A program made the position numbers and the translations under genes. The notes beneath the pieces were generated by a model that made no database searches, was not told the origin of the DNA, and saw only the letters and a list, made by a program, of their open reading frames with translations. Below are positions 1 through 64,000 of a stretch of DNA of 64,000 bases, piece after piece. Source of the DNA: Dehalococcoidia bacterium. GTDB lineage: Bacteria; Chloroflexota; Dehalococcoidia; DSTF01; JACRBR01. The stretch lies in the NCBI GenBank assembly GCA_021462855.1, contig JAJTXQ010000049.1, forward strand, positions 88,743 to 152,742, in the 5' to 3' direction. The stretch's first letter is position 1. Each line of letters starts with the position of its first letter.

Positions 1-104
1 TCGACCCGCAGGGGAAGATCGCGCGGGTGTTCCCGAAGGTGAATCCCGCCGGCCATGCGATCGAGATCCTGCAGGCGCTGCAAGAAGCGAAGCGCGGGCA
101 GTAG
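1..104 (+). CDS. C-terminal fragment of a peroxiredoxin (Bcp/AhpC-type), 5' truncated by window edge
   Basis: Frame from nt 3 reads DPQGKIARVFPKVNPAGHAIEILQALQEAKRGQ*, typical of the Bcp-type C-terminus. Confidence 0.6.
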   Translation, partial: DPQGKIARVFPKVNPAGHAIEILQALQEAKRGQ

Positions 105-139
105 CGCGCGGACTGTCCGCGCGGACGTGAGGTGATGCT

Positions 140-352
140 GTGCCACAGGGGAAGTGCGCGTTCTGCGGGACGTTCGTCACGGGCGGCGGCACGGCGATGG
201 GGAAGCACTCCGTCGCCTGCACCGCGTGCACGCCGCTGGCGAAGAAGTGGCTGGAGCGCCACGGGCTGATCGAGCCGGAGCCCGTTGCGGCGCCGGCCGG
301 CGGCAATGACGCCGACGCTCCCGCGGACGGGGACAAGAAGGGCGCCGAGTAG
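140..352 (+). CDS. small cysteine-containing (zinc-ribbon-like) hypothetical protein
   Basis: 70 aa ORF, GTG start, CAFC...CTAC cysteine pairs. Confidence 0.5.
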   Translation: MPQGKCAFCGTFVTGGGTAMGKHSVACTACTPLAKKWLERHGLIEPEPVAAPAGGNDADAPADGDKKGAE

Positions 353-362
353 CGCCGCGCGG

Positions 363-809
363 CTATCCTCGCTGCAGCTTCATCAGCTTGCGTTCCGTCT
401 TCTCGCGCTGGCGGACGACCGTGCGGACGGTGAGGAACAGCCAGAACCCGAGCCACGCCACGAGCGCGTAGGAGCCGAGCGCGATCCGCGTCGTGTCGTT
501 GACGGGCTTGACGATCACGTCGTCGCCGCAGATGTCAATCACGGCGACGGGGGTCGCTGAGCCGCCGCCGCCGCCGCCGCCGCCACCGCTTTCGCCGCCT
601 GCGCCATTCACCGACAGGTCGCCGGGCACGTCGGCGGGCGCTGACCCGCCGCCGAACCCCATGCCGAGCCCGAAGTTGATGCGCGCCACCGGGATAAGCG
701 TATGGCCGTCGCGTTCGATGGGTGCGCCGAAGCACGATGCCGCGCTGAGTTCATCGGGGATCGAGCCGACACGGCGGACCAGCTCTTCGGTCGTGGTACT
801 GAGGTTCAT
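363..809 (-). CDS. GerW/YtfJ-family sporulation-like protein with Gly-rich linker and C-terminal TM segment
   Basis: FGAPIERDGHTLIPVARINFGLGMGFGGG...GGGGGGG...PVAVIDICGDDVIVKPV pattern of GerW family; C-terminal hydrophobic stretch. Confidence 0.75.
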   Translation of the reverse strand: MNLSTTTEELVRRVGSIPDELSAASCFGAPIERDGHTLIPVARINFGLGMGFGGGSAPADVPGDLSVNGAGGESGGGGGGGGGSATPVAVIDICGDDVIVKPVNDTTRIALGSYALVAWLGFWLFLTVRTVVRQREKTERKLMKLQRG

Positions 810-1078
810 CGCTGCCTTCCTTTCAGGGCCTGGACGAGGGCGAACGCCGCGATTGGCGCGGCGAGAAACGCGAGGAGGCTGCTCGAGTGCTCGGGCAGCG
901 CCTGGCGGCGGACACCGCGCGCGTCGCTGACGATGACCGCGACGGGCGCCCGTTGCTCGATGCGCAGGCCGCGGCCGCCGGCGGTGACGTCGATGCCGCG
1001 GACGCAGACGACGGCGTCGATCGTCCGCGTGGCGCCGGACGAGATGGTGACGGGGGCGAGGTCGTTGATGATGCGCAT
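806..1078 (-). CDS. small protein with C-terminal TM helix, translationally coupled to the GerW-like gene
   Basis: 90 aa ORF from ATG (cat 1076-1078), 4-nt overlap with downstream gene. Confidence 0.55.
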   Translation of the reverse strand: MRIINDLAPVTISSGATRTIDAVVCVRGIDVTAGGRGLRIEQRAPVAVIVSDARGVRRQALPEHSSSLLAFLAAPIAAFALVQALKGRQR

Positions 1079-1336
1079 GGTGGCCCTGGGCCGGCGCGAA
1101 CCGCGGGTCTCACAGGGAGCACAGCCCGGTCCGCGCCGCGTCCCACGATCATGCGCCGATGAGCGGGGAGGATGCAATGGGTCACGGGCTTCAGATCGAT
1201 GACGAAAACGAAAGGGTTCGCCGCCTGGACACGACATAACGGATGCTGGCCTTACAGAGCGTTTACAGAGAGTTTCCGGCGCGGCGACGGCAGGTTCACC
1301 ACAGAATCGCCTGGCCGAACGATAGTGATAAGGAGA

Positions 1337-1353
1337 GGACGGGCGGCCCGTCC
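1337..1353 (+). other. 5' UTR hairpin (GGACGGG-CGG-CCCGTCC) just upstream of SD AAAGGAG
   Basis: Perfect 7-bp inverted repeat with 3-nt loop. Confidence 0.5.
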
Positions 1354-1376
1354 GCCGTACTGCAAAGGAGTGGGAG

Positions 1377-1871
1377 ATGTTGAAGCGACTGTCAATCCTC
1401 GCGTCGCTCGCCGTCATCGCGGCGATGGCATTTGCGGCGATGGCGCCGGTGGCGTCGGCCGAAGAGCCGTCGGGCGAGATGGTGGGCGGCGTGTTCCTGC
1501 GTGGCGCAGGGGCGATCGATGCCGAGGGCACGGGCCTTGCGGCGATGAAGGGCCGGATGGACCTGAACGTCTCGGCGGAGGCGGGCATCCTGCTCGTCAA
1601 GGACATCGCGGGTGACGCGGACGTTGAGGTGACCGGCCACGGCGAGACGACGGAGTGGCTGGGATTCGACGTGTACTTCGGGTTCGACGGCCAGGCGAGC
1701 ATCGTTGGCAGCCACGTGGCGGTGATCGTCGTCGGCGAGGGGATTGACCTGCACGTGGCGGGCAAGGGCTGGGCGTACCTGAAGGGCCGCGGCACCGTGG
1801 AGATCCGCGGGCACGGGTCGCGTCCATGGACGGAAGAGGGCACCTTCGCCGGTGTCGGGGCGCCGGAGTAG
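1377..1871 (+). CDS. secreted hypothetical protein, beta/glycine-rich
   Basis: N-terminal signal peptide MLKRLSILASLAVIAAMAFAAMAPVASAEE; 164 aa; SD AAAGGAG. Confidence 0.7.
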   Translation: MLKRLSILASLAVIAAMAFAAMAPVASAEEPSGEMVGGVFLRGAGAIDAEGTGLAAMKGRMDLNVSAEAGILLVKDIAGDADVEVTGHGETTEWLGFDVYFGFDGQASIVGSHVAVIVVGEGIDLHVAGKGWAYLKGRGTVEIRGHGSRPWTEEGTFAGVGAPE

Positions 1872-1894
1872 GCGCAGGGACACCGGTCGCGCAC

Positions 1895-1921
1895 AGCGGG
1901 GGCGCCCCAGGCGCCCCCGCT
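1895..1921 (+). terminator. 12-bp perfect stem hairpin after the secreted-protein gene
   Basis: AGCGGGGGCGCC-CCA-GGCGCCCCCGCT; no U-tract. Confidence 0.5.
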
Positions 1922-2021
1922 TGCCGCATATGCGGGATTTCCCGTGGCCAATTGCATCGCACGGCGGCGCGGCGGCGGCCCGCTGCCGTACGATACTTCC
2001 AGTGACTGCGAGGGAGCGACG

Positions 2022-2720
2022 ATGCCAGCATCGGGCAAGGTCCTGATCGTCGATGACGACGCCGCGATCCGCGAGCTGGCGTCGCTGTACCTGCAGAAGG
2101 ACGGGTTCGACGTGATCGTCGCGGCCGATGGCCCGGCGGCGATCGAGCGGATCGCGGCCGAGCGGCCGAACCTCGTCGTGCTCGACCTGATGATGCCAGG
2201 CATGAGCGGCTACGACGTGTGCCGCCAGGTGCGCGCCGACAGCAACGTGCCGATCGTGATGCTGACCGCGCGCGATGACGACGTGGACAAGATCGTCGGG
2301 CTGGAGCTCGGCGCGGACGACTACCTGACAAAGCCGTTCAACCCCCGCGAGCTCGTCGCGCGCGTGAAGGCGGTGCTGCGGCGCAGCGACGCGGCGACGC
2401 CGGCGACGCCCGCTGCGGGCGTGGTGCGCGTCGGGGCGCTGGCGATTGACAAGCAGCGCCGCGAGGCGCACATCGGCGACCGCGAGCTGAGTCTGCGCAC
2501 GAAGGAGTTCGACCTGCTGGCCGCGCTCGCCGAGAACGCGGGCATTGTGCTGACGCGCGAGCAGCTGCTCGACCGGGTGTGGGGCTACAGCTTCTACGGC
2601 GAGACGCGCACGGTAGACGTGCACGTGCAGCACATCCGCGCGAAGCTGGCGGACAGCGGCATTGCGGTGGTGACGGTGCGTGGCGTGGGGTACAAGCTGG
2701 CCCACGACCGGGCGCGGTAG
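2022..2720 (+). CDS. OmpR/PhoB-family response regulator
   Basis: KVLIVDDDAAIRELASLYL, VVLDLMMPGMSGYDVC, TKPFNPRELVARV receiver motifs plus winged-helix ...TVDVHVQHIRAKL. Confidence 0.95.
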   Translation: MPASGKVLIVDDDAAIRELASLYLQKDGFDVIVAADGPAAIERIAAERPNLVVLDLMMPGMSGYDVCRQVRADSNVPIVMLTARDDDVDKIVGLELGADDYLTKPFNPRELVARVKAVLRRSDAATPATPAAGVVRVGALAIDKQRREAHIGDRELSLRTKEFDLLAALAENAGIVLTREQLLDRVWGYSFYGETRTVDVHVQHIRAKLADSGIAVVTVRGVGYKLAHDRAR

Positions 2721-2724
2721 GCTG

Positions 2725-4245
2725 ATGTTCAGCAGCCTGCGGTCCCGGCTCCTCGCGTCGTTCGCGGCGATCGTGCTGATCACGCTGCTGGCGGCGGGGC
2801 TCGCGCTGTATGCGCGCATGGGGAGCTATCGCAGCGACCTGGACGAGAGCACGCTGCGGCAGGTCGCTTCGCCGATCTACTACAACCTCGCGCTGTTCGT
2901 GCCTGCCGGCGACGGGCAGGGCGGCCAGCTCGCCGGGCGCCGCCTGCGCGCCGAGCTGCTCGAATATTTGCGCGTGCAGAACGAGGCCGGCATCTCGGTG
3001 ATGTTGATCGATGCCGAGGGGCGCGTCATCCGGGAGTCGACGACCGATGAGCGGCTGCTCGACCTGCGGTTCGACGTGCCGGCGGCTTCGACGCGCGGGC
3101 CGGACTTCGCGGAGCTGCCGGTGCAGCGCTACAGCGTCGATGGCGGCGGCGACCTGAACTACGTGATCGTGCCGACGACGCGGCTGGTCCGCGCAGCGCA
3201 GGGCAACATCTACGCCATCGTCGTGGCGCTGCCGGAAAACAGCCGGCGGGAGGTGTTCCGGGAGCTGGCGGGACGGCTGCTGTTCGCCGGCGGGATCGCG
3301 CTCGTCGCGGCAACCGTCGTCGGCGTGGCGCTGATCGCGTCGCTATACCGGCCGCTGGGCAAGGTGACTGCGGGTGTGCGGGCGGTGGCGGCCGGGCGGT
3401 TCGGCGAGCGCGTGCCCGTCGAAGGCCCGCGCGAGATCCGCGAGCTGGCGCGGGACGTGAACACGATGGCCGACTCCGTGCAGGACTCGCAGCGGATGCT
3501 GCGCGAGTTCCTGGCGAACGTGTCGCATGAACTGCGGACGCCGCTGACATCGATCCGGGGATTCTCACAGGCGATGCTCGACGGGACGCTGGAGTCGCCG
3601 GACGAGCGTGCGCGGGCGGCGCGCGTGATCGACGTCGAGTCGCGGCGGGTGCTGCACCTGGTGGGCGAGCTCCTGGACCTGTCGCGCATCGAGTCAGGGC
3701 AGCAGAAGATGGAGACCGCGCGGGTGAGCGTCGCCGAGTTGCTGGCGCACGTCCGCGACGTGTTCGCGCTGCGCGCCGATGAAGCGGGCATCGCGTTCCA
3801 CGTGGCGGGGGAGGCCGGCGACGCGTTCGTGCGCGCCGACTTCGACCGCATCGAGCAGGTGCTGGGCAACCTGCTTGACAACGCGTTCCGGCACACGCCG
3901 TCCGGCGGGCGCATCGATGCCGGCGCGCGGGCGGCAGCGGGCGGGTTCGTCGAGCTGTACGTCGCGGACAACGGGCCGGGCATCGCACCGGAGGACCTGC
4001 CGCACGTGTTCGACCGGTTCTATCGCAGCCAGCTCGGTGAGCCGGAGATGCCGGGCACGGGGCTCGGGCTGGCGATCTCGCGCGAGATCGTGCGTGCGCA
4101 CGGCGGCGCGATCCGCGTGGCTTCGCGCGAGGGTGGCGGAACGGAGTTCGCGTTCACGCTTCCGGCCGATGCCGGTGACGCGGCGGCGCCGGAGCGGGGA
4201 GCGTCGACGTCCGGGCGGCGGGCGGGCGACGCTCCGGCGGGGTAG
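2725..4245 (+). CDS. sensor histidine kinase (HAMP, HisKA, HATPase_c)
   Basis: SHELRTPLTSIRGFSQAM H-box, DNAFRHTPSGG N-box, ADNGPGIAPEDL, GTGLGLAIS. Confidence 0.95.
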   Translation: MFSSLRSRLLASFAAIVLITLLAAGLALYARMGSYRSDLDESTLRQVASPIYYNLALFVPAGDGQGGQLAGRRLRAELLEYLRVQNEAGISVMLIDAEGRVIRESTTDERLLDLRFDVPAASTRGPDFAELPVQRYSVDGGGDLNYVIVPTTRLVRAAQGNIYAIVVALPENSRREVFRELAGRLLFAGGIALVAATVVGVALIASLYRPLGKVTAGVRAVAAGRFGERVPVEGPREIRELARDVNTMADSVQDSQRMLREFLANVSHELRTPLTSIRGFSQAMLDGTLESPDERARAARVIDVESRRVLHLVGELLDLSRIESGQQKMETARVSVAELLAHVRDVFALRADEAGIAFHVAGEAGDAFVRADFDRIEQVLGNLLDNAFRHTPSGGRIDAGARAAAGGFVELYVADNGPGIAPEDLPHVFDRFYRSQLGEPEMPGTGLGLAISREIVRAHGGAIRVASREGGGTEFAFTLPADAGDAAAPERGASTSGRRAGDAPAG

Positions 4246-6201
4246 CTACTCGAGCCCGAGTTCGCGCAGGGACGCGTCGCTGTTCGGCTCGCGGCCGAGG
4301 AAGTCGCGCACCAGGACGTCGCCATCGACGCTGCCGCCGCGTTCGAGCACGGTCTCGCGGTACTGCTGACCGGTGGCGCGGTCGAGCACCCCGGCATGCT
4401 CGAAACGAGTGAACATGTCATCGCCGAAGACGCGCGACCAGAGGTAGCCGTAGTAGCCGGCGTCGTAGCCGAACAGGTGGCCGAAGCCCGACTGGAAGTG
4501 CGTGCCGTCCGGGTAGGGAAAGCCGGTGACGGGGTACAGCTCGCGGAGCGTCGCGGTGGTGTCGCCGCTGAAGCCTGGCGAGTGGTACGCGAAGTCGAGC
4601 CGCGCGAAGAACAGCTGTCGCAGCGTGGCGATGCCGGAGCTGACGCGCTTGGCGCGGATCATCGCGTCGAGGAGGTCGTCGGGGAGCGGCTCGCCGGTCT
4701 CGTGGTGGCGCGAGAACGAGCGCAGGATGTCGCGGTCCCACACCCAGTGCTCGAGCATCTGCGACGGCGCCTCGACAAAGTCGCGCTCGGTCGATGAGCC
4801 GCTGAACTCGGCGAAGCGCGCGCGCGTGAGCGTCTGATGCAGGATGTGGCCGAACTCGTGGAAGAACGTCACGACCTCGGTGTGGCGCAGGAGCGACGGC
4901 GCCCCGGCGCCAGGCTTGGTGAAGTTGGCGACGATGGCGCTGACCGGCTGCTGGTAGGCCTCCCCGTCGAGCGCGCGACCGGGGCGGAGCGTGAACGCGG
5001 CGGCGTGGTTGAACTTGTTCGGGCGCGGGTACAGGTCCATGTAGAAGCGCGCCAACGGCGCGCTTTCGCCGTCGTTGTAGATGTCGTACGCCTGCACGTC
5101 CTCGTGCCAGACGCTGGCGCCGGCGACGCGCTCGTAGCGGATGCCGAGCAGGCGCTGCGTGACGGCGAACAGGCCTTCGACGACGGCCTCGAGCGGGAAA
5201 TAGGTTGCGACGGTGAAGTCGTCGACGGCGTACTCCGTCTTGAGCAGGCGGTTGGTGTAGAACCACCAGTCCCAGATGTTGATCTGGCTGTCGCCGGCGT
5301 GCGCCTGCTTGGCCTCGCCGAGCTTCGCGAGGTCGGCGCGCGCCTTCACGTCGACCTTTGCTTGCAGGTCGCGGAGGAACGCATCGACGGCGCCGCGCGT
5401 CTTCGCCATGCGCTTTTCGACGATATACGCCGCCCACGAGTCGTAGCCGAGCAGCGTCGCGATCTCGTTGCGGATGCGGATGGCTTCTTCGAGCACGGCG
5501 ATGTTGCCGTCCCCGCCCTTGTTCTGGTTCTTGATGAACAGCTGCCGGCGCAGGCCGGCGGACTCGGCGTTGTCCATGAACGGCATGATCTCGGGATAGT
5601 CGAGCGAGACGCGGTACCTGGTGACGCCGCCCTCGTCGACGGTCTTGAGGCCGTCGATCCAGCGGTCGGGCATGCCGGCAAGCTCCTCGCGCGTGGCCAG
5701 GATGCCGTCGTCCCAGGTGTCGATCGCCTTGCGGAAGTCGGTGCCGAGCTCGACGAGCCGCTGCATCAGCTCCTGCACGCGGGCGCGCTGCTCGTCGGGC
5801 AGGCCGAAGCCGTTGCGGCGATAGTCGCGCAGCGTGTGCTCGAGGAGGCGCGCGGCCTCGCCTTCGAGCGCCGCGGCTTCTGCCGTGGCCGAGAACTCCT
5901 TGACGGCGCGATACAGATCCTCGCGAAAGCCGATGCCGACGGCGTAGGTGCTGAGCTTCTGCTCCCACTCGCGCGCGGTCTCGCGCAGCGTGTCATCGGC
6001 GGCGACGTAGGCCATGAACTGGTACGGCGTGGCGCGCATGAGCGCGTCGGACGCCTCTTCGAGCGTGCCGAAGGTGCGGGCGAACGTACGCTCGCCCGCC
6101 GGCACGGCGACGATCTGCGCGATCAGCTCGTCGCAGCGGCTCATCGCCGCCTCGCTGGCCTGGATGACGGCCTCGGGCGTGAGTGCGTGGAACTCGATCA
6201 T
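4246..6201 (-). CDS. M3-family oligoendopeptidase (PepF/thimet type)
   Basis: VVTFFHEFGHILHQ zinc motif, overall M3 architecture. Confidence 0.9.
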   Translation of the reverse strand: MIEFHALTPEAVIQASEAAMSRCDELIAQIVAVPAGERTFARTFGTLEEASDALMRATPYQFMAYVAADDTLRETAREWEQKLSTYAVGIGFREDLYRAVKEFSATAEAAALEGEAARLLEHTLRDYRRNGFGLPDEQRARVQELMQRLVELGTDFRKAIDTWDDGILATREELAGMPDRWIDGLKTVDEGGVTRYRVSLDYPEIMPFMDNAESAGLRRQLFIKNQNKGGDGNIAVLEEAIRIRNEIATLLGYDSWAAYIVEKRMAKTRGAVDAFLRDLQAKVDVKARADLAKLGEAKQAHAGDSQINIWDWWFYTNRLLKTEYAVDDFTVATYFPLEAVVEGLFAVTQRLLGIRYERVAGASVWHEDVQAYDIYNDGESAPLARFYMDLYPRPNKFNHAAAFTLRPGRALDGEAYQQPVSAIVANFTKPGAGAPSLLRHTEVVTFFHEFGHILHQTLTRARFAEFSGSSTERDFVEAPSQMLEHWVWDRDILRSFSRHHETGEPLPDDLLDAMIRAKRVSSGIATLRQLFFARLDFAYHSPGFSGDTTATLRELYPVTGFPYPDGTHFQSGFGHLFGYDAGYYGYLWSRVFGDDMFTRFEHAGVLDRATGQQYRETVLERGGSVDGDVLVRDFLGREPNSDASLRELGLE

Positions 6202-6285
6202 GCGGCAGTCCTCCCGCACGAAGGCTAGCCCACGTGCCGCGCCCGCGCTACCGGCCGGGCGGCCGCCGCTGTTATGCTCGAACCG

Positions 6286-7923
6286 ATGTCACGCACCGCC
6301 CGCATCGCGCTCGTGCAGCTGCCGGCATTCTCGATCGAGGACGCGGCGGCTTCGCTCGATCACACGCTCGCGCGGATCGACGTCGCGGCGGCGGAGCGCC
6401 CGGACATCATCGCACTGCCCGAGGTGACGTACCCGGCGTACTTCCTCGGGCCAGCGCACGAGCGGCCGCCGGTGCTCGCGCCGGCGGAGGCGATGGCGCG
6501 GTTCGCCGCGAAGGCGCGCGAACACCGGGCATACATCGCCGCGGGCCTGGCGCTCGACGCGCCGGGCGGCGGCTACGCCAACGGCGCGGTGCTGTTTGGC
6601 CGGGACGGCGCGGTCGCCGGGCGGTATGACAAGTCGTTCCTCTGGCACTTCGACGAGCGATGGTTCGCGCCCGGGAGCGCGTACCCGGTGTTCGACACCG
6701 ACGTCGGGCGGATCGGCATGCTGATCTGCGCCGACGGGCGGCTCCCCGAGATCGCCCGGTCGCTGGCGCTGCAAGGCGCGGAGTTGATCCTCGACCTGAC
6801 GGCGTGGGTGAGCGGCGGGCGCCGCGCGGAGGAGCTGACGACGGTCCAGCGCGAGTACCTGATGCCGGCGCGCGCGGTCGAGAATGGCGTGTGGTTCGCC
6901 TGCGCCGACAAGTTCGGCATCGAAGCGGAGAGCATCGTCTACTGCGGGCGGTCGTGCGTGATCGACCCGGCGGGGCGGATCGTCGCGGAGCTTGGCGTCG
7001 AGGACGACGCGGCGCTGGTGTACGACGTGCCGCTGGCGCCGGCTGCGCCGCCGGTGCCACGGCGTCCGGCGCTGTACGGCGCGCTGACGGAGCCGACCGA
7101 GGCGCTGCCGGTGATGGCGACGTTAGGCGAACGCGTCGCGCTTCCTGAACATGAGCGGCGGATCGCGGTGGTGCAGATGCCGCCGCCGGCGACCGGCGTG
7201 GCGTTTGTCGAGGCGGCGCGGCGGCACGCGCGGCGGCTCGCGTTGCACGATGCCGACCTGGCGCTGTTTCCCGCGATGCCCGGCCGGCTCCGCGCCGCGT
7301 ACCCGCACGACGAGGTGGTCGGTGGCATGCTCGCGCTCGCGCGCGAGACGAAGATGCTGCTGGCGTTCACGGTGAACGAGGGCGCCGCGGGGGAAGGCCG
7401 GCGGCTGGTGTACCTCGTCGGGCCGGAGGGCGTGGCGGGGCGGCACGCGCAGACGCACAAGCCGGCCGCGCGGCGCTTCGCATCGCTGCCGCTCGGCGAC
7501 GCCCCGTGCGAGGTCATCGAGACGCCGCTGGGACGCATCGGCCTGCTGTTCGGCACGGAGGCCGTCGTGCCGGAGGCGCCGCGGTCGCTGATGCTCCGCG
7601 GGGCGGAGATCCTGCTCATCGCCGCGGACCATCCGCCCTACCCGCTGGCGACGATCGCGCGCGCCCGCGCCGACGAGAACCGCGTGTTCGTGGCGACGGC
7701 GAGCGCGCCGGCGGCGAACGGCGCGTCGATGATCGTCGACCCGGCGGGACGCGTGCTGGCGCAGGCGCTGGAGCAGAGCGTGCTGGCGGTGAGCGCGACG
7801 GGGAACCGCGCGCTGAGCCATCTGAAGGCGATGGCGCCGGGGACGGACGCCGTCCGCAACCGCCGCCCGGAGAGCTACGGCGCACTCACGCGCGAGCCTT
7901 CGGCTGCGGGCACCGTGGTATAA
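6286..7923 (+). CDS. tandem two-domain carbon-nitrogen hydrolase (nitrilase superfamily), second domain degenerate
   Basis: Domain 1 LPE...DKSFLWHFDERW...LICADGRLPE; domain 2 LFPAMP...THKPAARR...LLFGTEAVVPE. Start placed at ATG 6286, 7 nt after TATGCT. Confidence 0.85.
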   Translation: MSRTARIALVQLPAFSIEDAAASLDHTLARIDVAAAERPDIIALPEVTYPAYFLGPAHERPPVLAPAEAMARFAAKAREHRAYIAAGLALDAPGGGYANGAVLFGRDGAVAGRYDKSFLWHFDERWFAPGSAYPVFDTDVGRIGMLICADGRLPEIARSLALQGAELILDLTAWVSGGRRAEELTTVQREYLMPARAVENGVWFACADKFGIEAESIVYCGRSCVIDPAGRIVAELGVEDDAALVYDVPLAPAAPPVPRRPALYGALTEPTEALPVMATLGERVALPEHERRIAVVQMPPPATGVAFVEAARRHARRLALHDADLALFPAMPGRLRAAYPHDEVVGGMLALARETKMLLAFTVNEGAAGEGRRLVYLVGPEGVAGRHAQTHKPAARRFASLPLGDAPCEVIETPLGRIGLLFGTEAVVPEAPRSLMLRGAEILLIAADHPPYPLATIARARADENRVFVATASAPAANGASMIVDPAGRVLAQALEQSVLAVSATGNRALSHLKAMAPGTDAVRNRRPESYGALTREPSAAGTVV

Positions 7924-7924
7924 T
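7919..7924 (+). promoter_or_regulatory. candidate -10 element TATAAT overlapping the nitrilase stop codon
   Basis: Exact TATAAT. Confidence 0.45.
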
Positions 7925-7937
7925 CCGCCGTCATTCG

Positions 7938-8561
7938 CTGGCCGAGGTCCGCGCTATCATCACGAACGAGGCCCCCTCCATCACGACGGCGCCGGCACGA
8001 GTCACCACCGACACGCATGCGGCGTCGCTGCGCGCGCGCGCCGGCGGCTATGTCATCGATATGGTGATCTTCGCGGCGATCGCGATGTTTGTCGTGGTGA
8101 TCGCGGGGTTTGTGCTGCTGGCGTCGACCGGGTGGGCGGAGCAGGACGCGAGCGATGCCGAGTTGTACGCCTTCCTCGCGATCATTGGCGTGGGCGCGCC
8201 GGCGATCTGGACCGCGCTGAACCTGGCGCTGCTGGCGACGCGGCGGCAGACCGGCGGGCAGTACGTGGCGGGGTTGCGCGTCGCGCGGGCCGATGGCGCG
8301 CCAGTCGCCGCCCGCGACGCGCTCGCGTGGTGGTTCTGTCTCAACCCGCTGCTGTTCTCCTGGCCGATGGCCATCGTCACCGGGTTTCCTTTGGCGGCGG
8401 TGATCGCGCTCGCATTGGGCGCGTTCACGGTGTTCGTCTTCACGGCGCTGATGTTCCTGTGCCTGCTGGCTCCGGTCGCGGCGCTCGTCTCGTCTGCGCT
8501 CGATGCGCAGAACCGTGCGCTGCACGACCGCGTTGTCGGCACGCTGGTGGTCCCGGCGTAA
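7938..8561 (+). CDS. RDD-family membrane protein (start codon uncertain, no ATG/GTG/TTG before the RDD core)
   Basis: LRARAGGYVIDMVIFAAIAMF...RRQTGGQYVAGLRVARADG...ALHDRVVGTLVV. Confidence 0.75.
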   Translation: MAEVRAIITNEAPSITTAPARVTTDTHAASLRARAGGYVIDMVIFAAIAMFVVVIAGFVLLASTGWAEQDASDAELYAFLAIIGVGAPAIWTALNLALLATRRQTGGQYVAGLRVARADGAPVAARDALAWWFCLNPLLFSWPMAIVTGFPLAAVIALALGAFTVFVFTALMFLCLLAPVAALVSSALDAQNRALHDRVVGTLVVPA

Positions 8562-9359
8562 GTGGCGCGCGAAACGGGCAAGTGGTTCGCCGCGCTCGGG
8601 CTGTTCGCCGCGCTGGCGGCCACGCTCATCTCGTTGCAGGTGTACCAGGTGACATCGCGCGGCGTCGCTGACCCGGCGCTGCGCCGCGCGGCGGCCGCGC
8701 TGACGGAGATCGACCCGTGGATCGCCGCGAACTACGATGCGCTGCAGCAGTCGGCCGAGGCATCGGAGCCGGGGGAGGCGATGCCGCTGCCGGACTACCC
8801 GCTCGACCTCGGATTCGTGCGCGAGGATGTCGCCGGTGTGCCGGAGGCGGAGCTGCGCGTGAAGATACTCGACCGCTCCGCGGATGCGCTGTACGCGGAC
8901 GGCACCGGCGCGCTGCGCGCCGAGGGCGGCGCGCCCACCGCGCGGTTCACATCGGCGGGCGTGGTGGATGCGTCGGTCGACCTGTTGCGCGCGCGCAACC
9001 ACGACGCGTCGGCGGTGATGCTGTTCGTGTCGGGCACGATCGCGGCGCTGCTCGCGGGCGCGCTCATGGCGCTGACGCGGGGGTTCGGGCGGGTGACGGC
9101 GATGGGCCTGGTGGTGGTCGCGGCATCGCTGCCGGTGCTGCTGGGCGGTATCGTGCTGCGGCTGTACATGGCGGCGGGCAGCGACGCGCGCGAGGAGTAC
9201 CCGCGCCCGCAGCTGCTCGACATCGGCGAGGCGTTGACGTGGATACCGGTGCGCAACGGGATGGCGTTCGCCTTGCTCGGCGTCGCGTTGCTCGTGGCCG
9301 GCGTCGTGGGCGCGATGGTGTCGCGCGGCGATCGGTTGCGGTACGACGTGCGGTCGTAG
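8562..9359 (+). CDS. multi-TM hypothetical membrane protein
   Basis: 265 aa ORF, GTG start abutting RDD stop; several hydrophobic helices. Confidence 0.6.
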   Translation: MARETGKWFAALGLFAALAATLISLQVYQVTSRGVADPALRRAAAALTEIDPWIAANYDALQQSAEASEPGEAMPLPDYPLDLGFVREDVAGVPEAELRVKILDRSADALYADGTGALRAEGGAPTARFTSAGVVDASVDLLRARNHDASAVMLFVSGTIAALLAGALMALTRGFGRVTAMGLVVVAASLPVLLGGIVLRLYMAAGSDAREEYPRPQLLDIGEALTWIPVRNGMAFALLGVALLVAGVVGAMVSRGDRLRYDVRS

Positions 9360-9416
9360 CTGAAGCTTCACCGGGCGCGCGGCCCGCTGTATCGTAGGCA
9401 CACGAAGGAGGCGACG

Positions 9417-9959
9417 ATGCCACACCCGCTGGCGAAGAACATCGAGTTCTGGCATTGGTACCCGGAGTTGCTCGTACGCGACCTGGAGCCGGCGCAGTTG
9501 CGCTGGCAGCCGGCGTCGCACGATACGACGATCCTGTTCGCGCTCTGGCACACGTACCGCGCTGCCGATGACCTGGTGCACGGCTTCCTGCTGCATGCGC
9601 CGAGCGTGTTCGCGCGCGACGGCTGGGCGGCGCGCCTGCCCGTGGGCGAGACGGGCATCTCGCCGTTCGGGAACGGGCTGACGCGCGAGCAAGTCGCGGC
9701 GATCGACCTCGACATCGACGAGGTGCTGGCATATGCGAAGGCGGTAGGCGCGAGCATCAACGCCGCACTCGAATCGCTGACGGCCGAGAAGGCTGCGGAG
9801 GAAGTCGTGCTGCCGTTCTTCAGCAGCGCGTACCCGGGGTACGACCGTCTGCCACGCCTGGAGGCGATCGTGTTCTTCGCCATCGGCCACACGTCGGAGC
9901 ACCTCGGCGAGGTGCAGATGATCCGCGGCATGCTCGGACTGAAGGGCGCGCCGTTGTGA
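9417..9959 (+). CDS. DinB-like protein
   Basis: Helical DinB-like layout with H-rich motif (FALWHTYRAADDLVHG; AIGHTSEHLGEVQMIRGML); SD AAGGAGG. Confidence 0.65.
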   Translation: MPHPLAKNIEFWHWYPELLVRDLEPAQLRWQPASHDTTILFALWHTYRAADDLVHGFLLHAPSVFARDGWAARLPVGETGISPFGNGLTREQVAAIDLDIDEVLAYAKAVGASINAALESLTAEKAAEEVVLPFFSSAYPGYDRLPRLEAIVFFAIGHTSEHLGEVQMIRGMLGLKGAPL

Positions 9960-9972
9960 CGCGCAAGCGTTG

Positions 9973-11157
9973 ATGAGCGAGACACGCCGGTTTCGCTCGC
10001 TCATCGAAGGCGGCACGTGGCTGCATCCGTACGAGGGCGGCGCCGGGCTGCTCGACCTGGCGCTCGCGCTGGCGGCGCTGAGCGGCGCGCCGGTGCAGGG
10101 TACGCCTGCCGCCGGGGCCGTCGCCGGCGCGATCGGCGCGCACGACCACATGGTGTTCGTGCTCGTCGATGGGCTGGGGATGCACCTCGTCGACCCGCTC
10201 GAGGAGGCGGCGTTCCTTCGGCAGCACGTTGCGATGCGGCTGCGGTCGGTGTTTCCGTCGTCGACCGCGCCGGCGCTGACGTCGCTGGCCACGGGGCTGC
10301 CACCGGCTGCCCACGCGGTCACCGGGTGGTGGATGCGCCTGCCGCGCGCGTCGCTGACGGCGACCATCCTGCCGTTCATCGAACGATTCAGCGGGGAGCC
10401 GCTGGGCCGCCGGGGGGTCGACGCGCGGGACGCGTTTCCGGCGCCGTCGTTGCTCGCGAAGTATCGCCGCGACCGCGCGATGTTTCTGCCCTCGTACATT
10501 TCGGAGAGCGTGAGTTCCCGCTACTTCTCGGCGGCCGCGCCGGCGCAGCCGTACCGCCGGCTGGCGGAGGCGGTCGACGGCGTGGCAGCGCGCATCGCGA
10601 TGGCGCGGGGGCCAACATACACCTACGTGTACGTGCCGTTCGTCGACCAGGCGCAGCACGAGCGCGGGCCGCAGGCGGTGCACGTGCGCCGCGCGCTGTC
10701 GAGCGTCGTGCAGCAGCTGGAGCGGCTGGCCGGGTTGCTCACCGGCCGCGCGCGCGTCGTGCTGACGGCGGACCACGGGCACATCGCCGTCGGGATGCGG
10801 CACATCATCATGCCGGACGACCCGCTGATGGACATGCTGGAAGCGCCGCCGTACGGCGAGCCGCGTGTGCCGATGTTTCGCGCCAGGCCGGGCATGGCCG
10901 AGGCGTTCGCGGATGCGTTCCGCGCCCGTTTCGGGGAGCGGTTCGTGCTGCTGTCGACGGACGACGCCGAAGCGCTGCGGCTCTTCGGCGAACCGACGTT
11001 GTCGGACGAGACACGCGCGCGGATCGGCGACTTCATCGCGCCGGCGCTCGGGGACGACGTGCTGCTGTACGACCCGGACGAGGGCCTGCGCGCGATGGAG
11101 GGGACGCACGGCGGCCTCACGCCCGCGGAGATGATGGTGCCGCTCGTGCTGATCTAG
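9973..11157 (+). CDS. alkaline phosphatase superfamily / nucleotide pyrophosphatase-type protein
   Basis: FVLVDGLGMHLVD...SSTAPALTSLATGLPPAAHAVTGWWM...VLTADHGHIAVG. Confidence 0.8.
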   Translation: MSETRRFRSLIEGGTWLHPYEGGAGLLDLALALAALSGAPVQGTPAAGAVAGAIGAHDHMVFVLVDGLGMHLVDPLEEAAFLRQHVAMRLRSVFPSSTAPALTSLATGLPPAAHAVTGWWMRLPRASLTATILPFIERFSGEPLGRRGVDARDAFPAPSLLAKYRRDRAMFLPSYISESVSSRYFSAAAPAQPYRRLAEAVDGVAARIAMARGPTYTYVYVPFVDQAQHERGPQAVHVRRALSSVVQQLERLAGLLTGRARVVLTADHGHIAVGMRHIIMPDDPLMDMLEAPPYGEPRVPMFRARPGMAEAFADAFRARFGERFVLLSTDDAEALRLFGEPTLSDETRARIGDFIAPALGDDVLLYDPDEGLRAMEGTHGGLTPAEMMVPLVLI

Positions 11158-12164
11158 CGCGGAGCGACGCCCGGTTCGGTGGCGATGGCTTCGGGCGCCA
11201 GTGCGTTGTGGCGCATCCGGCGGCGCATCCAGCCGGCGGCGCCGGGGAGCCGCGCGACGATGCCGACGGCGAAGAGCAGCACGCCGAGCGCGACGGCGGC
11301 CTCCTTCGGCTCTCCGGCAGCGCTGAACAACAGCACGAGCATGGCCTCGCGCGAGCCCAGCCCGGCGATGGAGATCGGCAGCATCACGACGAGCACGACC
11401 ATGGCCGCGGCGGCGGCGAGGAACACGACGGACGCTTCGAGGCCGAGCGACTCGGCGAGCAGCACGACGACGGTCACCTGCAGCAGCACGGCCGCCGCCG
11501 AGAGCCCGGCGATCGGCAGCACGCGCCGGCGCACGCCACGGTACACGGCGTGCGCCTCGGGCGAGACGAACATGTCGGTGGCAGGCCTGAGCCGCGTCAG
11601 CGGCCCGCGCTCGATGCGCGCGAGGAGGCGCGGCGCGCGCTGCGTGAGCCAGGCGAGCGCGATGCCGGCGGCGATGCCGCCGCCCGATACCAGCAGCACG
11701 ATCGCGGCCATGCGCGGGTGTTCCGGTGCGAGATAGATCGCGGCTACGGCGGCGACGGCGAGGATCATCGCGGTCTCGATCAGCCGGTCGAAGACGATGC
11801 TCGCGGACGACCGCTTCCACGAGTGGCCGTCCTCGCTCATCAGCACGACCGGCGCGAACGATGCGGCGATCTGCGGGACGGCGGCTCCGAGAAAGAGGCC
11901 GGCGTAGTAGATCGAGAGGTAGTCGGTGAAGCGGCGGTAGCGCACACCCACAGTCTCGGCGAGGATGCGCCAGCGGGCGGCGCGCACGACGGACGCGACG
12001 AGCATCAGCGCAGTCGCGGCGACGAGGTAGCCCGGCTGCGCGTCACGTACGGCGTCGATGGCGTCGGAGAGCAGGTTGCGGTTGAGGATGAAGAGGGCGG
12101 GAAACACGAGCAGGCCGACGAGGCGCAGCGCCCACGATACGTGGCTGAGACGAGGCTTCGGCAT
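11154..12164 (-). CDS. lysylphosphatidylglycerol synthase/flippase TM family (YbhN-like, UPF0104)
   Basis: Multi-TM, RAARWRILAETVG, LPISIAGLGSREAMLVLL. Confidence 0.8.
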   Translation of the reverse strand: MPKPRLSHVSWALRLVGLLVFPALFILNRNLLSDAIDAVRDAQPGYLVAATALMLVASVVRAARWRILAETVGVRYRRFTDYLSIYYAGLFLGAAVPQIAASFAPVVLMSEDGHSWKRSSASIVFDRLIETAMILAVAAVAAIYLAPEHPRMAAIVLLVSGGGIAAGIALAWLTQRAPRLLARIERGPLTRLRPATDMFVSPEAHAVYRGVRRRVLPIAGLSAAAVLLQVTVVVLLAESLGLEASVVFLAAAAAMVVLVVMLPISIAGLGSREAMLVLLFSAAGEPKEAAVALGVLLFAVGIVARLPGAAGWMRRRMRHNALAPEAIATEPGVAPR

Positions 12165-12195
12165 CGCGTCTCCGGTCGAGGCGGGGTGGTGCAAG

Positions 12196-12201
12196 TATAA
12201 T
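12196..12201 (+). promoter_or_regulatory. candidate -10 TATAAT upstream of methyltransferase gene
   Basis: Exact TATAAT in divergent intergenic region. Confidence 0.4.
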
Positions 12202-12245
12202 GCCCCCCCGGCGCCCCCTGACCATAACGAAACCGGCGCCCGCGC

Positions 12246-13097
12246 GTGACGCGCCGGAGGGCCGTGCCCGAGTACGACTACGCAGATTACTGGCCCGCCG
12301 TCGCCGATGCGCACGCGGCCGTGGACCCGCTGGGCGCCGTGTGCTGGGACGGCGCGCCGCCGTGGTTCAACCGCTTCCTCGCCGATGGGCAGCGGCGCGC
12401 GCTGGAGCGAGCGATGCTGGCGACGCTCGGCGACGAGCGGCGCGCAGGACGTGCGCTTGACATCGGCTGCGGCGCGGGACGATGGACGCGCTGGCTGGCG
12501 CGCTGGTGGAGCGACCCGGTGGGGTGCGATCTCTCGGCGGGGATGCTCGCGGCCGGCGCCGGGCCGCGGGTCCGCGCGGATGTCACCGCGCTGCCGTTCG
12601 CCGGCGCGTCGTTCGAGATGGCGCTCTCGGTGACGGTGCTTCAGCACCTGCCGGCGGAGGCGCAGCAGCGCGCGGTGGCGGAGATCGCACGCGTCGTCAA
12701 GCCGGGCGGCGCCGTCGTGTTGCTGGAGATGACGAACCGGATCGCGCCGGGGCCGCACAACTTCCCGCGGCCGCTCGCGTCGTGGCGGGCGTTGGTGCAG
12801 GGTGCGGGATTGCGCGTCGAGCGGGCGGCGGGGGAGGGGTACGCGCCGCTCGTGCGCCTGGGCGTGGCGGCGGCGCGCCGGCTTCCGCTGCCGCGCGCGC
12901 GGCGGTCGGGCGGCGACGATGTCAAGGGCGTCGGCGGGTCCCGGCCGACGGCGGCCAGCATCGGCGCGCTGCCGGCGCCGGTGCGCCTCGTGGCACGGGG
13001 CGTGGTCGCGGCGTCGTACCCGATCGAACGGGCGGCGGAGCGTGTCGTCCCGGCGCGGCTCGCGCTGCACGGATGCATCGTCGCCCGCCGGACGTAG
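12246..13097 (+). CDS. class I SAM-dependent methyltransferase
   Basis: ALDIGCGAGRWTRWLA...VTVLQHLPAEAQQRAVAEIARVVKPGGAVVLLE. Confidence 0.85.
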   Translation: MTRRRAVPEYDYADYWPAVADAHAAVDPLGAVCWDGAPPWFNRFLADGQRRALERAMLATLGDERRAGRALDIGCGAGRWTRWLARWWSDPVGCDLSAGMLAAGAGPRVRADVTALPFAGASFEMALSVTVLQHLPAEAQQRAVAEIARVVKPGGAVVLLEMTNRIAPGPHNFPRPLASWRALVQGAGLRVERAAGEGYAPLVRLGVAAARRLPLPRARRSGGDDVKGVGGSRPTAASIGALPAPVRLVARGVVAASYPIERAAERVVPARLALHGCIVARRT

Positions 13098-13106
13098 ACA
13101 ATTATG

Positions 13107-13135
13107 TTGACAGGCGGGCCGCGCGGACGTAGAGT
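13107..13135 (+). promoter_or_regulatory. sigma70-type promoter TTGACA-N17-TAGAGT
   Basis: Sequence match upstream of 13242 gene. Confidence 0.65.
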
Positions 13136-13241
13136 CCCAGCACCGCGCGCCGAACACGACCGGAACCCCGCCCCGGCTGCGGCAATGCGCGCCATCGAGT
13201 TGCGTTTCTGATGTGGGCGCCTGTCCCACACGGGAGGCGGG

Positions 13242-14018
13242 TTGAACGTCATCATCGTCACGCCGACGTATAACGAGCGCGAGAACATCGAGCGCCTGCT
13301 GCCGCGTCTGCTCGCCCACGGGCCGAACTACCGCGTGCTGGTGGTGGACGACAGCTCGCCGGACGGCACCGGCGACTTCGTCGAGGAGTATTCGCTTGAC
13401 GAACCGCGCGTGACGCTGCTGCGGCGCCCGACGCGCGACGGCCTCGGGCGCGCATACGTGGCCGGGTACACGGCGGCGCTGATGACAAGCGCGGACTACA
13501 TCGTGCAGATGGACGCCGACTTCTCGCATGACCCGGACTTCGTGCCGACGCTGGCACACGTCGCGCAACAGACGGGCGCCGACCTTGTCGTCGGGAGCCG
13601 GTACATCGCGGGCGCGCGCATCGACAACTGGCCGCGCCGGCGGGCGCTCTTGAGCCGGCTCGGCAACCTGTACACGCGCCTCGTGCTGGGCACGAGCATC
13701 TCGGACTACACGACGGGATTCACCGTCGCCCGCGCCGACGCGCTGCGCCGGCTGCGCGTCGACTCGCTGGGCGCGAACGGCTTTGCGTTCCTGCTCGAGT
13801 TCAAGCACGCGTTCCGCACGCACGGCATGAGCATCGCCGAGATCCCGATCACGTTCGTCGAGCGCGAGCGAGGCAAATCGAAGCTGCATACGGGCATCAT
13901 CGGCGAGGCGCTGACGACCGTCTGGCGGATCCGGAAGCAGCAGGCCGCGCCGAGCGCGCCGCCAATCCTGCGGCCGGGCATCGCCGGCGGAACGGGCGAG
14001 CCGATCGACGAGCGTTGA
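13242..14018 (+). CDS. polyprenol-phosphate mannosyltransferase-like GT2
   Basis: VIIVTPTYNERENIERLLPRLL, VDDSSPDGTGDFV, QMDADFSHDPDFVP, DYTTGFTVARADALRRL; TTG start. Confidence 0.9.
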   Translation: MNVIIVTPTYNERENIERLLPRLLAHGPNYRVLVVDDSSPDGTGDFVEEYSLDEPRVTLLRRPTRDGLGRAYVAGYTAALMTSADYIVQMDADFSHDPDFVPTLAHVAQQTGADLVVGSRYIAGARIDNWPRRRALLSRLGNLYTRLVLGTSISDYTTGFTVARADALRRLRVDSLGANGFAFLLEFKHAFRTHGMSIAEIPITFVERERGKSKLHTGIIGEALTTVWRIRKQQAAPSAPPILRPGIAGGTGEPIDER

Positions 14019-15040
14019 GGATCCTCCTTGCCACGTCGGAGGTGCCGCCGACGCTGAGCGGGATGGCTCGCGTCGCCGGGCGGCTGACCGACGGGTTCCG
14101 CGCGCGCGGACACGATGTGGACGTGCTGGCGTCGGAACGGCTCCGGCGCGTGAGGGTGCGCGAGCTGCGCGTGCCGCTGCTCCTGCCATCGTGGCGCTCG
14201 GTCAGCCGGCGCATTGGCGCGGCGGACGTGGTGTCGCTGCACGGGCCCATCCCGGCGTTCAGTGACCTCCTGTTGTTCTTCAGGCGCTTCGGGCAGGGTG
14301 CGCCGGCCGTGGCGTACACCCACCACATGGACGTCGGCTTCAGGCGGCTGGCGTTCCTCACCGGCCCCTACGGCACGGCGATGCGCCGCCTGGCGGCCCG
14401 TGCTGGAGCGGTGATCGTTTCGACGCGGGCGACGGCGGCGACGTTCCGGCATCCCAACGTGCAGGTTGTGCCGTTCGGCGTCGACCTGGAGCGGGTGCGC
14501 GAAGAGCCGAAGTTTGACGAATTCACGGTGCTGTTCGTGGGGCAGTTGAGGCCGTACAAGGGCGTCGACGTGCTGCTGCGGGCGGCGGCGCGCCTGCCGG
14601 ACGTGCGGCTGCTGGTCGCCGGGACGGGCTACGCCGAGGCGCCGCTCCGGGCACTGGCGACGAAGCTGGGGCTTCGAAATGCCGAATTCCTCGGCCCGGT
14701 GCCGGAGGACGCGTTGTGGTCGTTATACGCGCGCTCACATGTGCTGGCGCAGCCATCGCTCGAGATGGAGTTCTTCGGGCTGGCGATGCTTGAGGGCATG
14801 GCATCGGGGTGCGTGCCGGTGATCTCTGACTTGCCGGGTCCCGTGGAGGTGCTCGGCGATGCCGGCCTCGTCGTCCCGCGCGGCGATGAGGCTGCGTTGG
14901 CGGCGGCCATCGGGCGGCTCCGGGACGGCGAGGCCCTTCGGGCGTCGCTCGCCGCGCGGGCGGCTGCGCGTGCCGGTGGCTTCACGTGGGACCGCTGCAT
15001 CGACAGGCATCTCGAGATTTACGCGGGGCTCGTGCAATAA
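14015..15040 (+). CDS. GT4-family glycosyltransferase
   Basis: LFVGQLRPYKGVDVLLRAAARLPDVRLLVAGTG, EFFGLAMLEGMASGCVPVISDLPGPVEVLGDAG; TTGA overlap with upstream gene. Confidence 0.9.
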   Translation: MRILLATSEVPPTLSGMARVAGRLTDGFRARGHDVDVLASERLRRVRVRELRVPLLLPSWRSVSRRIGAADVVSLHGPIPAFSDLLLFFRRFGQGAPAVAYTHHMDVGFRRLAFLTGPYGTAMRRLAARAGAVIVSTRATAATFRHPNVQVVPFGVDLERVREEPKFDEFTVLFVGQLRPYKGVDVLLRAAARLPDVRLLVAGTGYAEAPLRALATKLGLRNAEFLGPVPEDALWSLYARSHVLAQPSLEMEFFGLAMLEGMASGCVPVISDLPGPVEVLGDAGLVVPRGDEAALAAAIGRLRDGEALRASLAARAAARAGGFTWDRCIDRHLEIYAGLVQ

Positions 15041-15081
15041 AGCTGCAACCCGCCGCGCGATGGAATCGACGTAACACGGGC

Positions 15082-15087
15082 TAGACT
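15082..15087 (+). promoter_or_regulatory. -10 element TAGACT 6 nt before ATG (leaderless candidate)
   Basis: TAGACT-N6-ATG15094. Confidence 0.5.
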
Positions 15088-15093
15088 TGCGGC

Positions 15094-17055
15094 ATGCGAG
15101 ATACCGCGCGCGAGCCACGCTACGCGCAGCCGTTGCCCGCGAGCGACGGGCGGCGGGGCTGGCGCCTGACGATGGGCGCAAACGTCGTGCCGGGCGGCGT
15201 CGCGTTCCGCGTCTGGGCGCCGGAAGCGCCATCGGTCGATGTCGATCTGGGTGAGGTGTCGTTTGCGCTGGCGCGCGACGAGCACGGCGCGTGGTCCGGT
15301 CTCGTGCCCGATACGGCGGCGGGTACGCGCTATCGCTACCGCGTCGGCGAGCGGGGGGCGTTCCCGGACCCGTACTCGCGTTTCCAGCCCGAGGGTCCGC
15401 ACGGGCCGTCGGAGGGCGTTGATCCGGACGCGTACGCGTGGCGCGACGCCGGCTGGCGCGGGCTCCGCGCGGACGGGCTCGTCATCTACGAGTGCCACGC
15501 CGGCACGCACACCGCGGAGGGCACGTTCGATGCGCTTGCCGGCGACATGGACGCGCTGCACGAACTCGGCGTCAACGCCATCGAGCTGATGCCTGTGGCC
15601 GACGTTCCGGGGACGCGCAACTGGGGGTACGACGGCGTCAACCTGTTCGCGCCGTCGCGGAACTACGGCGGGCCGGAGGCGCTGCGCCGGCTCGTCGACG
15701 CGGCGCACGCGCGCGGCATCGGCGTGATCCTCGATGTGGTGTACAACCACCTCGGGCCGGACGGTAACTACCTGGCGCAGTTCACGCCGGGCATCCTGAC
15801 GGACCGTTACCAGACGCCGTGGGGCGACGCGGTGAACTACGACGGGCCGGGCAGCGAGATCGTGCGGCGGTACGTGCTGGACAACGCGCGGTACTGGCTG
15901 GCGGAGTACCACATCGATGGTCTGCGTCTCGACGCGACGTTCGCGATCCACGACCGCTCGCCGAAGCACATTCTTGCCGAGATCTCGGAGGAGGCGCGCC
16001 GTTGCGCCGGGCGCGACGTGGTGCTGATCGCCGAGACGCATGAAAACGACCGCCGGTACGTCGAGCCGGTGCAGGGCGGCGGGTACGGGTTCGACGCGGT
16101 GTGGTGCGACGACTTCCATCACGCGGCGCACACGGCGGCGAGTCACGAGCGCAGCGGGTACTACGCCGACTACGCCGGCACCACGGAGGAGCTCGCGCGC
16201 GTGATCAATCGCGGCTGGCTGTTCGAAGGCGAACGGGCAGAGCATCTGGGCGCGATGCGCGGGACGCCGTCGGACGGGCTTGCGGCGTCGAACTTCGTGT
16301 ACTTCCTGCAGAACCACGACCAGGTGGGGAACCGCGCGTTCGGGCGCCGGCTCTCGCACCTCATCGGCGCGGCGGAGCAGAAGCCATGGTCGGCCCTGCT
16401 GCTGCTGTTGCCGTACACGCCGATGATCTTCGCCGGTGAGCCATGTGTGGCGTCGTCGCGGTTCTACTACTTCACCGACCACAACGAGGAGCTCGGCCGC
16501 GCGGTGACCGAGGGACGGCGGCACGAGTTCGCGTCATTCGCGGCGTTCGCGGACGAGGAGCGTCTGCGGGAGATCCCGGATCCGCAGGCCATCGAGACGT
16601 TCCTCGCGTCGAAGCTGAACCTGCACGAGCGGCACGAGGGCGCCGGTCAGCAGATGTGGTCGCTGTACCGCGAGCTGCTCGCGCTCCGCCGCTCCGACGA
16701 CGTGCTCCGGCACGGCGACCGCTCGCGCATGACGGCGATCGCCGCGTCGGAGCGGCTGCTGCTGGTGCACCGCTGGCGCGGGCGCGAGCAGCGCCTGCTG
16801 GTGCTCAACACCGGCATGGCGCTCGACGAGCCGCCGATGCAGGCGGGTGTGCCGGGGCGGCTGGCGCGGATGCGGTGGCGCTGCCTGATCTCGACCGATG
16901 AGCGGCGGTTCGGCGGCAGCGGAGACACCGCGCGCCTGGACGAGCGGATGCTATCGCTGCCGGCGCACAGCGCGGTGCTGTTCGCCGCACGGGCGCGGCT
17001 GCCGCTGCTCGGGCGCGCCGGACCGCTGCTCGAACGGATGCGCCGCAGCCGCTAA
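15094..17055 (+). CDS. treZ: malto-oligosyltrehalose trehalohydrolase-like GH13
   Basis: RVWAPEAPSVDV..., YECHAGTHTAEGTFDAL, IELMPVADVPGTRNWGYDGV, GVILDVVYNHLGPDGNYL, GLRLDATFAIHD, FLQNHDQVGNRA. Confidence 0.8.
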   Translation: MRDTAREPRYAQPLPASDGRRGWRLTMGANVVPGGVAFRVWAPEAPSVDVDLGEVSFALARDEHGAWSGLVPDTAAGTRYRYRVGERGAFPDPYSRFQPEGPHGPSEGVDPDAYAWRDAGWRGLRADGLVIYECHAGTHTAEGTFDALAGDMDALHELGVNAIELMPVADVPGTRNWGYDGVNLFAPSRNYGGPEALRRLVDAAHARGIGVILDVVYNHLGPDGNYLAQFTPGILTDRYQTPWGDAVNYDGPGSEIVRRYVLDNARYWLAEYHIDGLRLDATFAIHDRSPKHILAEISEEARRCAGRDVVLIAETHENDRRYVEPVQGGGYGFDAVWCDDFHHAAHTAASHERSGYYADYAGTTEELARVINRGWLFEGERAEHLGAMRGTPSDGLAASNFVYFLQNHDQVGNRAFGRRLSHLIGAAEQKPWSALLLLLPYTPMIFAGEPCVASSRFYYFTDHNEELGRAVTEGRRHEFASFAAFADEERLREIPDPQAIETFLASKLNLHERHEGAGQQMWSLYRELLALRRSDDVLRHGDRSRMTAIAASERLLLVHRWRGREQRLLVLNTGMALDEPPMQAGVPGRLARMRWRCLISTDERRFGGSGDTARLDERMLSLPAHSAVLFAARARLPLLGRAGPLLERMRRSR

Positions 17056-17063
17056 CCTGAGCC

Positions 17064-18713
17064 ATGCCGCCGAAGGTCATCCTCATCGCGCTCGACGGCG
17101 CGACGTTCGACGTCATTGCGCCGCTCGTCGCGCAGGGGCGGCTGCCCGCGTTTGCGCGGCTGATCGAGGAAGGCGCCTCCGGCGACCTTCGCTCGACGTA
17201 CCCGGTGATCACGCCGCCGGCGTTCGCTTCGATCCTCACCGGGTGCAACCCGGGCAAGCACGGGGTGTTCGACTTCTTCAGCAGGCGCCGCGACAGCTAC
17301 GACTTCGCGCCGTCGAACGGCGCGATGATCCGCGTCGAGCCGCTGCACCGGATCGCGTCGCGGAACGGGCTGCGCACCGGCGTGATGAACACGCCGATGA
17401 CGTACCCGCCGGCGACGCTCGAGGGCGGCTTCGTCGTCGCGGGGCTGGAGACGCCGCCCGGCGCGGCGTACACGTCGCCGCCGGAGTTGCAGCAGGAGCT
17501 GGAGCGCGCGTGCGCGTACCGGATCGAGCTCGACCGGTGGTACCGCGAAGGCGAAGAGGAGGCGGAGATGGACGCGATCCTCGCGCTGGCGGAGACGCAC
17601 CGGCGGGCGGCGCTGCACGTGATGCAGACGCGCGAGATGGACCTGTTCGTCGTGACGCTGCGGGCGCCCGACCACGCGCAGCACTACTTCTGGCGGTTTC
17701 AGGATCCGGGGCACCCGGCGTACGACGCGGCGAGCGCCGCGCGCTTCGGCGATTACGTTGCGCGCGCGTACGAGGCGTGCGACCGCGCGATCGCGGACAT
17801 CGTTGCGGCGGCGGGCGACGAGGCGCATGTCGTCGTGGTCAGCGACCACGGATTCGGGCGCGAGACGAAGATGGTGCACCTGAGCAACTGGCTCGAGCGC
17901 GAGGGCTTTCTGCGGTTCCGCGCGGGACCGCTCGGGCGGCTGAAGAAGGCCGCGTTCCGGCTGGGGTTCACCGCCGACAACGTGATCCAGTTGCTCGGGC
18001 GGCTGCACCTGGAGCGGTTGTTCACCGGCGTCAGCCGCGAGGCGAAGGCCGGGGTGTTCAGCCGGCTCTTCCTGTCGTACGACGACATCGACTGGGGGCG
18101 GACGCAGGCATGGGCGCGCGGACAGATCGGGCAGATCTTCCTCAACGTGCGCGGACGTGAGCCGCAGGGCATCGTCGCACCGGGCGAGGAGTATCGCGCC
18201 GTGCGCGCACGGATCATCGAAGCGCTGGCGCGGCTGCGCGATCCGGAGACGGGCGAGCCGGTCGTCGACCGCTGCCACGTGCGCGAGGAGCTGTACGACG
18301 GCCCGGAGGCGGCGGCGGCGCCGGACATCGTCATCGACTGGAAGGACATGGAGTACTGGGCGTTCGACGTGATGACGGGCGGGCGCAAGATCATCGGGCC
18401 GAACCTGGCGACGCGGTCGGGCGGGCACCGGATGAACGGCATCTTCATCGCGCACGGGCCGAACGTCGCGCGCGGCGTGCGGGTTGAGGGCGCGGCGGTG
18501 TGCGATGTCGCGCCGGCCGTGCTGGCGCTGCTTGGCATCGCGCGGCCGGCGCACATGGACGGGCAGACGCCCGCGGGCGTCCTGCGCGCGGGAGCCGAGG
18601 CATCGCCGGCGCAGGTGGCCAACGACGCGCCGTACGACACCGGGGCCGAGGCGTACACGCCCGAGGAGGAAGCGGCGGTGCGCGAGCGGCTCCGCAAGCT
18701 CGGCTACCTGTAG
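17064..18713 (+). CDS. alkaline phosphatase/phosphodiesterase superfamily protein
   Basis: KVILIALDGATFDVIAPLVAQGRLPAFARLIEEGASGDLRSTYPVITPPAFASILTG...VVVVSDHGFG. Confidence 0.85.
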   Translation: MPPKVILIALDGATFDVIAPLVAQGRLPAFARLIEEGASGDLRSTYPVITPPAFASILTGCNPGKHGVFDFFSRRRDSYDFAPSNGAMIRVEPLHRIASRNGLRTGVMNTPMTYPPATLEGGFVVAGLETPPGAAYTSPPELQQELERACAYRIELDRWYREGEEEAEMDAILALAETHRRAALHVMQTREMDLFVVTLRAPDHAQHYFWRFQDPGHPAYDAASAARFGDYVARAYEACDRAIADIVAAAGDEAHVVVVSDHGFGRETKMVHLSNWLEREGFLRFRAGPLGRLKKAAFRLGFTADNVIQLLGRLHLERLFTGVSREAKAGVFSRLFLSYDDIDWGRTQAWARGQIGQIFLNVRGREPQGIVAPGEEYRAVRARIIEALARLRDPETGEPVVDRCHVREELYDGPEAAAAPDIVIDWKDMEYWAFDVMTGGRKIIGPNLATRSGGHRMNGIFIAHGPNVARGVRVEGAAVCDVAPAVLALLGIARPAHMDGQTPAGVLRAGAEASPAQVANDAPYDTGAEAYTPEEEAAVRERLRKLGYL

Positions 18714-18714
18714 C

Positions 18715-20091
18715 TCAGGCGATCGGCGTGCCGATCATCCCGGGCGGGACCGCGACGCCCATGCGCGCGAGCACCGTCGGGCCGACGTCGGTGATGCGCA
18801 GGCCGTCACGCTCGCCCGGCACGATGCCGGGTCCGCGCATGATGAAGATGCCGTGCTGGGCATGGTTCGCGTCGTCGGGGCCCGTGTCGTTCTCGAACGT
18901 GTAGACGCTGTCCGTGCCGAGCGATCCGACGGAGCGCCAGTTGAGGTCGCCGAAGTAGACGATCAGGTCGGGCGCGACGTTGTTCGTCGCGCGGTAAATT
19001 TGCTCGGGCTTAAACACGCGCGTGCCCATGGGCGCGCCCTCGTGGTCGGGGAGCGCGGTGAGCTTCGTCGCGATCTCGTCGCGGACGGCGTCGTAGTCGC
19101 CGCTGTCGACGGTGCCGTCGGGCTCGCGGCCGCGGACGTTGAGGAACACGCGGGCGTAGTAGCCGCCGTCGCTCCAGGCGATGGTGCGCGCCCAGTCGAC
19201 GAGATCGACGGAGAACGGCGTCGGGCTCGTCACATCCTGTTTCAGCGCGAGGTAGCCTTCGCGGCGGAGCCATTCGTTCACACAGACGCCGCCGATCATC
19301 CGCTTGGCGCCGTGGTCTGACATGATGATGACCGTGGCGCCGGTATCGAGCGACGCCAGCGTGCGGCCCACCTCCTCATCCATCGCCATGTAGTAGTCGC
19401 GGACGGCGCGCTGGTAGGGGTTGCCCGGTTCGTGCTTCGGGTGGGTCTCGTCGAAGTATTTCCAGAAGCCGTGGTGGACCCGGTCGACACCGATCTCGAC
19501 CATCATCGCGAAGTCCCACGGCTTGGTGGCGAGGAAGTGGCGGAAGAGCGCGAAGCGGCGGCGCGCCATGTCGTGCGCGGCATCGAGGACGCGCTGCTTG
19601 TCCTCGGTGCGGAAGTCATCGACGTCGATCGCGTAGTCGCCGACGGTCGCCTCGATTTCGGACTTGAGCTCAGGCGGGTAGGTGTACTCGCTCTCTGTGC
19701 TCGGCGTGAGGAAGCAGCCGACGCGCAGCCCTTCGACCGGGCGTGGCGGGTACGCCGGGGGCACGCCGACGAGGATCGATTGGCGCCCGGTGCGCCCGAG
19801 CACGTCCCACACGGCGTCCTCGCGGACGAGGTTGGCGTTCGCCATGGCGAGGCCCTCGTACGAATGGTCCCTGCGGTTACGGAAGCCGTAGATGCCGAGC
19901 TGGCCGGGGTCGCGGCTGGTCATCGCGCAGGCCCAGGCGGGGACGGTGATCGCCGGCACGACGCTCTCGAGCCGGCCCCACGCGCCCTCCGCGCGCAGCC
20001 GGCTGATGTTCGGGAGATCGGCGGCGAACCGGTCGAAGACGAGCTCCGGCGCCGCGCAGTCGAGGCCGATGATGACGGCGCGGTGCGTCAT
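18715..20091 (-). CDS. alkaline phosphatase/phosphodiesterase superfamily protein
   Basis: AVIIGLDCAAPELVFDRFAADLPNISRLRAEGAWGRLESVVPAITVPAWACAMTS...VIIMSDHGAKR. Confidence 0.85.
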   Translation of the reverse strand: MTHRAVIIGLDCAAPELVFDRFAADLPNISRLRAEGAWGRLESVVPAITVPAWACAMTSRDPGQLGIYGFRNRRDHSYEGLAMANANLVREDAVWDVLGRTGRQSILVGVPPAYPPRPVEGLRVGCFLTPSTESEYTYPPELKSEIEATVGDYAIDVDDFRTEDKQRVLDAAHDMARRRFALFRHFLATKPWDFAMMVEIGVDRVHHGFWKYFDETHPKHEPGNPYQRAVRDYYMAMDEEVGRTLASLDTGATVIIMSDHGAKRMIGGVCVNEWLRREGYLALKQDVTSPTPFSVDLVDWARTIAWSDGGYYARVFLNVRGREPDGTVDSGDYDAVRDEIATKLTALPDHEGAPMGTRVFKPEQIYRATNNVAPDLIVYFGDLNWRSVGSLGTDSVYTFENDTGPDDANHAQHGIFIMRGPGIVPGERDGLRITDVGPTVLARMGVAVPPGMIGTPIA

Positions 20092-20222
20092 GCTTCGTGC
20101 CGCGGCAGCAGGCGGAGTGGGTGGAACTTCACAGGCATCCTCGGGCTACCGGGAGAGCATAGCATCCCGGCGCGCGGGTGAGCGTTGTACCATGAGCGAC
20201 CGCGGCGGGGAGGACGCGCGGC

Positions 20223-21119
20223 ATGGGTTCGCGCGCAGGCCTTCGTGTGCACCTGGTCGACGGGACGTACGAGCTGTTCCGGCATTACTTCGCGGTGCCG
20301 TCCCATCGCACGGCCGACGGCGCGGAGGCCGGCGCGATGCGCGGCGTGCTGAACTCGCTCGTCGCGCTGCTGGGCGAAGGCGCAACGCACGTCGGCGTGG
20401 CGACAGACCACGTCATCGAATCGTTCCGCAACGACCTGTGGGCCGGATACAAGACGGGCGCCGGCATCGCGCCGGACCTGCTGGCGCAGTTCACGCCGCT
20501 CGAGGACGCGCTGCGCGAGCTCGGCCTCGCGGTGTGGGCGATGGTCGAGCACGAGGCCGACGACGCGCTGGCGGCGGGGGCGCGGCAGGCGTCGGCGTAC
20601 GCGAGCCAGGTGCTGATCTGCACGCCGGACAAGGACCTCGCGCAGTGCGTGGATGGCGCGCGCGTGGTGCAGTTCGACCGGCGCAAGAACGCCGCGCTCG
20701 ACGACGCCGGCGTGCTCGCGAAGTTCGGCGTGCCGCCGGCGTCGATCGCCGATTACCTCGCGCTTGTCGGCGACGCGGCCGATGGTTACCCGGGACTTCC
20801 CGGGTGGGGCGCGAAGTCGGCGGCGGCGATCCTGCGCGCGTACGGCCACATCGAGGCGGTCCCGGAGCGGGCGTCGGAGTGGAGCGTGGCGCTCCGCGGC
20901 GGGCACGTGCTTGCGGCGACGCTGCGGGACCGGCGGGACGAGGCGTTGCTGTTCAAGGACCTCGCCACCTTGCGGACGGACATCGACATCGACGCGTCGG
21001 AGGAGCGGCTGCGGTGGCGGGGGCCGGGGCCGGGGTTCCGCGCGCTGGCGGAGCGGCTCGGGTCGCCGGGGCTTGCGCAGCGCGCCGAGGCGGCGGCCGT
21101 GGCGCGCGGGTGCGCGTGA
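20223..21119 (+). CDS. stand-alone 5'-3' exonuclease (Pol I N-terminal/FEN-like)
   Basis: LVDGTYELFRHYFA, EHEADDALAAGA, ICTPDKDLAQCV, LVGDAADGYPGLPGWGAKSAAAIL H3TH. Confidence 0.9.
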   Translation: MGSRAGLRVHLVDGTYELFRHYFAVPSHRTADGAEAGAMRGVLNSLVALLGEGATHVGVATDHVIESFRNDLWAGYKTGAGIAPDLLAQFTPLEDALRELGLAVWAMVEHEADDALAAGARQASAYASQVLICTPDKDLAQCVDGARVVQFDRRKNAALDDAGVLAKFGVPPASIADYLALVGDAADGYPGLPGWGAKSAAAILRAYGHIEAVPERASEWSVALRGGHVLAATLRDRRDEALLFKDLATLRTDIDIDASEERLRWRGPGPGFRALAERLGSPGLAQRAEAAAVARGCA

Positions 21120-21125
21120 TGGCGG

Positions 21126-21362
21126 TCAGTCGTCGATGTTCGCCTTCCAGCCGAGCCAGACCATCGCCGCGACGGCGGCGATGATCAGCGCGCCGGGAAA
21201 GAGCATGGCGTCGCCGAGCTCCGACCAGCGGTCAGCGGAGGACGCGCCTTCGCGGCTGATGGCGCGCCAGGCCCCGTACGCCGCGGCCGCGGCGGCGCCG
21301 AGCGCCAGCGCGACGACCGCGAGCACGATGTTCTCGCGTCCCGAGCTCGATCCCTCGCTCAT
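21126..21362 (-). CDS. small hypothetical membrane protein (two hydrophobic segments)
   Basis: 78 aa ORF; TAGATT-N6-ATG upstream. Confidence 0.55.
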   Translation of the reverse strand: MSEGSSSGRENIVLAVVALALGAAAAAAYGAWRAISREGASSADRWSELGDAMLFPGALIIAAVAAMVWLGWKANIDD

Positions 21363-21400
21363 GGCGGCAATCTAGCACCGACGGCGGATGCGGGCACGTC

Positions 21401-21430
21401 TTGACACGCCGCCGGGGCAGGGCGCACAGT
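21401..21430 (+). promoter_or_regulatory. promoter TTGACA-N18-CACAGT
   Basis: TTGACA and weak -10 upstream of 21462. Confidence 0.5.
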
Positions 21431-21461
21431 ACACCCGTCCGTTGAAAGGCAGGGAGGTCAC

Positions 21462-22064
21462 ATGGCGGTTGCGACTGCAATGGCATCGGACGGCGGATCG
21501 GGCTACCCGATCGATCTCGACGTGTCATACCCGGAGAAGCTCAATCGCTGGCTGCCGCTGATCAAGTGGCTGCTCGCGATCCCGCACATGATCATCCTGT
21601 ACGCGCTGAACCTGGCGGCGAGCGTGGTGACGTTCATCGCCTTCTTCGCGATTCTCTTCACCGCGAAATATCCCGAGGGCCTGTTCAGGTTCGTGCTGGG
21701 CGTGCAGCGGTGGCGGCTCAACGTCAACGTGTACACCAGCCTGCTGCGTGACGAGTATCCGCCGTTCACGATGGACGCGGGCCAGTACCCGGCCGCGCTC
21801 GAGGTGCCGTACCCGGCGAACATGAACCGCTGGATGCCGCTCGTGAAGTGGCTGCTGGCTATCCCGCATTACATCGTGTTGTTGTTCCTGGGGATCGCGG
21901 TCGCCGTCACGACGGTCATCGCGTTCTTTGCGATCCTGATCACATCGTCGTATCCGCGCGGGCTGCATGGCTTCGCGGTGGGCGTCACGCGATGGAGCAC
22001 GCGCGTGAACCTGTACGTGACGCTGATGACGGACGCGTACCCGCCGTTCAGCCTCGACCCGTAG
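21462..22064 (+). CDS. DUF4389 protein, two repeats
   Basis: YPEKLNRWLPLIKWLLAIPHMIILYALN...FFAILFTAKYPEGLFRFVLGVQRWRLNVNVYTSLLRDEYPPF, then a second copy. Confidence 0.85.
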   Translation: MAVATAMASDGGSGYPIDLDVSYPEKLNRWLPLIKWLLAIPHMIILYALNLAASVVTFIAFFAILFTAKYPEGLFRFVLGVQRWRLNVNVYTSLLRDEYPPFTMDAGQYPAALEVPYPANMNRWMPLVKWLLAIPHYIVLLFLGIAVAVTTVIAFFAILITSSYPRGLHGFAVGVTRWSTRVNLYVTLMTDAYPPFSLDP

Positions 22065-22073
22065 GAGCGCGCG

Positions 22074-23204
22074 ATCGGAGCCATCGCCGCAGACGCGCAC
22101 TCGCTGCCACACCCCGTCACCTTCGACGTCGCGTACCCCGAGCGGCTGTCCCGCCGGCTGATCTTCGTCAAGTGGCTGGCGATCATCCCGCACCTGATCG
22201 CGCTGTACCTGCTGTTCGGCGTGGCGCAGATCCTGGCGGTGCTCGCGTGGTTCGCGATCTTGTTCACCGGGCGCTATCCGCGCGCGTTCTTCCCGTTCAC
22301 GTCGGGGGTGCTGCGCTGGGCGTCGAACGCGATGGCGTACGCGGCGCTGCTGCGGGACGAGTATCCGCCGTTTGGCTGGGAGCCGGGCGATTATCCGCTC
22401 GACCTCGACATCCCGATGGCGGAGCGGCAGTCGCGGCTGCGGCTGTTCGTGCGCGGCGCGGCGATCATGCCGAACATCCTCGTGTTCACGTTCGTGCAGA
22501 TCGCGTGGTTCGTGACGACGACGGTCGCGTGGTTCGCGATCCTGTTCAGCGGGCGCTACCCGCGGGGGCTGTTTCGTTTCGGCGCCGGGGCGATGCGCTG
22601 GTACAACCGCCAGGCGGCGTACCTGTTCCTGCTGCGCGACGAATACCCGCCGTACAGCGTCAATGCCGGCGCGCGGCCCGGCAACGAGGCGCTGTCGGCG
22701 ATCGTCGGCGCGCCGCTGTTCGCGCTGTACGTGGCGGCGAGCTTCGCGCCGGCGTTCGGGCTGCTGATGCCGGGCGAGGACACGACGCGCGTCGATGCCT
22801 CGGCGCTGGCGGACCCGGCGGCGCTCGAACGCCAGCGTCCTTCGGCGGGGGCGAACAACCTGCGCATCACGCTCGAGGGTTACGACGATGACGCGTTCCC
22901 GCCCCCCGGCTCGGGCACGGTCATCGACAGCGACGCGCGGCTCGTGGCGTTCGACGTGCTGGTCGAGAAGACGGGCCGCTGGCCAGTGATGTACATGGCG
23001 TACCTGTTCGGCGTGGAGTCGTGCGAAGGCGAGCGGATCAGCGCGGACGTGTCGGCGACGAGCGAAGGCGGGCCGGTGTTCGAGTTCTGGTGGACGGGCG
23101 GCAGCACGCCGGCCACGGTGTACTTCCAGCTGCCGGCCGGCGACGAGGTGTGTGAACTGACCTACCGGACCGGCGCCGGGTCGATCAACTTCGTGTTCGA
23201 GTAG
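22074..23204 (+). CDS. DUF4389 protein, two further repeats plus C-terminal extracytoplasmic domain; proposed ATC start
   Basis: Same frame as 21462 gene, open from the TAG at 22062; HPVTFDVAYPERLSRRLIFVKWLAIIPHLI...LLRDEYPPFG; AGGAG 22063-22067 is 6 nt before ATC 22074; first canonical start (GTG 22221) falls inside TM1. Confidence 0.7.
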   Translation: MGAIAADAHSLPHPVTFDVAYPERLSRRLIFVKWLAIIPHLIALYLLFGVAQILAVLAWFAILFTGRYPRAFFPFTSGVLRWASNAMAYAALLRDEYPPFGWEPGDYPLDLDIPMAERQSRLRLFVRGAAIMPNILVFTFVQIAWFVTTTVAWFAILFSGRYPRGLFRFGAGAMRWYNRQAAYLFLLRDEYPPYSVNAGARPGNEALSAIVGAPLFALYVAASFAPAFGLLMPGEDTTRVDASALADPAALERQRPSAGANNLRITLEGYDDDAFPPPGSGTVIDSDARLVAFDVLVEKTGRWPVMYMAYLFGVESCEGERISADVSATSEGGPVFEFWWTGGSTPATVYFQLPAGDEVCELTYRTGAGSINFVFE

Positions 23205-23240
23205 CGGCCAGGTCCCGCGCGGCAGCGCGGTGGCGCCGGG

Positions 23241-23636
23241 CTACTCGTCGGAGGCGACGGCGTAGCGCTCTCCCTCGTCGGGGAGCGATGGTTCCTCGAC
23301 GGCGGCCTTGAGGTTGGCGAGCGACTCGACGAGCGCGACTTCGTATCCCTGCCGTTGCATGCCGAAGGTGATGATGCGGAACAGCGCGTGCTTCCAGCCG
23401 CCGGGGATGAGCGTCGCGGAGACCTCGGTGTGGTCTGGTTGTGGCGTGAGCCTGTACGTGAGCCGGCACGGCGTCCCGCCGATCGTCACGCGCAGGTCCA
23501 TGCGCGACGGCGGATCGCGGCGCAGCACCTCGAATGTGCGGCCCTCGTACTCTGCGGCGCTGTCGAGATCACGCTCGATCGCGGCGAAGACTTCGGCCGG
23601 GGTCGCATGGATTGCGAATGCCTTTTCGATGTTCAT
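23241..23636 (-). CDS. SRPBCC-family (polyketide cyclase/START-like) protein
   Basis: MNIEKAFAIHATPAEVFAAIERDL...PCRLTYRLTPQPDHTEVSATL. Confidence 0.7.
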   Translation of the reverse strand: MNIEKAFAIHATPAEVFAAIERDLDSAAEYEGRTFEVLRRDPPSRMDLRVTIGGTPCRLTYRLTPQPDHTEVSATLIPGGWKHALFRIITFGMQRQGYEVALVESLANLKAAVEEPSLPDEGERYAVASDE

Positions 23637-23729
23637 GTGGCCTCCGCGCACGCGCGGCGGTTGGCGGCCACGCGCGCGTACCGAGATAATACGCGCGGCG
23701 CCGCGCGTTGTCTGCGGCTTGCGGGGGTC

Positions 23730-24929
23730 ATGGTACGCACGGTTACGGTTGTCGTTGCGCTCGCCCTGATGCTCGCCGCCTGCGGCGGCGGCGGCAACTC
23801 CGCACCGACCCCGGCCCCGCCACCCGAGGCGCGCGGCGGCGCGGTCGTCGTGCCGGCGGGCGCGCCGTTGCGGATCGGCGTCTCGGTGGCGCTGTCGGGC
23901 GACCAGGTGATCATCGGGACGGACATCGCCGATGCGGTGGACCTGGCGGTGGCCGACGCCGGCGGCGCCGTGCGCGGCCACCCGATCGAGGTCGTACGCA
24001 AGGACGACGGCTGTACCGATGCGGAGCGCGCGCTCACCGTCGCGCGGACGTTCATCGCGGACGAGCGCGTCGGAGGCGTCATCGGACCGATGTGCACGAT
24101 CGGCTCGCAGGCGGCGAACGACGAGTACGCGCGGGCGAGCATGGTGCACATCACGCCGGCATCGACGCGCGCCGAGCTCTCGGCCCAAGGCGATGCGTAC
24201 TTCTTCCGCACGGCGTGGCAGGACGGGGCGCAGGCGCGCCTGCAGGCGCGATATGCGATCGACCGCCTGCGGGCGACGAAGGCCGTGATCATCGATGACA
24301 GCGAACCGTACGGCACCGGCCTGGCCGAGGGCGTCGCCGGCGCGTACAGCGAGCTGGGCGGACAGGTGGTGTCGCGCGAACGCATCGGCCGTGGCACGAC
24401 GGACTTCGCCGGGCTTGCGCGGCAGGTAGCGACCGCGAACCCGGATGCCGTGATCTATGCGGGGCTGAACCCTGAAGGCGCGCTGATCGTGCGCGCGCTG
24501 CGCGATGCGGGCTACGCCGGCGCGATCATCGGCCCGGACGCGCTCGTGAGCGCGCGCGACTTTCTCGTTACTGCCGGCGCGAAGGCGGAGGGCGCGATCC
24601 TCACCGGCGGCGCCGCGCCCGACGAGGCCTACGTCGCCAGGTTCAGCGGGCGGTACCTGCGCCCGATCAGCACGCCGTTCGTGCTGCAGGCGAACGACGC
24701 CGTCCGTGCGCTGATCGCCGCGATCGACGCGGTGGCGCAGGAACGCGGCGACGGCGCGCTGGTGATCGACCGTGCGGGGCTCGCGTCGGCGCTGCGCGCC
24801 CAGGCGTACGACGGGCTTACCGGGACGGTGGCGTTCGACGAGCGCGGCGACCGGCGCGGTGAGACGGCGGCGGAACTCGGGCTGGCCGTGTATACCGTCA
24901 GCGAAGGACGGTTCGTCGCGGCGCCGTGA
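23730..24929 (+). CDS. branched-chain-amino-acid-type ABC substrate-binding lipoprotein (orphan)
   Basis: Lipobox LAAC, periplasmic binding protein fold RIGVSVALSGDQVIIGTDIADAVDLAV...GVIGPMCTIGSQAANDEY. Confidence 0.85.
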   Translation: MVRTVTVVVALALMLAACGGGGNSAPTPAPPPEARGGAVVVPAGAPLRIGVSVALSGDQVIIGTDIADAVDLAVADAGGAVRGHPIEVVRKDDGCTDAERALTVARTFIADERVGGVIGPMCTIGSQAANDEYARASMVHITPASTRAELSAQGDAYFFRTAWQDGAQARLQARYAIDRLRATKAVIIDDSEPYGTGLAEGVAGAYSELGGQVVSRERIGRGTTDFAGLARQVATANPDAVIYAGLNPEGALIVRALRDAGYAGAIIGPDALVSARDFLVTAGAKAEGAILTGGAAPDEAYVARFSGRYLRPISTPFVLQANDAVRALIAAIDAVAQERGDGALVIDRAGLASALRAQAYDGLTGTVAFDERGDRRGETAAELGLAVYTVSEGRFVAAP

Positions 24930-24978
24930 GACGCCGCCGCACGCTCCGGCCTGTTGGCGGGATCAGGGGAGGCATCGC

Positions 24979-25782
24979 ATGGCGGAGAACGATGAGCAGA
25001 TCGTAACGGCGGGGTATGACCTGGTGTTCGCGGCGCTTCCGCGGAGCGCGACGTTTGCGCGCGCGTGGCGGGCGCACGCGCTCGGCGACGACTTCCCCGA
25101 CGGGTTCGAACACATCAGCTTCGTGACGCTGGACGAGATGCGCACGATCGCGCGGGAGATGGGCATCGGCGCGGGCGATGCCTTCGGTGACCTCGCGTGC
25201 GGCCTCGGCGGCATCAGCCTGTGGATCGCGCGCGAGACCGGCGCGCGGCTCACGGGCGTCGACATCTCGGCGTCGGCGGTGGCAGGCTCGAGGGCGCGCG
25301 CGGAGGCGCAAGGGCTCGCTGGCGCCGCCCGCTTCGTGCATGCGCCGCTCGCGGCGACCGGCCTCGACTCCGGCGCGCTCGACGCGGGGATGTCCACCGA
25401 CGCGCTGCAATACGTTCCGGACAAGCGCGCGGCGCTCCGCGAGGCGGCGCGCGTCCTGCGGCCGGGCGGGCGCATGGTCGTCACCTGCTTCGAGGCGGAT
25501 GCGGAGCGTGTCGCCGGCTTGCCGGTGCTCGGCAGCGATCCCGCCGGCGACTACCGTCCGTTGCTCGACGAGGCGGGGTTCGACGTCACGTCGTACGAAG
25601 AAACGCCCGCGTGGCGCGAGCGGCTGACGCGCACGTACCAGGCCGTCGCCGACGAGCGGGATGCGCTGGCGCGGGAGATGGGAGAAGCGGCGTGCAACGC
25701 GCTGCTCGGCGAGATCGTCCTTACGCTGCAGGTGCGGCCGTATTCCGGCCGCGTGCTGTTCGCGGCGACGAAGCGGGAGTGA
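24979..25782 (+). CDS. class I SAM-dependent methyltransferase
   Basis: FGDLACGLGGISLWIARETGARLTGVDISASAV...MSTDALQYVPDKRAALREAARVLRPGGRMVVTC. Confidence 0.85.
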   Translation: MAENDEQIVTAGYDLVFAALPRSATFARAWRAHALGDDFPDGFEHISFVTLDEMRTIAREMGIGAGDAFGDLACGLGGISLWIARETGARLTGVDISASAVAGSRARAEAQGLAGAARFVHAPLAATGLDSGALDAGMSTDALQYVPDKRAALREAARVLRPGGRMVVTCFEADAERVAGLPVLGSDPAGDYRPLLDEAGFDVTSYEETPAWRERLTRTYQAVADERDALAREMGEAACNALLGEIVLTLQVRPYSGRVLFAATKRE

Positions 25783-26126
25783 TGGCGATGGTCAAGCTCG
25801 TGTACTGCATCTCGAAGAAGCCGGAGATGCCGCTGGACGCGTTCCAGCGCTACTGGCGCGAGACGCACGCGCCGATCGCCGGGGCGATCCCGCGGCTGCG
25901 GCGCTACGTGCAGTCGCACGTCGTGCCGGAGACGTACGCGCAGCGTGCGCCCGGATTCGACGGCTGCGCCGAGCTCTGGTTCGATTCGATGGACGACCTG
26001 CGCGCGGCGATGGCATCACCCGAGGTGCGCGCGGCGATCGAGGATGAGCGCAACTTCATCGACCACTCGCGCGTTGCGTCGTTCATCACGACCGAGCACG
26101 TCGTCGTCGGGGAGTCCACTCGATAG
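25782..26126 (+). CDS. EthD-domain protein
   Basis: KLVYCISKKPEMPLDAFQRYWRETHAPIAGAIPRLRRYVQSHV...; ATGA overlap. Confidence 0.85.
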   Translation: MAMVKLVYCISKKPEMPLDAFQRYWRETHAPIAGAIPRLRRYVQSHVVPETYAQRAPGFDGCAELWFDSMDDLRAAMASPEVRAAIEDERNFIDHSRVASFITTEHVVVGESTR

Positions 26127-26158
26127 CCTGTTGCCGTCGACGCGAACGGCGAGCGCCG

Positions 26159-27079
26159 CTAGGCGCAGGCGGCGCGCAGGGCGTCGCGGACGGCGACGGC
26201 GTGCGCGAGTGCGGCCTCCGTGGCATCGGCGATGACGAAGTTCACCCACCGGCACCCCAGCTCGACGTACGGCGCGATGAACGCGGCGATCTCGTCGGGC
26301 GTGCCGTAGGGGGTGTACTTTTCGAACGACTCGAATGGCAGGCGGTAGAACGCCTGCATGCTGCCGGCGACCTTCTCGCGGGCCTTCGTGCGGTCGGCGT
26401 CGACGCCCATCCAGAACTGCATGCCCTGCGGGAACGATGCATCGGCGCGACCCGCCGCCGCGGCCGCTTCGGCGATCTTCTCGCGCGCCTCGGCGAAGCG
26501 GCGTGAGGACACCCAGATGCCGGTCCAGCCATCGGCGTACCGTGCGGCGCGGGTGAGCGCGGCGTCGGAGCGGCCGCCGACCTGCAGCGTGACGCCGCCC
26601 GGCCGGTACGGTTTCGGGCGCATGCGGACGTCGCGGAGCTGGTAGTACTTGCCCTCGAACGTCGTCGTCTCGTTGGTCCACAGGCTGCGGAGGATCTGCA
26701 GCGACTCGTCGGTGCGGCGTGCGCGCGTCTTCGGGTCGACGCCGCACGCCCACCACTCGTTCGGGTCCTCGCCGCCGATGCCGACGCCGAGCACGAGGCG
26801 TCCTCGCGACACCTGGTCGATCATCGCGCACTGAAGGGCGACGGGCGCCGGGTGGCGCAGCGCCAGCAGGTAGACGCACGTCTGCAGCTCTAGCCGCGTC
26901 GTGGCGGCGGCGATCGGCGCGAGTTTGAGCAGGCCGTCGCTGCCGGAGCCATAGAACGTCACGTGGTCGCCGACGAATACGCCATCTACGCCCGCGGCCT
27001 CGGCCTCGCGCGACCAGTCGATGACGTTCTCGTCGGCGCCGCCCGCGGGGATGAACACCTTCGGCATCTGCATCGGCAT
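26159..27079 (-). CDS. LLM-class F420-dependent oxidoreductase-like (luciferase family)
   Basis: AEAAGVDGVFVGDHVTFYG, RGRLVLGVGIGGEDPNEWWACGVDP, RTDESLQILRSLW. Confidence 0.9.
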   Translation of the reverse strand: MPMQMPKVFIPAGGADENVIDWSREAEAAGVDGVFVGDHVTFYGSGSDGLLKLAPIAAATTRLELQTCVYLLALRHPAPVALQCAMIDQVSRGRLVLGVGIGGEDPNEWWACGVDPKTRARRTDESLQILRSLWTNETTTFEGKYYQLRDVRMRPKPYRPGGVTLQVGGRSDAALTRAARYADGWTGIWVSSRRFAEAREKIAEAAAAAGRADASFPQGMQFWMGVDADRTKAREKVAGSMQAFYRLPFESFEKYTPYGTPDEIAAFIAPYVELGCRWVNFVIADATEAALAHAVAVRDALRAACA

Positions 27080-27089
27080 CGTCCGCTTC

Positions 27090-28298
27090 CTATCGTTCGC
27101 GCGCCGGTCCGGCGACGCCTTCCTCGCGCAACCGCACGATCTCGTCCCACGTGAATCCCGCCTCGAGCAGGACCTCCTCGGTGTGCGCGCCCAGCGCCGG
27201 CGCGAGCGAGCGGATGCGCACCGGCTCGCCATCGATCGCGATGCCGGCGCCGGCCATGCGCACGGGGTCGCCGCCCGGGCGCGGCACCTCGTGGATGTAC
27301 GCGTTGGCGAGCGCCTGCGGGTCGCCCGCGAGCGCGGCGTAGTCCTGCACGAGGGAGGCGAACATGCCGCACCCGTTGAGCCGGTCGACCCAGTGCAGGG
27401 CGGGCGCCGTGGAGAACACCCCGTCGAGCACGTCGATGAGCGCGCCGGCGTTCTCGGCGGTGCGCTTTTGGAACGAGTCGAAACGCTCGTCGCCGGCCAG
27501 CTCGGGCCTGCCGATGATGCCGCAGACGTCGTCCCACGCGCGGTCGAGCAGCATGCCGATGACGAACCACGCGCCGTCGCCGCCCTGGTACGCGCGCCAG
27601 AACGGGCGCGTGCCGCCGCGGTAGGGCCGCGGGCGCTGGATGTTGGTGAACAGGTAGTTCGTCACGTCGAACGACTGCAGGGAGATCATGCTGCCGAGCA
27701 GCGATGTGTCGTACTTCGCGCCCTGGCCGGTGGCGGCGCGCCCGGCAAGCCCCGCGAGCGCGGCGATGCACGCGTGCAGCGCACCCGCCTGGTCGGCGAT
27801 GGGCACCGGCGTGGGCAACGGCGGGTCGTCGGGCTCGCCGTTGAGGGCGGCGAAGCCCGAGCGCGCCTGCGCGAGCATGTCGAAGGCGCCGGCGTCGGCC
27901 TCCGGCCCCTGCGGGCCGTAGCCGGACGCCTGCACGTAGATGATCGCCGGGTTGATGACACGCACCGCGTCGTACGCCAGCCCGAGACGCGCGATCACCG
28001 ACGGGCGGAAGTTGTTGATGAAGACGTCGGCGGTGGCCGCGAGGCGCAGGAACACGTCGCGGCCGCGCGGCTGCTTGAGGTCAAGCGCGATCGAGCGTTT
28101 GCCGCGGTTGTGCGCCTCGAAGTAACTGCTGAGCGCGACGGGGGGCAGGGACCAGAGGCCGCGGCCGGGGTCGCCAGTGACGGGCTCTTCGACCTTGACG
28201 ACGTCGGCGCCGAGGTCGGCGAGCAAGGCGGACGCGTAGGTGCCCTGCTGCCAGACGGTGAGGTCGAGGACGCGCACGCCTTCGAGGGGGAGTCGCAT
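27090..28298 (-). CDS. CaiB/BaiF family III CoA-transferase
   Basis: LEGVRVLDLTVWQQGTYASALLADLGADVVKVE, NRGKRSIALDLKQPRGRDVFLRL. Confidence 0.95.
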   Translation of the reverse strand: MRLPLEGVRVLDLTVWQQGTYASALLADLGADVVKVEEPVTGDPGRGLWSLPPVALSSYFEAHNRGKRSIALDLKQPRGRDVFLRLAATADVFINNFRPSVIARLGLAYDAVRVINPAIIYVQASGYGPQGPEADAGAFDMLAQARSGFAALNGEPDDPPLPTPVPIADQAGALHACIAALAGLAGRAATGQGAKYDTSLLGSMISLQSFDVTNYLFTNIQRPRPYRGGTRPFWRAYQGGDGAWFVIGMLLDRAWDDVCGIIGRPELAGDERFDSFQKRTAENAGALIDVLDGVFSTAPALHWVDRLNGCGMFASLVQDYAALAGDPQALANAYIHEVPRPGGDPVRMAGAGIAIDGEPVRIRSLAPALGAHTEEVLLEAGFTWDEIVRLREEGVAGPARER

Positions 28299-28466
28299 GG
28301 CCGCCATTGTCGCGCCAGCCGGCGCGGAAATCCAGACGGCGTTCGGCGTTCTGGCCATGACGATCGGCCGGCGGCGTTGTACGCTACCGCTCGGTGTAAC
28401 GCGGGTGTCTGAACTTCGTCCGACAGGCGGATTGACCGGCCTCGATGCCATCACCTACAACGAGCC

Positions 28467-29546
28467 ATGCCTGAACACGATCTCGACGCACCGGCGCTGT
28501 ATGAGCGGCTCGACTCCGAAGGGCTCGGCGGACGCATCGCCGCGCTGCCGGCGCAGATCGAGGAGGCGTGGGCGGCGGCCCGCTCGTTCGCGCTGCCCGC
28601 CGAATACGCGGGTGCGACGAACGTCGTTGTGCTCGGCATGGGCGGCAGCGGCATCGGCGGGGCGATGTTGCGCGCGCTGTCGCTGGACCTCGGCGCGCGG
28701 ACGCCAGTGCACCTGGTGGCGGGGTACACGCTGCCGGCCTGGGCAGGCGCGGAAACGCTCGTCATCGCATCGTCGAACAGCGGCAATACCGAGGAGGTGG
28801 TCGCGGCGTTCGGCGAGGCGATCGCCCGGCGCGCCATGTGCGTTGCGGTGACGGCCGGCGGCAAGGTCGCGGAGATGGCGCGCGCGTCCGGCGTGCCGCT
28901 GCTCGCCGTGCGCTGGGACGCCGAGCCGCGCGCGGCGCTCGGCTGGAGCTTCGCGGCGCCGCTGGCGCTGTGCTCGGCGCTCGGCCTGGCGCCGGGCCCG
29001 GACCTTGATGCGGATTGCGCCGCTGCCGTCGAGGAGATGCGTGCGGCCGCGGCCGCGATCGAGCGCGGCGTGCCGGAGTCGCGAAATGCCGCGAAGCAGC
29101 TGGCGCGCCGGCTGGCCGGACGGCTTCCGGTGTTCGTCGGCGCGGGGGCGCTTGCGCCGGTGGCCTATCGCTGGCGGACGCAGGTGAACGAGAACGCCGA
29201 CTCCTGGGCGATCGCCGACGAGCTGCCGGAGTTGAACCACAACGCGCAGGCGGGCTACGGCCTGCCGCAGCGCGTCGTGCCGCTGCTCCACGCCGTGCTG
29301 CTTCGGCATGCGTCGGCGCACCCGCGCGTGGCGCTGCGGTTCGACGCGACGGCGGACGAGATGCGGCGGTGCGGCGTGTCCGCGGAGATCGTCGAGGCGC
29401 CGGGTGGGACGCTGCTGGCGCAAGTCCTGCGCGCGGTGCATCTCGGGGACTACGTGAGCTACTACCTGGCGCTGCTGAACGGTGTGCACCCGTCTCGGAC
29501 GCCGCCGCTGACGGCGATCAAGGAGCGGCTGGCAGCCTCGCGCTAG
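28467..29546 (+). CDS. bifunctional phosphoglucose/phosphomannose isomerase (SIS domain)
   Basis: VVLGMGGSGIGGAMLRAL, IASSNSGNTEEVVAAF, C-terminal bact-PGI region. Confidence 0.9.
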   Translation: MPEHDLDAPALYERLDSEGLGGRIAALPAQIEEAWAAARSFALPAEYAGATNVVVLGMGGSGIGGAMLRALSLDLGARTPVHLVAGYTLPAWAGAETLVIASSNSGNTEEVVAAFGEAIARRAMCVAVTAGGKVAEMARASGVPLLAVRWDAEPRAALGWSFAAPLALCSALGLAPGPDLDADCAAAVEEMRAAAAAIERGVPESRNAAKQLARRLAGRLPVFVGAGALAPVAYRWRTQVNENADSWAIADELPELNHNAQAGYGLPQRVVPLLHAVLLRHASAHPRVALRFDATADEMRRCGVSAEIVEAPGGTLLAQVLRAVHLGDYVSYYLALLNGVHPSRTPPLTAIKERLAASR

Positions 29547-31000
29547 CCGCCGGCGGACGTGCTCTCGGTCGTCGGCGCCTCGATGAGCGCGTCGAAGTCG
29601 ATATCGCCGCCGAGCACCACGACGATGTCCGCGTCGGCGCCGGAGAGGCTGGCGCGCTCGGCGTCGGTCGGCGCGCGCACGCGGGCGGCGTCGATGTTCA
29701 GCCACTTGGCGAGCAGGAACGCGTTTCGCTTGTTGTCGCCGAGGTCGATGATCTCGGACGTGGTATGCGCGGCGGAGTCGAAGACGTTCGAGGGGTTCAG
29801 GTCCTCGACCGGGTAGCCCTTGGTGGCGATGTAGTTGACGACGCGGGCAGCGAGGCCGTCGCTTTCGGTGCCGTTCTGCACGGTGACGCGCACCGGTTCG
29901 GGAGTGACGGTGGCCTGCACGAGGGCGCCGGGGCGGTCGACGAACAGCGCGTTGACGATATCGCTGATCGCGTCGTCGTCGCCGATGAGCACGGCGGCGC
30001 CCTGCGGCGTGGTGTAGGGCGCCGTCGCCGGGCCGAGCGAGACGCCGGTGATGTCGTCTTTCGCCTGGTTGGCGAGCAGCGCGTAGCCGGCGACCTGCGT
30101 GTCGTTGATGTCGGTCTTGATGGCGTCGCGGTACTTGCTCCAGAGCGTCGGCGCATTGGAGAGCACGTTCAGCGATTTCGCCTTGTCGATCGTCGCGAAG
30201 ATGACGCGCTGCTGCCGCTGGATGCGGTCGAGGTCGTCGCTGCTGAAACGGATGCGGGAGTAAGCGAGCGCGGTGCGTCCGTCCATGTGCTGCGTGCCGG
30301 GCTCGAAGTCTTGCGGGAAGTAGTCGCCGGGCAGCTCGGTCTCGGAATAATAGGGGTCGTACACGGCCTCGGGCACGTCGACGTCGATGCCGCCGAGCGC
30401 GTCGATGATCTCCTCGAAGCCCTCGAAGTCGACCATGACGTATTTGTCGATCGTGATGTTGAACGGAGGCGCGGCGAGCACGCGCTTCATCAGGCCGATG
30501 CCGCCGCCCTCGTACTCCTGCGACTCACCCTGCACGTAGATCGTGTTGACGCGGTCCTGGTACGTGCCGCCGGCCTTGAACGGAATGTCGACGACGAGGT
30601 CGCGCGGGATGCCGAGGATGCCGCTGGACTTGGTCTTGGGGTCGACGGTGACGACGAAGATGGTGTCCGTGCGCGACGGCAGGTCGTCGCCGTCGCGGGG
30701 GCGGCGGTCGATGCCGAGGACGAGGATATTGATGCGGTCCTGCGAGCCGCTCTCGCCGGCGGAGTCGACGCCGGGCAGGATGTTGCCGACCGCCGTGCCG
30801 CCGGGCAGCGTGATCTGGTTGCCGGGCAGGAAGATGCTGTCGACGCGGGTGATGATGACGAGCGCGAGGTATGCGGAGAGGGCGGCGAAGAGAAGGAGCG
30901 CCGCGGCGATCGCCGCCCGTTGACCCCCGGTGGATTTCGATTGTGCGGCCGTGCGGTCCGTCGACACTGACAACGAGCGTAGCGAGGGCCGATCTTTCAT
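29543..31000 (-). CDS. LytR-CpsA-Psr (LCP) family protein with LytR_C domain
   Basis: NILVLGIDRRPRDGDDLPSRTDTIFVVTVDPKTKSSGILGIPRDLVVDIP...GGIDVDVP...LAYSRIRFSSDDLDRIQRQQRVI. Confidence 0.95.
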   Translation of the reverse strand: MKDRPSLRSLSVSTDRTAAQSKSTGGQRAAIAAALLLFAALSAYLALVIITRVDSIFLPGNQITLPGGTAVGNILPGVDSAGESGSQDRINILVLGIDRRPRDGDDLPSRTDTIFVVTVDPKTKSSGILGIPRDLVVDIPFKAGGTYQDRVNTIYVQGESQEYEGGGIGLMKRVLAAPPFNITIDKYVMVDFEGFEEIIDALGGIDVDVPEAVYDPYYSETELPGDYFPQDFEPGTQHMDGRTALAYSRIRFSSDDLDRIQRQQRVIFATIDKAKSLNVLSNAPTLWSKYRDAIKTDINDTQVAGYALLANQAKDDITGVSLGPATAPYTTPQGAAVLIGDDDAISDIVNALFVDRPGALVQATVTPEPVRVTVQNGTESDGLAARVVNYIATKGYPVEDLNPSNVFDSAAHTTSEIIDLGDNKRNAFLLAKWLNIDAARVRAPTDAERASLSGADADIVVVLGGDIDFDALIEAPTTESTSAGG

Positions 31001-31038
31001 GTCAAGCGAGCGGCGGGCGGCGCAACAACTCCGTTACG

Positions 31039-31068
31039 TTGACACTGCGCGGGCCGGGTACCTATGAT
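31039..31068 (+). promoter_or_regulatory. promoter TTGACA-N18-TATGAT
   Basis: Near-consensus -35/-10 upstream of 31135. Confidence 0.7.
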
Positions 31069-31134
31069 CGTGCACTCTCGGAGCGCAGGCGGCGCCGGAC
31101 GCCCGCGGCAGCGTACCCGGAAAGGAGGCGCGGG

Positions 31135-31440
31135 ATGCCCGATATCAGCGTGGAGGAGGCGGTCCGGCAGAACTGCCAGGCCGTATTGACCGGCGACCTC
31201 ATGCGCATCATGACTGACCTGACGCCCGAGGCGCTCGGCCAGATGGCGGCGGCCGGCGGCGGCGGCGCGATGGCGCAGATGCCGACGCTCACCTCGTTCG
31301 ACATCGTCTCGCACGAAGTGGCGGGTGACGACCACCTGTTCAAGATCAGTTTCACCGGGGACCAGAACTTCACCGCGCGGGCCACGTGGCGCGATGTGGG
31401 CGGGGCGTGGAAGATCGCCGCGCTTGAGATGGAGCAGTAA
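31135..31440 (+). CDS. small NTF2/SnoaL-like protein, paralogue 1
   Basis: MPDISVEEAVRQNCQAVLTGDLMRIMTDLTPEALGQMAA...TARATWRDVGGAWKIAALEMEQ; SD AAAGGAGG. Confidence 0.65.
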   Translation: MPDISVEEAVRQNCQAVLTGDLMRIMTDLTPEALGQMAAAGGGGAMAQMPTLTSFDIVSHEVAGDDHLFKISFTGDQNFTARATWRDVGGAWKIAALEMEQ

Positions 31441-31730
31441 TGACCGCGGAGGAATTCATGAAACGGCACGCCGACATGGCGTGCGAGGGCAAGATCGCCG
31501 AGATCATGGGCGACCTGACGCCCGAGGCGATGGCGCAGGTCGGACCGCTGATGGCCGGCGCGCCGCAGCCGCTGCGCAGCAACAGCATCGCGCGCGTCGC
31601 GTCGCCGGGCGGCGATGAGGTGTTCGACGTCACGTACACCGGCGATGGCGGCGCTACTGTCTCGATGCGCGAGACGGTGCGGCAGGTCAACGGTGAGTGG
31701 AAGATCGTCAAGCTCGAACGGCCGTCCTGA
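31440..31730 (+). CDS. small NTF2/SnoaL-like protein, paralogue 2
   Basis: MTAEEFMKRHADMACEGKIAEIMGDLTPEAMAQVGP...VRQVNGEWKIVKLERPS; TAATG overlap. Confidence 0.65.
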   Translation: MTAEEFMKRHADMACEGKIAEIMGDLTPEAMAQVGPLMAGAPQPLRSNSIARVASPGGDEVFDVTYTGDGGATVSMRETVRQVNGEWKIVKLERPS

Positions 31731-31750
31731 CGGCCGGGAAGGAGAAACAC

Positions 31751-32044
31751 ATGGCATCGATCGATGAAGCGGTGCAGGGCTACGTCAACGCGATCAAGGT
31801 GATGGACATCGGCACGCTGATGGCGACGCTGACGCCGGAGGCGCTGGCGAAGGCGATGGCGCAGATGGGGTCCGGCCCGCAGCCGGCCGGCATCAGCGAC
31901 ATCCGCGCGGAGCAGCAGGGCGAGGAGAACGGCGAGTACATCTACCACCTCGTCGTGACCGCGGACTCCGGCGGCGGCACGATGATGACGCGCTGGAAGC
32001 AGATCGAAGGCGCATGGAAGGTGACCGACCTCGGCCAGGTGTAA
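31751..32044 (+). CDS. small NTF2/SnoaL-like protein, paralogue 3
   Basis: MASIDEAVQGYVNAIKVMDIGTLMATLTPEALAKAMAQ...WKQIEGAWKVTDLGQV. Confidence 0.65.
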   Translation: MASIDEAVQGYVNAIKVMDIGTLMATLTPEALAKAMAQMGSGPQPAGISDIRAEQQGEENGEYIYHLVVTADSGGGTMMTRWKQIEGAWKVTDLGQV

Positions 32045-32067
32045 CGTGACGACCGCACGCTGAGACG

Positions 32068-32098
32068 ATGAGAGAGGCGCCGGCGGCGCCTCTCTCAT
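32068..32098 (+). terminator. perfect 14-bp hairpin between convergent genes (candidate bidirectional terminator)
   Basis: ATGAGAGAGGCGCC-GGC-GGCGCCTCTCTCAT; no U-tract on either strand. Confidence 0.65.
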
Positions 32099-32120
32099 GC
32101 TGTTGTCCCGGGCCGGCCGG

Positions 32121-34196
32121 TCAGTGCGCGGTCGCGGCGGCGGCGGTCTTCTGCGCTTCGGCGATGACCTTCTGGGCGATGTGCTGCGGCACTTCCTCGT
32201 AGTGGTGGAACTCCATCTCGAACGTGCCGCGGCCCTGCGTGATCGAGCGCAGGTCGGTCGCGTAGCGAAGGACTTCGGCGAGCGGCGCTTCGGCGTCGAT
32301 GACGGTGATGCCGTCCTCGTCGGGAGACATGCCGTGGACCTTTGCGCGCTTGCCGTTGAGGTCGCTCATCACGTCGCCGGTGTTGCTCTCCGGCACGCGG
32401 ATCTTCATCGACACCACCGGCTCGAGCAGCACGGGGTTGGCCTTGAGCGCGCCCTGCTTCAGCGCTTGCGACCCGGCGATCTTGAACGCCATTTCGGATG
32501 AGTCGACCGGGTGCTCCTTGCCGTCGAAGAGCGTGACGCGCAGGTCGACCATCGGGAAGTGCGCGAGCGCACCCTCGTGGAGCGCCTCGGTGACGCCCTT
32601 CTCGACGGCGGGGATGTAGTTGCGCGGCACCGCGCCGCCGACGACCTTGTCGACGAACTCGAAGCCGCCGCCCTTGTTCGGCTCGACGGTGATGGCGACG
32701 CGCGCGTACTGGCCGTGCCCGCCGGGCTGCTTCTTGTGGATGTACTCCGACTCGACCTTCACGGTGACGGTCTCGCGGTACGGGACCTTTGGCGCGTGGA
32801 GGTCGACCTCGACGCCGAACTTGCGCTTCATCTTCTCGGCGGCGACCTCGACGTGCGTGTCGCCCATGCCGGAGATGATCGTCTCGCCCGTGGTCTCCTC
32901 CCGGTGCACGCGCAGCGTCGGATCTTCTTCCCCGATGCGCTGCAGGGCGGGGCCGAGCTTCTCGACGTCGCCCTTGCCCTTTGGCGTGACGGCGATGTTG
33001 TAGGGCGGCTTGGGGAAGTCGATCGGCGCGAAGGTGACGGCGTTCTCCTTGGTGCAGAGGGTGTCGCCGGTGACGGTATGCGCGAGCTTCGCGACCGCGC
33101 CGATGTCTCCCGCGGCGAGCGCGGGCACTTGCTCCTGCGCCTTACCCTTCAGCACGAGGACGTTGCCGACGCGCTCGTCGACGCTGTGGTTGGCGTTCCA
33201 GACGTGCGAGTCAGCCTTGAACGTGCCCGCGACCACGCGCAGGTACGTGAGCCGGCCGACGAACGGGTCGGCGGCGGTCTTGAAGACGAACGCGGCAAGC
33301 GGCGCCGACGCGTCGGCCTTGAGTTGCACCGTGCCGGAGGCGTCCTGCGCGGCGCGCGGCGCGACGTCGGCCGGCGACGGGCAATCGGTGACGAGCGCGT
33401 CGAGGAACCTGGCGATGCCGACGTTCTTCGTCGACGAGCCGGCGAATACGGGGCACGTGATGCCGGCGGCGATGCCCTTGCGGAGCGCGTTCGTGAGCTC
33501 GTCCTCGCTCAGCTCCTCGCCTTCGAGGTACTTCGACAGCAGGTCGTCGTCGGCCTCGGCCACGGCTTCGACGAGTTGCTCGCGGGCGGCGTCGACGGCG
33601 GCGGCCATGTCGGCGGGGATGTCGCCCGGCGTGCCCTTGTCGCCGAGGTACGCCTTCCGCTCGATGAGGTTGACGATGCCGGCGAACGCGTCCTGCGCGC
33701 CGATCGGCAACGCGAGCGGCGCGACCTTCTTGCCGTACCGCTGCTGCAGCTGATCGAGCGTCTGCTGGAAATTCGCGTTCTCGCGGTCCATGCGGTTCAC
33801 GAACACCAGGCGCGGCAGGTTTGCGCGCTCGGCGTGGCTCCATACCTGCTCGGTGCCGACCTGCACGCCGGACACCGCATCGACGACAACGACGCCGAAG
33901 TCGGCGGCGCGGATGCCGCTCTTCACTTCGCCGACGAAGTCAGCGTACCCCGGCGTGTCGATGATGTTGATCTTCGTGCCGTTCCACTCGCAGGGCACGA
34001 GGGCGAGGCTGAGCGAGATCTTGCGCTTCGTCTCGTCGGGCTCGAAGTCGGACGTGGTGGTGCCGTCATCGACGCGGCCGAGCCGCGACGTGCCGCCGCT
34101 GCAAAACAGCGCCGCTTCCGAAAGCGAGGTCTTTCCCGTGCCGCCGTGGCCGAGCAGGACGACGTTGCGGATCTGTTCCGTCTTGTACTCTTTCAT
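32121..34196 (-). CDS. elongation factor G-like GTPase (EF-G paralogue, EF-G2/FusA2 type)
   Basis: NVVLLGHGGTGKTSLSEAALF, DTPGYADFVGEV, NRMDRENANFQQ, GGHGQYARVAITVEP. Confidence 0.9.
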   Translation of the reverse strand: MKEYKTEQIRNVVLLGHGGTGKTSLSEAALFCSGGTSRLGRVDDGTTTSDFEPDETKRKISLSLALVPCEWNGTKINIIDTPGYADFVGEVKSGIRAADFGVVVVDAVSGVQVGTEQVWSHAERANLPRLVFVNRMDRENANFQQTLDQLQQRYGKKVAPLALPIGAQDAFAGIVNLIERKAYLGDKGTPGDIPADMAAAVDAAREQLVEAVAEADDDLLSKYLEGEELSEDELTNALRKGIAAGITCPVFAGSSTKNVGIARFLDALVTDCPSPADVAPRAAQDASGTVQLKADASAPLAAFVFKTAADPFVGRLTYLRVVAGTFKADSHVWNANHSVDERVGNVLVLKGKAQEQVPALAAGDIGAVAKLAHTVTGDTLCTKENAVTFAPIDFPKPPYNIAVTPKGKGDVEKLGPALQRIGEEDPTLRVHREETTGETIISGMGDTHVEVAAEKMKRKFGVEVDLHAPKVPYRETVTVKVESEYIHKKQPGGHGQYARVAITVEPNKGGGFEFVDKVVGGAVPRNYIPAVEKGVTEALHEGALAHFPMVDLRVTLFDGKEHPVDSSEMAFKIAGSQALKQGALKANPVLLEPVVSMKIRVPESNTGDVMSDLNGKRAKVHGMSPDEDGITVIDAEAPLAEVLRYATDLRSITQGRGTFEMEFHHYEEVPQHIAQKVIAEAQKTAAAATAH

Positions 34197-34309
34197 ACCG
34201 TTGCAGCGCTCCTCGAACCGTCAACTCGCACCGGGTTGGGGAACGGAATTCTACTCGATCGCACGGCTTCGGACAGGTGCCGGAGGGCGGCAGCGCGGCG
34301 TGACGGCGG

Positions 34310-35881
34310 TCAGTCCTTCCGGCGGTCGAGCAGCTCGCGGCACGTCGTGCCGTCGACCTCGTAGACGCGGGTGGCCACGCGGTCGAGGATGCCGCTGTCG
34401 TGGCTGGCGCAGACGATCGTGCCATCGTAGCGCTCGAGCGCCTCGATCAGCTTGCGGCGCGTCGGGCGGTCGAGGTGGTTCGTGGGCTCGTCGAGCAGGA
34501 GCACGTTCGTCGGCTGGAGCAGGAATTTCGCGAGCGCGACGCGGCTGCGCTCACCGCCGGACAGCACGCCGATACGCTTGAAGACGCCGTCGCCGCTGAA
34601 CAGGAACTGGCCGAGCACGGTGCGCAGGCGCGTCTCCGCCTCCGACGGCGCGACGGCGCGGACTTCCTCGATGACCGTGCGGTCGCGGTCGAGCGCCTCG
34701 TCCTGGTGCTGGTCGTAGTATCCGGCGCGGGCGCGCTCCGCCCACTGCACGCCGCCCTCCGACGGCTCGATGATGCCGGCGATGATCTTGAGCAGCGTGC
34801 TCTTGCCGCTGCCGTTCGGCCCGATGAACACGACCTTCTGCCCCCGCTCGACGTGCAGGTTGATGTCGATGAGCACGACGTGGTCGCCGTAGGCGTGGCT
34901 CACGCCTTCGAGCAGCAACACGTCGCGCTCGGTGCGGCCGTGGACGTTGAGTTTGAAGCTGACCTCGCCTTCCTTGCGCGGCCGCGCGATGCGCTCGATC
35001 TTCGCCACGGCCTTCTCGCGGCTCTTGACGGCGGTCGCCTTCGAGTTCTTCGCGCGGAAGCGCTCGATGAAGCGCTCCTGCCGCGCGAGCTCTCGCTCCT
35101 GGCGGGCGGCGGCGCGGTCGACCTGCTGGAGTTGCGCGGCCTTCTGGCGCTGGTACTCGGTGTAGTTGCCGGCGTAGCTCTCGACCGAGCGCTCGCGCAG
35201 CTCGAGGATGCGTCCGGCGACCAGGTCGAGGAACGGCGCATCGTGGGTGACGATCAGCACCGTGCCGGGGTAGCGCTGCAGTTCTTCGGCGAGCCACGCG
35301 CGGGCGGCGGCGTCGAGGTGGTTCGTCGGCTCGTCGAGCAGGACGTGGTCCGGGCGGCGGACGAGGATCTTCGCGAGGGCGATGCGCATCTGCCAGCCGC
35401 CGCTGAAGGCGCCGCACGGCTTGTCGCGGTCGGCCATCGAAAAACCGAGGCCATCGAGCACGCGCCCGACGCGCGATTCGATGCGATATCCGTCCATCGC
35501 CTCGAACTCCTCGAACAGGCGGCCCTGCTCCTCGATCAGCGCGTCCAGGTCGCCACCCCCGCGCTCGATGCGGTCGGCGATGGCGTGCAGGCGCCGCTCG
35601 AGGGCGTGCGCCTCGGGAAACGCCGTCCACATCTCGTCGACGAGGCCGCGGCCGGCATCGAGCGCGGCGTCCTGCCTCAGGTAGCCGACCGTGCCGTTGC
35701 GATGCCCGCAGCGGCCGGCGTCGGGGGTATCCTCGCCGGCGAGCAGGCGCATGAGCGTCGATTTGCCGGCGCCGTTCGGCCCGACGAGGCCGACGCGCTC
35801 GCGGTCGCCGATGATGAACGTCACATCATCGAGCACATCGAGCGGGCCGAAGGACTTGGCGACCGACTCCGCGAACAGCAT
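34310..35881 (-). CDS. ABC-F family ATPase
   Basis: Two Walker A (GPNGAGKST, GPNGSGKST), two LSGGE-like signatures (FSGGWQ, LSGGERSR), DEPTNHLD twice, no TM. Confidence 0.95.
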   Translation of the reverse strand: MLFAESVAKSFGPLDVLDDVTFIIGDRERVGLVGPNGAGKSTLMRLLAGEDTPDAGRCGHRNGTVGYLRQDAALDAGRGLVDEMWTAFPEAHALERRLHAIADRIERGGGDLDALIEEQGRLFEEFEAMDGYRIESRVGRVLDGLGFSMADRDKPCGAFSGGWQMRIALAKILVRRPDHVLLDEPTNHLDAAARAWLAEELQRYPGTVLIVTHDAPFLDLVAGRILELRERSVESYAGNYTEYQRQKAAQLQQVDRAAARQERELARQERFIERFRAKNSKATAVKSREKAVAKIERIARPRKEGEVSFKLNVHGRTERDVLLLEGVSHAYGDHVVLIDINLHVERGQKVVFIGPNGSGKSTLLKIIAGIIEPSEGGVQWAERARAGYYDQHQDEALDRDRTVIEEVRAVAPSEAETRLRTVLGQFLFSGDGVFKRIGVLSGGERSRVALAKFLLQPTNVLLLDEPTNHLDRPTRRKLIEALERYDGTIVCASHDSGILDRVATRVYEVDGTTCRELLDRRKD

Positions 35882-35931
35882 GGGAGGCAGCGTAGCGCAT
35901 GGCGGATGACGGTTCGGGCGGGCGGCCGCCC

Positions 35932-35961
35932 TTGACACGTTCCAAACGTTTGTTCTAAGGT
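35932..35961 (+). promoter_or_regulatory. promoter TTGACA-N18-TAAGGT with internal palindrome CAAACGTTTG (35943-35952)
   Basis: Direct sequence match in divergent ABC-F/rplI intergenic region. Confidence 0.55.
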
Positions 35962-36166
35962 GGATCGAGCGTTCCGATTCCCACGAATCGAAGCGCGAAG
36001 CCAGGCACGGTGGGATCATTTCGGCGCGAGTGTTGACCTGTTATAACTTGTGCGGCTCAAGCTTCGGCGTAGTATCTAGCGACGACGGCGTCCTGCCCTG
36101 CCTGCGATCCTCAGCCACCACACACGCAGGCGGAACAGGGCGGCGTCTTCACGTCAGGAGATCACC

Positions 36167-36709
36167 GTGAAGGTCGTATTCCTCGAAGACGTGCCCGGGA
36201 CCGCCAGGATCGGCGATATCAAGGACGTGAAGCCCGGATTCGCGCGCAACTACCTGCTGCCGCGGAAGCTCGCGGCCCCGGCGACGCCTTCGATTGTGAA
36301 GTCGGCGGAGCAGCGGGCGATCCGCGAGACGCGCCTGCAGGAGGCGCGCGACAGCGAGGCGCGCGCCATCGCCGAGCGGCTGGAGGCGACGCCGTTTACG
36401 GTGACCGCCCGCGCCGGCGCGACCGGCAAGCTGTTCGGCTCGGTCGGCGCCGCCGACATCGCCGAGAAGGTGGCCGGGGCGCTGAAGCAGGAGTTCGACC
36501 GGCACAACGTGGCGCTCGCGGAGCCGATCAAGGATCTCGGCGACTACCAGGTCGTCGTGAAGCTCACGAGGAACGTGAGCGCGACGCTCGGCATCAGCGT
36601 GGTGGGTGAGGACGGCACGACGGCCGCCGACATCCGCGCGAAGGCGGAGGCCGAGGCGCCGCCGCCCGCCGAAGGCGACGACGAGACGGACGAAGACGAC
36701 GAGGCGTAG
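36167..36709 (+). CDS. rplI: 50S ribosomal protein L9
   Basis: MKVVFLEDVPGTARIGDIKDVKPGFARNYLLPRKLAAPAT; acidic C-terminal tail. Confidence 0.95.
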   Translation: MKVVFLEDVPGTARIGDIKDVKPGFARNYLLPRKLAAPATPSIVKSAEQRAIRETRLQEARDSEARAIAERLEATPFTVTARAGATGKLFGSVGAADIAEKVAGALKQEFDRHNVALAEPIKDLGDYQVVVKLTRNVSATLGISVVGEDGTTAADIRAKAEAEAPPPAEGDDETDEDDEA

Positions 36710-36791
36710 CCCGCGCGCGGCCCTTCCCGGCCGCTGAAGCACGCGATGGCCCCGCCCCGCCGTCCGCAGTGACGCAGGGAGGCTATCGCCG

Positions 36792-36986
36792 TTGCCGTTC
36801 GCCGTTGACCTCGACCAGACCATCCGTGACGCGGAGGCGGCGCTCCGCGGCGCGTCGACCGCCGACGACATCCGCAACGCCTGGAAGCAGTACATCGGCG
36901 CGCTGGGGCACCGCACGCTCGGCCGGCTGCTGCTCGGGCGGTCCGCCGCCGAGATCATCGCCAAGCGCGATCCCGAACGGGAGTAG
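36792..36986 (+). CDS. small hypothetical protein between rplI and dnaB
   Basis: 64 aa ORF, TTG start, tight operon spacing to dnaB. Confidence 0.55.
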   Translation: MPFAVDLDQTIRDAEAALRGASTADDIRNAWKQYIGALGHRTLGRLLLGRSAAEIIAKRDPERE

Positions 36987-36988
36987 CG

Positions 36989-38365
36989 ATGGTCAGCGCC
37001 GACAAGCTCCCTCCGTTCGATGTCGAGGCGGAAGAGGCGATCATCGCGTCGGTCCTCGTGGACGAGGACGCGATGGCGCGGGTCGAGCCGATCGTCCAGC
37101 CGGAGGACTTCTACCGCGACCAGAACCGCTGGGCGTTCGAGGCGGCGCTCGAGCTGTGGTCGCGCAGCGAGTCGATCAACCAGGTGACGCTGGCGCACGA
37201 GCTCTCTCGCCGTGGGCATCTCGACGACGCGGGGGGCGTGCCATTCCTCGCGCGCATCGTCGCGGACCTGGCGACGCCCGTTGGTGTCGAGCACTACGCG
37301 GGCATCGTCAAGCGCGATGCGATGTACCGCACGATGATCGCGGCCGGCTCGCAGATCGTGCAGCTGGCGTACCAGGGTGGCCCGGACCTCGACGGCGCGA
37401 TCGCACGCGCAGAGAACATGATCATGACGCTGCGCCAGTCGCAGCGGACGGGCGACCTGGTGCCGCTCCGGCAGTATCTGGACGAGTTCTGGGAGATGCC
37501 GGGGATCGATGCGCCGTTCGCGGGGACGATCGGGTCGATCCGCACCGGTTTCATGGACCTGGACACGCTGCTCGGCGGGCTCCACCGGTCCGACCTCGTC
37601 GTGCTGGCGGCGCGTCCGAGCGTCGGGAAGTCGTCGTTGCTGCTGAACTTCGCGCGGAACGCGGCGGTGGGGCAGAACGCGCGCGTCGCCCTCTTCACCA
37701 TCGAGATGGCGGGCGAGCAGCTGGCGCAACGGCTCCTCGCGGCGGAGTCGGGCGTCGACGCGTCGCGGCTGCGGCTCGGGCAGATGAACGAGGCCGAGGA
37801 GCGGCGCGCGATGGCGGCGACCGGGGAGCTCGCGGGGCTCGACATCTACATCGATGACTCATCGAATGTGACGGTGGGGCAGCTGCACGCGAAGCTGCGG
37901 CGGCTCGCCCAGCAGATCGGCGGCGTCGACCTGGTGCTCATCGACTACCTGCAGCTGATGAACGGCGGCGGGCGCTTCCGCGACAACCGGGTGCAGGAGG
38001 TGAGCGAGATCTCGCGCGGGCTGAAGATGCTGGCGCGCGAGCTCGACGTGCCGGTCATCGCCGCGGCGCAGCTCTCACGTGCGCCGGAGATGCGGCAGCC
38101 GCACATCCCGATGCTGAGCGACCTGCGCGAGTCGGGCAGCATCGAGCAGGACGCCGACGTCGTAATGTTTATCTACCGGGAAGACATCTACGTCACGCGC
38201 GAGGAGTGGGAGTCGCGGAACCCGCTCGACCCGTACCCGGAGGGCATCACGCGGCTGATCGTGGCCAAGCATCGCAACGGGCCGACGGGCGTCGTGCACC
38301 TACGGTTCCGAAATAACCTCTCCCGCTTCGAGGACCTGATGGTCATCGAGGAGGAGATCGCGTGA
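36989..38365 (+). CDS. dnaB: replicative DNA helicase
   Basis: LPPFDVEAEEAIIASVL, LVVLAARPSVGKSSLLLNFARNAA, EQLAQRLLAAESGVDASRLR, VDLVLIDYLQLM; no intein. Confidence 0.97.
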   Translation: MVSADKLPPFDVEAEEAIIASVLVDEDAMARVEPIVQPEDFYRDQNRWAFEAALELWSRSESINQVTLAHELSRRGHLDDAGGVPFLARIVADLATPVGVEHYAGIVKRDAMYRTMIAAGSQIVQLAYQGGPDLDGAIARAENMIMTLRQSQRTGDLVPLRQYLDEFWEMPGIDAPFAGTIGSIRTGFMDLDTLLGGLHRSDLVVLAARPSVGKSSLLLNFARNAAVGQNARVALFTIEMAGEQLAQRLLAAESGVDASRLRLGQMNEAEERRAMAATGELAGLDIYIDDSSNVTVGQLHAKLRRLAQQIGGVDLVLIDYLQLMNGGGRFRDNRVQEVSEISRGLKMLARELDVPVIAAAQLSRAPEMRQPHIPMLSDLRESGSIEQDADVVMFIYREDIYVTREEWESRNPLDPYPEGITRLIVAKHRNGPTGVVHLRFRNNLSRFEDLMVIEEEIA

Positions 38366-39075
38366 CGTTCAGCGGCTTTCCGTCGCGGGCGCAGGCGACG
38401 GCGATCCCGAACGTCTTCTTCAGCGATGTGCTGCCGTCGCTGGCGAGCGACCCGCGCGCCGCGGGCGTGACGCTGTACGCGTTCGTCGCGCTGATGCGGA
38501 AACGCGGGTTCCCGCGCTACATCTCGGCGGCGGAGCTCGCGGCCGACGCCGGCTGCGCGGCGTACCTGGCAGCGGTCGGCGCGCCGGCGGATGTGGCGAC
38601 GGTCGACGCCGCGCTGCGCCAGGCGCGCGACGCGGGCGTGCTCGCGTCGGTGACGGTGGAGACCGCCGACGGCGCGACGGAGGTGTACGTGCTGAACGCG
38701 CCGTCGGACCGGCGCGGGCTGGAGGCGATCCGCCGGCGCGAGGTGGACCTGGGGCGGGTGGTCGCGCCGGAGGGGCGCGCGGGCGCGCCGCCGGGCGTGT
38801 ATGCGCTGTACGAGTCGCTCGTCGGCGCGCTGTCGCCGCTGGTGGCGGACGAGCTCGCCGAGGCGGAGCGGCTGTACCCGCCGGAATGGCTCGAGGCGGC
38901 GTTCCGCGAGGCGGCGGCGCAGAACGCGCGCAGCTGGCGCTACGTATCGAGGATCCTTGAGCGGTGGGCCGTCGAGGGGCCAGACCATGCGAAGACTGAA
39001 CGAGATCCTTCCGGCGACGAGCGGTATTTCGCGGGCAAGTACGGCCGCATCCTCAAGCAGCGCCTCGACCGATAA
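38362..39075 (+). CDS. DnaD-like replication/primosome protein
   Basis: ATG overlaps dnaB stop; winged-helix-like N-terminus and C-terminal YPPEWLEAAFREAAAQNARSWRYVSRILERW (DnaD/DnaB_2 domain-like). Confidence 0.65.
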   Translation: MTFSGFPSRAQATAIPNVFFSDVLPSLASDPRAAGVTLYAFVALMRKRGFPRYISAAELAADAGCAAYLAAVGAPADVATVDAALRQARDAGVLASVTVETADGATEVYVLNAPSDRRGLEAIRRREVDLGRVVAPEGRAGAPPGVYALYESLVGALSPLVADELAEAERLYPPEWLEAAFREAAAQNARSWRYVSRILERWAVEGPDHAKTERDPSGDERYFAGKYGRILKQRLDR

Positions 39076-40372
39076 CGAGGACGATGATGCGTGCCCGCAG
39101 TGCGCGGGCGCGCGCTTCGTGCGGCTGAAGGCGCCGGCCGGGCACCCGGACTTCGGGCGGGCGGTGCCTTGCGGCTGCGTCGCGCGCGAGAGCGAAGACC
39201 AGCGGGCGGCGCGGCTGCTCTCGTATTCGGGCATCGGACCGCTGGCGCGGCTGACGTTCGACAACCTCATCGCGCGCGGTCGGAGCGCGGCGGTGCGCGA
39301 CCAGGAGCAGTACCGGCGCTGCGTCGACGACGCGCGCGCGTTCGCCGAGGCGCCCGACGGCTGGCTCGTGCTTTCGGGCGCGAGCGGTTGCGGCAAGACG
39401 CACATCGCGGCGTCGATCGTGAACCGCATCCTGGAGCGCGGCGCGCCGGCGCTGTTCGTCGTCGTGCCGGACCTGCTCGACCACCTGCGGTCGGCGTATC
39501 AGCCGGGCGCCGAGGTGCGCTACGACGAGCTCTTCGAGCGTGTGCGCAGCGCGCCGGTGCTGGCGCTCGATGATCTCGGCACGCAGGCGCCGACGCCGTG
39601 GGCACAGGAGAAGCTGTTCCAGCTGATCAACCACCGCTTCAACGCGCGCCTGCCCACCGTGGTGACGACAAACCTGGCGCCGGAGCAGATCGACGAACGC
39701 CTGCGCACGCGGCTGACCGACACGAACATCGCCCGGGTGTACGTTCTGGAGTCGCGCCGGCCGTCGGAGCTGCGCGCGCTCGATGTGCTGGACCACCCGC
39801 TGATCCGCGAGATGACGTTCGAGCGCTTCGACACGCACGCGATCCACCTCGGCGCGGAGGACCGAAAGCTGATCGAGAACGCGTATCGGCAGGCACTGGC
39901 GTTCGCCGAGTCGCCGTCCGGGTGGCTCCTGCTGATGGGGCCGCACGGCTCGGGCAAGACGCACCTGGCGGCGGCGATCGCGAACTACCGCCGGCAGCGC
40001 GGCGATGCCCCGTGCTTCGTCGTCGTGCCGGACCTGCTCGACTACCTGCGCCGCGGCTTCTCCGGCGATGATGCGCGGTCGCACGACGCGTTCGACGAGA
40101 TGAAGGCGGCGCCGCTGTTGATCCTCGACGACCTCGACACGCAGACCAACATCGCGTGGGTGCGCGACAAGCTGTTCCAGTTGCTGAACTATCGCCACAC
40201 TGCCCGCCTGCCCACCGTCATCACCACGGCGCTCGGGCTCGACGAGCTGGGCGAGCGGCTGGCTTCGCGGCTGGTGGACCATGCGGTGTGCACGGCGATC
40301 GTGCTGGGACAGCGCGCCCCCTCGCTCGACGCGGGGACGGCGCGCCGGACGCGCGGTCGCAAGCGCGCGTGA
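38987..40372 (+). CDS. tandem-AAA+ DnaC/DnaI-like helicase-loader homologue with N-terminal Cys motif
   Basis: CPQC...CGC; Walker A SGASGCGKTH and MGPHGSGKTH; Walker B VLALDDLGTQ and LLILDDLDTQ. Confidence 0.85.
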   Translation: MRRLNEILPATSGISRASTAASSSSASTDNEDDDACPQCAGARFVRLKAPAGHPDFGRAVPCGCVARESEDQRAARLLSYSGIGPLARLTFDNLIARGRSAAVRDQEQYRRCVDDARAFAEAPDGWLVLSGASGCGKTHIAASIVNRILERGAPALFVVVPDLLDHLRSAYQPGAEVRYDELFERVRSAPVLALDDLGTQAPTPWAQEKLFQLINHRFNARLPTVVTTNLAPEQIDERLRTRLTDTNIARVYVLESRRPSELRALDVLDHPLIREMTFERFDTHAIHLGAEDRKLIENAYRQALAFAESPSGWLLLMGPHGSGKTHLAAAIANYRRQRGDAPCFVVVPDLLDYLRRGFSGDDARSHDAFDEMKAAPLLILDDLDTQTNIAWVRDKLFQLLNYRHTARLPTVITTALGLDELGERLASRLVDHAVCTAIVLGQRAPSLDAGTARRTRGRKRA

Positions 40373-41232
40373 AGCGCGCGCTCGTCCTCGGCGCGGGCGG
40401 CGCTGTCGGGCTCGCGTGGGAATGCGGCGTGATCGGCGGTCTGTACGACGGCGGCGTCGATGTCCGCGATGCTGACCTGATCATCGGCACGTCGGCCGGC
40501 GCCGTTGCCGGCGCGCACCTGGCGTCCGGCGTCGACCCGCGCGACGTGGAGGCGCGCCATCGCGACGCGGTCGCGCGGACGAGGAGCGGCCACCCGGCGC
40601 GCCGGGACGTGAAGGCGATGCAGGCGGTCTTCGGGCTGTGGGCGACGTTCGACGAGATGACACTCGATCGGCAGCGGCAGATCGCTGCGCTCGCGCTGAC
40701 GGCGGACACAGGGCCGGAGGACGCGTGGGTGCGCGGCTTCGAGTTCGGCGAGGGATGGCCGGCGCGGCCGCTCCTCGTGACGGCGGTGTCGTGTGAGACG
40801 GGAGCGTTGCGGGTGTTCGACCGGGACGCCGGCGTCCCGCTGCGGCGCGCCGTCGCCGCGTCATGTGCCGTGCCGGGCATCTTTCCGCCGGTGATGATCG
40901 GCGGCGAGCGTTACACCGACGGCGTCGTGCGGTCCGGCACATCGGCCGACCTGGCGCAGATGATCGATCCGGACATGGCGCTGATCGTGTCGGTGTTCGG
41001 CACGAGCCGGCCGGGGATCAACCGCACGTCGGCGCACGCGCTGGCACGCGAGATGGCGGCGCTCGAGGCGGCGGGGACGTCGGTGCGGCTCGTGCGGTTT
41101 GACGAGGCGGCGCAGGCGGCGATCGGCGAGAACATGATGGACGTGGCGGCGCGGCTCCCGGCGCTCGAAGCGGGCCATGCGCACGGCGCCGCGGTTGCCG
41201 CGACGATCGGCGCGTGGTGGCGCGGCCACTGA
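40369..41232 (+). CDS. patatin-like phospholipase
   Basis: LVLGAGGAVGLAWECGV, IIGTSAGAVAGA (GxSxG), YTDGVVRSGTSADLA (DG); GTGA overlap. Confidence 0.9.
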   Translation: MKRALVLGAGGAVGLAWECGVIGGLYDGGVDVRDADLIIGTSAGAVAGAHLASGVDPRDVEARHRDAVARTRSGHPARRDVKAMQAVFGLWATFDEMTLDRQRQIAALALTADTGPEDAWVRGFEFGEGWPARPLLVTAVSCETGALRVFDRDAGVPLRRAVAASCAVPGIFPPVMIGGERYTDGVVRSGTSADLAQMIDPDMALIVSVFGTSRPGINRTSAHALAREMAALEAAGTSVRLVRFDEAAQAAIGENMMDVAARLPALEAGHAHGAAVAATIGAWWRGH

Positions 41233-41275
41233 CGGGCGGTGACACGTGCGGCGCCGGAGCGCCGGGCGGGTCTTG

Positions 41276-41281
41276 TAGAAT
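41276..41281 (+). promoter_or_regulatory. -10 TAGAAT 8 nt before ATG (leaderless candidate)
   Basis: TAGAAT-N8-ATG41290. Confidence 0.5.
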
Positions 41282-41289
41282 GTGCCGTT

Positions 41290-41916
41290 ATGGTCATTCA
41301 CGAGGACATTGAGCCTGGCTGCGGCCTGCCCGACGCCGTACGCGATGCGACGGCCGCGATCGTGCGGGTGATCACGCCGCCGATGTTCAAGGCGCAGCAG
41401 CCGTGGGCGATCATGGGCAGCACCGCATCGGTGCTCCAGGGGATCCCGGACTACGCGCCGCCGGACGTCGACATCACGACGACGATGGAGGGGGCGTACG
41501 TCATGTCGGGCGCGATCAGCACGCTCGGCGCGACCGTGCGCCCGGTGAAGTTCAGCACCGCCGGCCCGTACACGAGCTACTTCGGCATCTTCGAGGTCGC
41601 GGGCGTGAAGTGCGAGGTGATGGGCGACCTCGTCATCCACTGCGAGGACGGGACGATCGCGCTGGAGGAGCACTGGGCGCGCTGGAGCGAGAAGGTGCGG
41701 GTCCTGCACTTCGAGGGACTGCACGTGCCGGTGGTGCCGCTCGAGTGGCAGATCGTCGCGAACGCGCTGCTGCGCAGGCCGGAGCGCGTGGACAGCATCG
41801 CGCGGTACATGCGTGAGCACGGCTGGGATCGCGCGTACCTCGACGGCATCCTGGCGGACTCGCAGTTCGGCGGGCGCACGATCGCGATCGTCAAGGAAGC
41901 GCTGCACCTTGGCTAG
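41290..41916 (+). CDS. nucleotidyltransferase-fold hypothetical protein
   Basis: IMGSTASVLQGIPDYAPPDVDITTT resembles GS...DxD NTase motif. Confidence 0.5.
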   Translation: MVIHEDIEPGCGLPDAVRDATAAIVRVITPPMFKAQQPWAIMGSTASVLQGIPDYAPPDVDITTTMEGAYVMSGAISTLGATVRPVKFSTAGPYTSYFGIFEVAGVKCEVMGDLVIHCEDGTIALEEHWARWSEKVRVLHFEGLHVPVVPLEWQIVANALLRRPERVDSIARYMREHGWDRAYLDGILADSQFGGRTIAIVKEALHLG

Positions 41917-42793
41917 CGGCATCCCGGACCGCGTCGAGCCCGACGTCTACACCGACGACTACTATCTGACGAACTGCCACGGGCACGAGGATTTCGTGAT
42001 GTCGGGCGGACGGAAGGTCGGACCGCGCTTCGTCAAGGCGCTGTCGCTCGCGGGCGACCTGCGCGGCAAGCGCGTGCTCGACGTCGGATGCGGGCGCGGC
42101 GAACTGGTGATCCAGTCGGCGATCCGTGGCGCCGAGGCGTGGGGCATCGACTACGCGGCGGCGGCGGTGGAGATTGCGCGAGGCGCGCTCGCCGGCGCGG
42201 ACGCGGCGCTGCAGCCGCGCATGCACATCGAGCAGATGGACGTGAAGGCGCTGCGCTTTGATGATGCGTTCTTCGACGCCGTGTTCATGATGGATGTCGT
42301 CGAGCACCTGTACCCGCACGAGCTCGACGCGGCGCTCGCTGAGTTGCGCCGGACGATCCGTCCGGGGGGCGTGCTGGTGCTCCACACCTCGCCGAACAAG
42401 ACGTTCGAGCAGGTGGTGTACCCGCACTACAGCCGGCGCGTCAACCAGCTGGCGCTTGGCGCGAGCCGGCTGCTGCGCCTGCGCGACGGCCTGTTGAACG
42501 ACACCATGCTGCCGACCGAGCGGGAGTTCCCGCACGATACGTTCGAGCGGCAGATGCACATCAACGAGCAGTCGGCGCCGCAGTTGCGCCGCACGGTCGA
42601 GCGACACGGCTTCAGCGTGAGCCGCACGGAATTCTGGGAGCCACCGTCGCGCGGGGGCTACTTCGCGTCGCGGCGGCTGAACGCGGAGCTGCGGGTGCTC
42701 GACTTCGTGCGGTTCCTGCGGCCGCTGAGCATGCACCCGCCGCTCAACCGGCTGTTCTGCAACCACATCTGGATGACCGCGGTACGCACGTGA
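41909..42793 (+). CDS. class I SAM-dependent methyltransferase
   Basis: RVLDVGCGRGELVIQSAIRGAEAWGIDYAAAAVEIAR...FMMDVVEHLYPHELDAALAELRRTIRPGGVLVLHT; TTG start. Confidence 0.9.
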   Translation: MASGIPDRVEPDVYTDDYYLTNCHGHEDFVMSGGRKVGPRFVKALSLAGDLRGKRVLDVGCGRGELVIQSAIRGAEAWGIDYAAAAVEIARGALAGADAALQPRMHIEQMDVKALRFDDAFFDAVFMMDVVEHLYPHELDAALAELRRTIRPGGVLVLHTSPNKTFEQVVYPHYSRRVNQLALGASRLLRLRDGLLNDTMLPTEREFPHDTFERQMHINEQSAPQLRRTVERHGFSVSRTEFWEPPSRGGYFASRRLNAELRVLDFVRFLRPLSMHPPLNRLFCNHIWMTAVRT

Positions 42794-43383
42794 CATCGCT
42801 GCCGATTGCGGGACGCAATGCCTTCGTGCTCGGCGTCGAGCGGCCGGCGGGGCGGCGCGCGGCCGTCGCGCTGGCGGAGGCCGGAGCGAACGTGGCGGTC
42901 TGCACGCTCGACGAGGGCACGGCGGCGGAGTTCGCCGCGAACAGCACGGCGAACGAGTTCTGGGCGATCGGACGTACGGGCATCGCGCTGACGTCGGACG
43001 GGGGCGAGACGGCGGTCGCCGAGGCGATCGCCGATGCGACGGCTGAGCTCGGGCCGATCAGCATCGTGGTGTGGCACGCGGACGCGCCGCTGCCGCGCGC
43101 GACGCTCGCCGGGCTGCGCTCGGATCCGGCCGTGGTCGTGCTGATCGCTGTGGATGCCGGGGCGGAGACGGCGCGCGCGCTCCTCACATGGACGCGCGAG
43201 CTGGCGGAAGGCGGCCTGCGGGCAAACGCCGTCGCGATGTCGCGCGCGGCGGTCAGCGGCGCCGGACCGTTATTGCGAGTGCACAGCTCGCCCGTACCGG
43301 GCGCCGCGGCATCGGTGGTGTACCTGGCGTCGGATGCAAGCGCGGCGGTCGATGGGGCGATCGTGGTGGCCGAGGACCCCTAG
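42790..43383 (+). CDS. degenerate SDR-like Rossmann protein
   Basis: NAFVLGVERPAGRRAAVALAEAGANVAVC ... AAASVVYLASDASAAVDGAIVVAEDP; lacks TGxxxGxG and YxxxK. Confidence 0.65.
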   Translation: MTSLPIAGRNAFVLGVERPAGRRAAVALAEAGANVAVCTLDEGTAAEFAANSTANEFWAIGRTGIALTSDGGETAVAEAIADATAELGPISIVVWHADAPLPRATLAGLRSDPAVVVLIAVDAGAETARALLTWTRELAEGGLRANAVAMSRAAVSGAGPLLRVHSSPVPGAAASVVYLASDASAAVDGAIVVAEDP

Positions 43384-45614
43384 ACGTTCGCGTTGACGCC
43401 GGCGACCGCCTCCGGGAAGCCGGATTCGAACGCGTCACGCAGGGTGTGCACGGCGAGGTCGACCGGGCCGAGGCGCATGCGCTCGCCACCGGTGGCGCCG
43501 ACGCGGGCGGCCGGCACGCCGCAGCTTCTCGCGAGGCGTTCAACCGCGGCGGTGTCGGCCGGCGCGCACGAGACGACCGCGCGGGACTGGGTCTCCGAGA
43601 ACAGCGTCAGCGCGTCGCCCGTCACGTCGCCGTCGAAGCCCGTGTCGCCGGCGATGCACGACTCGGCGACCGCCACGGCGAGACCGCCCGCGGCGATGTC
43701 GTGCGCCGAGACGAGCAGGCCGGCGGCGGCGGCATCGACGAGGAAGCGCTGCAGCTTCGCGGCCATGTCCAGGTCGACGGCAGGCCGGCCGGCCAGCAGG
43801 CCTTCGCGCAGGCGCAGGTACTGCGAGCCGGCGAGTCCCGCGACATCGGGCTGCGGGCCGATGAGCAGCACGTCGTGGCCGGCGCGGAACGCGAGCGGCA
43901 CCGCGCGTCCCACGTCGCCGAGCAGGCCGACGACGCCGACGACCGGTGTCGGCCAGATCGCCTCCCCGTTGGTCTCGTTGTACAGGCTGACGTTCCCGCT
44001 GATCACGGGCACATCGAGCGCGCGGGCGGCGTCGGCCATGCCGCGGATCGCCTCCTTGAGCTGGAAGTAGACGTCCGGCTTCTCCGGGTTGCCGAAGTTG
44101 AGGCAGTTCGTCATCGCCACGGGGCGAGCGCCGGCGCAGGCGACGTTGCGCGCGGCCTCGACGACGGCGATCGCGCCGCCGGCATACGCATCCAGGTGGG
44201 TGTAGGCGGCATTCCCGTCGGTGGTGGCAGCGATCGCCTTCGTGGTGCCCTTGATGCGGATGATGGCGGCGTCGGCGCCGGGGCCGGCGACGGTGTCGGT
44301 GCCGACCTCGTGGTCGTACTGGCGCCAGACCCAGCGCTTCGACGCGATCTCGGGCGAGCGAAGCAGCGCGAGCAGCGCGTCCGATGCGTCGCGCGCGTCG
44401 CCGGCGTACGGCGACAGGTCGCGGCGCTGCAGATCTTCCAGCCAGCGCGGCGGCGCGCCGTCGCGGACGTACGTGGGGGCGTCGGTGAGCATGCGCGCCG
44501 GGACGGCGGCGACCTCCTCGTCGCCGTCGCGGATGCGGACGATGCCGTCGTCCGTGACCCTGCCGATCGTTGCGCAGTGCAACTCCCAGTGCTCGAACAG
44601 CGCGCGGACGTCGGCCTCGTGCTCCGGCTTGACGATGACGAGCATGCGTTCCTGCGATTCGCTGAGCATCACCTCGTACGGTGTCATGCCGGCTTCGCGG
44701 CGCGGCGCCTTCGCGACATCGATGATGATGCCGGTGCCGGCCTTCGCCGCGCACTCGACGGACGAGCTGGTCAGCCCCGCCGCGCCGAGGTCCTGCAGCC
44801 CGACGATCCAGTCGCCGTGCTCCTCCGCGAGCTGGACGCACGCTTCCATGAGCAGCTTTTCGAGGAACGGATTGCCGACCTGCACGGCGGGACGCCGTTC
44901 CTCCGACGACTCGTCGAGCTCGACGCTTGCGAACGTGGCGCCGTGGATGCCGTCGCGGCCGGTGTCGGCGCCGACGAGCATCAGCAGGTTGCCGGGGCCG
45001 TCGGCGCGCGCCCGCTGGAGCCTGTCGATGCGGGCGACGCCGATGCACATGGCGTTCACGAGCGGGTTGCCGCTGTACGAAGGCGAGAACGACACCTCGC
45101 CGCCGACGGTCGGGATGCCGAGGCAGTTGCCGTATCCGCCGATGCCCTCGACCACGCCGATGAGCAGGTGGCGGTTGTGCGCCGCGACCCCGGGCGGTGT
45201 GTCGGCGTCGGGCTGCGGCGGGCCGAAGCGCAGCGAGTCGAGGATGGCCACCGGGCGTGCGCCCATTGCGAAGATGTCGCGGACGATGCCGCCGACGCCG
45301 GTGGCGGCGCCTTCGTACGGCTCGATCGCCGACGGGTGGTTGTGCGATTCGATCTTGAACGCCACGCCGCGGCCGTCGCCGATGTCGACGACGCCGGCGT
45401 TCTCCTCGCCCGCTTTCGTGAGCACGTAGGCGCCCTCGGTCGGGAACATCTTGAGCAGGGGGCGGCTGTTCTTGTACCCGCAGTGCTCGGACCAGAGCGC
45501 GCCGAACATGCCGAGCTCGACCTCGTTTGGCTCGCGGTCGAGGAGGTCGACGATCCGCTCGTACTCCGCGAGGCTGAGCGAGAGCTGGTCGAGCGTGCGC
45601 TGGTCGGGAGGCAT
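43380..45614 (-). CDS. purL: phosphoribosylformylglycinamidine synthase subunit PurL
   Basis: SEHCGYKNSRPLL, KIESHNHPSAIEPYEGAATGVGGI, QDLGAAGLTSSSVE. Confidence 0.97.
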   Translation of the reverse strand: MPPDQRTLDQLSLSLAEYERIVDLLDREPNEVELGMFGALWSEHCGYKNSRPLLKMFPTEGAYVLTKAGEENAGVVDIGDGRGVAFKIESHNHPSAIEPYEGAATGVGGIVRDIFAMGARPVAILDSLRFGPPQPDADTPPGVAAHNRHLLIGVVEGIGGYGNCLGIPTVGGEVSFSPSYSGNPLVNAMCIGVARIDRLQRARADGPGNLLMLVGADTGRDGIHGATFASVELDESSEERRPAVQVGNPFLEKLLMEACVQLAEEHGDWIVGLQDLGAAGLTSSSVECAAKAGTGIIIDVAKAPRREAGMTPYEVMLSESQERMLVIVKPEHEADVRALFEHWELHCATIGRVTDDGIVRIRDGDEEVAAVPARMLTDAPTYVRDGAPPRWLEDLQRRDLSPYAGDARDASDALLALLRSPEIASKRWVWRQYDHEVGTDTVAGPGADAAIIRIKGTTKAIAATTDGNAAYTHLDAYAGGAIAVVEAARNVACAGARPVAMTNCLNFGNPEKPDVYFQLKEAIRGMADAARALDVPVISGNVSLYNETNGEAIWPTPVVGVVGLLGDVGRAVPLAFRAGHDVLLIGPQPDVAGLAGSQYLRLREGLLAGRPAVDLDMAAKLQRFLVDAAAAGLLVSAHDIAAGGLAVAVAESCIAGDTGFDGDVTGDALTLFSETQSRAVVSCAPADTAAVERLARSCGVPAARVGATGGERMRLGPVDLAVHTLRDAFESGFPEAVAGVNANV

Positions 45615-45846
45615 CGATTCAGGGTAGCGAGAACAGGCTGCTCAGGACACCGGGCCCCGGCGTTTGCGCCGGCTGGTTGCTCCATGCCGCAGGCCCGTTC
45701 TCCGATCGCGGGCCGGATCGCGGCGACGGGACGCGGGTGCGCCGTCGCTGTTGGCATGAAGGCGTGATCAGCCGGGACGGACGGCCGCGCGACGCTGTAA
45801 CGATCGGCCGCCCGGCCCGTTTATCTGTCAAGAAGAGGGAGGATGC

Positions 45847-45972
45847 ATGACGACGGGCGACGTACTTTCGTGGGTGACGGTCGGATTCGTGTTCATCTGG
45901 GCGGCCGACGTGCTGCGCCTCTGGGCGCACTGGGACGCCTGGGTCGACAGTCGCCGTTCGTCGCGGCGCTAG
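45847..45972 (+). CDS. 41-aa putative single-TM small protein (absent from supplied ORF track)
   Basis: MTTGDVLSWVTVGFVFIWAADVLRLWAHWDAWVDSRRSSRR*; SD GAGGGAGG upstream; stop shares CTAG with convergent gene. Confidence 0.5.
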   Translation: MTTGDVLSWVTVGFVFIWAADVLRLWAHWDAWVDSRRSSRR

Positions 45973-46646
45973 GCGCCGGCGCGCTTCGCGAGTTCCATGC
46001 GCACGTATGGGTTGCGCTGGCGCTCGTGGCCGATCGTGGTCTGGTCCATGTGTCCGGGCAGCACGATCGTGTCGTCGGGGAGCGCGAGCAGCCGTTCGAC
46101 GATGCTCGCCATCTCCTGGTCGTAGTCACCGCCGGGCAGGTCCGTACGGCCGATCGAGCCGGCGAAGAGCGTGTCTCCCGCGAACAGCACACCTTCCGCA
46201 TAGAAGCAGACGCTGCCCGGGGTGTGGCCCGGTGTGTGCAGCACGCGCAGCTGCAGTCCGTCGATATCGATCACGTCGGCGTCGGCGAGGGGTGCGTCGG
46301 GTTCAGGAGGCGGCTCGATCTCCATGCCGGTCCAGCGGCGGGCGGAGTCGGCCGTCCCGCGCAGGATCGACAGGTCGCCCGGGTGGAGCAGGAAGCGTGC
46401 GCCGGTTTCGCGCTGGACATCGCGCACGCCGAGGATGTGGTCGATGTGGGCGTGCGAGTTGGCGATGTACCTGATGCGAACGCCCATGTCGCGCGCCATG
46501 GCGAGGATCTCGCCTGCTTCATCGCCGGGGTCGACGCAGACGGCCTCGCCGGTGCGGCGGTTGCCAATCACCCAGCAGTTCTCCTGGAACGCGCCGACAA
46601 CGATGCCGCGGATGATCGTTTCGCTGACCTGGGGGTCCTCCTGCAT
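45969..46646 (-). CDS. metallo-beta-lactamase-fold hydrolase (glyoxalase II-like)
   Basis: YIANSHAHIDHILGVRDV (HxHxDH), LHTPGHTPGSVCFY, FAGDTLF, VLPGHMD. Confidence 0.9.
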   Translation of the reverse strand: MQEDPQVSETIIRGIVVGAFQENCWVIGNRRTGEAVCVDPGDEAGEILAMARDMGVRIRYIANSHAHIDHILGVRDVQRETGARFLLHPGDLSILRGTADSARRWTGMEIEPPPEPDAPLADADVIDIDGLQLRVLHTPGHTPGSVCFYAEGVLFAGDTLFAGSIGRTDLPGGDYDQEMASIVERLLALPDDTIVLPGHMDQTTIGHERQRNPYVRMELAKRAGA

Positions 46647-46775
46647 ATGTCGAATATACGGGCTGTGGTGGCCACCCGCGAGCGCGCCGGGCGCCGTGGG
46701 GTAGCGGTGCGATGCGCGGGGCGTGAACGGACCGTGAACACACGTGCCGTGAATCGCGGCTTGCGGAGGTTTTGC

Positions 46776-46804
46776 TTGAATTGGCACCGGCCACGCACTA
46801 CACT
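46776..46804 (+). promoter_or_regulatory. promoter TTGAAT-N17-TACACT
   Basis: Sequence match upstream of 46844. Confidence 0.6.
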
Positions 46805-46843
46805 CTCGGGACGTTACGAGGGCACCCGAATTACAGAGGACAG

Positions 46844-47686
46844 ATGACGGACCAAATAGAGGACAAAGAACGCTTCAAGCGGCAGCGCAAGGAGCAGGCC
46901 ATCAGGCTCGCCTCGGAGAGCCGCTGGGACGAGGCGGTCGCCGTGAACCAGTCGATCGTCAGCGTGCTCGGCGATGCGACCGAGGCCGACACGTACAACC
47001 GGCTCGGCAAGGCGCTGTCGGAGGTCGGGAAGATCAAGGAAGCGCGCGACGCGTATCAGTCGGCGCTGGACAAGGACCCGGCAAACAACATCGCGCGGCG
47101 AAACCTCGAGCGGCTGTCGGCGATCAAGGGCAAGACAGCGGACCCGGACAAGGCGCAGCAGGTCGACGCCAGTTTGTTCATCGAAGAGAGCGGCAAGACG
47201 GGCATGACGACGTTGCGCCCGTCCAGCATGAAGATGCTTGCGACGCTCTCGGCAGGGGACGAGGTGAACATCGCGCCGGTCGGGCCGAGGCTGACCGTCG
47301 AGACGGCGGCGGGCGAGTACATCAGCGACATCGAGCCGAAGCTCGCACTGCGGCTGTCGAAGCTCATGGCGGGCGGCAACAAGTACGCCGCGGCGGTCGC
47401 CGCCGTCGAGCCTGAGGCGGTGCGGGTGATCATCAAGGAGACATTCCAGGACCCGAGCCTGGTCGGGCGGGTGTCGTTTCCCGCGGGCAAGGCGGGTGAC
47501 CTGGTGCGCCCGTACACCAAGGAGACGATGGTCCGCGCGGACCTCGACGACGACGAGGAGTACGCGGAGGATACCGACGACTGGGAGGAGCCCGAGGCGG
47601 AGACCGAGGGCGAGGAGCCGCGCGAAGTGAGCCTGTTCGACGCGGTGAGCCACGACGACGGCGACGACGAAGAGTTCGAGGAATAG
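46844..47686 (+). CDS. TPR-repeat protein with highly acidic C-terminus
   Basis: EADTYNRLGKALSEVGKIKEARDAYQSALDKDPANNIARRNLERL; DDDEEYAEDTDDWEEPEAE... Confidence 0.75.
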   Translation: MTDQIEDKERFKRQRKEQAIRLASESRWDEAVAVNQSIVSVLGDATEADTYNRLGKALSEVGKIKEARDAYQSALDKDPANNIARRNLERLSAIKGKTADPDKAQQVDASLFIEESGKTGMTTLRPSSMKMLATLSAGDEVNIAPVGPRLTVETAAGEYISDIEPKLALRLSKLMAGGNKYAAAVAAVEPEAVRVIIKETFQDPSLVGRVSFPAGKAGDLVRPYTKETMVRADLDDDEEYAEDTDDWEEPEAETEGEEPREVSLFDAVSHDDGDDEEFEE

Positions 47687-47714
47687 CGCGCGGCCGCGCG
47701 AGCCACGTGCACCA

Positions 47715-47740
47715 CGAGGCCGCCTTCAAGGGCGGCCTCG
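47715..47740 (+). terminator. 10-bp hairpin terminator candidate
   Basis: CGAGGCCGCC-TTCAAG-GGCGGCCTCG. Confidence 0.5.
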
Positions 47741-47772
47741 CCGTTGGCGCGCCCAGACGCTACGCTCTCGCT

Positions 47773-48501
47773 ATGGCCGGACAGCCGCGCATCGGGGTCA
47801 CGCTGTGGGACGACGTCGCGCCGGCGGCGGCGGAGCGGTACGTCGGGCGCGTGGCCGAAGCGGGCGCGACGCCCGTGACGCTCGACGCGTCGAACGCGGG
47901 TGGCATCCGCGAGCTGGCGCTGACGCTGGATGCGCTGATGCTGACCGGCGGGATCGACGTCGACCCGGCACGCTACGGCGCCGAGCGCCACCCGAAGGTC
48001 AAGGAGATCGACGCGGCGCGCGACCGCATGGAACTGGAGGCGCTCGAGGCGGCGCTGAACCGCGACATCCCGGTGCTGGCGATATGCCGGGGGCATCAGC
48101 TGCTGAACGTCGGATTCGGCGGCGCGCTGCTGCAACACATCGACAGCGGGGAGCACCGCGCGGACTACCGGACGGAGGGCTACCCGTCGCGCTGGCACGC
48201 AGTGACGGTGGCGGAAGGGACGCGCCTCGCCGCGGCGACCGGGGAGCCGCGGTTCGAGATCAACTCGCGGCACCACCAGGCGGTCACCGAAGATACGCGC
48301 GCCGCGGGCCTGCGGGCGGTCGCCTGGGCCGATGACCACGGGCGCGCGCTGGTCGAGGGGCTGGAGAGCGAACAGCATCGCTGGGTCGTCGGCGTGCAGT
48401 GGCACCCGGAGCGGCCCGAGGAGCATCATCCAGCGTTCGCGCCGCTGAGCCGGCGGCTGTTCGCGGCGTTCGTGCGGGAGGCGGCGCGTGTCCGCGCCTG
48501 A
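47773..48501 (+). CDS. class I glutamine amidotransferase-like, gamma-glutamyl-GABA hydrolase (PuuD) family
   Basis: LMLTGGIDVDPARYGAERH, LAICRGHQLLNVGFGG, GVQWHPE. Confidence 0.9.
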   Translation: MAGQPRIGVTLWDDVAPAAAERYVGRVAEAGATPVTLDASNAGGIRELALTLDALMLTGGIDVDPARYGAERHPKVKEIDAARDRMELEALEAALNRDIPVLAICRGHQLLNVGFGGALLQHIDSGEHRADYRTEGYPSRWHAVTVAEGTRLAAATGEPRFEINSRHHQAVTEDTRAAGLRAVAWADDHGRALVEGLESEQHRWVVGVQWHPERPEEHHPAFAPLSRRLFAAFVREAARVRA

Positions 48502-48915
48502 CTACGCGGGCCGCTGCACGACGCGGAACGGGACGCTCTTCGCGAGTTCGCCATCGAGGCGCAGGTCGACACTCGCTTCGGTGGCCGCCTCGAAGCGCAC
48601 GCCGAACCCGACGGCCAGCAACACGCGCTGGCTCGAGCCGGCTGGCAGGCCGGCGGGGCGCCCCTTTTCGAACTCGCCACCGAACTCGGCGAGCGTGGCG
48701 CCGGCCTCGGTGCGGACCGTGACGCGGAACTGGTGCCGGCGGTTCGTCTCGAGCCACGGCACCAGAATGGCCGCCGCGACCGACAGCTGGTGCTGGGCGG
48801 GGAACGCCTTCGCCCAGAAGACGGACCATCCGCCACCGAGCATGTAGAGCTTGTCGCCCTGGACCTGGGCGGCGTCGGCAAGGATGAGGAAGTCCGCCGT
48901 CAGCGCGTCGGACAT
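48502..48915 (-). CDS. conserved hypothetical (DUF6941-like)
   Basis: ADFLILADAAQVQGDKLYMLGGGWSVFWAKAFPAQHQLSVAAAILVPW. Confidence 0.55.
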   Translation of the reverse strand: MSDALTADFLILADAAQVQGDKLYMLGGGWSVFWAKAFPAQHQLSVAAAILVPWLETNRRHQFRVTVRTEAGATLAEFGGEFEKGRPAGLPAGSSQRVLLAVGFGVRFEAATEASVDLRLDGELAKSVPFRVVQRPA

Positions 48916-50015
48916 CAGTACGCCGTGACGCCGGCGGTCGTGAGCAGCTGCGCCGCGAGTGCGCCCGCGTCGGCGTCGTAGGCATCGGCGATGATCGCGG
49001 CGGTCTTGTCGGCGTCGAGCAGCTGGATCGACGCGGTGCAGCTCGCGCACGGGACGGAGGCGTCGGCGAGCGAGCGCGTCTTGAGGCGGCTGTCGGGCAC
49101 CTTCTTGAGGGCGGCGAGGACGCCGGCGGACTGGCGCATGCTCATGTCGGTCTTGACAGCGCCACGGAAGGCGCTGTACGTCGCCGGCATGCGGAAGAGC
49201 GACAACGGCGACGACGCCCTGGCGATGAGCGCCGACGCGACGCGCTGCTGGCGCTCGATGCGGTCGAAGTCCGAAGATCCCTCGCGAATGCGACCGTAGG
49301 CGACGGCCTGGTACCCATCGAGGTGGATGCGGCCTTCAGCGAACCACTGCGGCACGACGTGCACGTCGTCGTCGCTGTAGTTGTCCTGCCCGAACGCGAC
49401 GGGATTGTCAACATCGACGCCTCCGAGGGCGTCGATGACGCGCTTGGAGTTGAAGTGGTCGAAGATGACGTAATGGTCCACCTTGATGCCGAGATTGTGC
49501 TCGACGGACGCGGCGACGGCCTCGGGGGCGGCGGAGGCGTCACTCGATGAGTAATTGTAGACGAACGCCGTATTGATGCGGTCGCGGCTCCAGCCGCCGT
49601 CGGCTGACGGGATCGCCATCATCACATCGCGCGGGATGCTGAGGAAGGATGCGCTGTCGGCCTTCGGGTCGATGCGCAGGAGCAGGACGGTGTCGGTGCG
49701 GCTGGGCCCGGACTCACCGGGCCGGCGGTCGAGGCCGATGACCAGGACGGTGTACGGGCGGTCGGGGAGCCCGAAGAGCAGCGACGCGCCACCCGGGAAC
49801 GGCAGGGCGAGCCGCACGTCGGTGAACGGGATCGCTAACGGCTGCACGACCGTCGCGGCCGCAAGCAGGAGATACGCGACGACGGCAAGGATGCTGTTGC
49901 GGAGCCAGTGCGAGCGCTTGCGCCGGGGCGGCGCCAGCTCGATCGGAGGGAGCGCGACGGCGCCCACGTCCTGCGGGCGGCGGCGGAGGAGCCCGTAGGC
50001 TTCGAAGTCGTCCAT
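48915..50015 (-). CDS. LytR-CpsA-Psr (LCP) family protein
   Basis: YTVLVIGLDRRPGESGPSRTDTVLLLRIDPKADSASFLSIPRDVMMAIP...GGVDVDNP...VAYGRIREGSSDFDRIERQQRV. Confidence 0.95.
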   Translation of the reverse strand: MDDFEAYGLLRRRPQDVGAVALPPIELAPPRRKRSHWLRNSILAVVAYLLLAAATVVQPLAIPFTDVRLALPFPGGASLLFGLPDRPYTVLVIGLDRRPGESGPSRTDTVLLLRIDPKADSASFLSIPRDVMMAIPSADGGWSRDRINTAFVYNYSSSDASAAPEAVAASVEHNLGIKVDHYVIFDHFNSKRVIDALGGVDVDNPVAFGQDNYSDDDVHVVPQWFAEGRIHLDGYQAVAYGRIREGSSDFDRIERQQRVASALIARASSPLSLFRMPATYSAFRGAVKTDMSMRQSAGVLAALKKVPDSRLKTRSLADASVPCASCTASIQLLDADKTAAIIADAYDADAGALAAQLLTTAGVTAY

Positions 50016-50069
50016 GACCGGGGAACATGATAGCGGACGGGACGGTTCGTCTGCGCGGCGGGGCGGTGG

Positions 50070-50075
50070 TAGAAT
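50070..50075 (+). promoter_or_regulatory. -10 TAGAAT 5 nt before ATG (leaderless candidate)
   Basis: TAGAAT-N5-ATG50081. Confidence 0.5.
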
Positions 50076-50080
50076 CGGGC

Positions 50081-50548
50081 ATGCGGGTCGGGCACGGATT
50101 CGATGCACACGCGTTCGCCGAAGGGCGGCGCCTGGTCCTGGGCGGGGTGCACATCCCGCACGCGCGCGGGCTCGCCGGCCACTCCGATGCCGATGTGCTC
50201 GCGCACGCGGTGATCGATGCGCTGCTCGGGGCGGCGGCGCTCGGCGACATCGGCGCGATGTTCCCGCCGGACGACGAGCGTTGGGCCGGTGCCGACAGCA
50301 TGGCGATGCTGCGGGACGTGCGGGAGCGGGTGGCCGCCGCGGGACTGGGCATCGGCAACGTCGATGCGACGGTGGTGTGCGAGTCGCCGAAGCTGGCGCC
50401 GCACATTGCGCTGATGCGGGCGGCGGTGGCGGGGGCGCTCGAAGTTGACGTAACTCAGGTGAGCGTCAAGGCGACGACGACGGACGGGCTCGGCTTTACG
50501 GGGGAGGGCGCCGGCGTTGCCGCCTTCGCGGTGGTGCTGCTAGAGTAA
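50081..50548 (+). CDS. ispF: 2-C-methyl-D-erythritol 2,4-cyclodiphosphate synthase
   Basis: RVGHGFDAHAF, GHSDADVLAHAVIDALLGAAALGDIG, KATTTDGLGFTGEG. Confidence 0.97.
   Translation: MRVGHGFDAHAFAEGRRLVLGGVHIPHARGLAGHSDADVLAHAVIDALLGAAALGDIGAMFPPDDERWAGADSMAMLRDVRERVAAAGLGIGNVDATVVCESPKLAPHIALMRAAVAGALEVDVTQVSVKATTTDGLGFTGEGAGVAAFAVVLLE
50517..50546 (+). promoter_or_regulatory. candidate promoter TTGCCG-N18-TAGAGT for cysE leader
   Basis: Sequence match within 3' end of ispF. Confidence 0.4.
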
Positions 50549-50571
50549 GCTACCCGCGCGTACGGAAGGCC

Positions 50572-50690
50572 CGGGCGAGGTTACAGTTCCATGGCGCCGC
50601 GCTTCGATTCTGTTCCGGCCACGCTCGCCCGCCCCCGGGTAGGGGCGCCGTGCGGTTGTCCCGGGGGGTGTTCCGCCTAGCGGACGCCCC
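50572..50690 (+). other. structured cysE 5' leader (several strong inverted repeats)
   Basis: CGGGCGAG/CTCGCCCG; CGCCCC/GGGGCG; GGGGTGTTCCGC-CTA-GCGGACGCCCC. Confidence 0.5.
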
Positions 50691-50735
50691 GGATCCGGCC
50701 GACAACTGACCGTACATAAGGAGACGCTGGCCCTG

Positions 50736-51506
50736 ATGTCCCTGTTCAAGTCGATCAAGCGTGACATCGACGCGATCCGCGAGCGCGATCCCGCCGCCCG
50801 GAGCGCGCTCGAGGTGGTGTTCGCGTACCCGGGGTTCCACGCGCGTGAGTTGCACCGCGTCGCCCATGCGCTGCACCGGCGCGGGGTGCCGGTCGCGCCG
50901 CGCGTCATCTCCAACTTCAGCCGCTTCTTCACCGGGATCGAGATCCACCCCGGCGCCCGCATCGGCGAGGGGCTGTTCATCGACCACGGCATGGGCGTGG
51001 TGATCGGCGAGACGGCCGAGATTGGCGACGACTGCCACATCCTGCAGGGTGTGACGCTTGGCGGGACGAGCATGCACCGCACGAAGCGGCACCCGACGCT
51101 CGGCAACCACGTGACCGTGGGCGCGGGCGCGAAGCTCATCGGAGCGGTGGAGATCGGCGACAACGCGCGCATCGGCGCGGGGTCGGGGGTGGTGACGAAC
51201 GTGCCGGAGAATGCGACGGTGGTCGGCGTGCCGGGTCACGTCGTGTCGTTCCACGACCCGGGGAGCGATACGGTCGTCCGGCTCCCCGATCCGGAGTGGG
51301 ACCGCATCGACGCGCTGGAGCGGCACATCGAACGCATGGACCGCCGGATGCGCACGCTGCAGGAGCGGCTCGAATCGCTCGGCGAGCGCGTGGAAGAACA
51401 GCCGGCGGATTCTGGCGAGCCGCTGCACCTGCACCGCCTGCGGGACGCGCGCGAGGATGCGCCGGAAGCGCCGGCAGTCCCGGGCAGGGAGGCGGTTAGC
51501 GGTTGA
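50736..51506 (+). CDS. cysE: serine O-acetyltransferase
   Basis: FFTGIEIHPGARIGEGLFIDHGMGVVIGETAEIGDDCHILQGVTLGGT. Confidence 0.95.
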   Translation: MSLFKSIKRDIDAIRERDPAARSALEVVFAYPGFHARELHRVAHALHRRGVPVAPRVISNFSRFFTGIEIHPGARIGEGLFIDHGMGVVIGETAEIGDDCHILQGVTLGGTSMHRTKRHPTLGNHVTVGAGAKLIGAVEIGDNARIGAGSGVVTNVPENATVVGVPGHVVSFHDPGSDTVVRLPDPEWDRIDALERHIERMDRRMRTLQERLESLGERVEEQPADSGEPLHLHRLRDAREDAPEAPAVPGREAVSG

Positions 51507-52879
51507 TCCGCTTCACCAACACGCTGACCCGCACCCTCGATCCATTCCAGCCCGCGGGCGATGTCGTGACGATGTACGTGTGCGGCATCACGCCGTACGA
51601 CGAGTCGCACATCGGCCACGCGATGAGCTACGTCGTGTTCGATGTTGTGAAACGCTACCTCACGTGGCGCGGGTATCACGTGAAGCACGTGCAGAACTTC
51701 ACCGACATCGACGACCGGATCATCGAGCGTGCGAATCGGCTGAACATCACGACGGACGAGTTGGTGGCGCGCTACATCGCCGCGTATACGGACGACATGC
51801 GCGACCTGAACGTGCTGCCGGCCGATGTGTACCCGCGCGCCACGCGGGAAGTGCCCGAGATGATCGAGATGATCGAGGGCCTGATCAAGAACGGCTTCGC
51901 GTATGAAGCCGCATCGGAGCTGAGCGAATCATCGGACGTGTATTACCGCGTGTCGGCGAAGAAGGACTACGGCGCGCTGTCGCACCGGACGCAGGACTCG
52001 CTGCTGGCGGGCGCGCGCGTCGAGCCGGGGGAGCACAAGGAGCATCCGGCGGACTTCGCGCTCTGGAAAGGCGCGAAGGCGGGCGAGCCGTCGTGGGACA
52101 GCCCGTGGGGCAAGGGCCGCCCCGGCTGGCACATCGAATGCTCGGCGATGTCGCTGAAGTACCTCGGCGCGCAGATCGACATCCACGGCGGCGGCGAGGA
52201 CCTGGTGTTCCCGCACCACGAGAACGAGATCGCGCAGACCGAGGCGTACACCGGCCAGCAGCCGTTCGTGCGCCTGTGGCTCCACAACGCCTGGGTGAAG
52301 ATGGGCGAAGAGAAGATGAGCAAGTCGCTCGGTAACTTCATCACCATTCGCGACGGGCTGAAGAAGGTCGGCGGCGACGGTCTGCGGCTGTGGATCCTGA
52401 CATCGCACTACCGCAAGCCGCTGACGTTCACGGAGGAGACGCTCGACGCGGCGAAGGCGGGCGTGGCGCGGCTGCGCACGGCGGCGCGCGCGGGCGGCGA
52501 CGCCGGCGACGCGGGCGTCGACCTTGCCGCGTACCGCGAACGGTTCACGGCGGCGATGGACGATGACCTCAATACGCCGCAGGCGCTGGCCGTGCTGTTC
52601 GACCTGGCGAAGGAGATCAACCGCGCCCGCGACGAGGGCCGCGGCATGGCGCAGGCACAGGGACTGCTGCTGGAACTGGGCGAGGTGCTGGGCCTGCGCC
52701 TGGAGCAACCGGAGCAAAGCATCGAAGCGGCGCCGTTCATTGACCTGCTCGTGCAGGTCCGCGACGAGTTGCGCGCCGCGAAGCAGTGGCAGCTCGCCGA
52801 CCGCGTGCGCGACTCGCTGGCCGCGCTCGACGTCGTGCTCGAGGACTCCGCATCGGGCACCACGTGGAAGCCGGCCTGA
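51503..52879 (+). CDS. cysS: cysteinyl-tRNA synthetase
   Basis: YVCGITPYDESHIGHAMSYVVFDVV, FTDIDDRIIERA, GGGEDLVFPHHENEIAQTEA, KMSKSLGNF; TTGA overlap. Confidence 0.97.
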   Translation: MIRFTNTLTRTLDPFQPAGDVVTMYVCGITPYDESHIGHAMSYVVFDVVKRYLTWRGYHVKHVQNFTDIDDRIIERANRLNITTDELVARYIAAYTDDMRDLNVLPADVYPRATREVPEMIEMIEGLIKNGFAYEAASELSESSDVYYRVSAKKDYGALSHRTQDSLLAGARVEPGEHKEHPADFALWKGAKAGEPSWDSPWGKGRPGWHIECSAMSLKYLGAQIDIHGGGEDLVFPHHENEIAQTEAYTGQQPFVRLWLHNAWVKMGEEKMSKSLGNFITIRDGLKKVGGDGLRLWILTSHYRKPLTFTEETLDAAKAGVARLRTAARAGGDAGDAGVDLAAYRERFTAAMDDDLNTPQALAVLFDLAKEINRARDEGRGMAQAQGLLLELGEVLGLRLEQPEQSIEAAPFIDLLVQVRDELRAAKQWQLADRVRDSLAALDVVLEDSASGTTWKPA

Positions 52880-52904
52880 TGCCTCGACCGAAGCGCCGCG
52901 AGGT

Positions 52905-52933
52905 TTGCCCACGGATCTGGCCGTTCCTATAAT
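52905..52933 (+). promoter_or_regulatory. promoter TTGCCC-N17-TATAAT
   Basis: Sequence match upstream of uspA-like gene. Confidence 0.6.
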
Positions 52934-52974
52934 GGCCAGACGCCCGAATGCTTGCGGGCGCGGAGTGATTCCAA

Positions 52975-53424
52975 TTGGCATCTACTGACCCCCTGGCCGG
53001 AATCCGCTCGATTCTGGTCCCCGTCGATGGGTCGCCAGCGAGCATCGACGCTGTGGTCTTTGCCTGCACGATTGCGAAGCGCAACAAGGGCAAGGTGTAC
53101 GCCGTCCACGTCATCGAGGTGCCCCGGGCGCAGCCGCTCGACGCCGAGTTGACGGAGGAGGCGTCCTCGGGCGAGGCAGTGCTGACCGGCGCGGAGCGGG
53201 CGGCCAGCGATAGCGACTTCCGCATCGAGGGCGAGCTCCTGCAGGCACGCGACGCGGGGCACGCGATCGTCGACGAGGCGATGGAGCGGCAGGTCGACCT
53301 GATCCTGATGGGCGCCGAACACAAATCACCGCTCGGCGAGTACCAGATGTCGAAGTTGACGCAGTTCGTGCTGAAGTCCGCGCCGTGCAGCGTGTGGCTC
53401 TGGCGCCACCCGGTGCGGGAGTAG
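52975..53424 (+). CDS. universal stress protein (UspA family)
   Basis: IRSILVPVDGSPASIDAVVFACTIAKRNKGKVYAVHVIE...LILMGAEHKSPLGEYQMSKLTQFVLKSAPCSVWLWR; TTG start. Confidence 0.9.
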   Translation: MASTDPLAGIRSILVPVDGSPASIDAVVFACTIAKRNKGKVYAVHVIEVPRAQPLDAELTEEASSGEAVLTGAERAASDSDFRIEGELLQARDAGHAIVDEAMERQVDLILMGAEHKSPLGEYQMSKLTQFVLKSAPCSVWLWRHPVRE

Positions 53425-53436
53425 AGGCCGGCTGCG

Positions 53437-53895
53437 ATGCGCGTGATGATCATGGGTTGCGGACGCACGGGCGCGGCGCTCGCCGGCGAGCTGAGCGCCG
53501 AGGGCCACGACGTGCTGGTGCTCGACGTCGACCCCGCGGCGTTCCGCTTCCTGCCCGACGAGTTCAAGGGGCAGAAGGAGGTCGGAAACGGGATCGACCT
53601 CGATGTCCTGCGCAAGGTCGGCATCGACACGATGGACGTGTTCGTGAGCGCGACGCGCGGCGACAACCGCAACGTGATGGCAGCGCAGATCGCGAAGCAT
53701 GTGTTCGGCGTGAAGGTGGTCGCGAGCCGCGTGTTCGACCCGCTGCGCGAGGAGATGTACCGCAACCTGGGCCTGCGCACGATCAACCCGACGCGCGTGC
53801 AGGCGCGCCGGCTGAAGCGCGTGATCGAGGCGCAGACGGACGAAGCCGCGCGCAGCGTGGTGGCGGAGTTCATGCAGCAGGACGGGATGGTATGA
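53437..53895 (+). CDS. TrkA-N/RCK domain protein
   Basis: MRVMIMGCGRTGAALAGELSAEGHDVLVLDVDP. Confidence 0.9.
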   Translation: MRVMIMGCGRTGAALAGELSAEGHDVLVLDVDPAAFRFLPDEFKGQKEVGNGIDLDVLRKVGIDTMDVFVSATRGDNRNVMAAQIAKHVFGVKVVASRVFDPLREEMYRNLGLRTINPTRVQARRLKRVIEAQTDEAARSVVAEFMQQDGMV

Positions 53896-54593
53896 CCGTA
53901 TCGCGGGCGGGCATGTACATCATCGTCGTCGGGGGCGGAAAGGTGGGCTTCCACCTCGCGAAGGAGCTCGTCGAGGCCTCGCACGAGGTGCTCGTGATTG
54001 AACAGGACCCGGAGAAAGCCGCCGAGATCCAGGAGGAACTCGGCGACATCGTGATGTCCGGCGACGGCTGCGAGGCGACGGTGCTGGACAAGGCGGGCAC
54101 ATCGCGGGCCGACATGCTGCTTGCCGTGACGGGCGATGACGAGGACAACCTCGTCGCCTGCCAGGTCGCGAAAGAGCGCTTCAACGTGGCCCGCACGGTG
54201 GCGCGGATCAACAACCCGAAGAACGAGGAGATCTTCCGCGTCCTCAACGTCGACATCACGGTCAGCGCGACGTCCGCGATCATGGCGCACATCGAGCCCG
54301 AGTTGCCGACGCACCGCCTGACGACGCTCACCAAGCTCGGCGGCGCCGGTTTGGAGATCGTCGAGCTGCGGATTCCGGACGACTCGCGCGTCGCCGGGAA
54401 GCGCATCCGCGAGGTGCTGCTACCGTACCAGTCGATGATCCTCCTCGTCGTGAGCGAAGATGGCCTGCCGAAGGTGCCGTCGGCCGATACGATGGTCAGC
54501 CCGGGCGACGTCGTCGTCGCCGTGACGCTGCAGGAGAGCGAGAACGCGCTCCGCGAGGCGCTGCTCCTGCCGCCGCCCGCGCGCTCGTTCTAG
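53892..54593 (+). CDS. TrkA family K+ uptake regulator (RCK-N + RCK-C)
   Basis: MYIIVVGGGKVGFHLAKELVEASHEVLVIEQDPEKA; C-terminal RCK_C; ATGA overlap. Confidence 0.92.
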   Translation: MTVSRAGMYIIVVGGGKVGFHLAKELVEASHEVLVIEQDPEKAAEIQEELGDIVMSGDGCEATVLDKAGTSRADMLLAVTGDDEDNLVACQVAKERFNVARTVARINNPKNEEIFRVLNVDITVSATSAIMAHIEPELPTHRLTTLTKLGGAGLEIVELRIPDDSRVAGKRIREVLLPYQSMILLVVSEDGLPKVPSADTMVSPGDVVVAVTLQESENALREALLLPPPARSF

Positions 54594-55420
54594 TGGCGGC
54601 GTCGGGCGTCGCATATCTCGGGCCCGCCGGAACGAACAGCGAGGTCGCCGCGATGCGCGCGCGCCCCGGGTCGGCGCACGTGCCGTGCCCGACGATCAGC
54701 GCCGTCTTCGCGGCGGTGCGCCACGGCGATGCGGACGAAGGCGTGGCGCCGATCGAGAACAGCCTGCAGGGCACCGTCACCGACACCGTCGACCTGCTGA
54801 TCGAGCACGACGACATCGCGATCCGCGGCGAGGTCGTGCTGCCCATCGAGCACTGCCTGATGGCGAAGCCGGGCACCGCCCGGACGGCGATCGACGTGGT
54901 GTACTCGCACCCGCAGTCGCTGGGGCAGTGCCGCCGGTACCTGGAGGCGCAGTTCCCGCACGCGCGCCGCGAGGCGGCGCTCTCGAACGCCGAAGCGGTG
55001 GCGATCGCGATGCGGGCGGAGCGTGCCGCGGCGATCGCGCCCGCGCGCGCGGCGGAGATCTACGGCGCGGAGATCCTGCAACGCGGGATCGAGGACTCGA
55101 AGGTGAACAAGACGCGGTTCGTCGTCGTCGCGCGGCAGGGCGCCGACCCGACGGGCGACGACAAGACGTCGATCGCGTTCGCCGTCGCGCACGACCGCCC
55201 GGGGACGCTGGTGAGCGTGCTGCACGAGTTCTCCGACCGCGCGATCAACATGACGAAGATCGAGTCGCGGCCGTCCGGGCAGGCGCTCGGCGTGTACATC
55301 TTCCTGGTCGATGTCGAGGGGCATCGCGATGACCCGATGCTGGCGCAGGCGCTCGCCGCGGTGAAGGAGCAGGCGTCGTTCTTCCGCGTGTTCGGCTCGT
55401 ACCCGGCGTGGCGCGAGTGA
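54593..55420 (+). CDS. pheA: prephenate dehydratase with ACT domain
   Basis: VAYLGPAGTNSEVAA, GVAPIENSLQGTVTDTVDLL, NKTRFVVVAR, ESRPSGQALGVYIFLVDVEGH. Confidence 0.95.
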   Translation: MAASGVAYLGPAGTNSEVAAMRARPGSAHVPCPTISAVFAAVRHGDADEGVAPIENSLQGTVTDTVDLLIEHDDIAIRGEVVLPIEHCLMAKPGTARTAIDVVYSHPQSLGQCRRYLEAQFPHARREAALSNAEAVAIAMRAERAAAIAPARAAEIYGAEILQRGIEDSKVNKTRFVVVARQGADPTGDDKTSIAFAVAHDRPGTLVSVLHEFSDRAINMTKIESRPSGQALGVYIFLVDVEGHRDDPMLAQALAAVKEQASFFRVFGSYPAWRE

Positions 55421-55489
55421 CGCGCTACCGGGCGTCGCCGACGCGCGGTACGATGCCCGCGCCGTAACGGACTCGCAGCACCGGAGACC

Positions 55490-56386
55490 ATGCCGATGGG
55501 CGCGGCGGCAGCACTCGCATCCTCGGCGCTGTGGGCGTTGACCAGCGTCCTGCTGACATCGCAAGCGGGCCGGTTCAAGCCGGTCGTGATGTCGGCGATC
55601 CGCAGCTCGACGGCGAGCCTGTTCCTGCTCGGCCTGCTCGTGACCGTCGCCGGCATCGCGCAGCTGCGGGAGATGACGATCATTACCGGGCTGTCGATGG
55701 CGGGCAGCGGCATCCTCGGGCAGGCGCTGGGCGACACGCTGTACATCAACGCGCTGGCGCTGCTCGGCGTGACGCGCTCGTTTCCGATCACGAACAGCGC
55801 GTACCCGTTCCTGACGTTCCTGTTCGCGATCCTGGTGCTCGGCGAGGACGTGACGTGGACGCTGCCAATCGGCGGCGCGCTGATCGTCGCGGGGATCACG
55901 TGGATCGTCGTCGAGCAGCGGCGCGAGGCCGCGAGCGCCGGCGGCGGCGTCGAGCTCGCGCGCGGCGTGACGTTCGCGCTGGCGGCGGCGCTGGCGTGGT
56001 CGCTCGCGACGGTGCTGCTGCGGGGCCAGCAGAACAACCTCGACGCGATTGGCGCGGCCAGCCTGCGCATCCCGGCGGCGTCGCTGGCCGTGCTCGTGAC
56101 GATCGGGCTGACGCGCGGAAGCGGCCGCGAGCGCCCGCCTCGGCCGTGGACGGGGCGCGGCGTGGCCGTCGTGGCGGCGGCGGGGTTGCTGGGGACCGGC
56201 GTGGGCAGCGTGCTGTTCATCTACGCGGTGGAGCACCTCGGCGCGGCGCGGACGGCGTTTCTGACAACGTCGGCGCCGGTGTTCGCGTTGCCGATGGGCA
56301 TGGTCTTCCTGTCGGAGCGGCTGACGCGGCGCATCCTTGCCGGCACGGCGCTGACGGTTGCCGGGATCTGGCTCGTGCTGCTGTAG
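55490..56386 (+). CDS. EamA/DMT-family transporter
   Basis: Ten hydrophobic segments, two EamA halves. Confidence 0.85.
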   Translation: MPMGAAAALASSALWALTSVLLTSQAGRFKPVVMSAIRSSTASLFLLGLLVTVAGIAQLREMTIITGLSMAGSGILGQALGDTLYINALALLGVTRSFPITNSAYPFLTFLFAILVLGEDVTWTLPIGGALIVAGITWIVVEQRREAASAGGGVELARGVTFALAAALAWSLATVLLRGQQNNLDAIGAASLRIPAASLAVLVTIGLTRGSGRERPPRPWTGRGVAVVAAAGLLGTGVGSVLFIYAVEHLGAARTAFLTTSAPVFALPMGMVFLSERLTRRILAGTALTVAGIWLVLL

Positions 56387-56408
56387 CGGCGCGGGCTTGC
56401 CCGAGCGC

Positions 56409-57467
56409 ATGCGCGCCGACGACAATCCCTCCATGGCCGGACCGCGCGTCATCCGCCGCAAGCAGACGCCGGACATGCGCGCGCGTGTGTTTGTGGGCCT
56501 CGCGGTGCTCGCCGCGCTCATCGCCACGGGCACGCTCGGCTACATGGGCATCGAGCAGTGGTCGTTTCTCGACGCGCTGTTCATGACGATCACGACGGTG
56601 ACGACGGTGGGCTACCGCGAGGTGCGTCCGCTCGACACCGAGGGCCGGGTGTTCACGATGTTTCTGGTAGTCTTCGGCGTGGGCACGGCGTTCTACCTGC
56701 TCACGACGTTCGTCGCGCTGGTGATCGAAGGCGACCTCGGCGCGGCGTTTGGGATCACGCGCATGAAGAACCGGATCGAACATCTCCACGGTCACTCTAT
56801 CCTCTGCGGGTACGGGCGCGTGGGCGAGGAGATCGCGCGCGAGTTCGCGGATCGTGGTATCGAGTTCGTCGTGATCGAGAACAACGCGGATGCGGTGGAG
56901 CGCGCGGTCGAGGCGGGGCACATGCTGATCGACGGCGACGCCGCGTCAGACGAGGTGCTGATGTCGGCCGGAGTGATGCGCGCGCGGACGTTGCTTGCGG
57001 CTTCCGACTCGGATTCGGGGAACACGTACATCACGCTGACGGCGAAGGCGCTGAACCCGCGCATCTTCGTCGTGGCGCGCGCCGGCAAGCGGGAGAGCGA
57101 GGCGCGCGTGCTGCGCGCGGGCGCGGACCGCGTGATCTCGCCGTACGCGCTGAGCGGCCGGCGCATGGCGCTGTCGGCGATCCAGCCGAACATCGTCGAC
57201 TTCATCGACACGCTGGCCGTCGGGCGTGATTCCGAGCAGATCCTCGCGGAGATCGAGGTGAGCGAGGATTCGGGTCTGCTCGGGCTGTACATCCGCCACG
57301 TGCTGGAAGGCTCCCGCATGACGATCCTCGGGCTGCAGCGGGCGAGCGGCGACCTGATCGTCGGTCCGCGCGAAGACGTGCGGCTGGAGCAGGGCGACCG
57401 GCTCATGGTCGTAGGTCCCGAGATGGAGTTGTCGCGCGCATGGACAGTGAACAAGGCGGCGCTGTGA
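56409..57467 (+). CDS. two-TM potassium channel with RCK domains
   Basis: Selectivity filter TTVTTVGYREV; HSILCGYGRVGEEIAREFADRGIEFVVIENN RCK. Confidence 0.9.
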   Translation: MRADDNPSMAGPRVIRRKQTPDMRARVFVGLAVLAALIATGTLGYMGIEQWSFLDALFMTITTVTTVGYREVRPLDTEGRVFTMFLVVFGVGTAFYLLTTFVALVIEGDLGAAFGITRMKNRIEHLHGHSILCGYGRVGEEIAREFADRGIEFVVIENNADAVERAVEAGHMLIDGDAASDEVLMSAGVMRARTLLAASDSDSGNTYITLTAKALNPRIFVVARAGKRESEARVLRAGADRVISPYALSGRRMALSAIQPNIVDFIDTLAVGRDSEQILAEIEVSEDSGLLGLYIRHVLEGSRMTILGLQRASGDLIVGPREDVRLEQGDRLMVVGPEMELSRAWTVNKAAL

Positions 57468-58432
57468 CGCTGCGCACGCCGTTGTGCGACCTGCTCGGCA
57501 TCGAGCACCCGATCGGGAGCGCGGGGATGGCGGGCGGCACGGCGGCGGCGCCGCTCGCGGCGGCCGTGTCGAACGCCGGCGGCCTCGGGGGGCTCGGCAG
57601 CGTGACGCGGCAGGGGCCCGACTGGCTGCGCGAGCAGATCCGCGCGACGCGAGCGATCACGGACAAGCCGTTCTCGGTGAACCAGTGGTGTTTCCTGCTC
57701 GACCGCGCGCCGATGTTCCTCGACCCGTGCATCGAAGAGCGCGTGCCGTCGGTCACGCTGAGCTTTGGCGACCCGACGCCGTGGGTGGCGAAGCTGCACG
57801 ATGCGGGCATCCTCGCGTTGTGCCAGGTCCAGACGGTGGCCGGCGCGCGCATCGCGCTCGACGCCGGCGCGGATGCCATCATCGCGCAGGGCGGCGAAGC
57901 CGGCGGACACACCGGCAGCGTCGCGACGATGGCGCTCGTGCCGTCGATCGTCGATATCGCCGGCGATGTGCCGGTGGTCGCGGCGGGCGGCATCGCGGAC
58001 GGGCGCGGGCTGGTGGCGGCGCTCGCGCTTGGCGCGCAGGGGGGGATCATGGGCACGCGCTTTGTCGCGGCGACAGAGGCGACGGCGCCCGCGCACGGGC
58101 ACAAGGAAGCGATTGTTTCATCGAGCGCCGACGACACGGTGTGGACGGACGTGTTCGATATCGTCGACGGGCTGCGCTGGCCGGAGGGCATCTCGGGCCG
58201 GACGATCGCGACGCCGTTCGCGCGCGAGTGGCACGGCCGCGAGTCAGAGCTGCGGCAACAGCGCGACGCGATCCTCGGCGAGTCTACGGTTGCGGGTGAG
58301 GCGCCGGAGCGCGCGCACTCCGCGTACGCCGGCCAGGCGGCGGGCCTCGTGCACGACGTAAGGCCGGCGGGCGAGATCATCAAGGCGATCGTGGCCGAGG
58401 CGGAGTCGGTGCTGGCGCGGCTCGGGCGGTAG
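57440..58432 (+). CDS. nitronate monooxygenase / enoyl reductase-like FMN protein (NPD family)
   Basis: LCDLLGIEHPIGSAGMAGG, AIIAQGGEAGGHTGS, VVAAGGIADGRGLVAALALGAQGGIMGTRFVAA. Confidence 0.9.
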   Translation: MDSEQGGAVTLRTPLCDLLGIEHPIGSAGMAGGTAAAPLAAAVSNAGGLGGLGSVTRQGPDWLREQIRATRAITDKPFSVNQWCFLLDRAPMFLDPCIEERVPSVTLSFGDPTPWVAKLHDAGILALCQVQTVAGARIALDAGADAIIAQGGEAGGHTGSVATMALVPSIVDIAGDVPVVAAGGIADGRGLVAALALGAQGGIMGTRFVAATEATAPAHGHKEAIVSSSADDTVWTDVFDIVDGLRWPEGISGRTIATPFAREWHGRESELRQQRDAILGESTVAGEAPERAHSAYAGQAAGLVHDVRPAGEIIKAIVAEAESVLARLGR

Positions 58433-58474
58433 CGCGGGCGCGTCGGCGCAGGGTGGCGAGGCTGCGCCGCGCCG

Positions 58475-61400
58475 CTACTCCGTGAGGCGGCGGTAGAGGG
58501 TGGGCAGGCGCTGCGGCAGTTGCTCGATGTCGGCGACGACCTCGTAGCCCATGTCCTCGCACATCTGGCCGAGGTAGTCGTGGCCTTCCTTGTCGACGGT
58601 GAGCGCGAACGGCGTGATGCCCTTGCGTCGCGCCTCGATCAGCGCCTGCTTGGTGTCGTGGATGGCGTATTCCTTCTCGGTGCGGTCGCGGCCGTAGCCG
58701 TGATCCTGCGGCCGGCCATCGGAGACGAGCATGAGGATCTTGACCTTCGCGTCGTACGAATCGAGCTTGGCGACGGCGTGGCGGATGGCGGGGCCCATGC
58801 GGGTTGAGCGGATCGGCGCCATTTTGTCGATGCGCTTCTTGACCTTCTCCGAGAACTGCTCGGCGAGGTCCTTGATCACGTAGAACTCGACGTTGTCGCG
58901 GCCGTAGCCGCTGAAGCCGTAGATGCCGTAGCTGTCGCCGATCGTCTCGAGCGCTTTGATGAAGAGCACCGTGCTTTCCTTCTCGAGGTCGATGATGCGC
59001 TTGGGCGGCGTCATCGCCTGGGAGGCGCGGCGCTGGGCGAGCCACTGGAAGTACTTGCGGGGGTCGTCGTCGAACTCCTCGTCGTCGGCGTACTGCTTCT
59101 TGCGCTTCTCGATCTCCTCGTCGGTCGAGGCGCTCATGTCGAGCAGGAAGGCGACGGCGACGTCGCGCTCGACCTTGTTGCGGCGCCAGTACACCTTGTC
59201 GGTGTAGGAGTGCCCGGCCTTGCGCTCGATGGCGTAGTCGATGACGGCGTCGAGGTCGAACTCCTCGCCGTCGAGCAGCTTCTTGATCTTGCGGTACAGC
59301 TCGGGCTTGAGAAGCTCGAACTGCTTCCGCGTCTCGCTGACGAGCGCGGCATGGTCGCGCAACGTGTCGTCGAAGAAGTCCTCGGCGCCTTCTTCGAGCG
59401 GGCGCTCCTGGACGCGGCACCAGCCGGGCTTGTAGTCGGCGGCGCGGAAGTCCCACTCGTCGTAGTAGAACGACTTGGGCTCGACGGGCAGGGACTCCTC
59501 GTCGTCGCCCTCCTCTGAGCCGGCTTCGGGCGAGTCCTTGAGCTCCTGCTTCTGGTCGCCGATCGGCGTGCCGGCCTCCTTCTCGAGGTTCGAGAGGAAG
59601 AGCCCGAGCGTCGATGCGAGGTCGCCCTCGGCCATCGCGCCCACGGTGATCTCGACGCTCTTTTCGAGCATCTCCATCAGCTGCTCCTGCGTCAGCGGCG
59701 ACAGGGCTCCGTCCTGCGTGACCTCGCCGTCCTTCATGCGCAGGCGCATGAGGAGTTGCACGAGTTCCGGCTTGAAGTCGCCGCGGAAGTCGACCTGGTC
59801 GGGGCTCTCGTAGTCCATCTCGGCGCCCTGCGGCATGCCAGACTGGTCGTCGCCGTCGCCGGCGGGCTGCGACATCATCATCTGCATCATCTCTTCGGTG
59901 ATGCTTTCCCATTCGGAGGGGTTGATGTCATCGGCGGAGATGTTCGGCACGCCGGCGACGATGTCGTAGAGCTGGATCGTCGTTTCGGCGGCGTCCTCGA
60001 TCGTGGCGCCCTTGTCCTTGATGGCGAAGAGCGTGTCGAGCGCGTTGTGCAGGATCGACCGCAGCGGGCCGGGCCAGATCATCGTGTGCACGCCATCGAG
60101 GCTGGCGCGGATCAGGTTCTCGACGAGCGCCTGCTTGAGCGGCATCTCGTTCGGCAGGCGGCGCTTCTCGAGCTCGTTTTCCTGCGTGCGCGCCCACGCC
60201 TTGCGGATGCCGCCGTACTCGCGCCGGACGAGGGTGTCGATCCGCGTGTCCTCGGCGATGGCGAAGAGGTCGGCTGCGACGTGCCGGTCGTCGAACAGGT
60301 CGAAGAAGCGCTCCATGTCGGTGACGTAGCCGCGCTCCGGCTGTTGCTGCGCGCCCTGCTCGATGCGCTCGCGCTCGCGCTCGTGGCGCGCCGCGGGCAG
60401 AAGGCCGGGTTCGGCGTTCCAGCGGAAGAAGAAGCTGCCGAACTCCAGGTGCGCCGCCTGGTGCGTCGCGAACACCTTGTAGACGGAGAAGTTCTGGTCG
60501 CGCTCGACGAACTCCTCGACGAACTCCGGCAGGAAGACCGTCGTGCCCTCGGTACTCGGGCGCTCCTCGCTCACCCAGCCGATGCCCTTTTCGGCGAGGT
60601 ACGACACGGGGTGGATCGAGACGTTGGTGCCGGTGAGCGCCTTGCAGTACAACCGCAGCACTTCGCCGACGCGCGACAGCTCCACGCGCGATGACAGCTG
60701 CTGCAGTACGAGCTCGCCCTTGCCGGACTCGAGCCGGAAGAACGCCTCGCCGCCCTCCTGCGTGACCGCGAGGATGTTCTGCCCCGCCTTGTGCCACGAC
60801 GCCAGCTCGGTGATGCGGATGCGCTTCAGCACCTCGGGCGCGCTCTTGAGGAACTCCATCGCGGCGACGGGGGAGGCGGCCGCCAGCTCCTCGGCCATCG
60901 CGAGCAGGTCGTGGTGCGATGCCTGGGGGACGGCGCCGAGCGCCATCGCGCCCTCCGCGAACAACGGATAGGCGTGCCGGCCGCTGCGCCGCGCGACGTT
61001 GGCGCTGAGCTGCAGGAAGCGCCCGCGCGCGCCGGCGTCGATCGGGTTGAGCAGGTTCGGCGCCCGCTCGAAGCAGATGCGGACATCGGCCCACGAGGCC
61101 TCGCCGACGGCGGTGGCGAGCGTGAGGAACGGCGCACGGTCGGCGCGCGTGAGCGCGCTGAACACGGCGGGCGCGGCATCGAGGCAGGCGGAGGCAAGCT
61201 CGTACGAGCGCTCGGCGACGCTCTCGACGAGCGCGACGAGCCGCGCCAACTCGCCAAGCGTGAGCGACGGGAGCAGCCCCGGCCCGGCGGTGAAGTACGC
61301 CGACGCGAGCGAGATGGACTTCCAGTGCCCCTTGTACAGGCGCTGGCCGAGGGCGGCCCACTCGGTCAGCCCGTTCTCGTCGAGGTACTTGGCGCTCGCG

Positions 61401-61723
61401 GGGCTGGCGCGCAGGAATGCGCCGGCGACGACGGAGGAGTGTTCGGCAAGGCCGCGGCCGGCGTGCGCCCAGTGCCGGAACCCGGCCGACGTGACGGTGC
61501 GCATGACATCGCCCGAGACGCGGAAGTAGTCGATCGCCGCTTCCCATGAGCGCAGGGAGTGGCCGGCGAGTTCCACGCCCTCCTCGGCCCAGGCGCGGAA
61601 GTCGGCCTCGGGCAGGACGGGGCGCAGCTCGGCGCTGGCGCGCTGCCACTCGGCCGCGAGCGCGGGCGAATGCGCCTCGAGCTTGCGCTCGATGTCATCG
61701 AGGAACTGCTGGTCGATGGCCAC
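58475..61723 (-). CDS. large protein with N-terminal ~37-aa repeats and C-terminal vWA domain (NorD/CbbO-like)
   Basis: Starts GTG 61723 (MAIDQQFLDDIERKL...), C-terminal VAVAFLLDMSASTDEE...MAPIRSTRMGPAIRHAVAKL...ILMLVSDGRPQD (MIDAS DxSxS, T, D). Confidence 0.85.
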   Translation of the reverse strand: MAIDQQFLDDIERKLEAHSPALAAEWQRASAELRPVLPEADFRAWAEEGVELAGHSLRSWEAAIDYFRVSGDVMRTVTSAGFRHWAHAGRGLAEHSSVVAGAFLRASPASAKYLDENGLTEWAALGQRLYKGHWKSISLASAYFTAGPGLLPSLTLGELARLVALVESVAERSYELASACLDAAPAVFSALTRADRAPFLTLATAVGEASWADVRICFERAPNLLNPIDAGARGRFLQLSANVARRSGRHAYPLFAEGAMALGAVPQASHHDLLAMAEELAAASPVAAMEFLKSAPEVLKRIRITELASWHKAGQNILAVTQEGGEAFFRLESGKGELVLQQLSSRVELSRVGEVLRLYCKALTGTNVSIHPVSYLAEKGIGWVSEERPSTEGTTVFLPEFVEEFVERDQNFSVYKVFATHQAAHLEFGSFFFRWNAEPGLLPAARHERERERIEQGAQQQPERGYVTDMERFFDLFDDRHVAADLFAIAEDTRIDTLVRREYGGIRKAWARTQENELEKRRLPNEMPLKQALVENLIRASLDGVHTMIWPGPLRSILHNALDTLFAIKDKGATIEDAAETTIQLYDIVAGVPNISADDINPSEWESITEEMMQMMMSQPAGDGDDQSGMPQGAEMDYESPDQVDFRGDFKPELVQLLMRLRMKDGEVTQDGALSPLTQEQLMEMLEKSVEITVGAMAEGDLASTLGLFLSNLEKEAGTPIGDQKQELKDSPEAGSEEGDDEESLPVEPKSFYYDEWDFRAADYKPGWCRVQERPLEEGAEDFFDDTLRDHAALVSETRKQFELLKPELYRKIKKLLDGEEFDLDAVIDYAIERKAGHSYTDKVYWRRNKVERDVAVAFLLDMSASTDEEIEKRKKQYADDEEFDDDPRKYFQWLAQRRASQAMTPPKRIIDLEKESTVLFIKALETIGDSYGIYGFSGYGRDNVEFYVIKDLAEQFSEKVKKRIDKMAPIRSTRMGPAIRHAVAKLDSYDAKVKILMLVSDGRPQDHGYGRDRTEKEYAIHDTKQALIEARRKGITPFALTVDKEGHDYLGQMCEDMGYEVVADIEQLPQRLPTLYRRLTE

Positions 61724-61789
61724 GCCGAAGTATATCTGGCGGCAGCGTACGCGCCCGGCGCCGCCCGGGCGGTCTGTTACGATCACCGT

Positions 61790-62626
61790 ATGGGACAGGC
61801 GCCACGCGTGTACAAGACGCCGGCGATCGTGCTGCGCAGCCGGAAGATCGGCGACACCGACAAGGTGCTGACGCTGTACGCCGCGAACCTCGGCAAGATC
61901 GAGGCGGTGGCGAAGGGCGTGCGGAAGGCAAAGAGCCGCCTCGCCGGGCACGTCGAGCCGATGACGCATGCGACGTTCATGCTCGCGAAGGGCAAGTCGC
62001 TCGACGTGGTGACGCAGGTCGAGACGATCGAGCCGTTCGCGGCGCTGCGCGACGACCTCGACCGGCTGAGCCGGGCGGTGTACGTCTGCGAGCTCCTCGA
62101 CCGGTTCGTCGAGCCGCACGCGGACAACTTCGGGCTGTACCGGCTGCTGCTCGCCACGCTCCGCCGCATCGCCGAGCGGGAGGATGTCGACACGCCGGTG
62201 CGCTTTTTCGAAATGGCGCTGCTGGACGCGCTGGGCTACCGCCCCGAGCTGGAGGAGTGCGTCGCCTGCCGCACGAAGCTGGCGCCGGTGCTGAACTACT
62301 GGACCGCGGCCGGCGGCGGCGTCGTCTGCCCGGCGTGCCGCCGCGACGAGATGGCCGTCCGGCCGATCTCGGCGAACGCGGTGAAGCTGCTGCGGCTGCA
62401 CCTGCACGGGCGATTCTCCGACGTGTCGCGCGTGCGGGTGGACGCCGAGCTGGCGCTGGAGCTCGAGCGTGCGCTTGGCGAGTACGTGCGCTGGGTGCTC
62501 GAACGGGACGTGCGTTCGGCGGCCTTCATCGACGCGGTGCGGCGCCGCCGCGGTGTCGCGCATGGCATTGAGCCGCGCGATGTCGGATACACTGGCGCGG
62601 CGACAGCAGCGAACGCGGAGGACTGA
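61790..62626 (+). CDS. recO: DNA repair protein RecO
   Basis: YKTPAIVLRSRKIGDTDKVLTLYAANLGKIEAVAKGVRKAKSRLAGHVEP; C4 zinc motif CVAC...CPAC. Confidence 0.95.
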   Translation: MGQAPRVYKTPAIVLRSRKIGDTDKVLTLYAANLGKIEAVAKGVRKAKSRLAGHVEPMTHATFMLAKGKSLDVVTQVETIEPFAALRDDLDRLSRAVYVCELLDRFVEPHADNFGLYRLLLATLRRIAEREDVDTPVRFFEMALLDALGYRPELEECVACRTKLAPVLNYWTAAGGGVVCPACRRDEMAVRPISANAVKLLRLHLHGRFSDVSRVRVDAELALELERALGEYVRWVLERDVRSAAFIDAVRRRRGVAHGIEPRDVGYTGAATAANAED

Positions 62627-63045
62627 TGCCGGTCTACGAGTACTACTGCAAGCGATGCGACGGCGTGTTCGAGACGATCCGCCCGGTGCGCGAGGCATCG
62701 GAGCCGGCGCCGTGCCCGGTGTGCGCGCGCAAGGCGCAGCGCATCCCGCCGACGTCGTTCTCGGCGTTCACGATGCGCGAGGGCTATCCGCGGGCGATCC
62801 CCGACCGCGGCACCTATTACCACCTGGGCAAGGAAGTGAAGCGCCCGATCACCGGCGCGTTCAAGATGAATGAGCATCCGGAGCTCTACAAGCCGGCGCC
62901 GCCGCGCCAGAAGTCGAAGGGCGAGATCGAGGTCGAGCAGGACAAGGCGCGGGTCGAGCAGAAGGAGATCCGGCGCAAGCGGAAGGACGGAGAGCCCATC
63001 CACCGCTCCGGCGGAAAGCAACTCGGGCCGAAACTGACCGACTAA
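62626..63045 (+). CDS. FmdB-family zinc ribbon protein
   Basis: MPVYEYYCKRCDGVFETIRPV...APCPVCARKAQRIPPTSFSAF. Confidence 0.92.
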   Translation: MPVYEYYCKRCDGVFETIRPVREASEPAPCPVCARKAQRIPPTSFSAFTMREGYPRAIPDRGTYYHLGKEVKRPITGAFKMNEHPELYKPAPPRQKSKGEIEVEQDKARVEQKEIRRKRKDGEPIHRSGGKQLGPKLTD

Positions 63046-64000
63046 TCGAGCTGGCAGTCCTCGGGGCGGAGGTCCGGGCGGAGCGCGCTGAAGATCGGGA
63101 AGCGCAGGAAGCCGTCGCGCGACCATTCGCTGAAGCGCACATGGCAGACCAGGGATGGCTCGACCCAGTAGATGAGCCGCGCAATTGGCGGGGGGTCGTT
63201 GAACGCTGGCGCGTCGACGACGCCGGGTTCGAGCAGCGACACGAGGGCGCGCGCCTCGACATCGTTCAGGCCGCCGCTGACGGCGCCGACGTATTCGAAG
63301 CGGCCGTCCTCGTAGCCGCCGAGCAGGAGCTGGCTGAACGGCTCGCCGCGCCGCCGCGCGCCGCCGAACGTGTACCCGCCGACGACGAAGTCACCGCTCT
63401 GCAGCGCGCGTACCTCGAGCCACGCCTTCGAGCGCTCGCCGGGCGTGTACATGCTCGTCTTCTCTTTCGCGACGACGCCCTCGAGCCGCCGCGCGACGAC
63501 GGCTTCGAAGAACGCGATGCCCTCGTCATCGACAAAGTCGACGGCGGAGAGCTCGGCCGACGCGCGCACGACGTTGTGAAGCGCGTTCTTCCGCTGCCAG
63601 AGCGGCCGGTCAGACATCGGCCGCCCGTCGAGCCAGAGCAGGTCGAAGGCCTGGTACGACAGCTGGCCGGCGACCTTGCGCGGCTTGAGCAGGTCTTCCG
63701 GCGGGCGGTCGCGCTCCAGGAGGGCATGGAGCCGCGGGCGCAGCGCGTCGAACTCCGGCTGGCCCTCGGCGCCGAGCACGACGACCTCGCCATCGAGGAT
63801 CGCCTCGCGCGCGGTGATGAGGCCGGGCAAGTGGTTCAGTTCCGGGATGTGCGGCGCGAGGTCGACGCCGTTGCGCGCGACGAGGCGCAGGTGCCCGTCG
63901 CGGATGTGCGCCATGGCGCGCAGCCCGCCCCACATGAGTTCGAAGATATGGTCGGGCGAGTCAAACGGCTGCCTGCCGGCGGTGGCCAGCATCGGCGCGA
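63042..64000 (-). CDS. ATP-dependent DNA ligase-like (LigD ligase domain family), apparently lacking motif I lysine; 5' end may extend past window
   Basis: DGEVVVLGAEGQPEFDAL, EGVVAKEKTSMYTPGERSKAWLEVRA, FDLLWLDGRP; motif I region FELMWGGLRAMAH. Confidence 0.85.
   Translation of the reverse strand, partial: APMLATAGRQPFDSPDHIFELMWGGLRAMAHIRDGHLRLVARNGVDLAPHIPELNHLPGLITAREAILDGEVVVLGAEGQPEFDALRPRLHALLERDRPPEDLLKPRKVAGQLSYQAFDLLWLDGRPMSDRPLWQRKNALHNVVRASAELSAVDFVDDEGIAFFEAVVARRLEGVVAKEKTSMYTPGERSKAWLEVRALQSGDFVVGGYTFGGARRRGEPFSQLLLGGYEDGRFEYVGAVSGGLNDVEARALVSLLEPGVVDAPAFNDPPPIARLIYWVEPSLVCHVRFSEWSRDGFLRFPIFSALRPDLRPEDCQLD

Follow-up and report, generated by a model that had tools for sequence, protein, structure and literature searches.

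How is the second gene of a DUF4389 pair translated when its conserved reading frame offers no usable canonical start codon? The question arises in a 64,000-nucleotide stretch of DNA (the window, G000:C44:88743-152742) from a 3.0-Mb, 76-contig assembly with 70% GC, taken to be a metagenome-assembled genome (MAG). Here, a gene ends with a TAG codon (22062-22064) and its frame is open again from 22065 to a second TAG (23202-23204); counted from the first stop, the open frame has 379 codons and is conserved up to its end. Re-checking the sequence left all the positions given in an earlier note on this DNA unchanged, those of the gene, the open frame, the AGGAG motif overlapping the stop, the ATC codon 6 nt after it and GTG 22221 (Table 1), and it bore out that no in-frame ATG, GTG or TTG lies between TAG 22062 and GTG 22221. 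In any frame, the sole codon of this kind from the TAG to 22220 is an out-of-frame GTG (22172), placed within the conserved domain. To our knowledge, few bacterial genes besides infC start with a codon other than ATG, GTG or TTG.

Table 1. Features of the DUF4389 gene pair and of its junction, in window positions
Feature	Position	Strand	Description
Upstream gene	21462..22064	+	200 aa, two DUF4389 domains
Shine-Dalgarno-like AGGAG	22063..22067	+	Overlaps the stop codon; its 6-nt spacing is the modal one on the contig
Downstream gene	22074..23204	+	376 codons if counted from ATC; two DUF4389 domains and a C-terminal DUF4352-like tail
ATC, most likely start codon of the downstream gene	22074..22076	+	At most one codon from the relatives' ATG
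CTG, alternative near-cognate start	22104..22106	+	Without Shine-Dalgarno motif
38 conserved codons (PHPVTFDVAYPERLSRRLIFVKWL...)	22107..22220	+	Ahead of the first canonical in-frame start; pN < pS against five relatives
GTG, first canonical in-frame start	22221..22223	+	Inside the first conserved helix, no Shine-Dalgarno motif; unlikely start

As for the encoded proteins, each half of the locus has two DUF4389 repeats, as had been noticed from the sequence; all four domains score above the Pfam cut-off (PF14333), with no difference from the family. The tail of the downstream protein (22665-23201) matches DUF4352 with an E value of 0.011, under the Pfam cut-off, and its homologue in G008 gives a stronger match (1.4e-4) that is likewise sub-threshold. 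The upstream gene has an ATG start preceded by a GGGAGG-type Shine-Dalgarno (SD) motif. Another DUF4389 gene of the same genome (L001, G000:C52:3329-4057) is intact; it has two repeats, and an ATG is available for its start. In the open-access literature, a search for DUF4389 gave a single paper, which appears to concern phage resistance.

Homologues of the downstream protein are present in 17 of the 18 genomes of the order, and the comparison covers family- and order-level relatives, among which none of the same genus was found; a contig scan for relatives gave only two, both distant. In three genomes, the second cistron has its own ATG one codon past the stop of the first (+3 nt), the junctions being ...GAC TAG CGG ATG in G005, ...CCG TAA GGC ATG GCG ATC GCC in G006 and ...CCG TAA CGC ATG GCG ATC GCC in G007; with a gap of +9 nt in the window, all four are co-oriented pairs within the range of close spacing (about -8 to +12 nt). 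The ATG is found eight codons past the stop in G003, and the two genes are ∼95 nt apart in G015. G010 and G008 carry the second gene in a different frame, and its open frame overlaps or abuts the end of the first gene; finally, G004 lacks a DUF4389 gene immediately ahead of the second gene, which begins with an ATG of its own. The stops between the cistrons of the relatives are TAA, TAG or TGA. Judging from these junctions, the two-gene layout is ancestral and the locus was never one four-repeat gene, and the description of the TAG as splitting a four-repeat array has to be given up. The G015 homologue (L010, about 1360-2607, reverse-complemented locus) is extended at its N-terminus by a segment that contains two zinc-ribbon-like CxxC motifs, ahead of its DUF4389 repeats.

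Regarding the N-terminus of the downstream protein, the 38 codons ahead of GTG 22221 (codons 15-52 past the TAG) can all be aligned with each of five relatives. Nonsynonymous and synonymous differences per site are 0.188 and 0.303 against G006, and 0.156 and 0.416 against G004, a pattern that resembles that of the next 148 codons; by this measure, the codons before GTG 22221 are under purifying selection and, since they are conserved, this GTG is not the ancestral start. The same anomaly stands out in a survey of one contig of the genome, the 304-kb C44, on which a codon model seeded with the window genes was iterated to give 312 predicted genes: for the downstream gene, 31.2 nats of coding score fall ahead of the first canonical start and are lost, against 8.9 for the next highest of the 312, and it is a clear outlier on the contig for coding sequence ahead of any canonical start.

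The linker contains three near-cognate codons (ATC 22074, ATC 22083 and CTG 22104), and among them only ATC 22074, 9 nt from the upstream stop, has an SD motif at a workable distance. The assembly yielded no 16S rRNA gene and the anti-SD is therefore not readable from it, so the enrichment of SD motifs at predicted starts was used instead: on C44, AGGAG or GGAGG occurs at 4-10 nt before 71 of 294 predicted starts, compared with 47 of 3902 internal ATC codons, and the AGGAG spacing has its mode at 6 nt (16/43). Given three near-cognates in the linker, an SD match such as this one would by itself arise by chance with a probability of ∼0.04, and the evidence from conservation counts for more. The RNA around the start region is predicted to be moderately structured (-23.7 kcal/mol), which counts against the AUC start; unusual structure was not found there, its folding being no stronger than that of shuffled sequences. 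On the same contig, outside the window, an ATC with AGGAGG 10 nt upstream lies 21 codons before the first ATG of another gene (G000:C44:1459-3684, minus strand), for which the evidence is weak.

It is very likely that this lineage uses near-cognate initiation, because infC has a conserved ATA that in three of the genomes is without canonical alternative. This codon stands at the homologous start position in each of the five family genomes examined (G000 and four other members; loci L067, at G000:C8, about 20834-21043, minus strand, and L068-L071); it is directly followed by the conserved N-terminus I-A-R/K-D/E-L-R-I-N, it is preceded at 6 nt by a GAGG- or AGAGG-like motif in 4/5 genomes, and in G004, G006 and G007 there is no canonical start between the upstream stop and the ATA. 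Elsewhere, infC starts with ATT in E. coli and with ATC in Streptomyces, in which sigR has a GTC start repressed by IF3 (PMC5472188); on these grounds, an AUC start in the downstream gene would be possible in principle and would presumably be weak. The downstream gene resembles infC in its near-cognate AUN codon and in having no usable canonical start at a conserved N-terminus, but the infC start is conserved across species and autoregulated by IF3, whereas the ATC is seen in one genome and the family members use ATG. The likeness to sigR is that sigR too belongs to a gene pair and has a non-canonical start that keeps its amount below that of its neighbor, as is proposed here; in Streptomyces, however, this is experimentally shown and conserved, with another codon and another protein.

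On this evidence, the downstream gene probably starts at AUC 22074, as a weak start adjacent to the stop of its partner, with a probability of about 0.5; this figure and the lower one for start loss or base error, a little under one third, are judgements and not computed values. The pair consists of two ancestral, adjacent and co-oriented cistrons, each for a membrane protein with two DUF4389 repeats; the second protein has the additional DUF4352-like tail, and in this genome its cistron lacks a usable ATG, GTG or TTG. Placed at the stop-overlapping AGGAG, a ribosome would probably initiate at the AUC, 9 nt past the point of termination; such initiation would be weak and under restraint from IF3, and the output of the second protein would be below that of the first. 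Among the options that the earlier note had left side by side, initiation at AUC beside the stop fits the SD motif, its spacing, the position of the ATG in relatives (within one codon of ATC 22074 in G005, G006 and G007) and the AUA of infC, and it has been retained, while the four-repeat product has not. The strong SD, missing in the three close-spaced relatives, also agrees with a reported association of strong SDs with weak start codons (PMC5622118). As for the spacing, E. coli has a small class of operon pairs with gaps of +9 to +12 nt, which leave room for an SD (PMC10666635); the present pair shares with closely spaced pairs the 9 nt from stop to start, the SD over the stop and the paralogous partners, and it differs from them in the ATC, which is not a canonical start, with coupling as a candidate only.

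The serious rival is that the start codon was recently lost, by substitution of the ATG or a small indel, or was misread in the MAG consensus, in a gene that is otherwise intact and either dying or mis-sequenced; it is less probable than AUC initiation, although by no means negligible, and it would look the same. Several of the points in its favor also weigh against an AUC start. The ATC is one base from ATG and is seen in one genome only, in one consensus from a 76-contig, MAG-like assembly, and the SD with its spacing, retained here, would also outlast a recent start-loss mutation. Fixed AUG to AUC changes are very rare in genome comparisons: for 61,358 ancestral AUG starts, not one is listed, against a single AUG to AUU, a count affected by the bias of annotated starts against AUC (PMC5622118). 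A further point against the AUC is that the N-terminal alignment is ambiguous by one codon: the window ATC GGA GCC ATC GCC matches the relatives' ATG GCG ATC GCC if one codon is inserted, while the ungapped protein alignment puts their ATG opposite GGA 22077 and not ATC 22074. Against loss or error stand the frame, otherwise open over its whole length and conserved, and the linker, which differs from that of the relatives at more than one base and includes the SD that the close-spaced ones lack.

The other explanations are far less probable than start loss. Initiation at another near-cognate codon, for example CTG 22104 or ATC 22083, would leave the domain whole, both codons being ahead of it, but neither has an SD within workable range, and this is improbable. 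Readthrough or recoding of TAG 22062 into a four-repeat fusion, the other product proposed at first, is equally unlikely: the two halves share one continuous frame across a short linker, but the second gene of the relatives is separate, with its own start and at times another frame, or stands alone as in G004, so that the fusion is neither ancestral nor conserved. A fused frame shared by the relatives, with a downstream part lacking its own start, was looked for and not found. Nor is the stop rare or reassigned: more genes on the contig end with TAG than with any other stop (137 of 294 predicted genes), hence recoding is excluded, and the downstream gene itself terminates at a TAG. Finally, a truncated protein from GTG 22221 is hardly credible; no canonical start precedes it in frame after the TAG, but it has no SD, and starting there would remove the first conserved helix and discard 38 codons under purifying selection.

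In conclusion, the anomaly is real and lies within an ordinary conserved gene pair, and the probable AUC start is of a known kind, rarely documented outside infC. A more specific picture, in which a gene other than infC truly starts at AUC beside the stop of its partner, with the SD gained as the AUG was lost and a low, IF3-dependent ratio between the paralogs, is doubtful but worth stating. Starts other than ATG, GTG and TTG are missed by gene finders, and in the family genomes standard ones would misplace the start of infC, which is at the ATA. If the AUC start is true, standard annotation would cut off the first helix by beginning the downstream gene at GTG 22221, and the locus would offer a natural example of two proteins whose stoichiometry is set by the choice of start codon.
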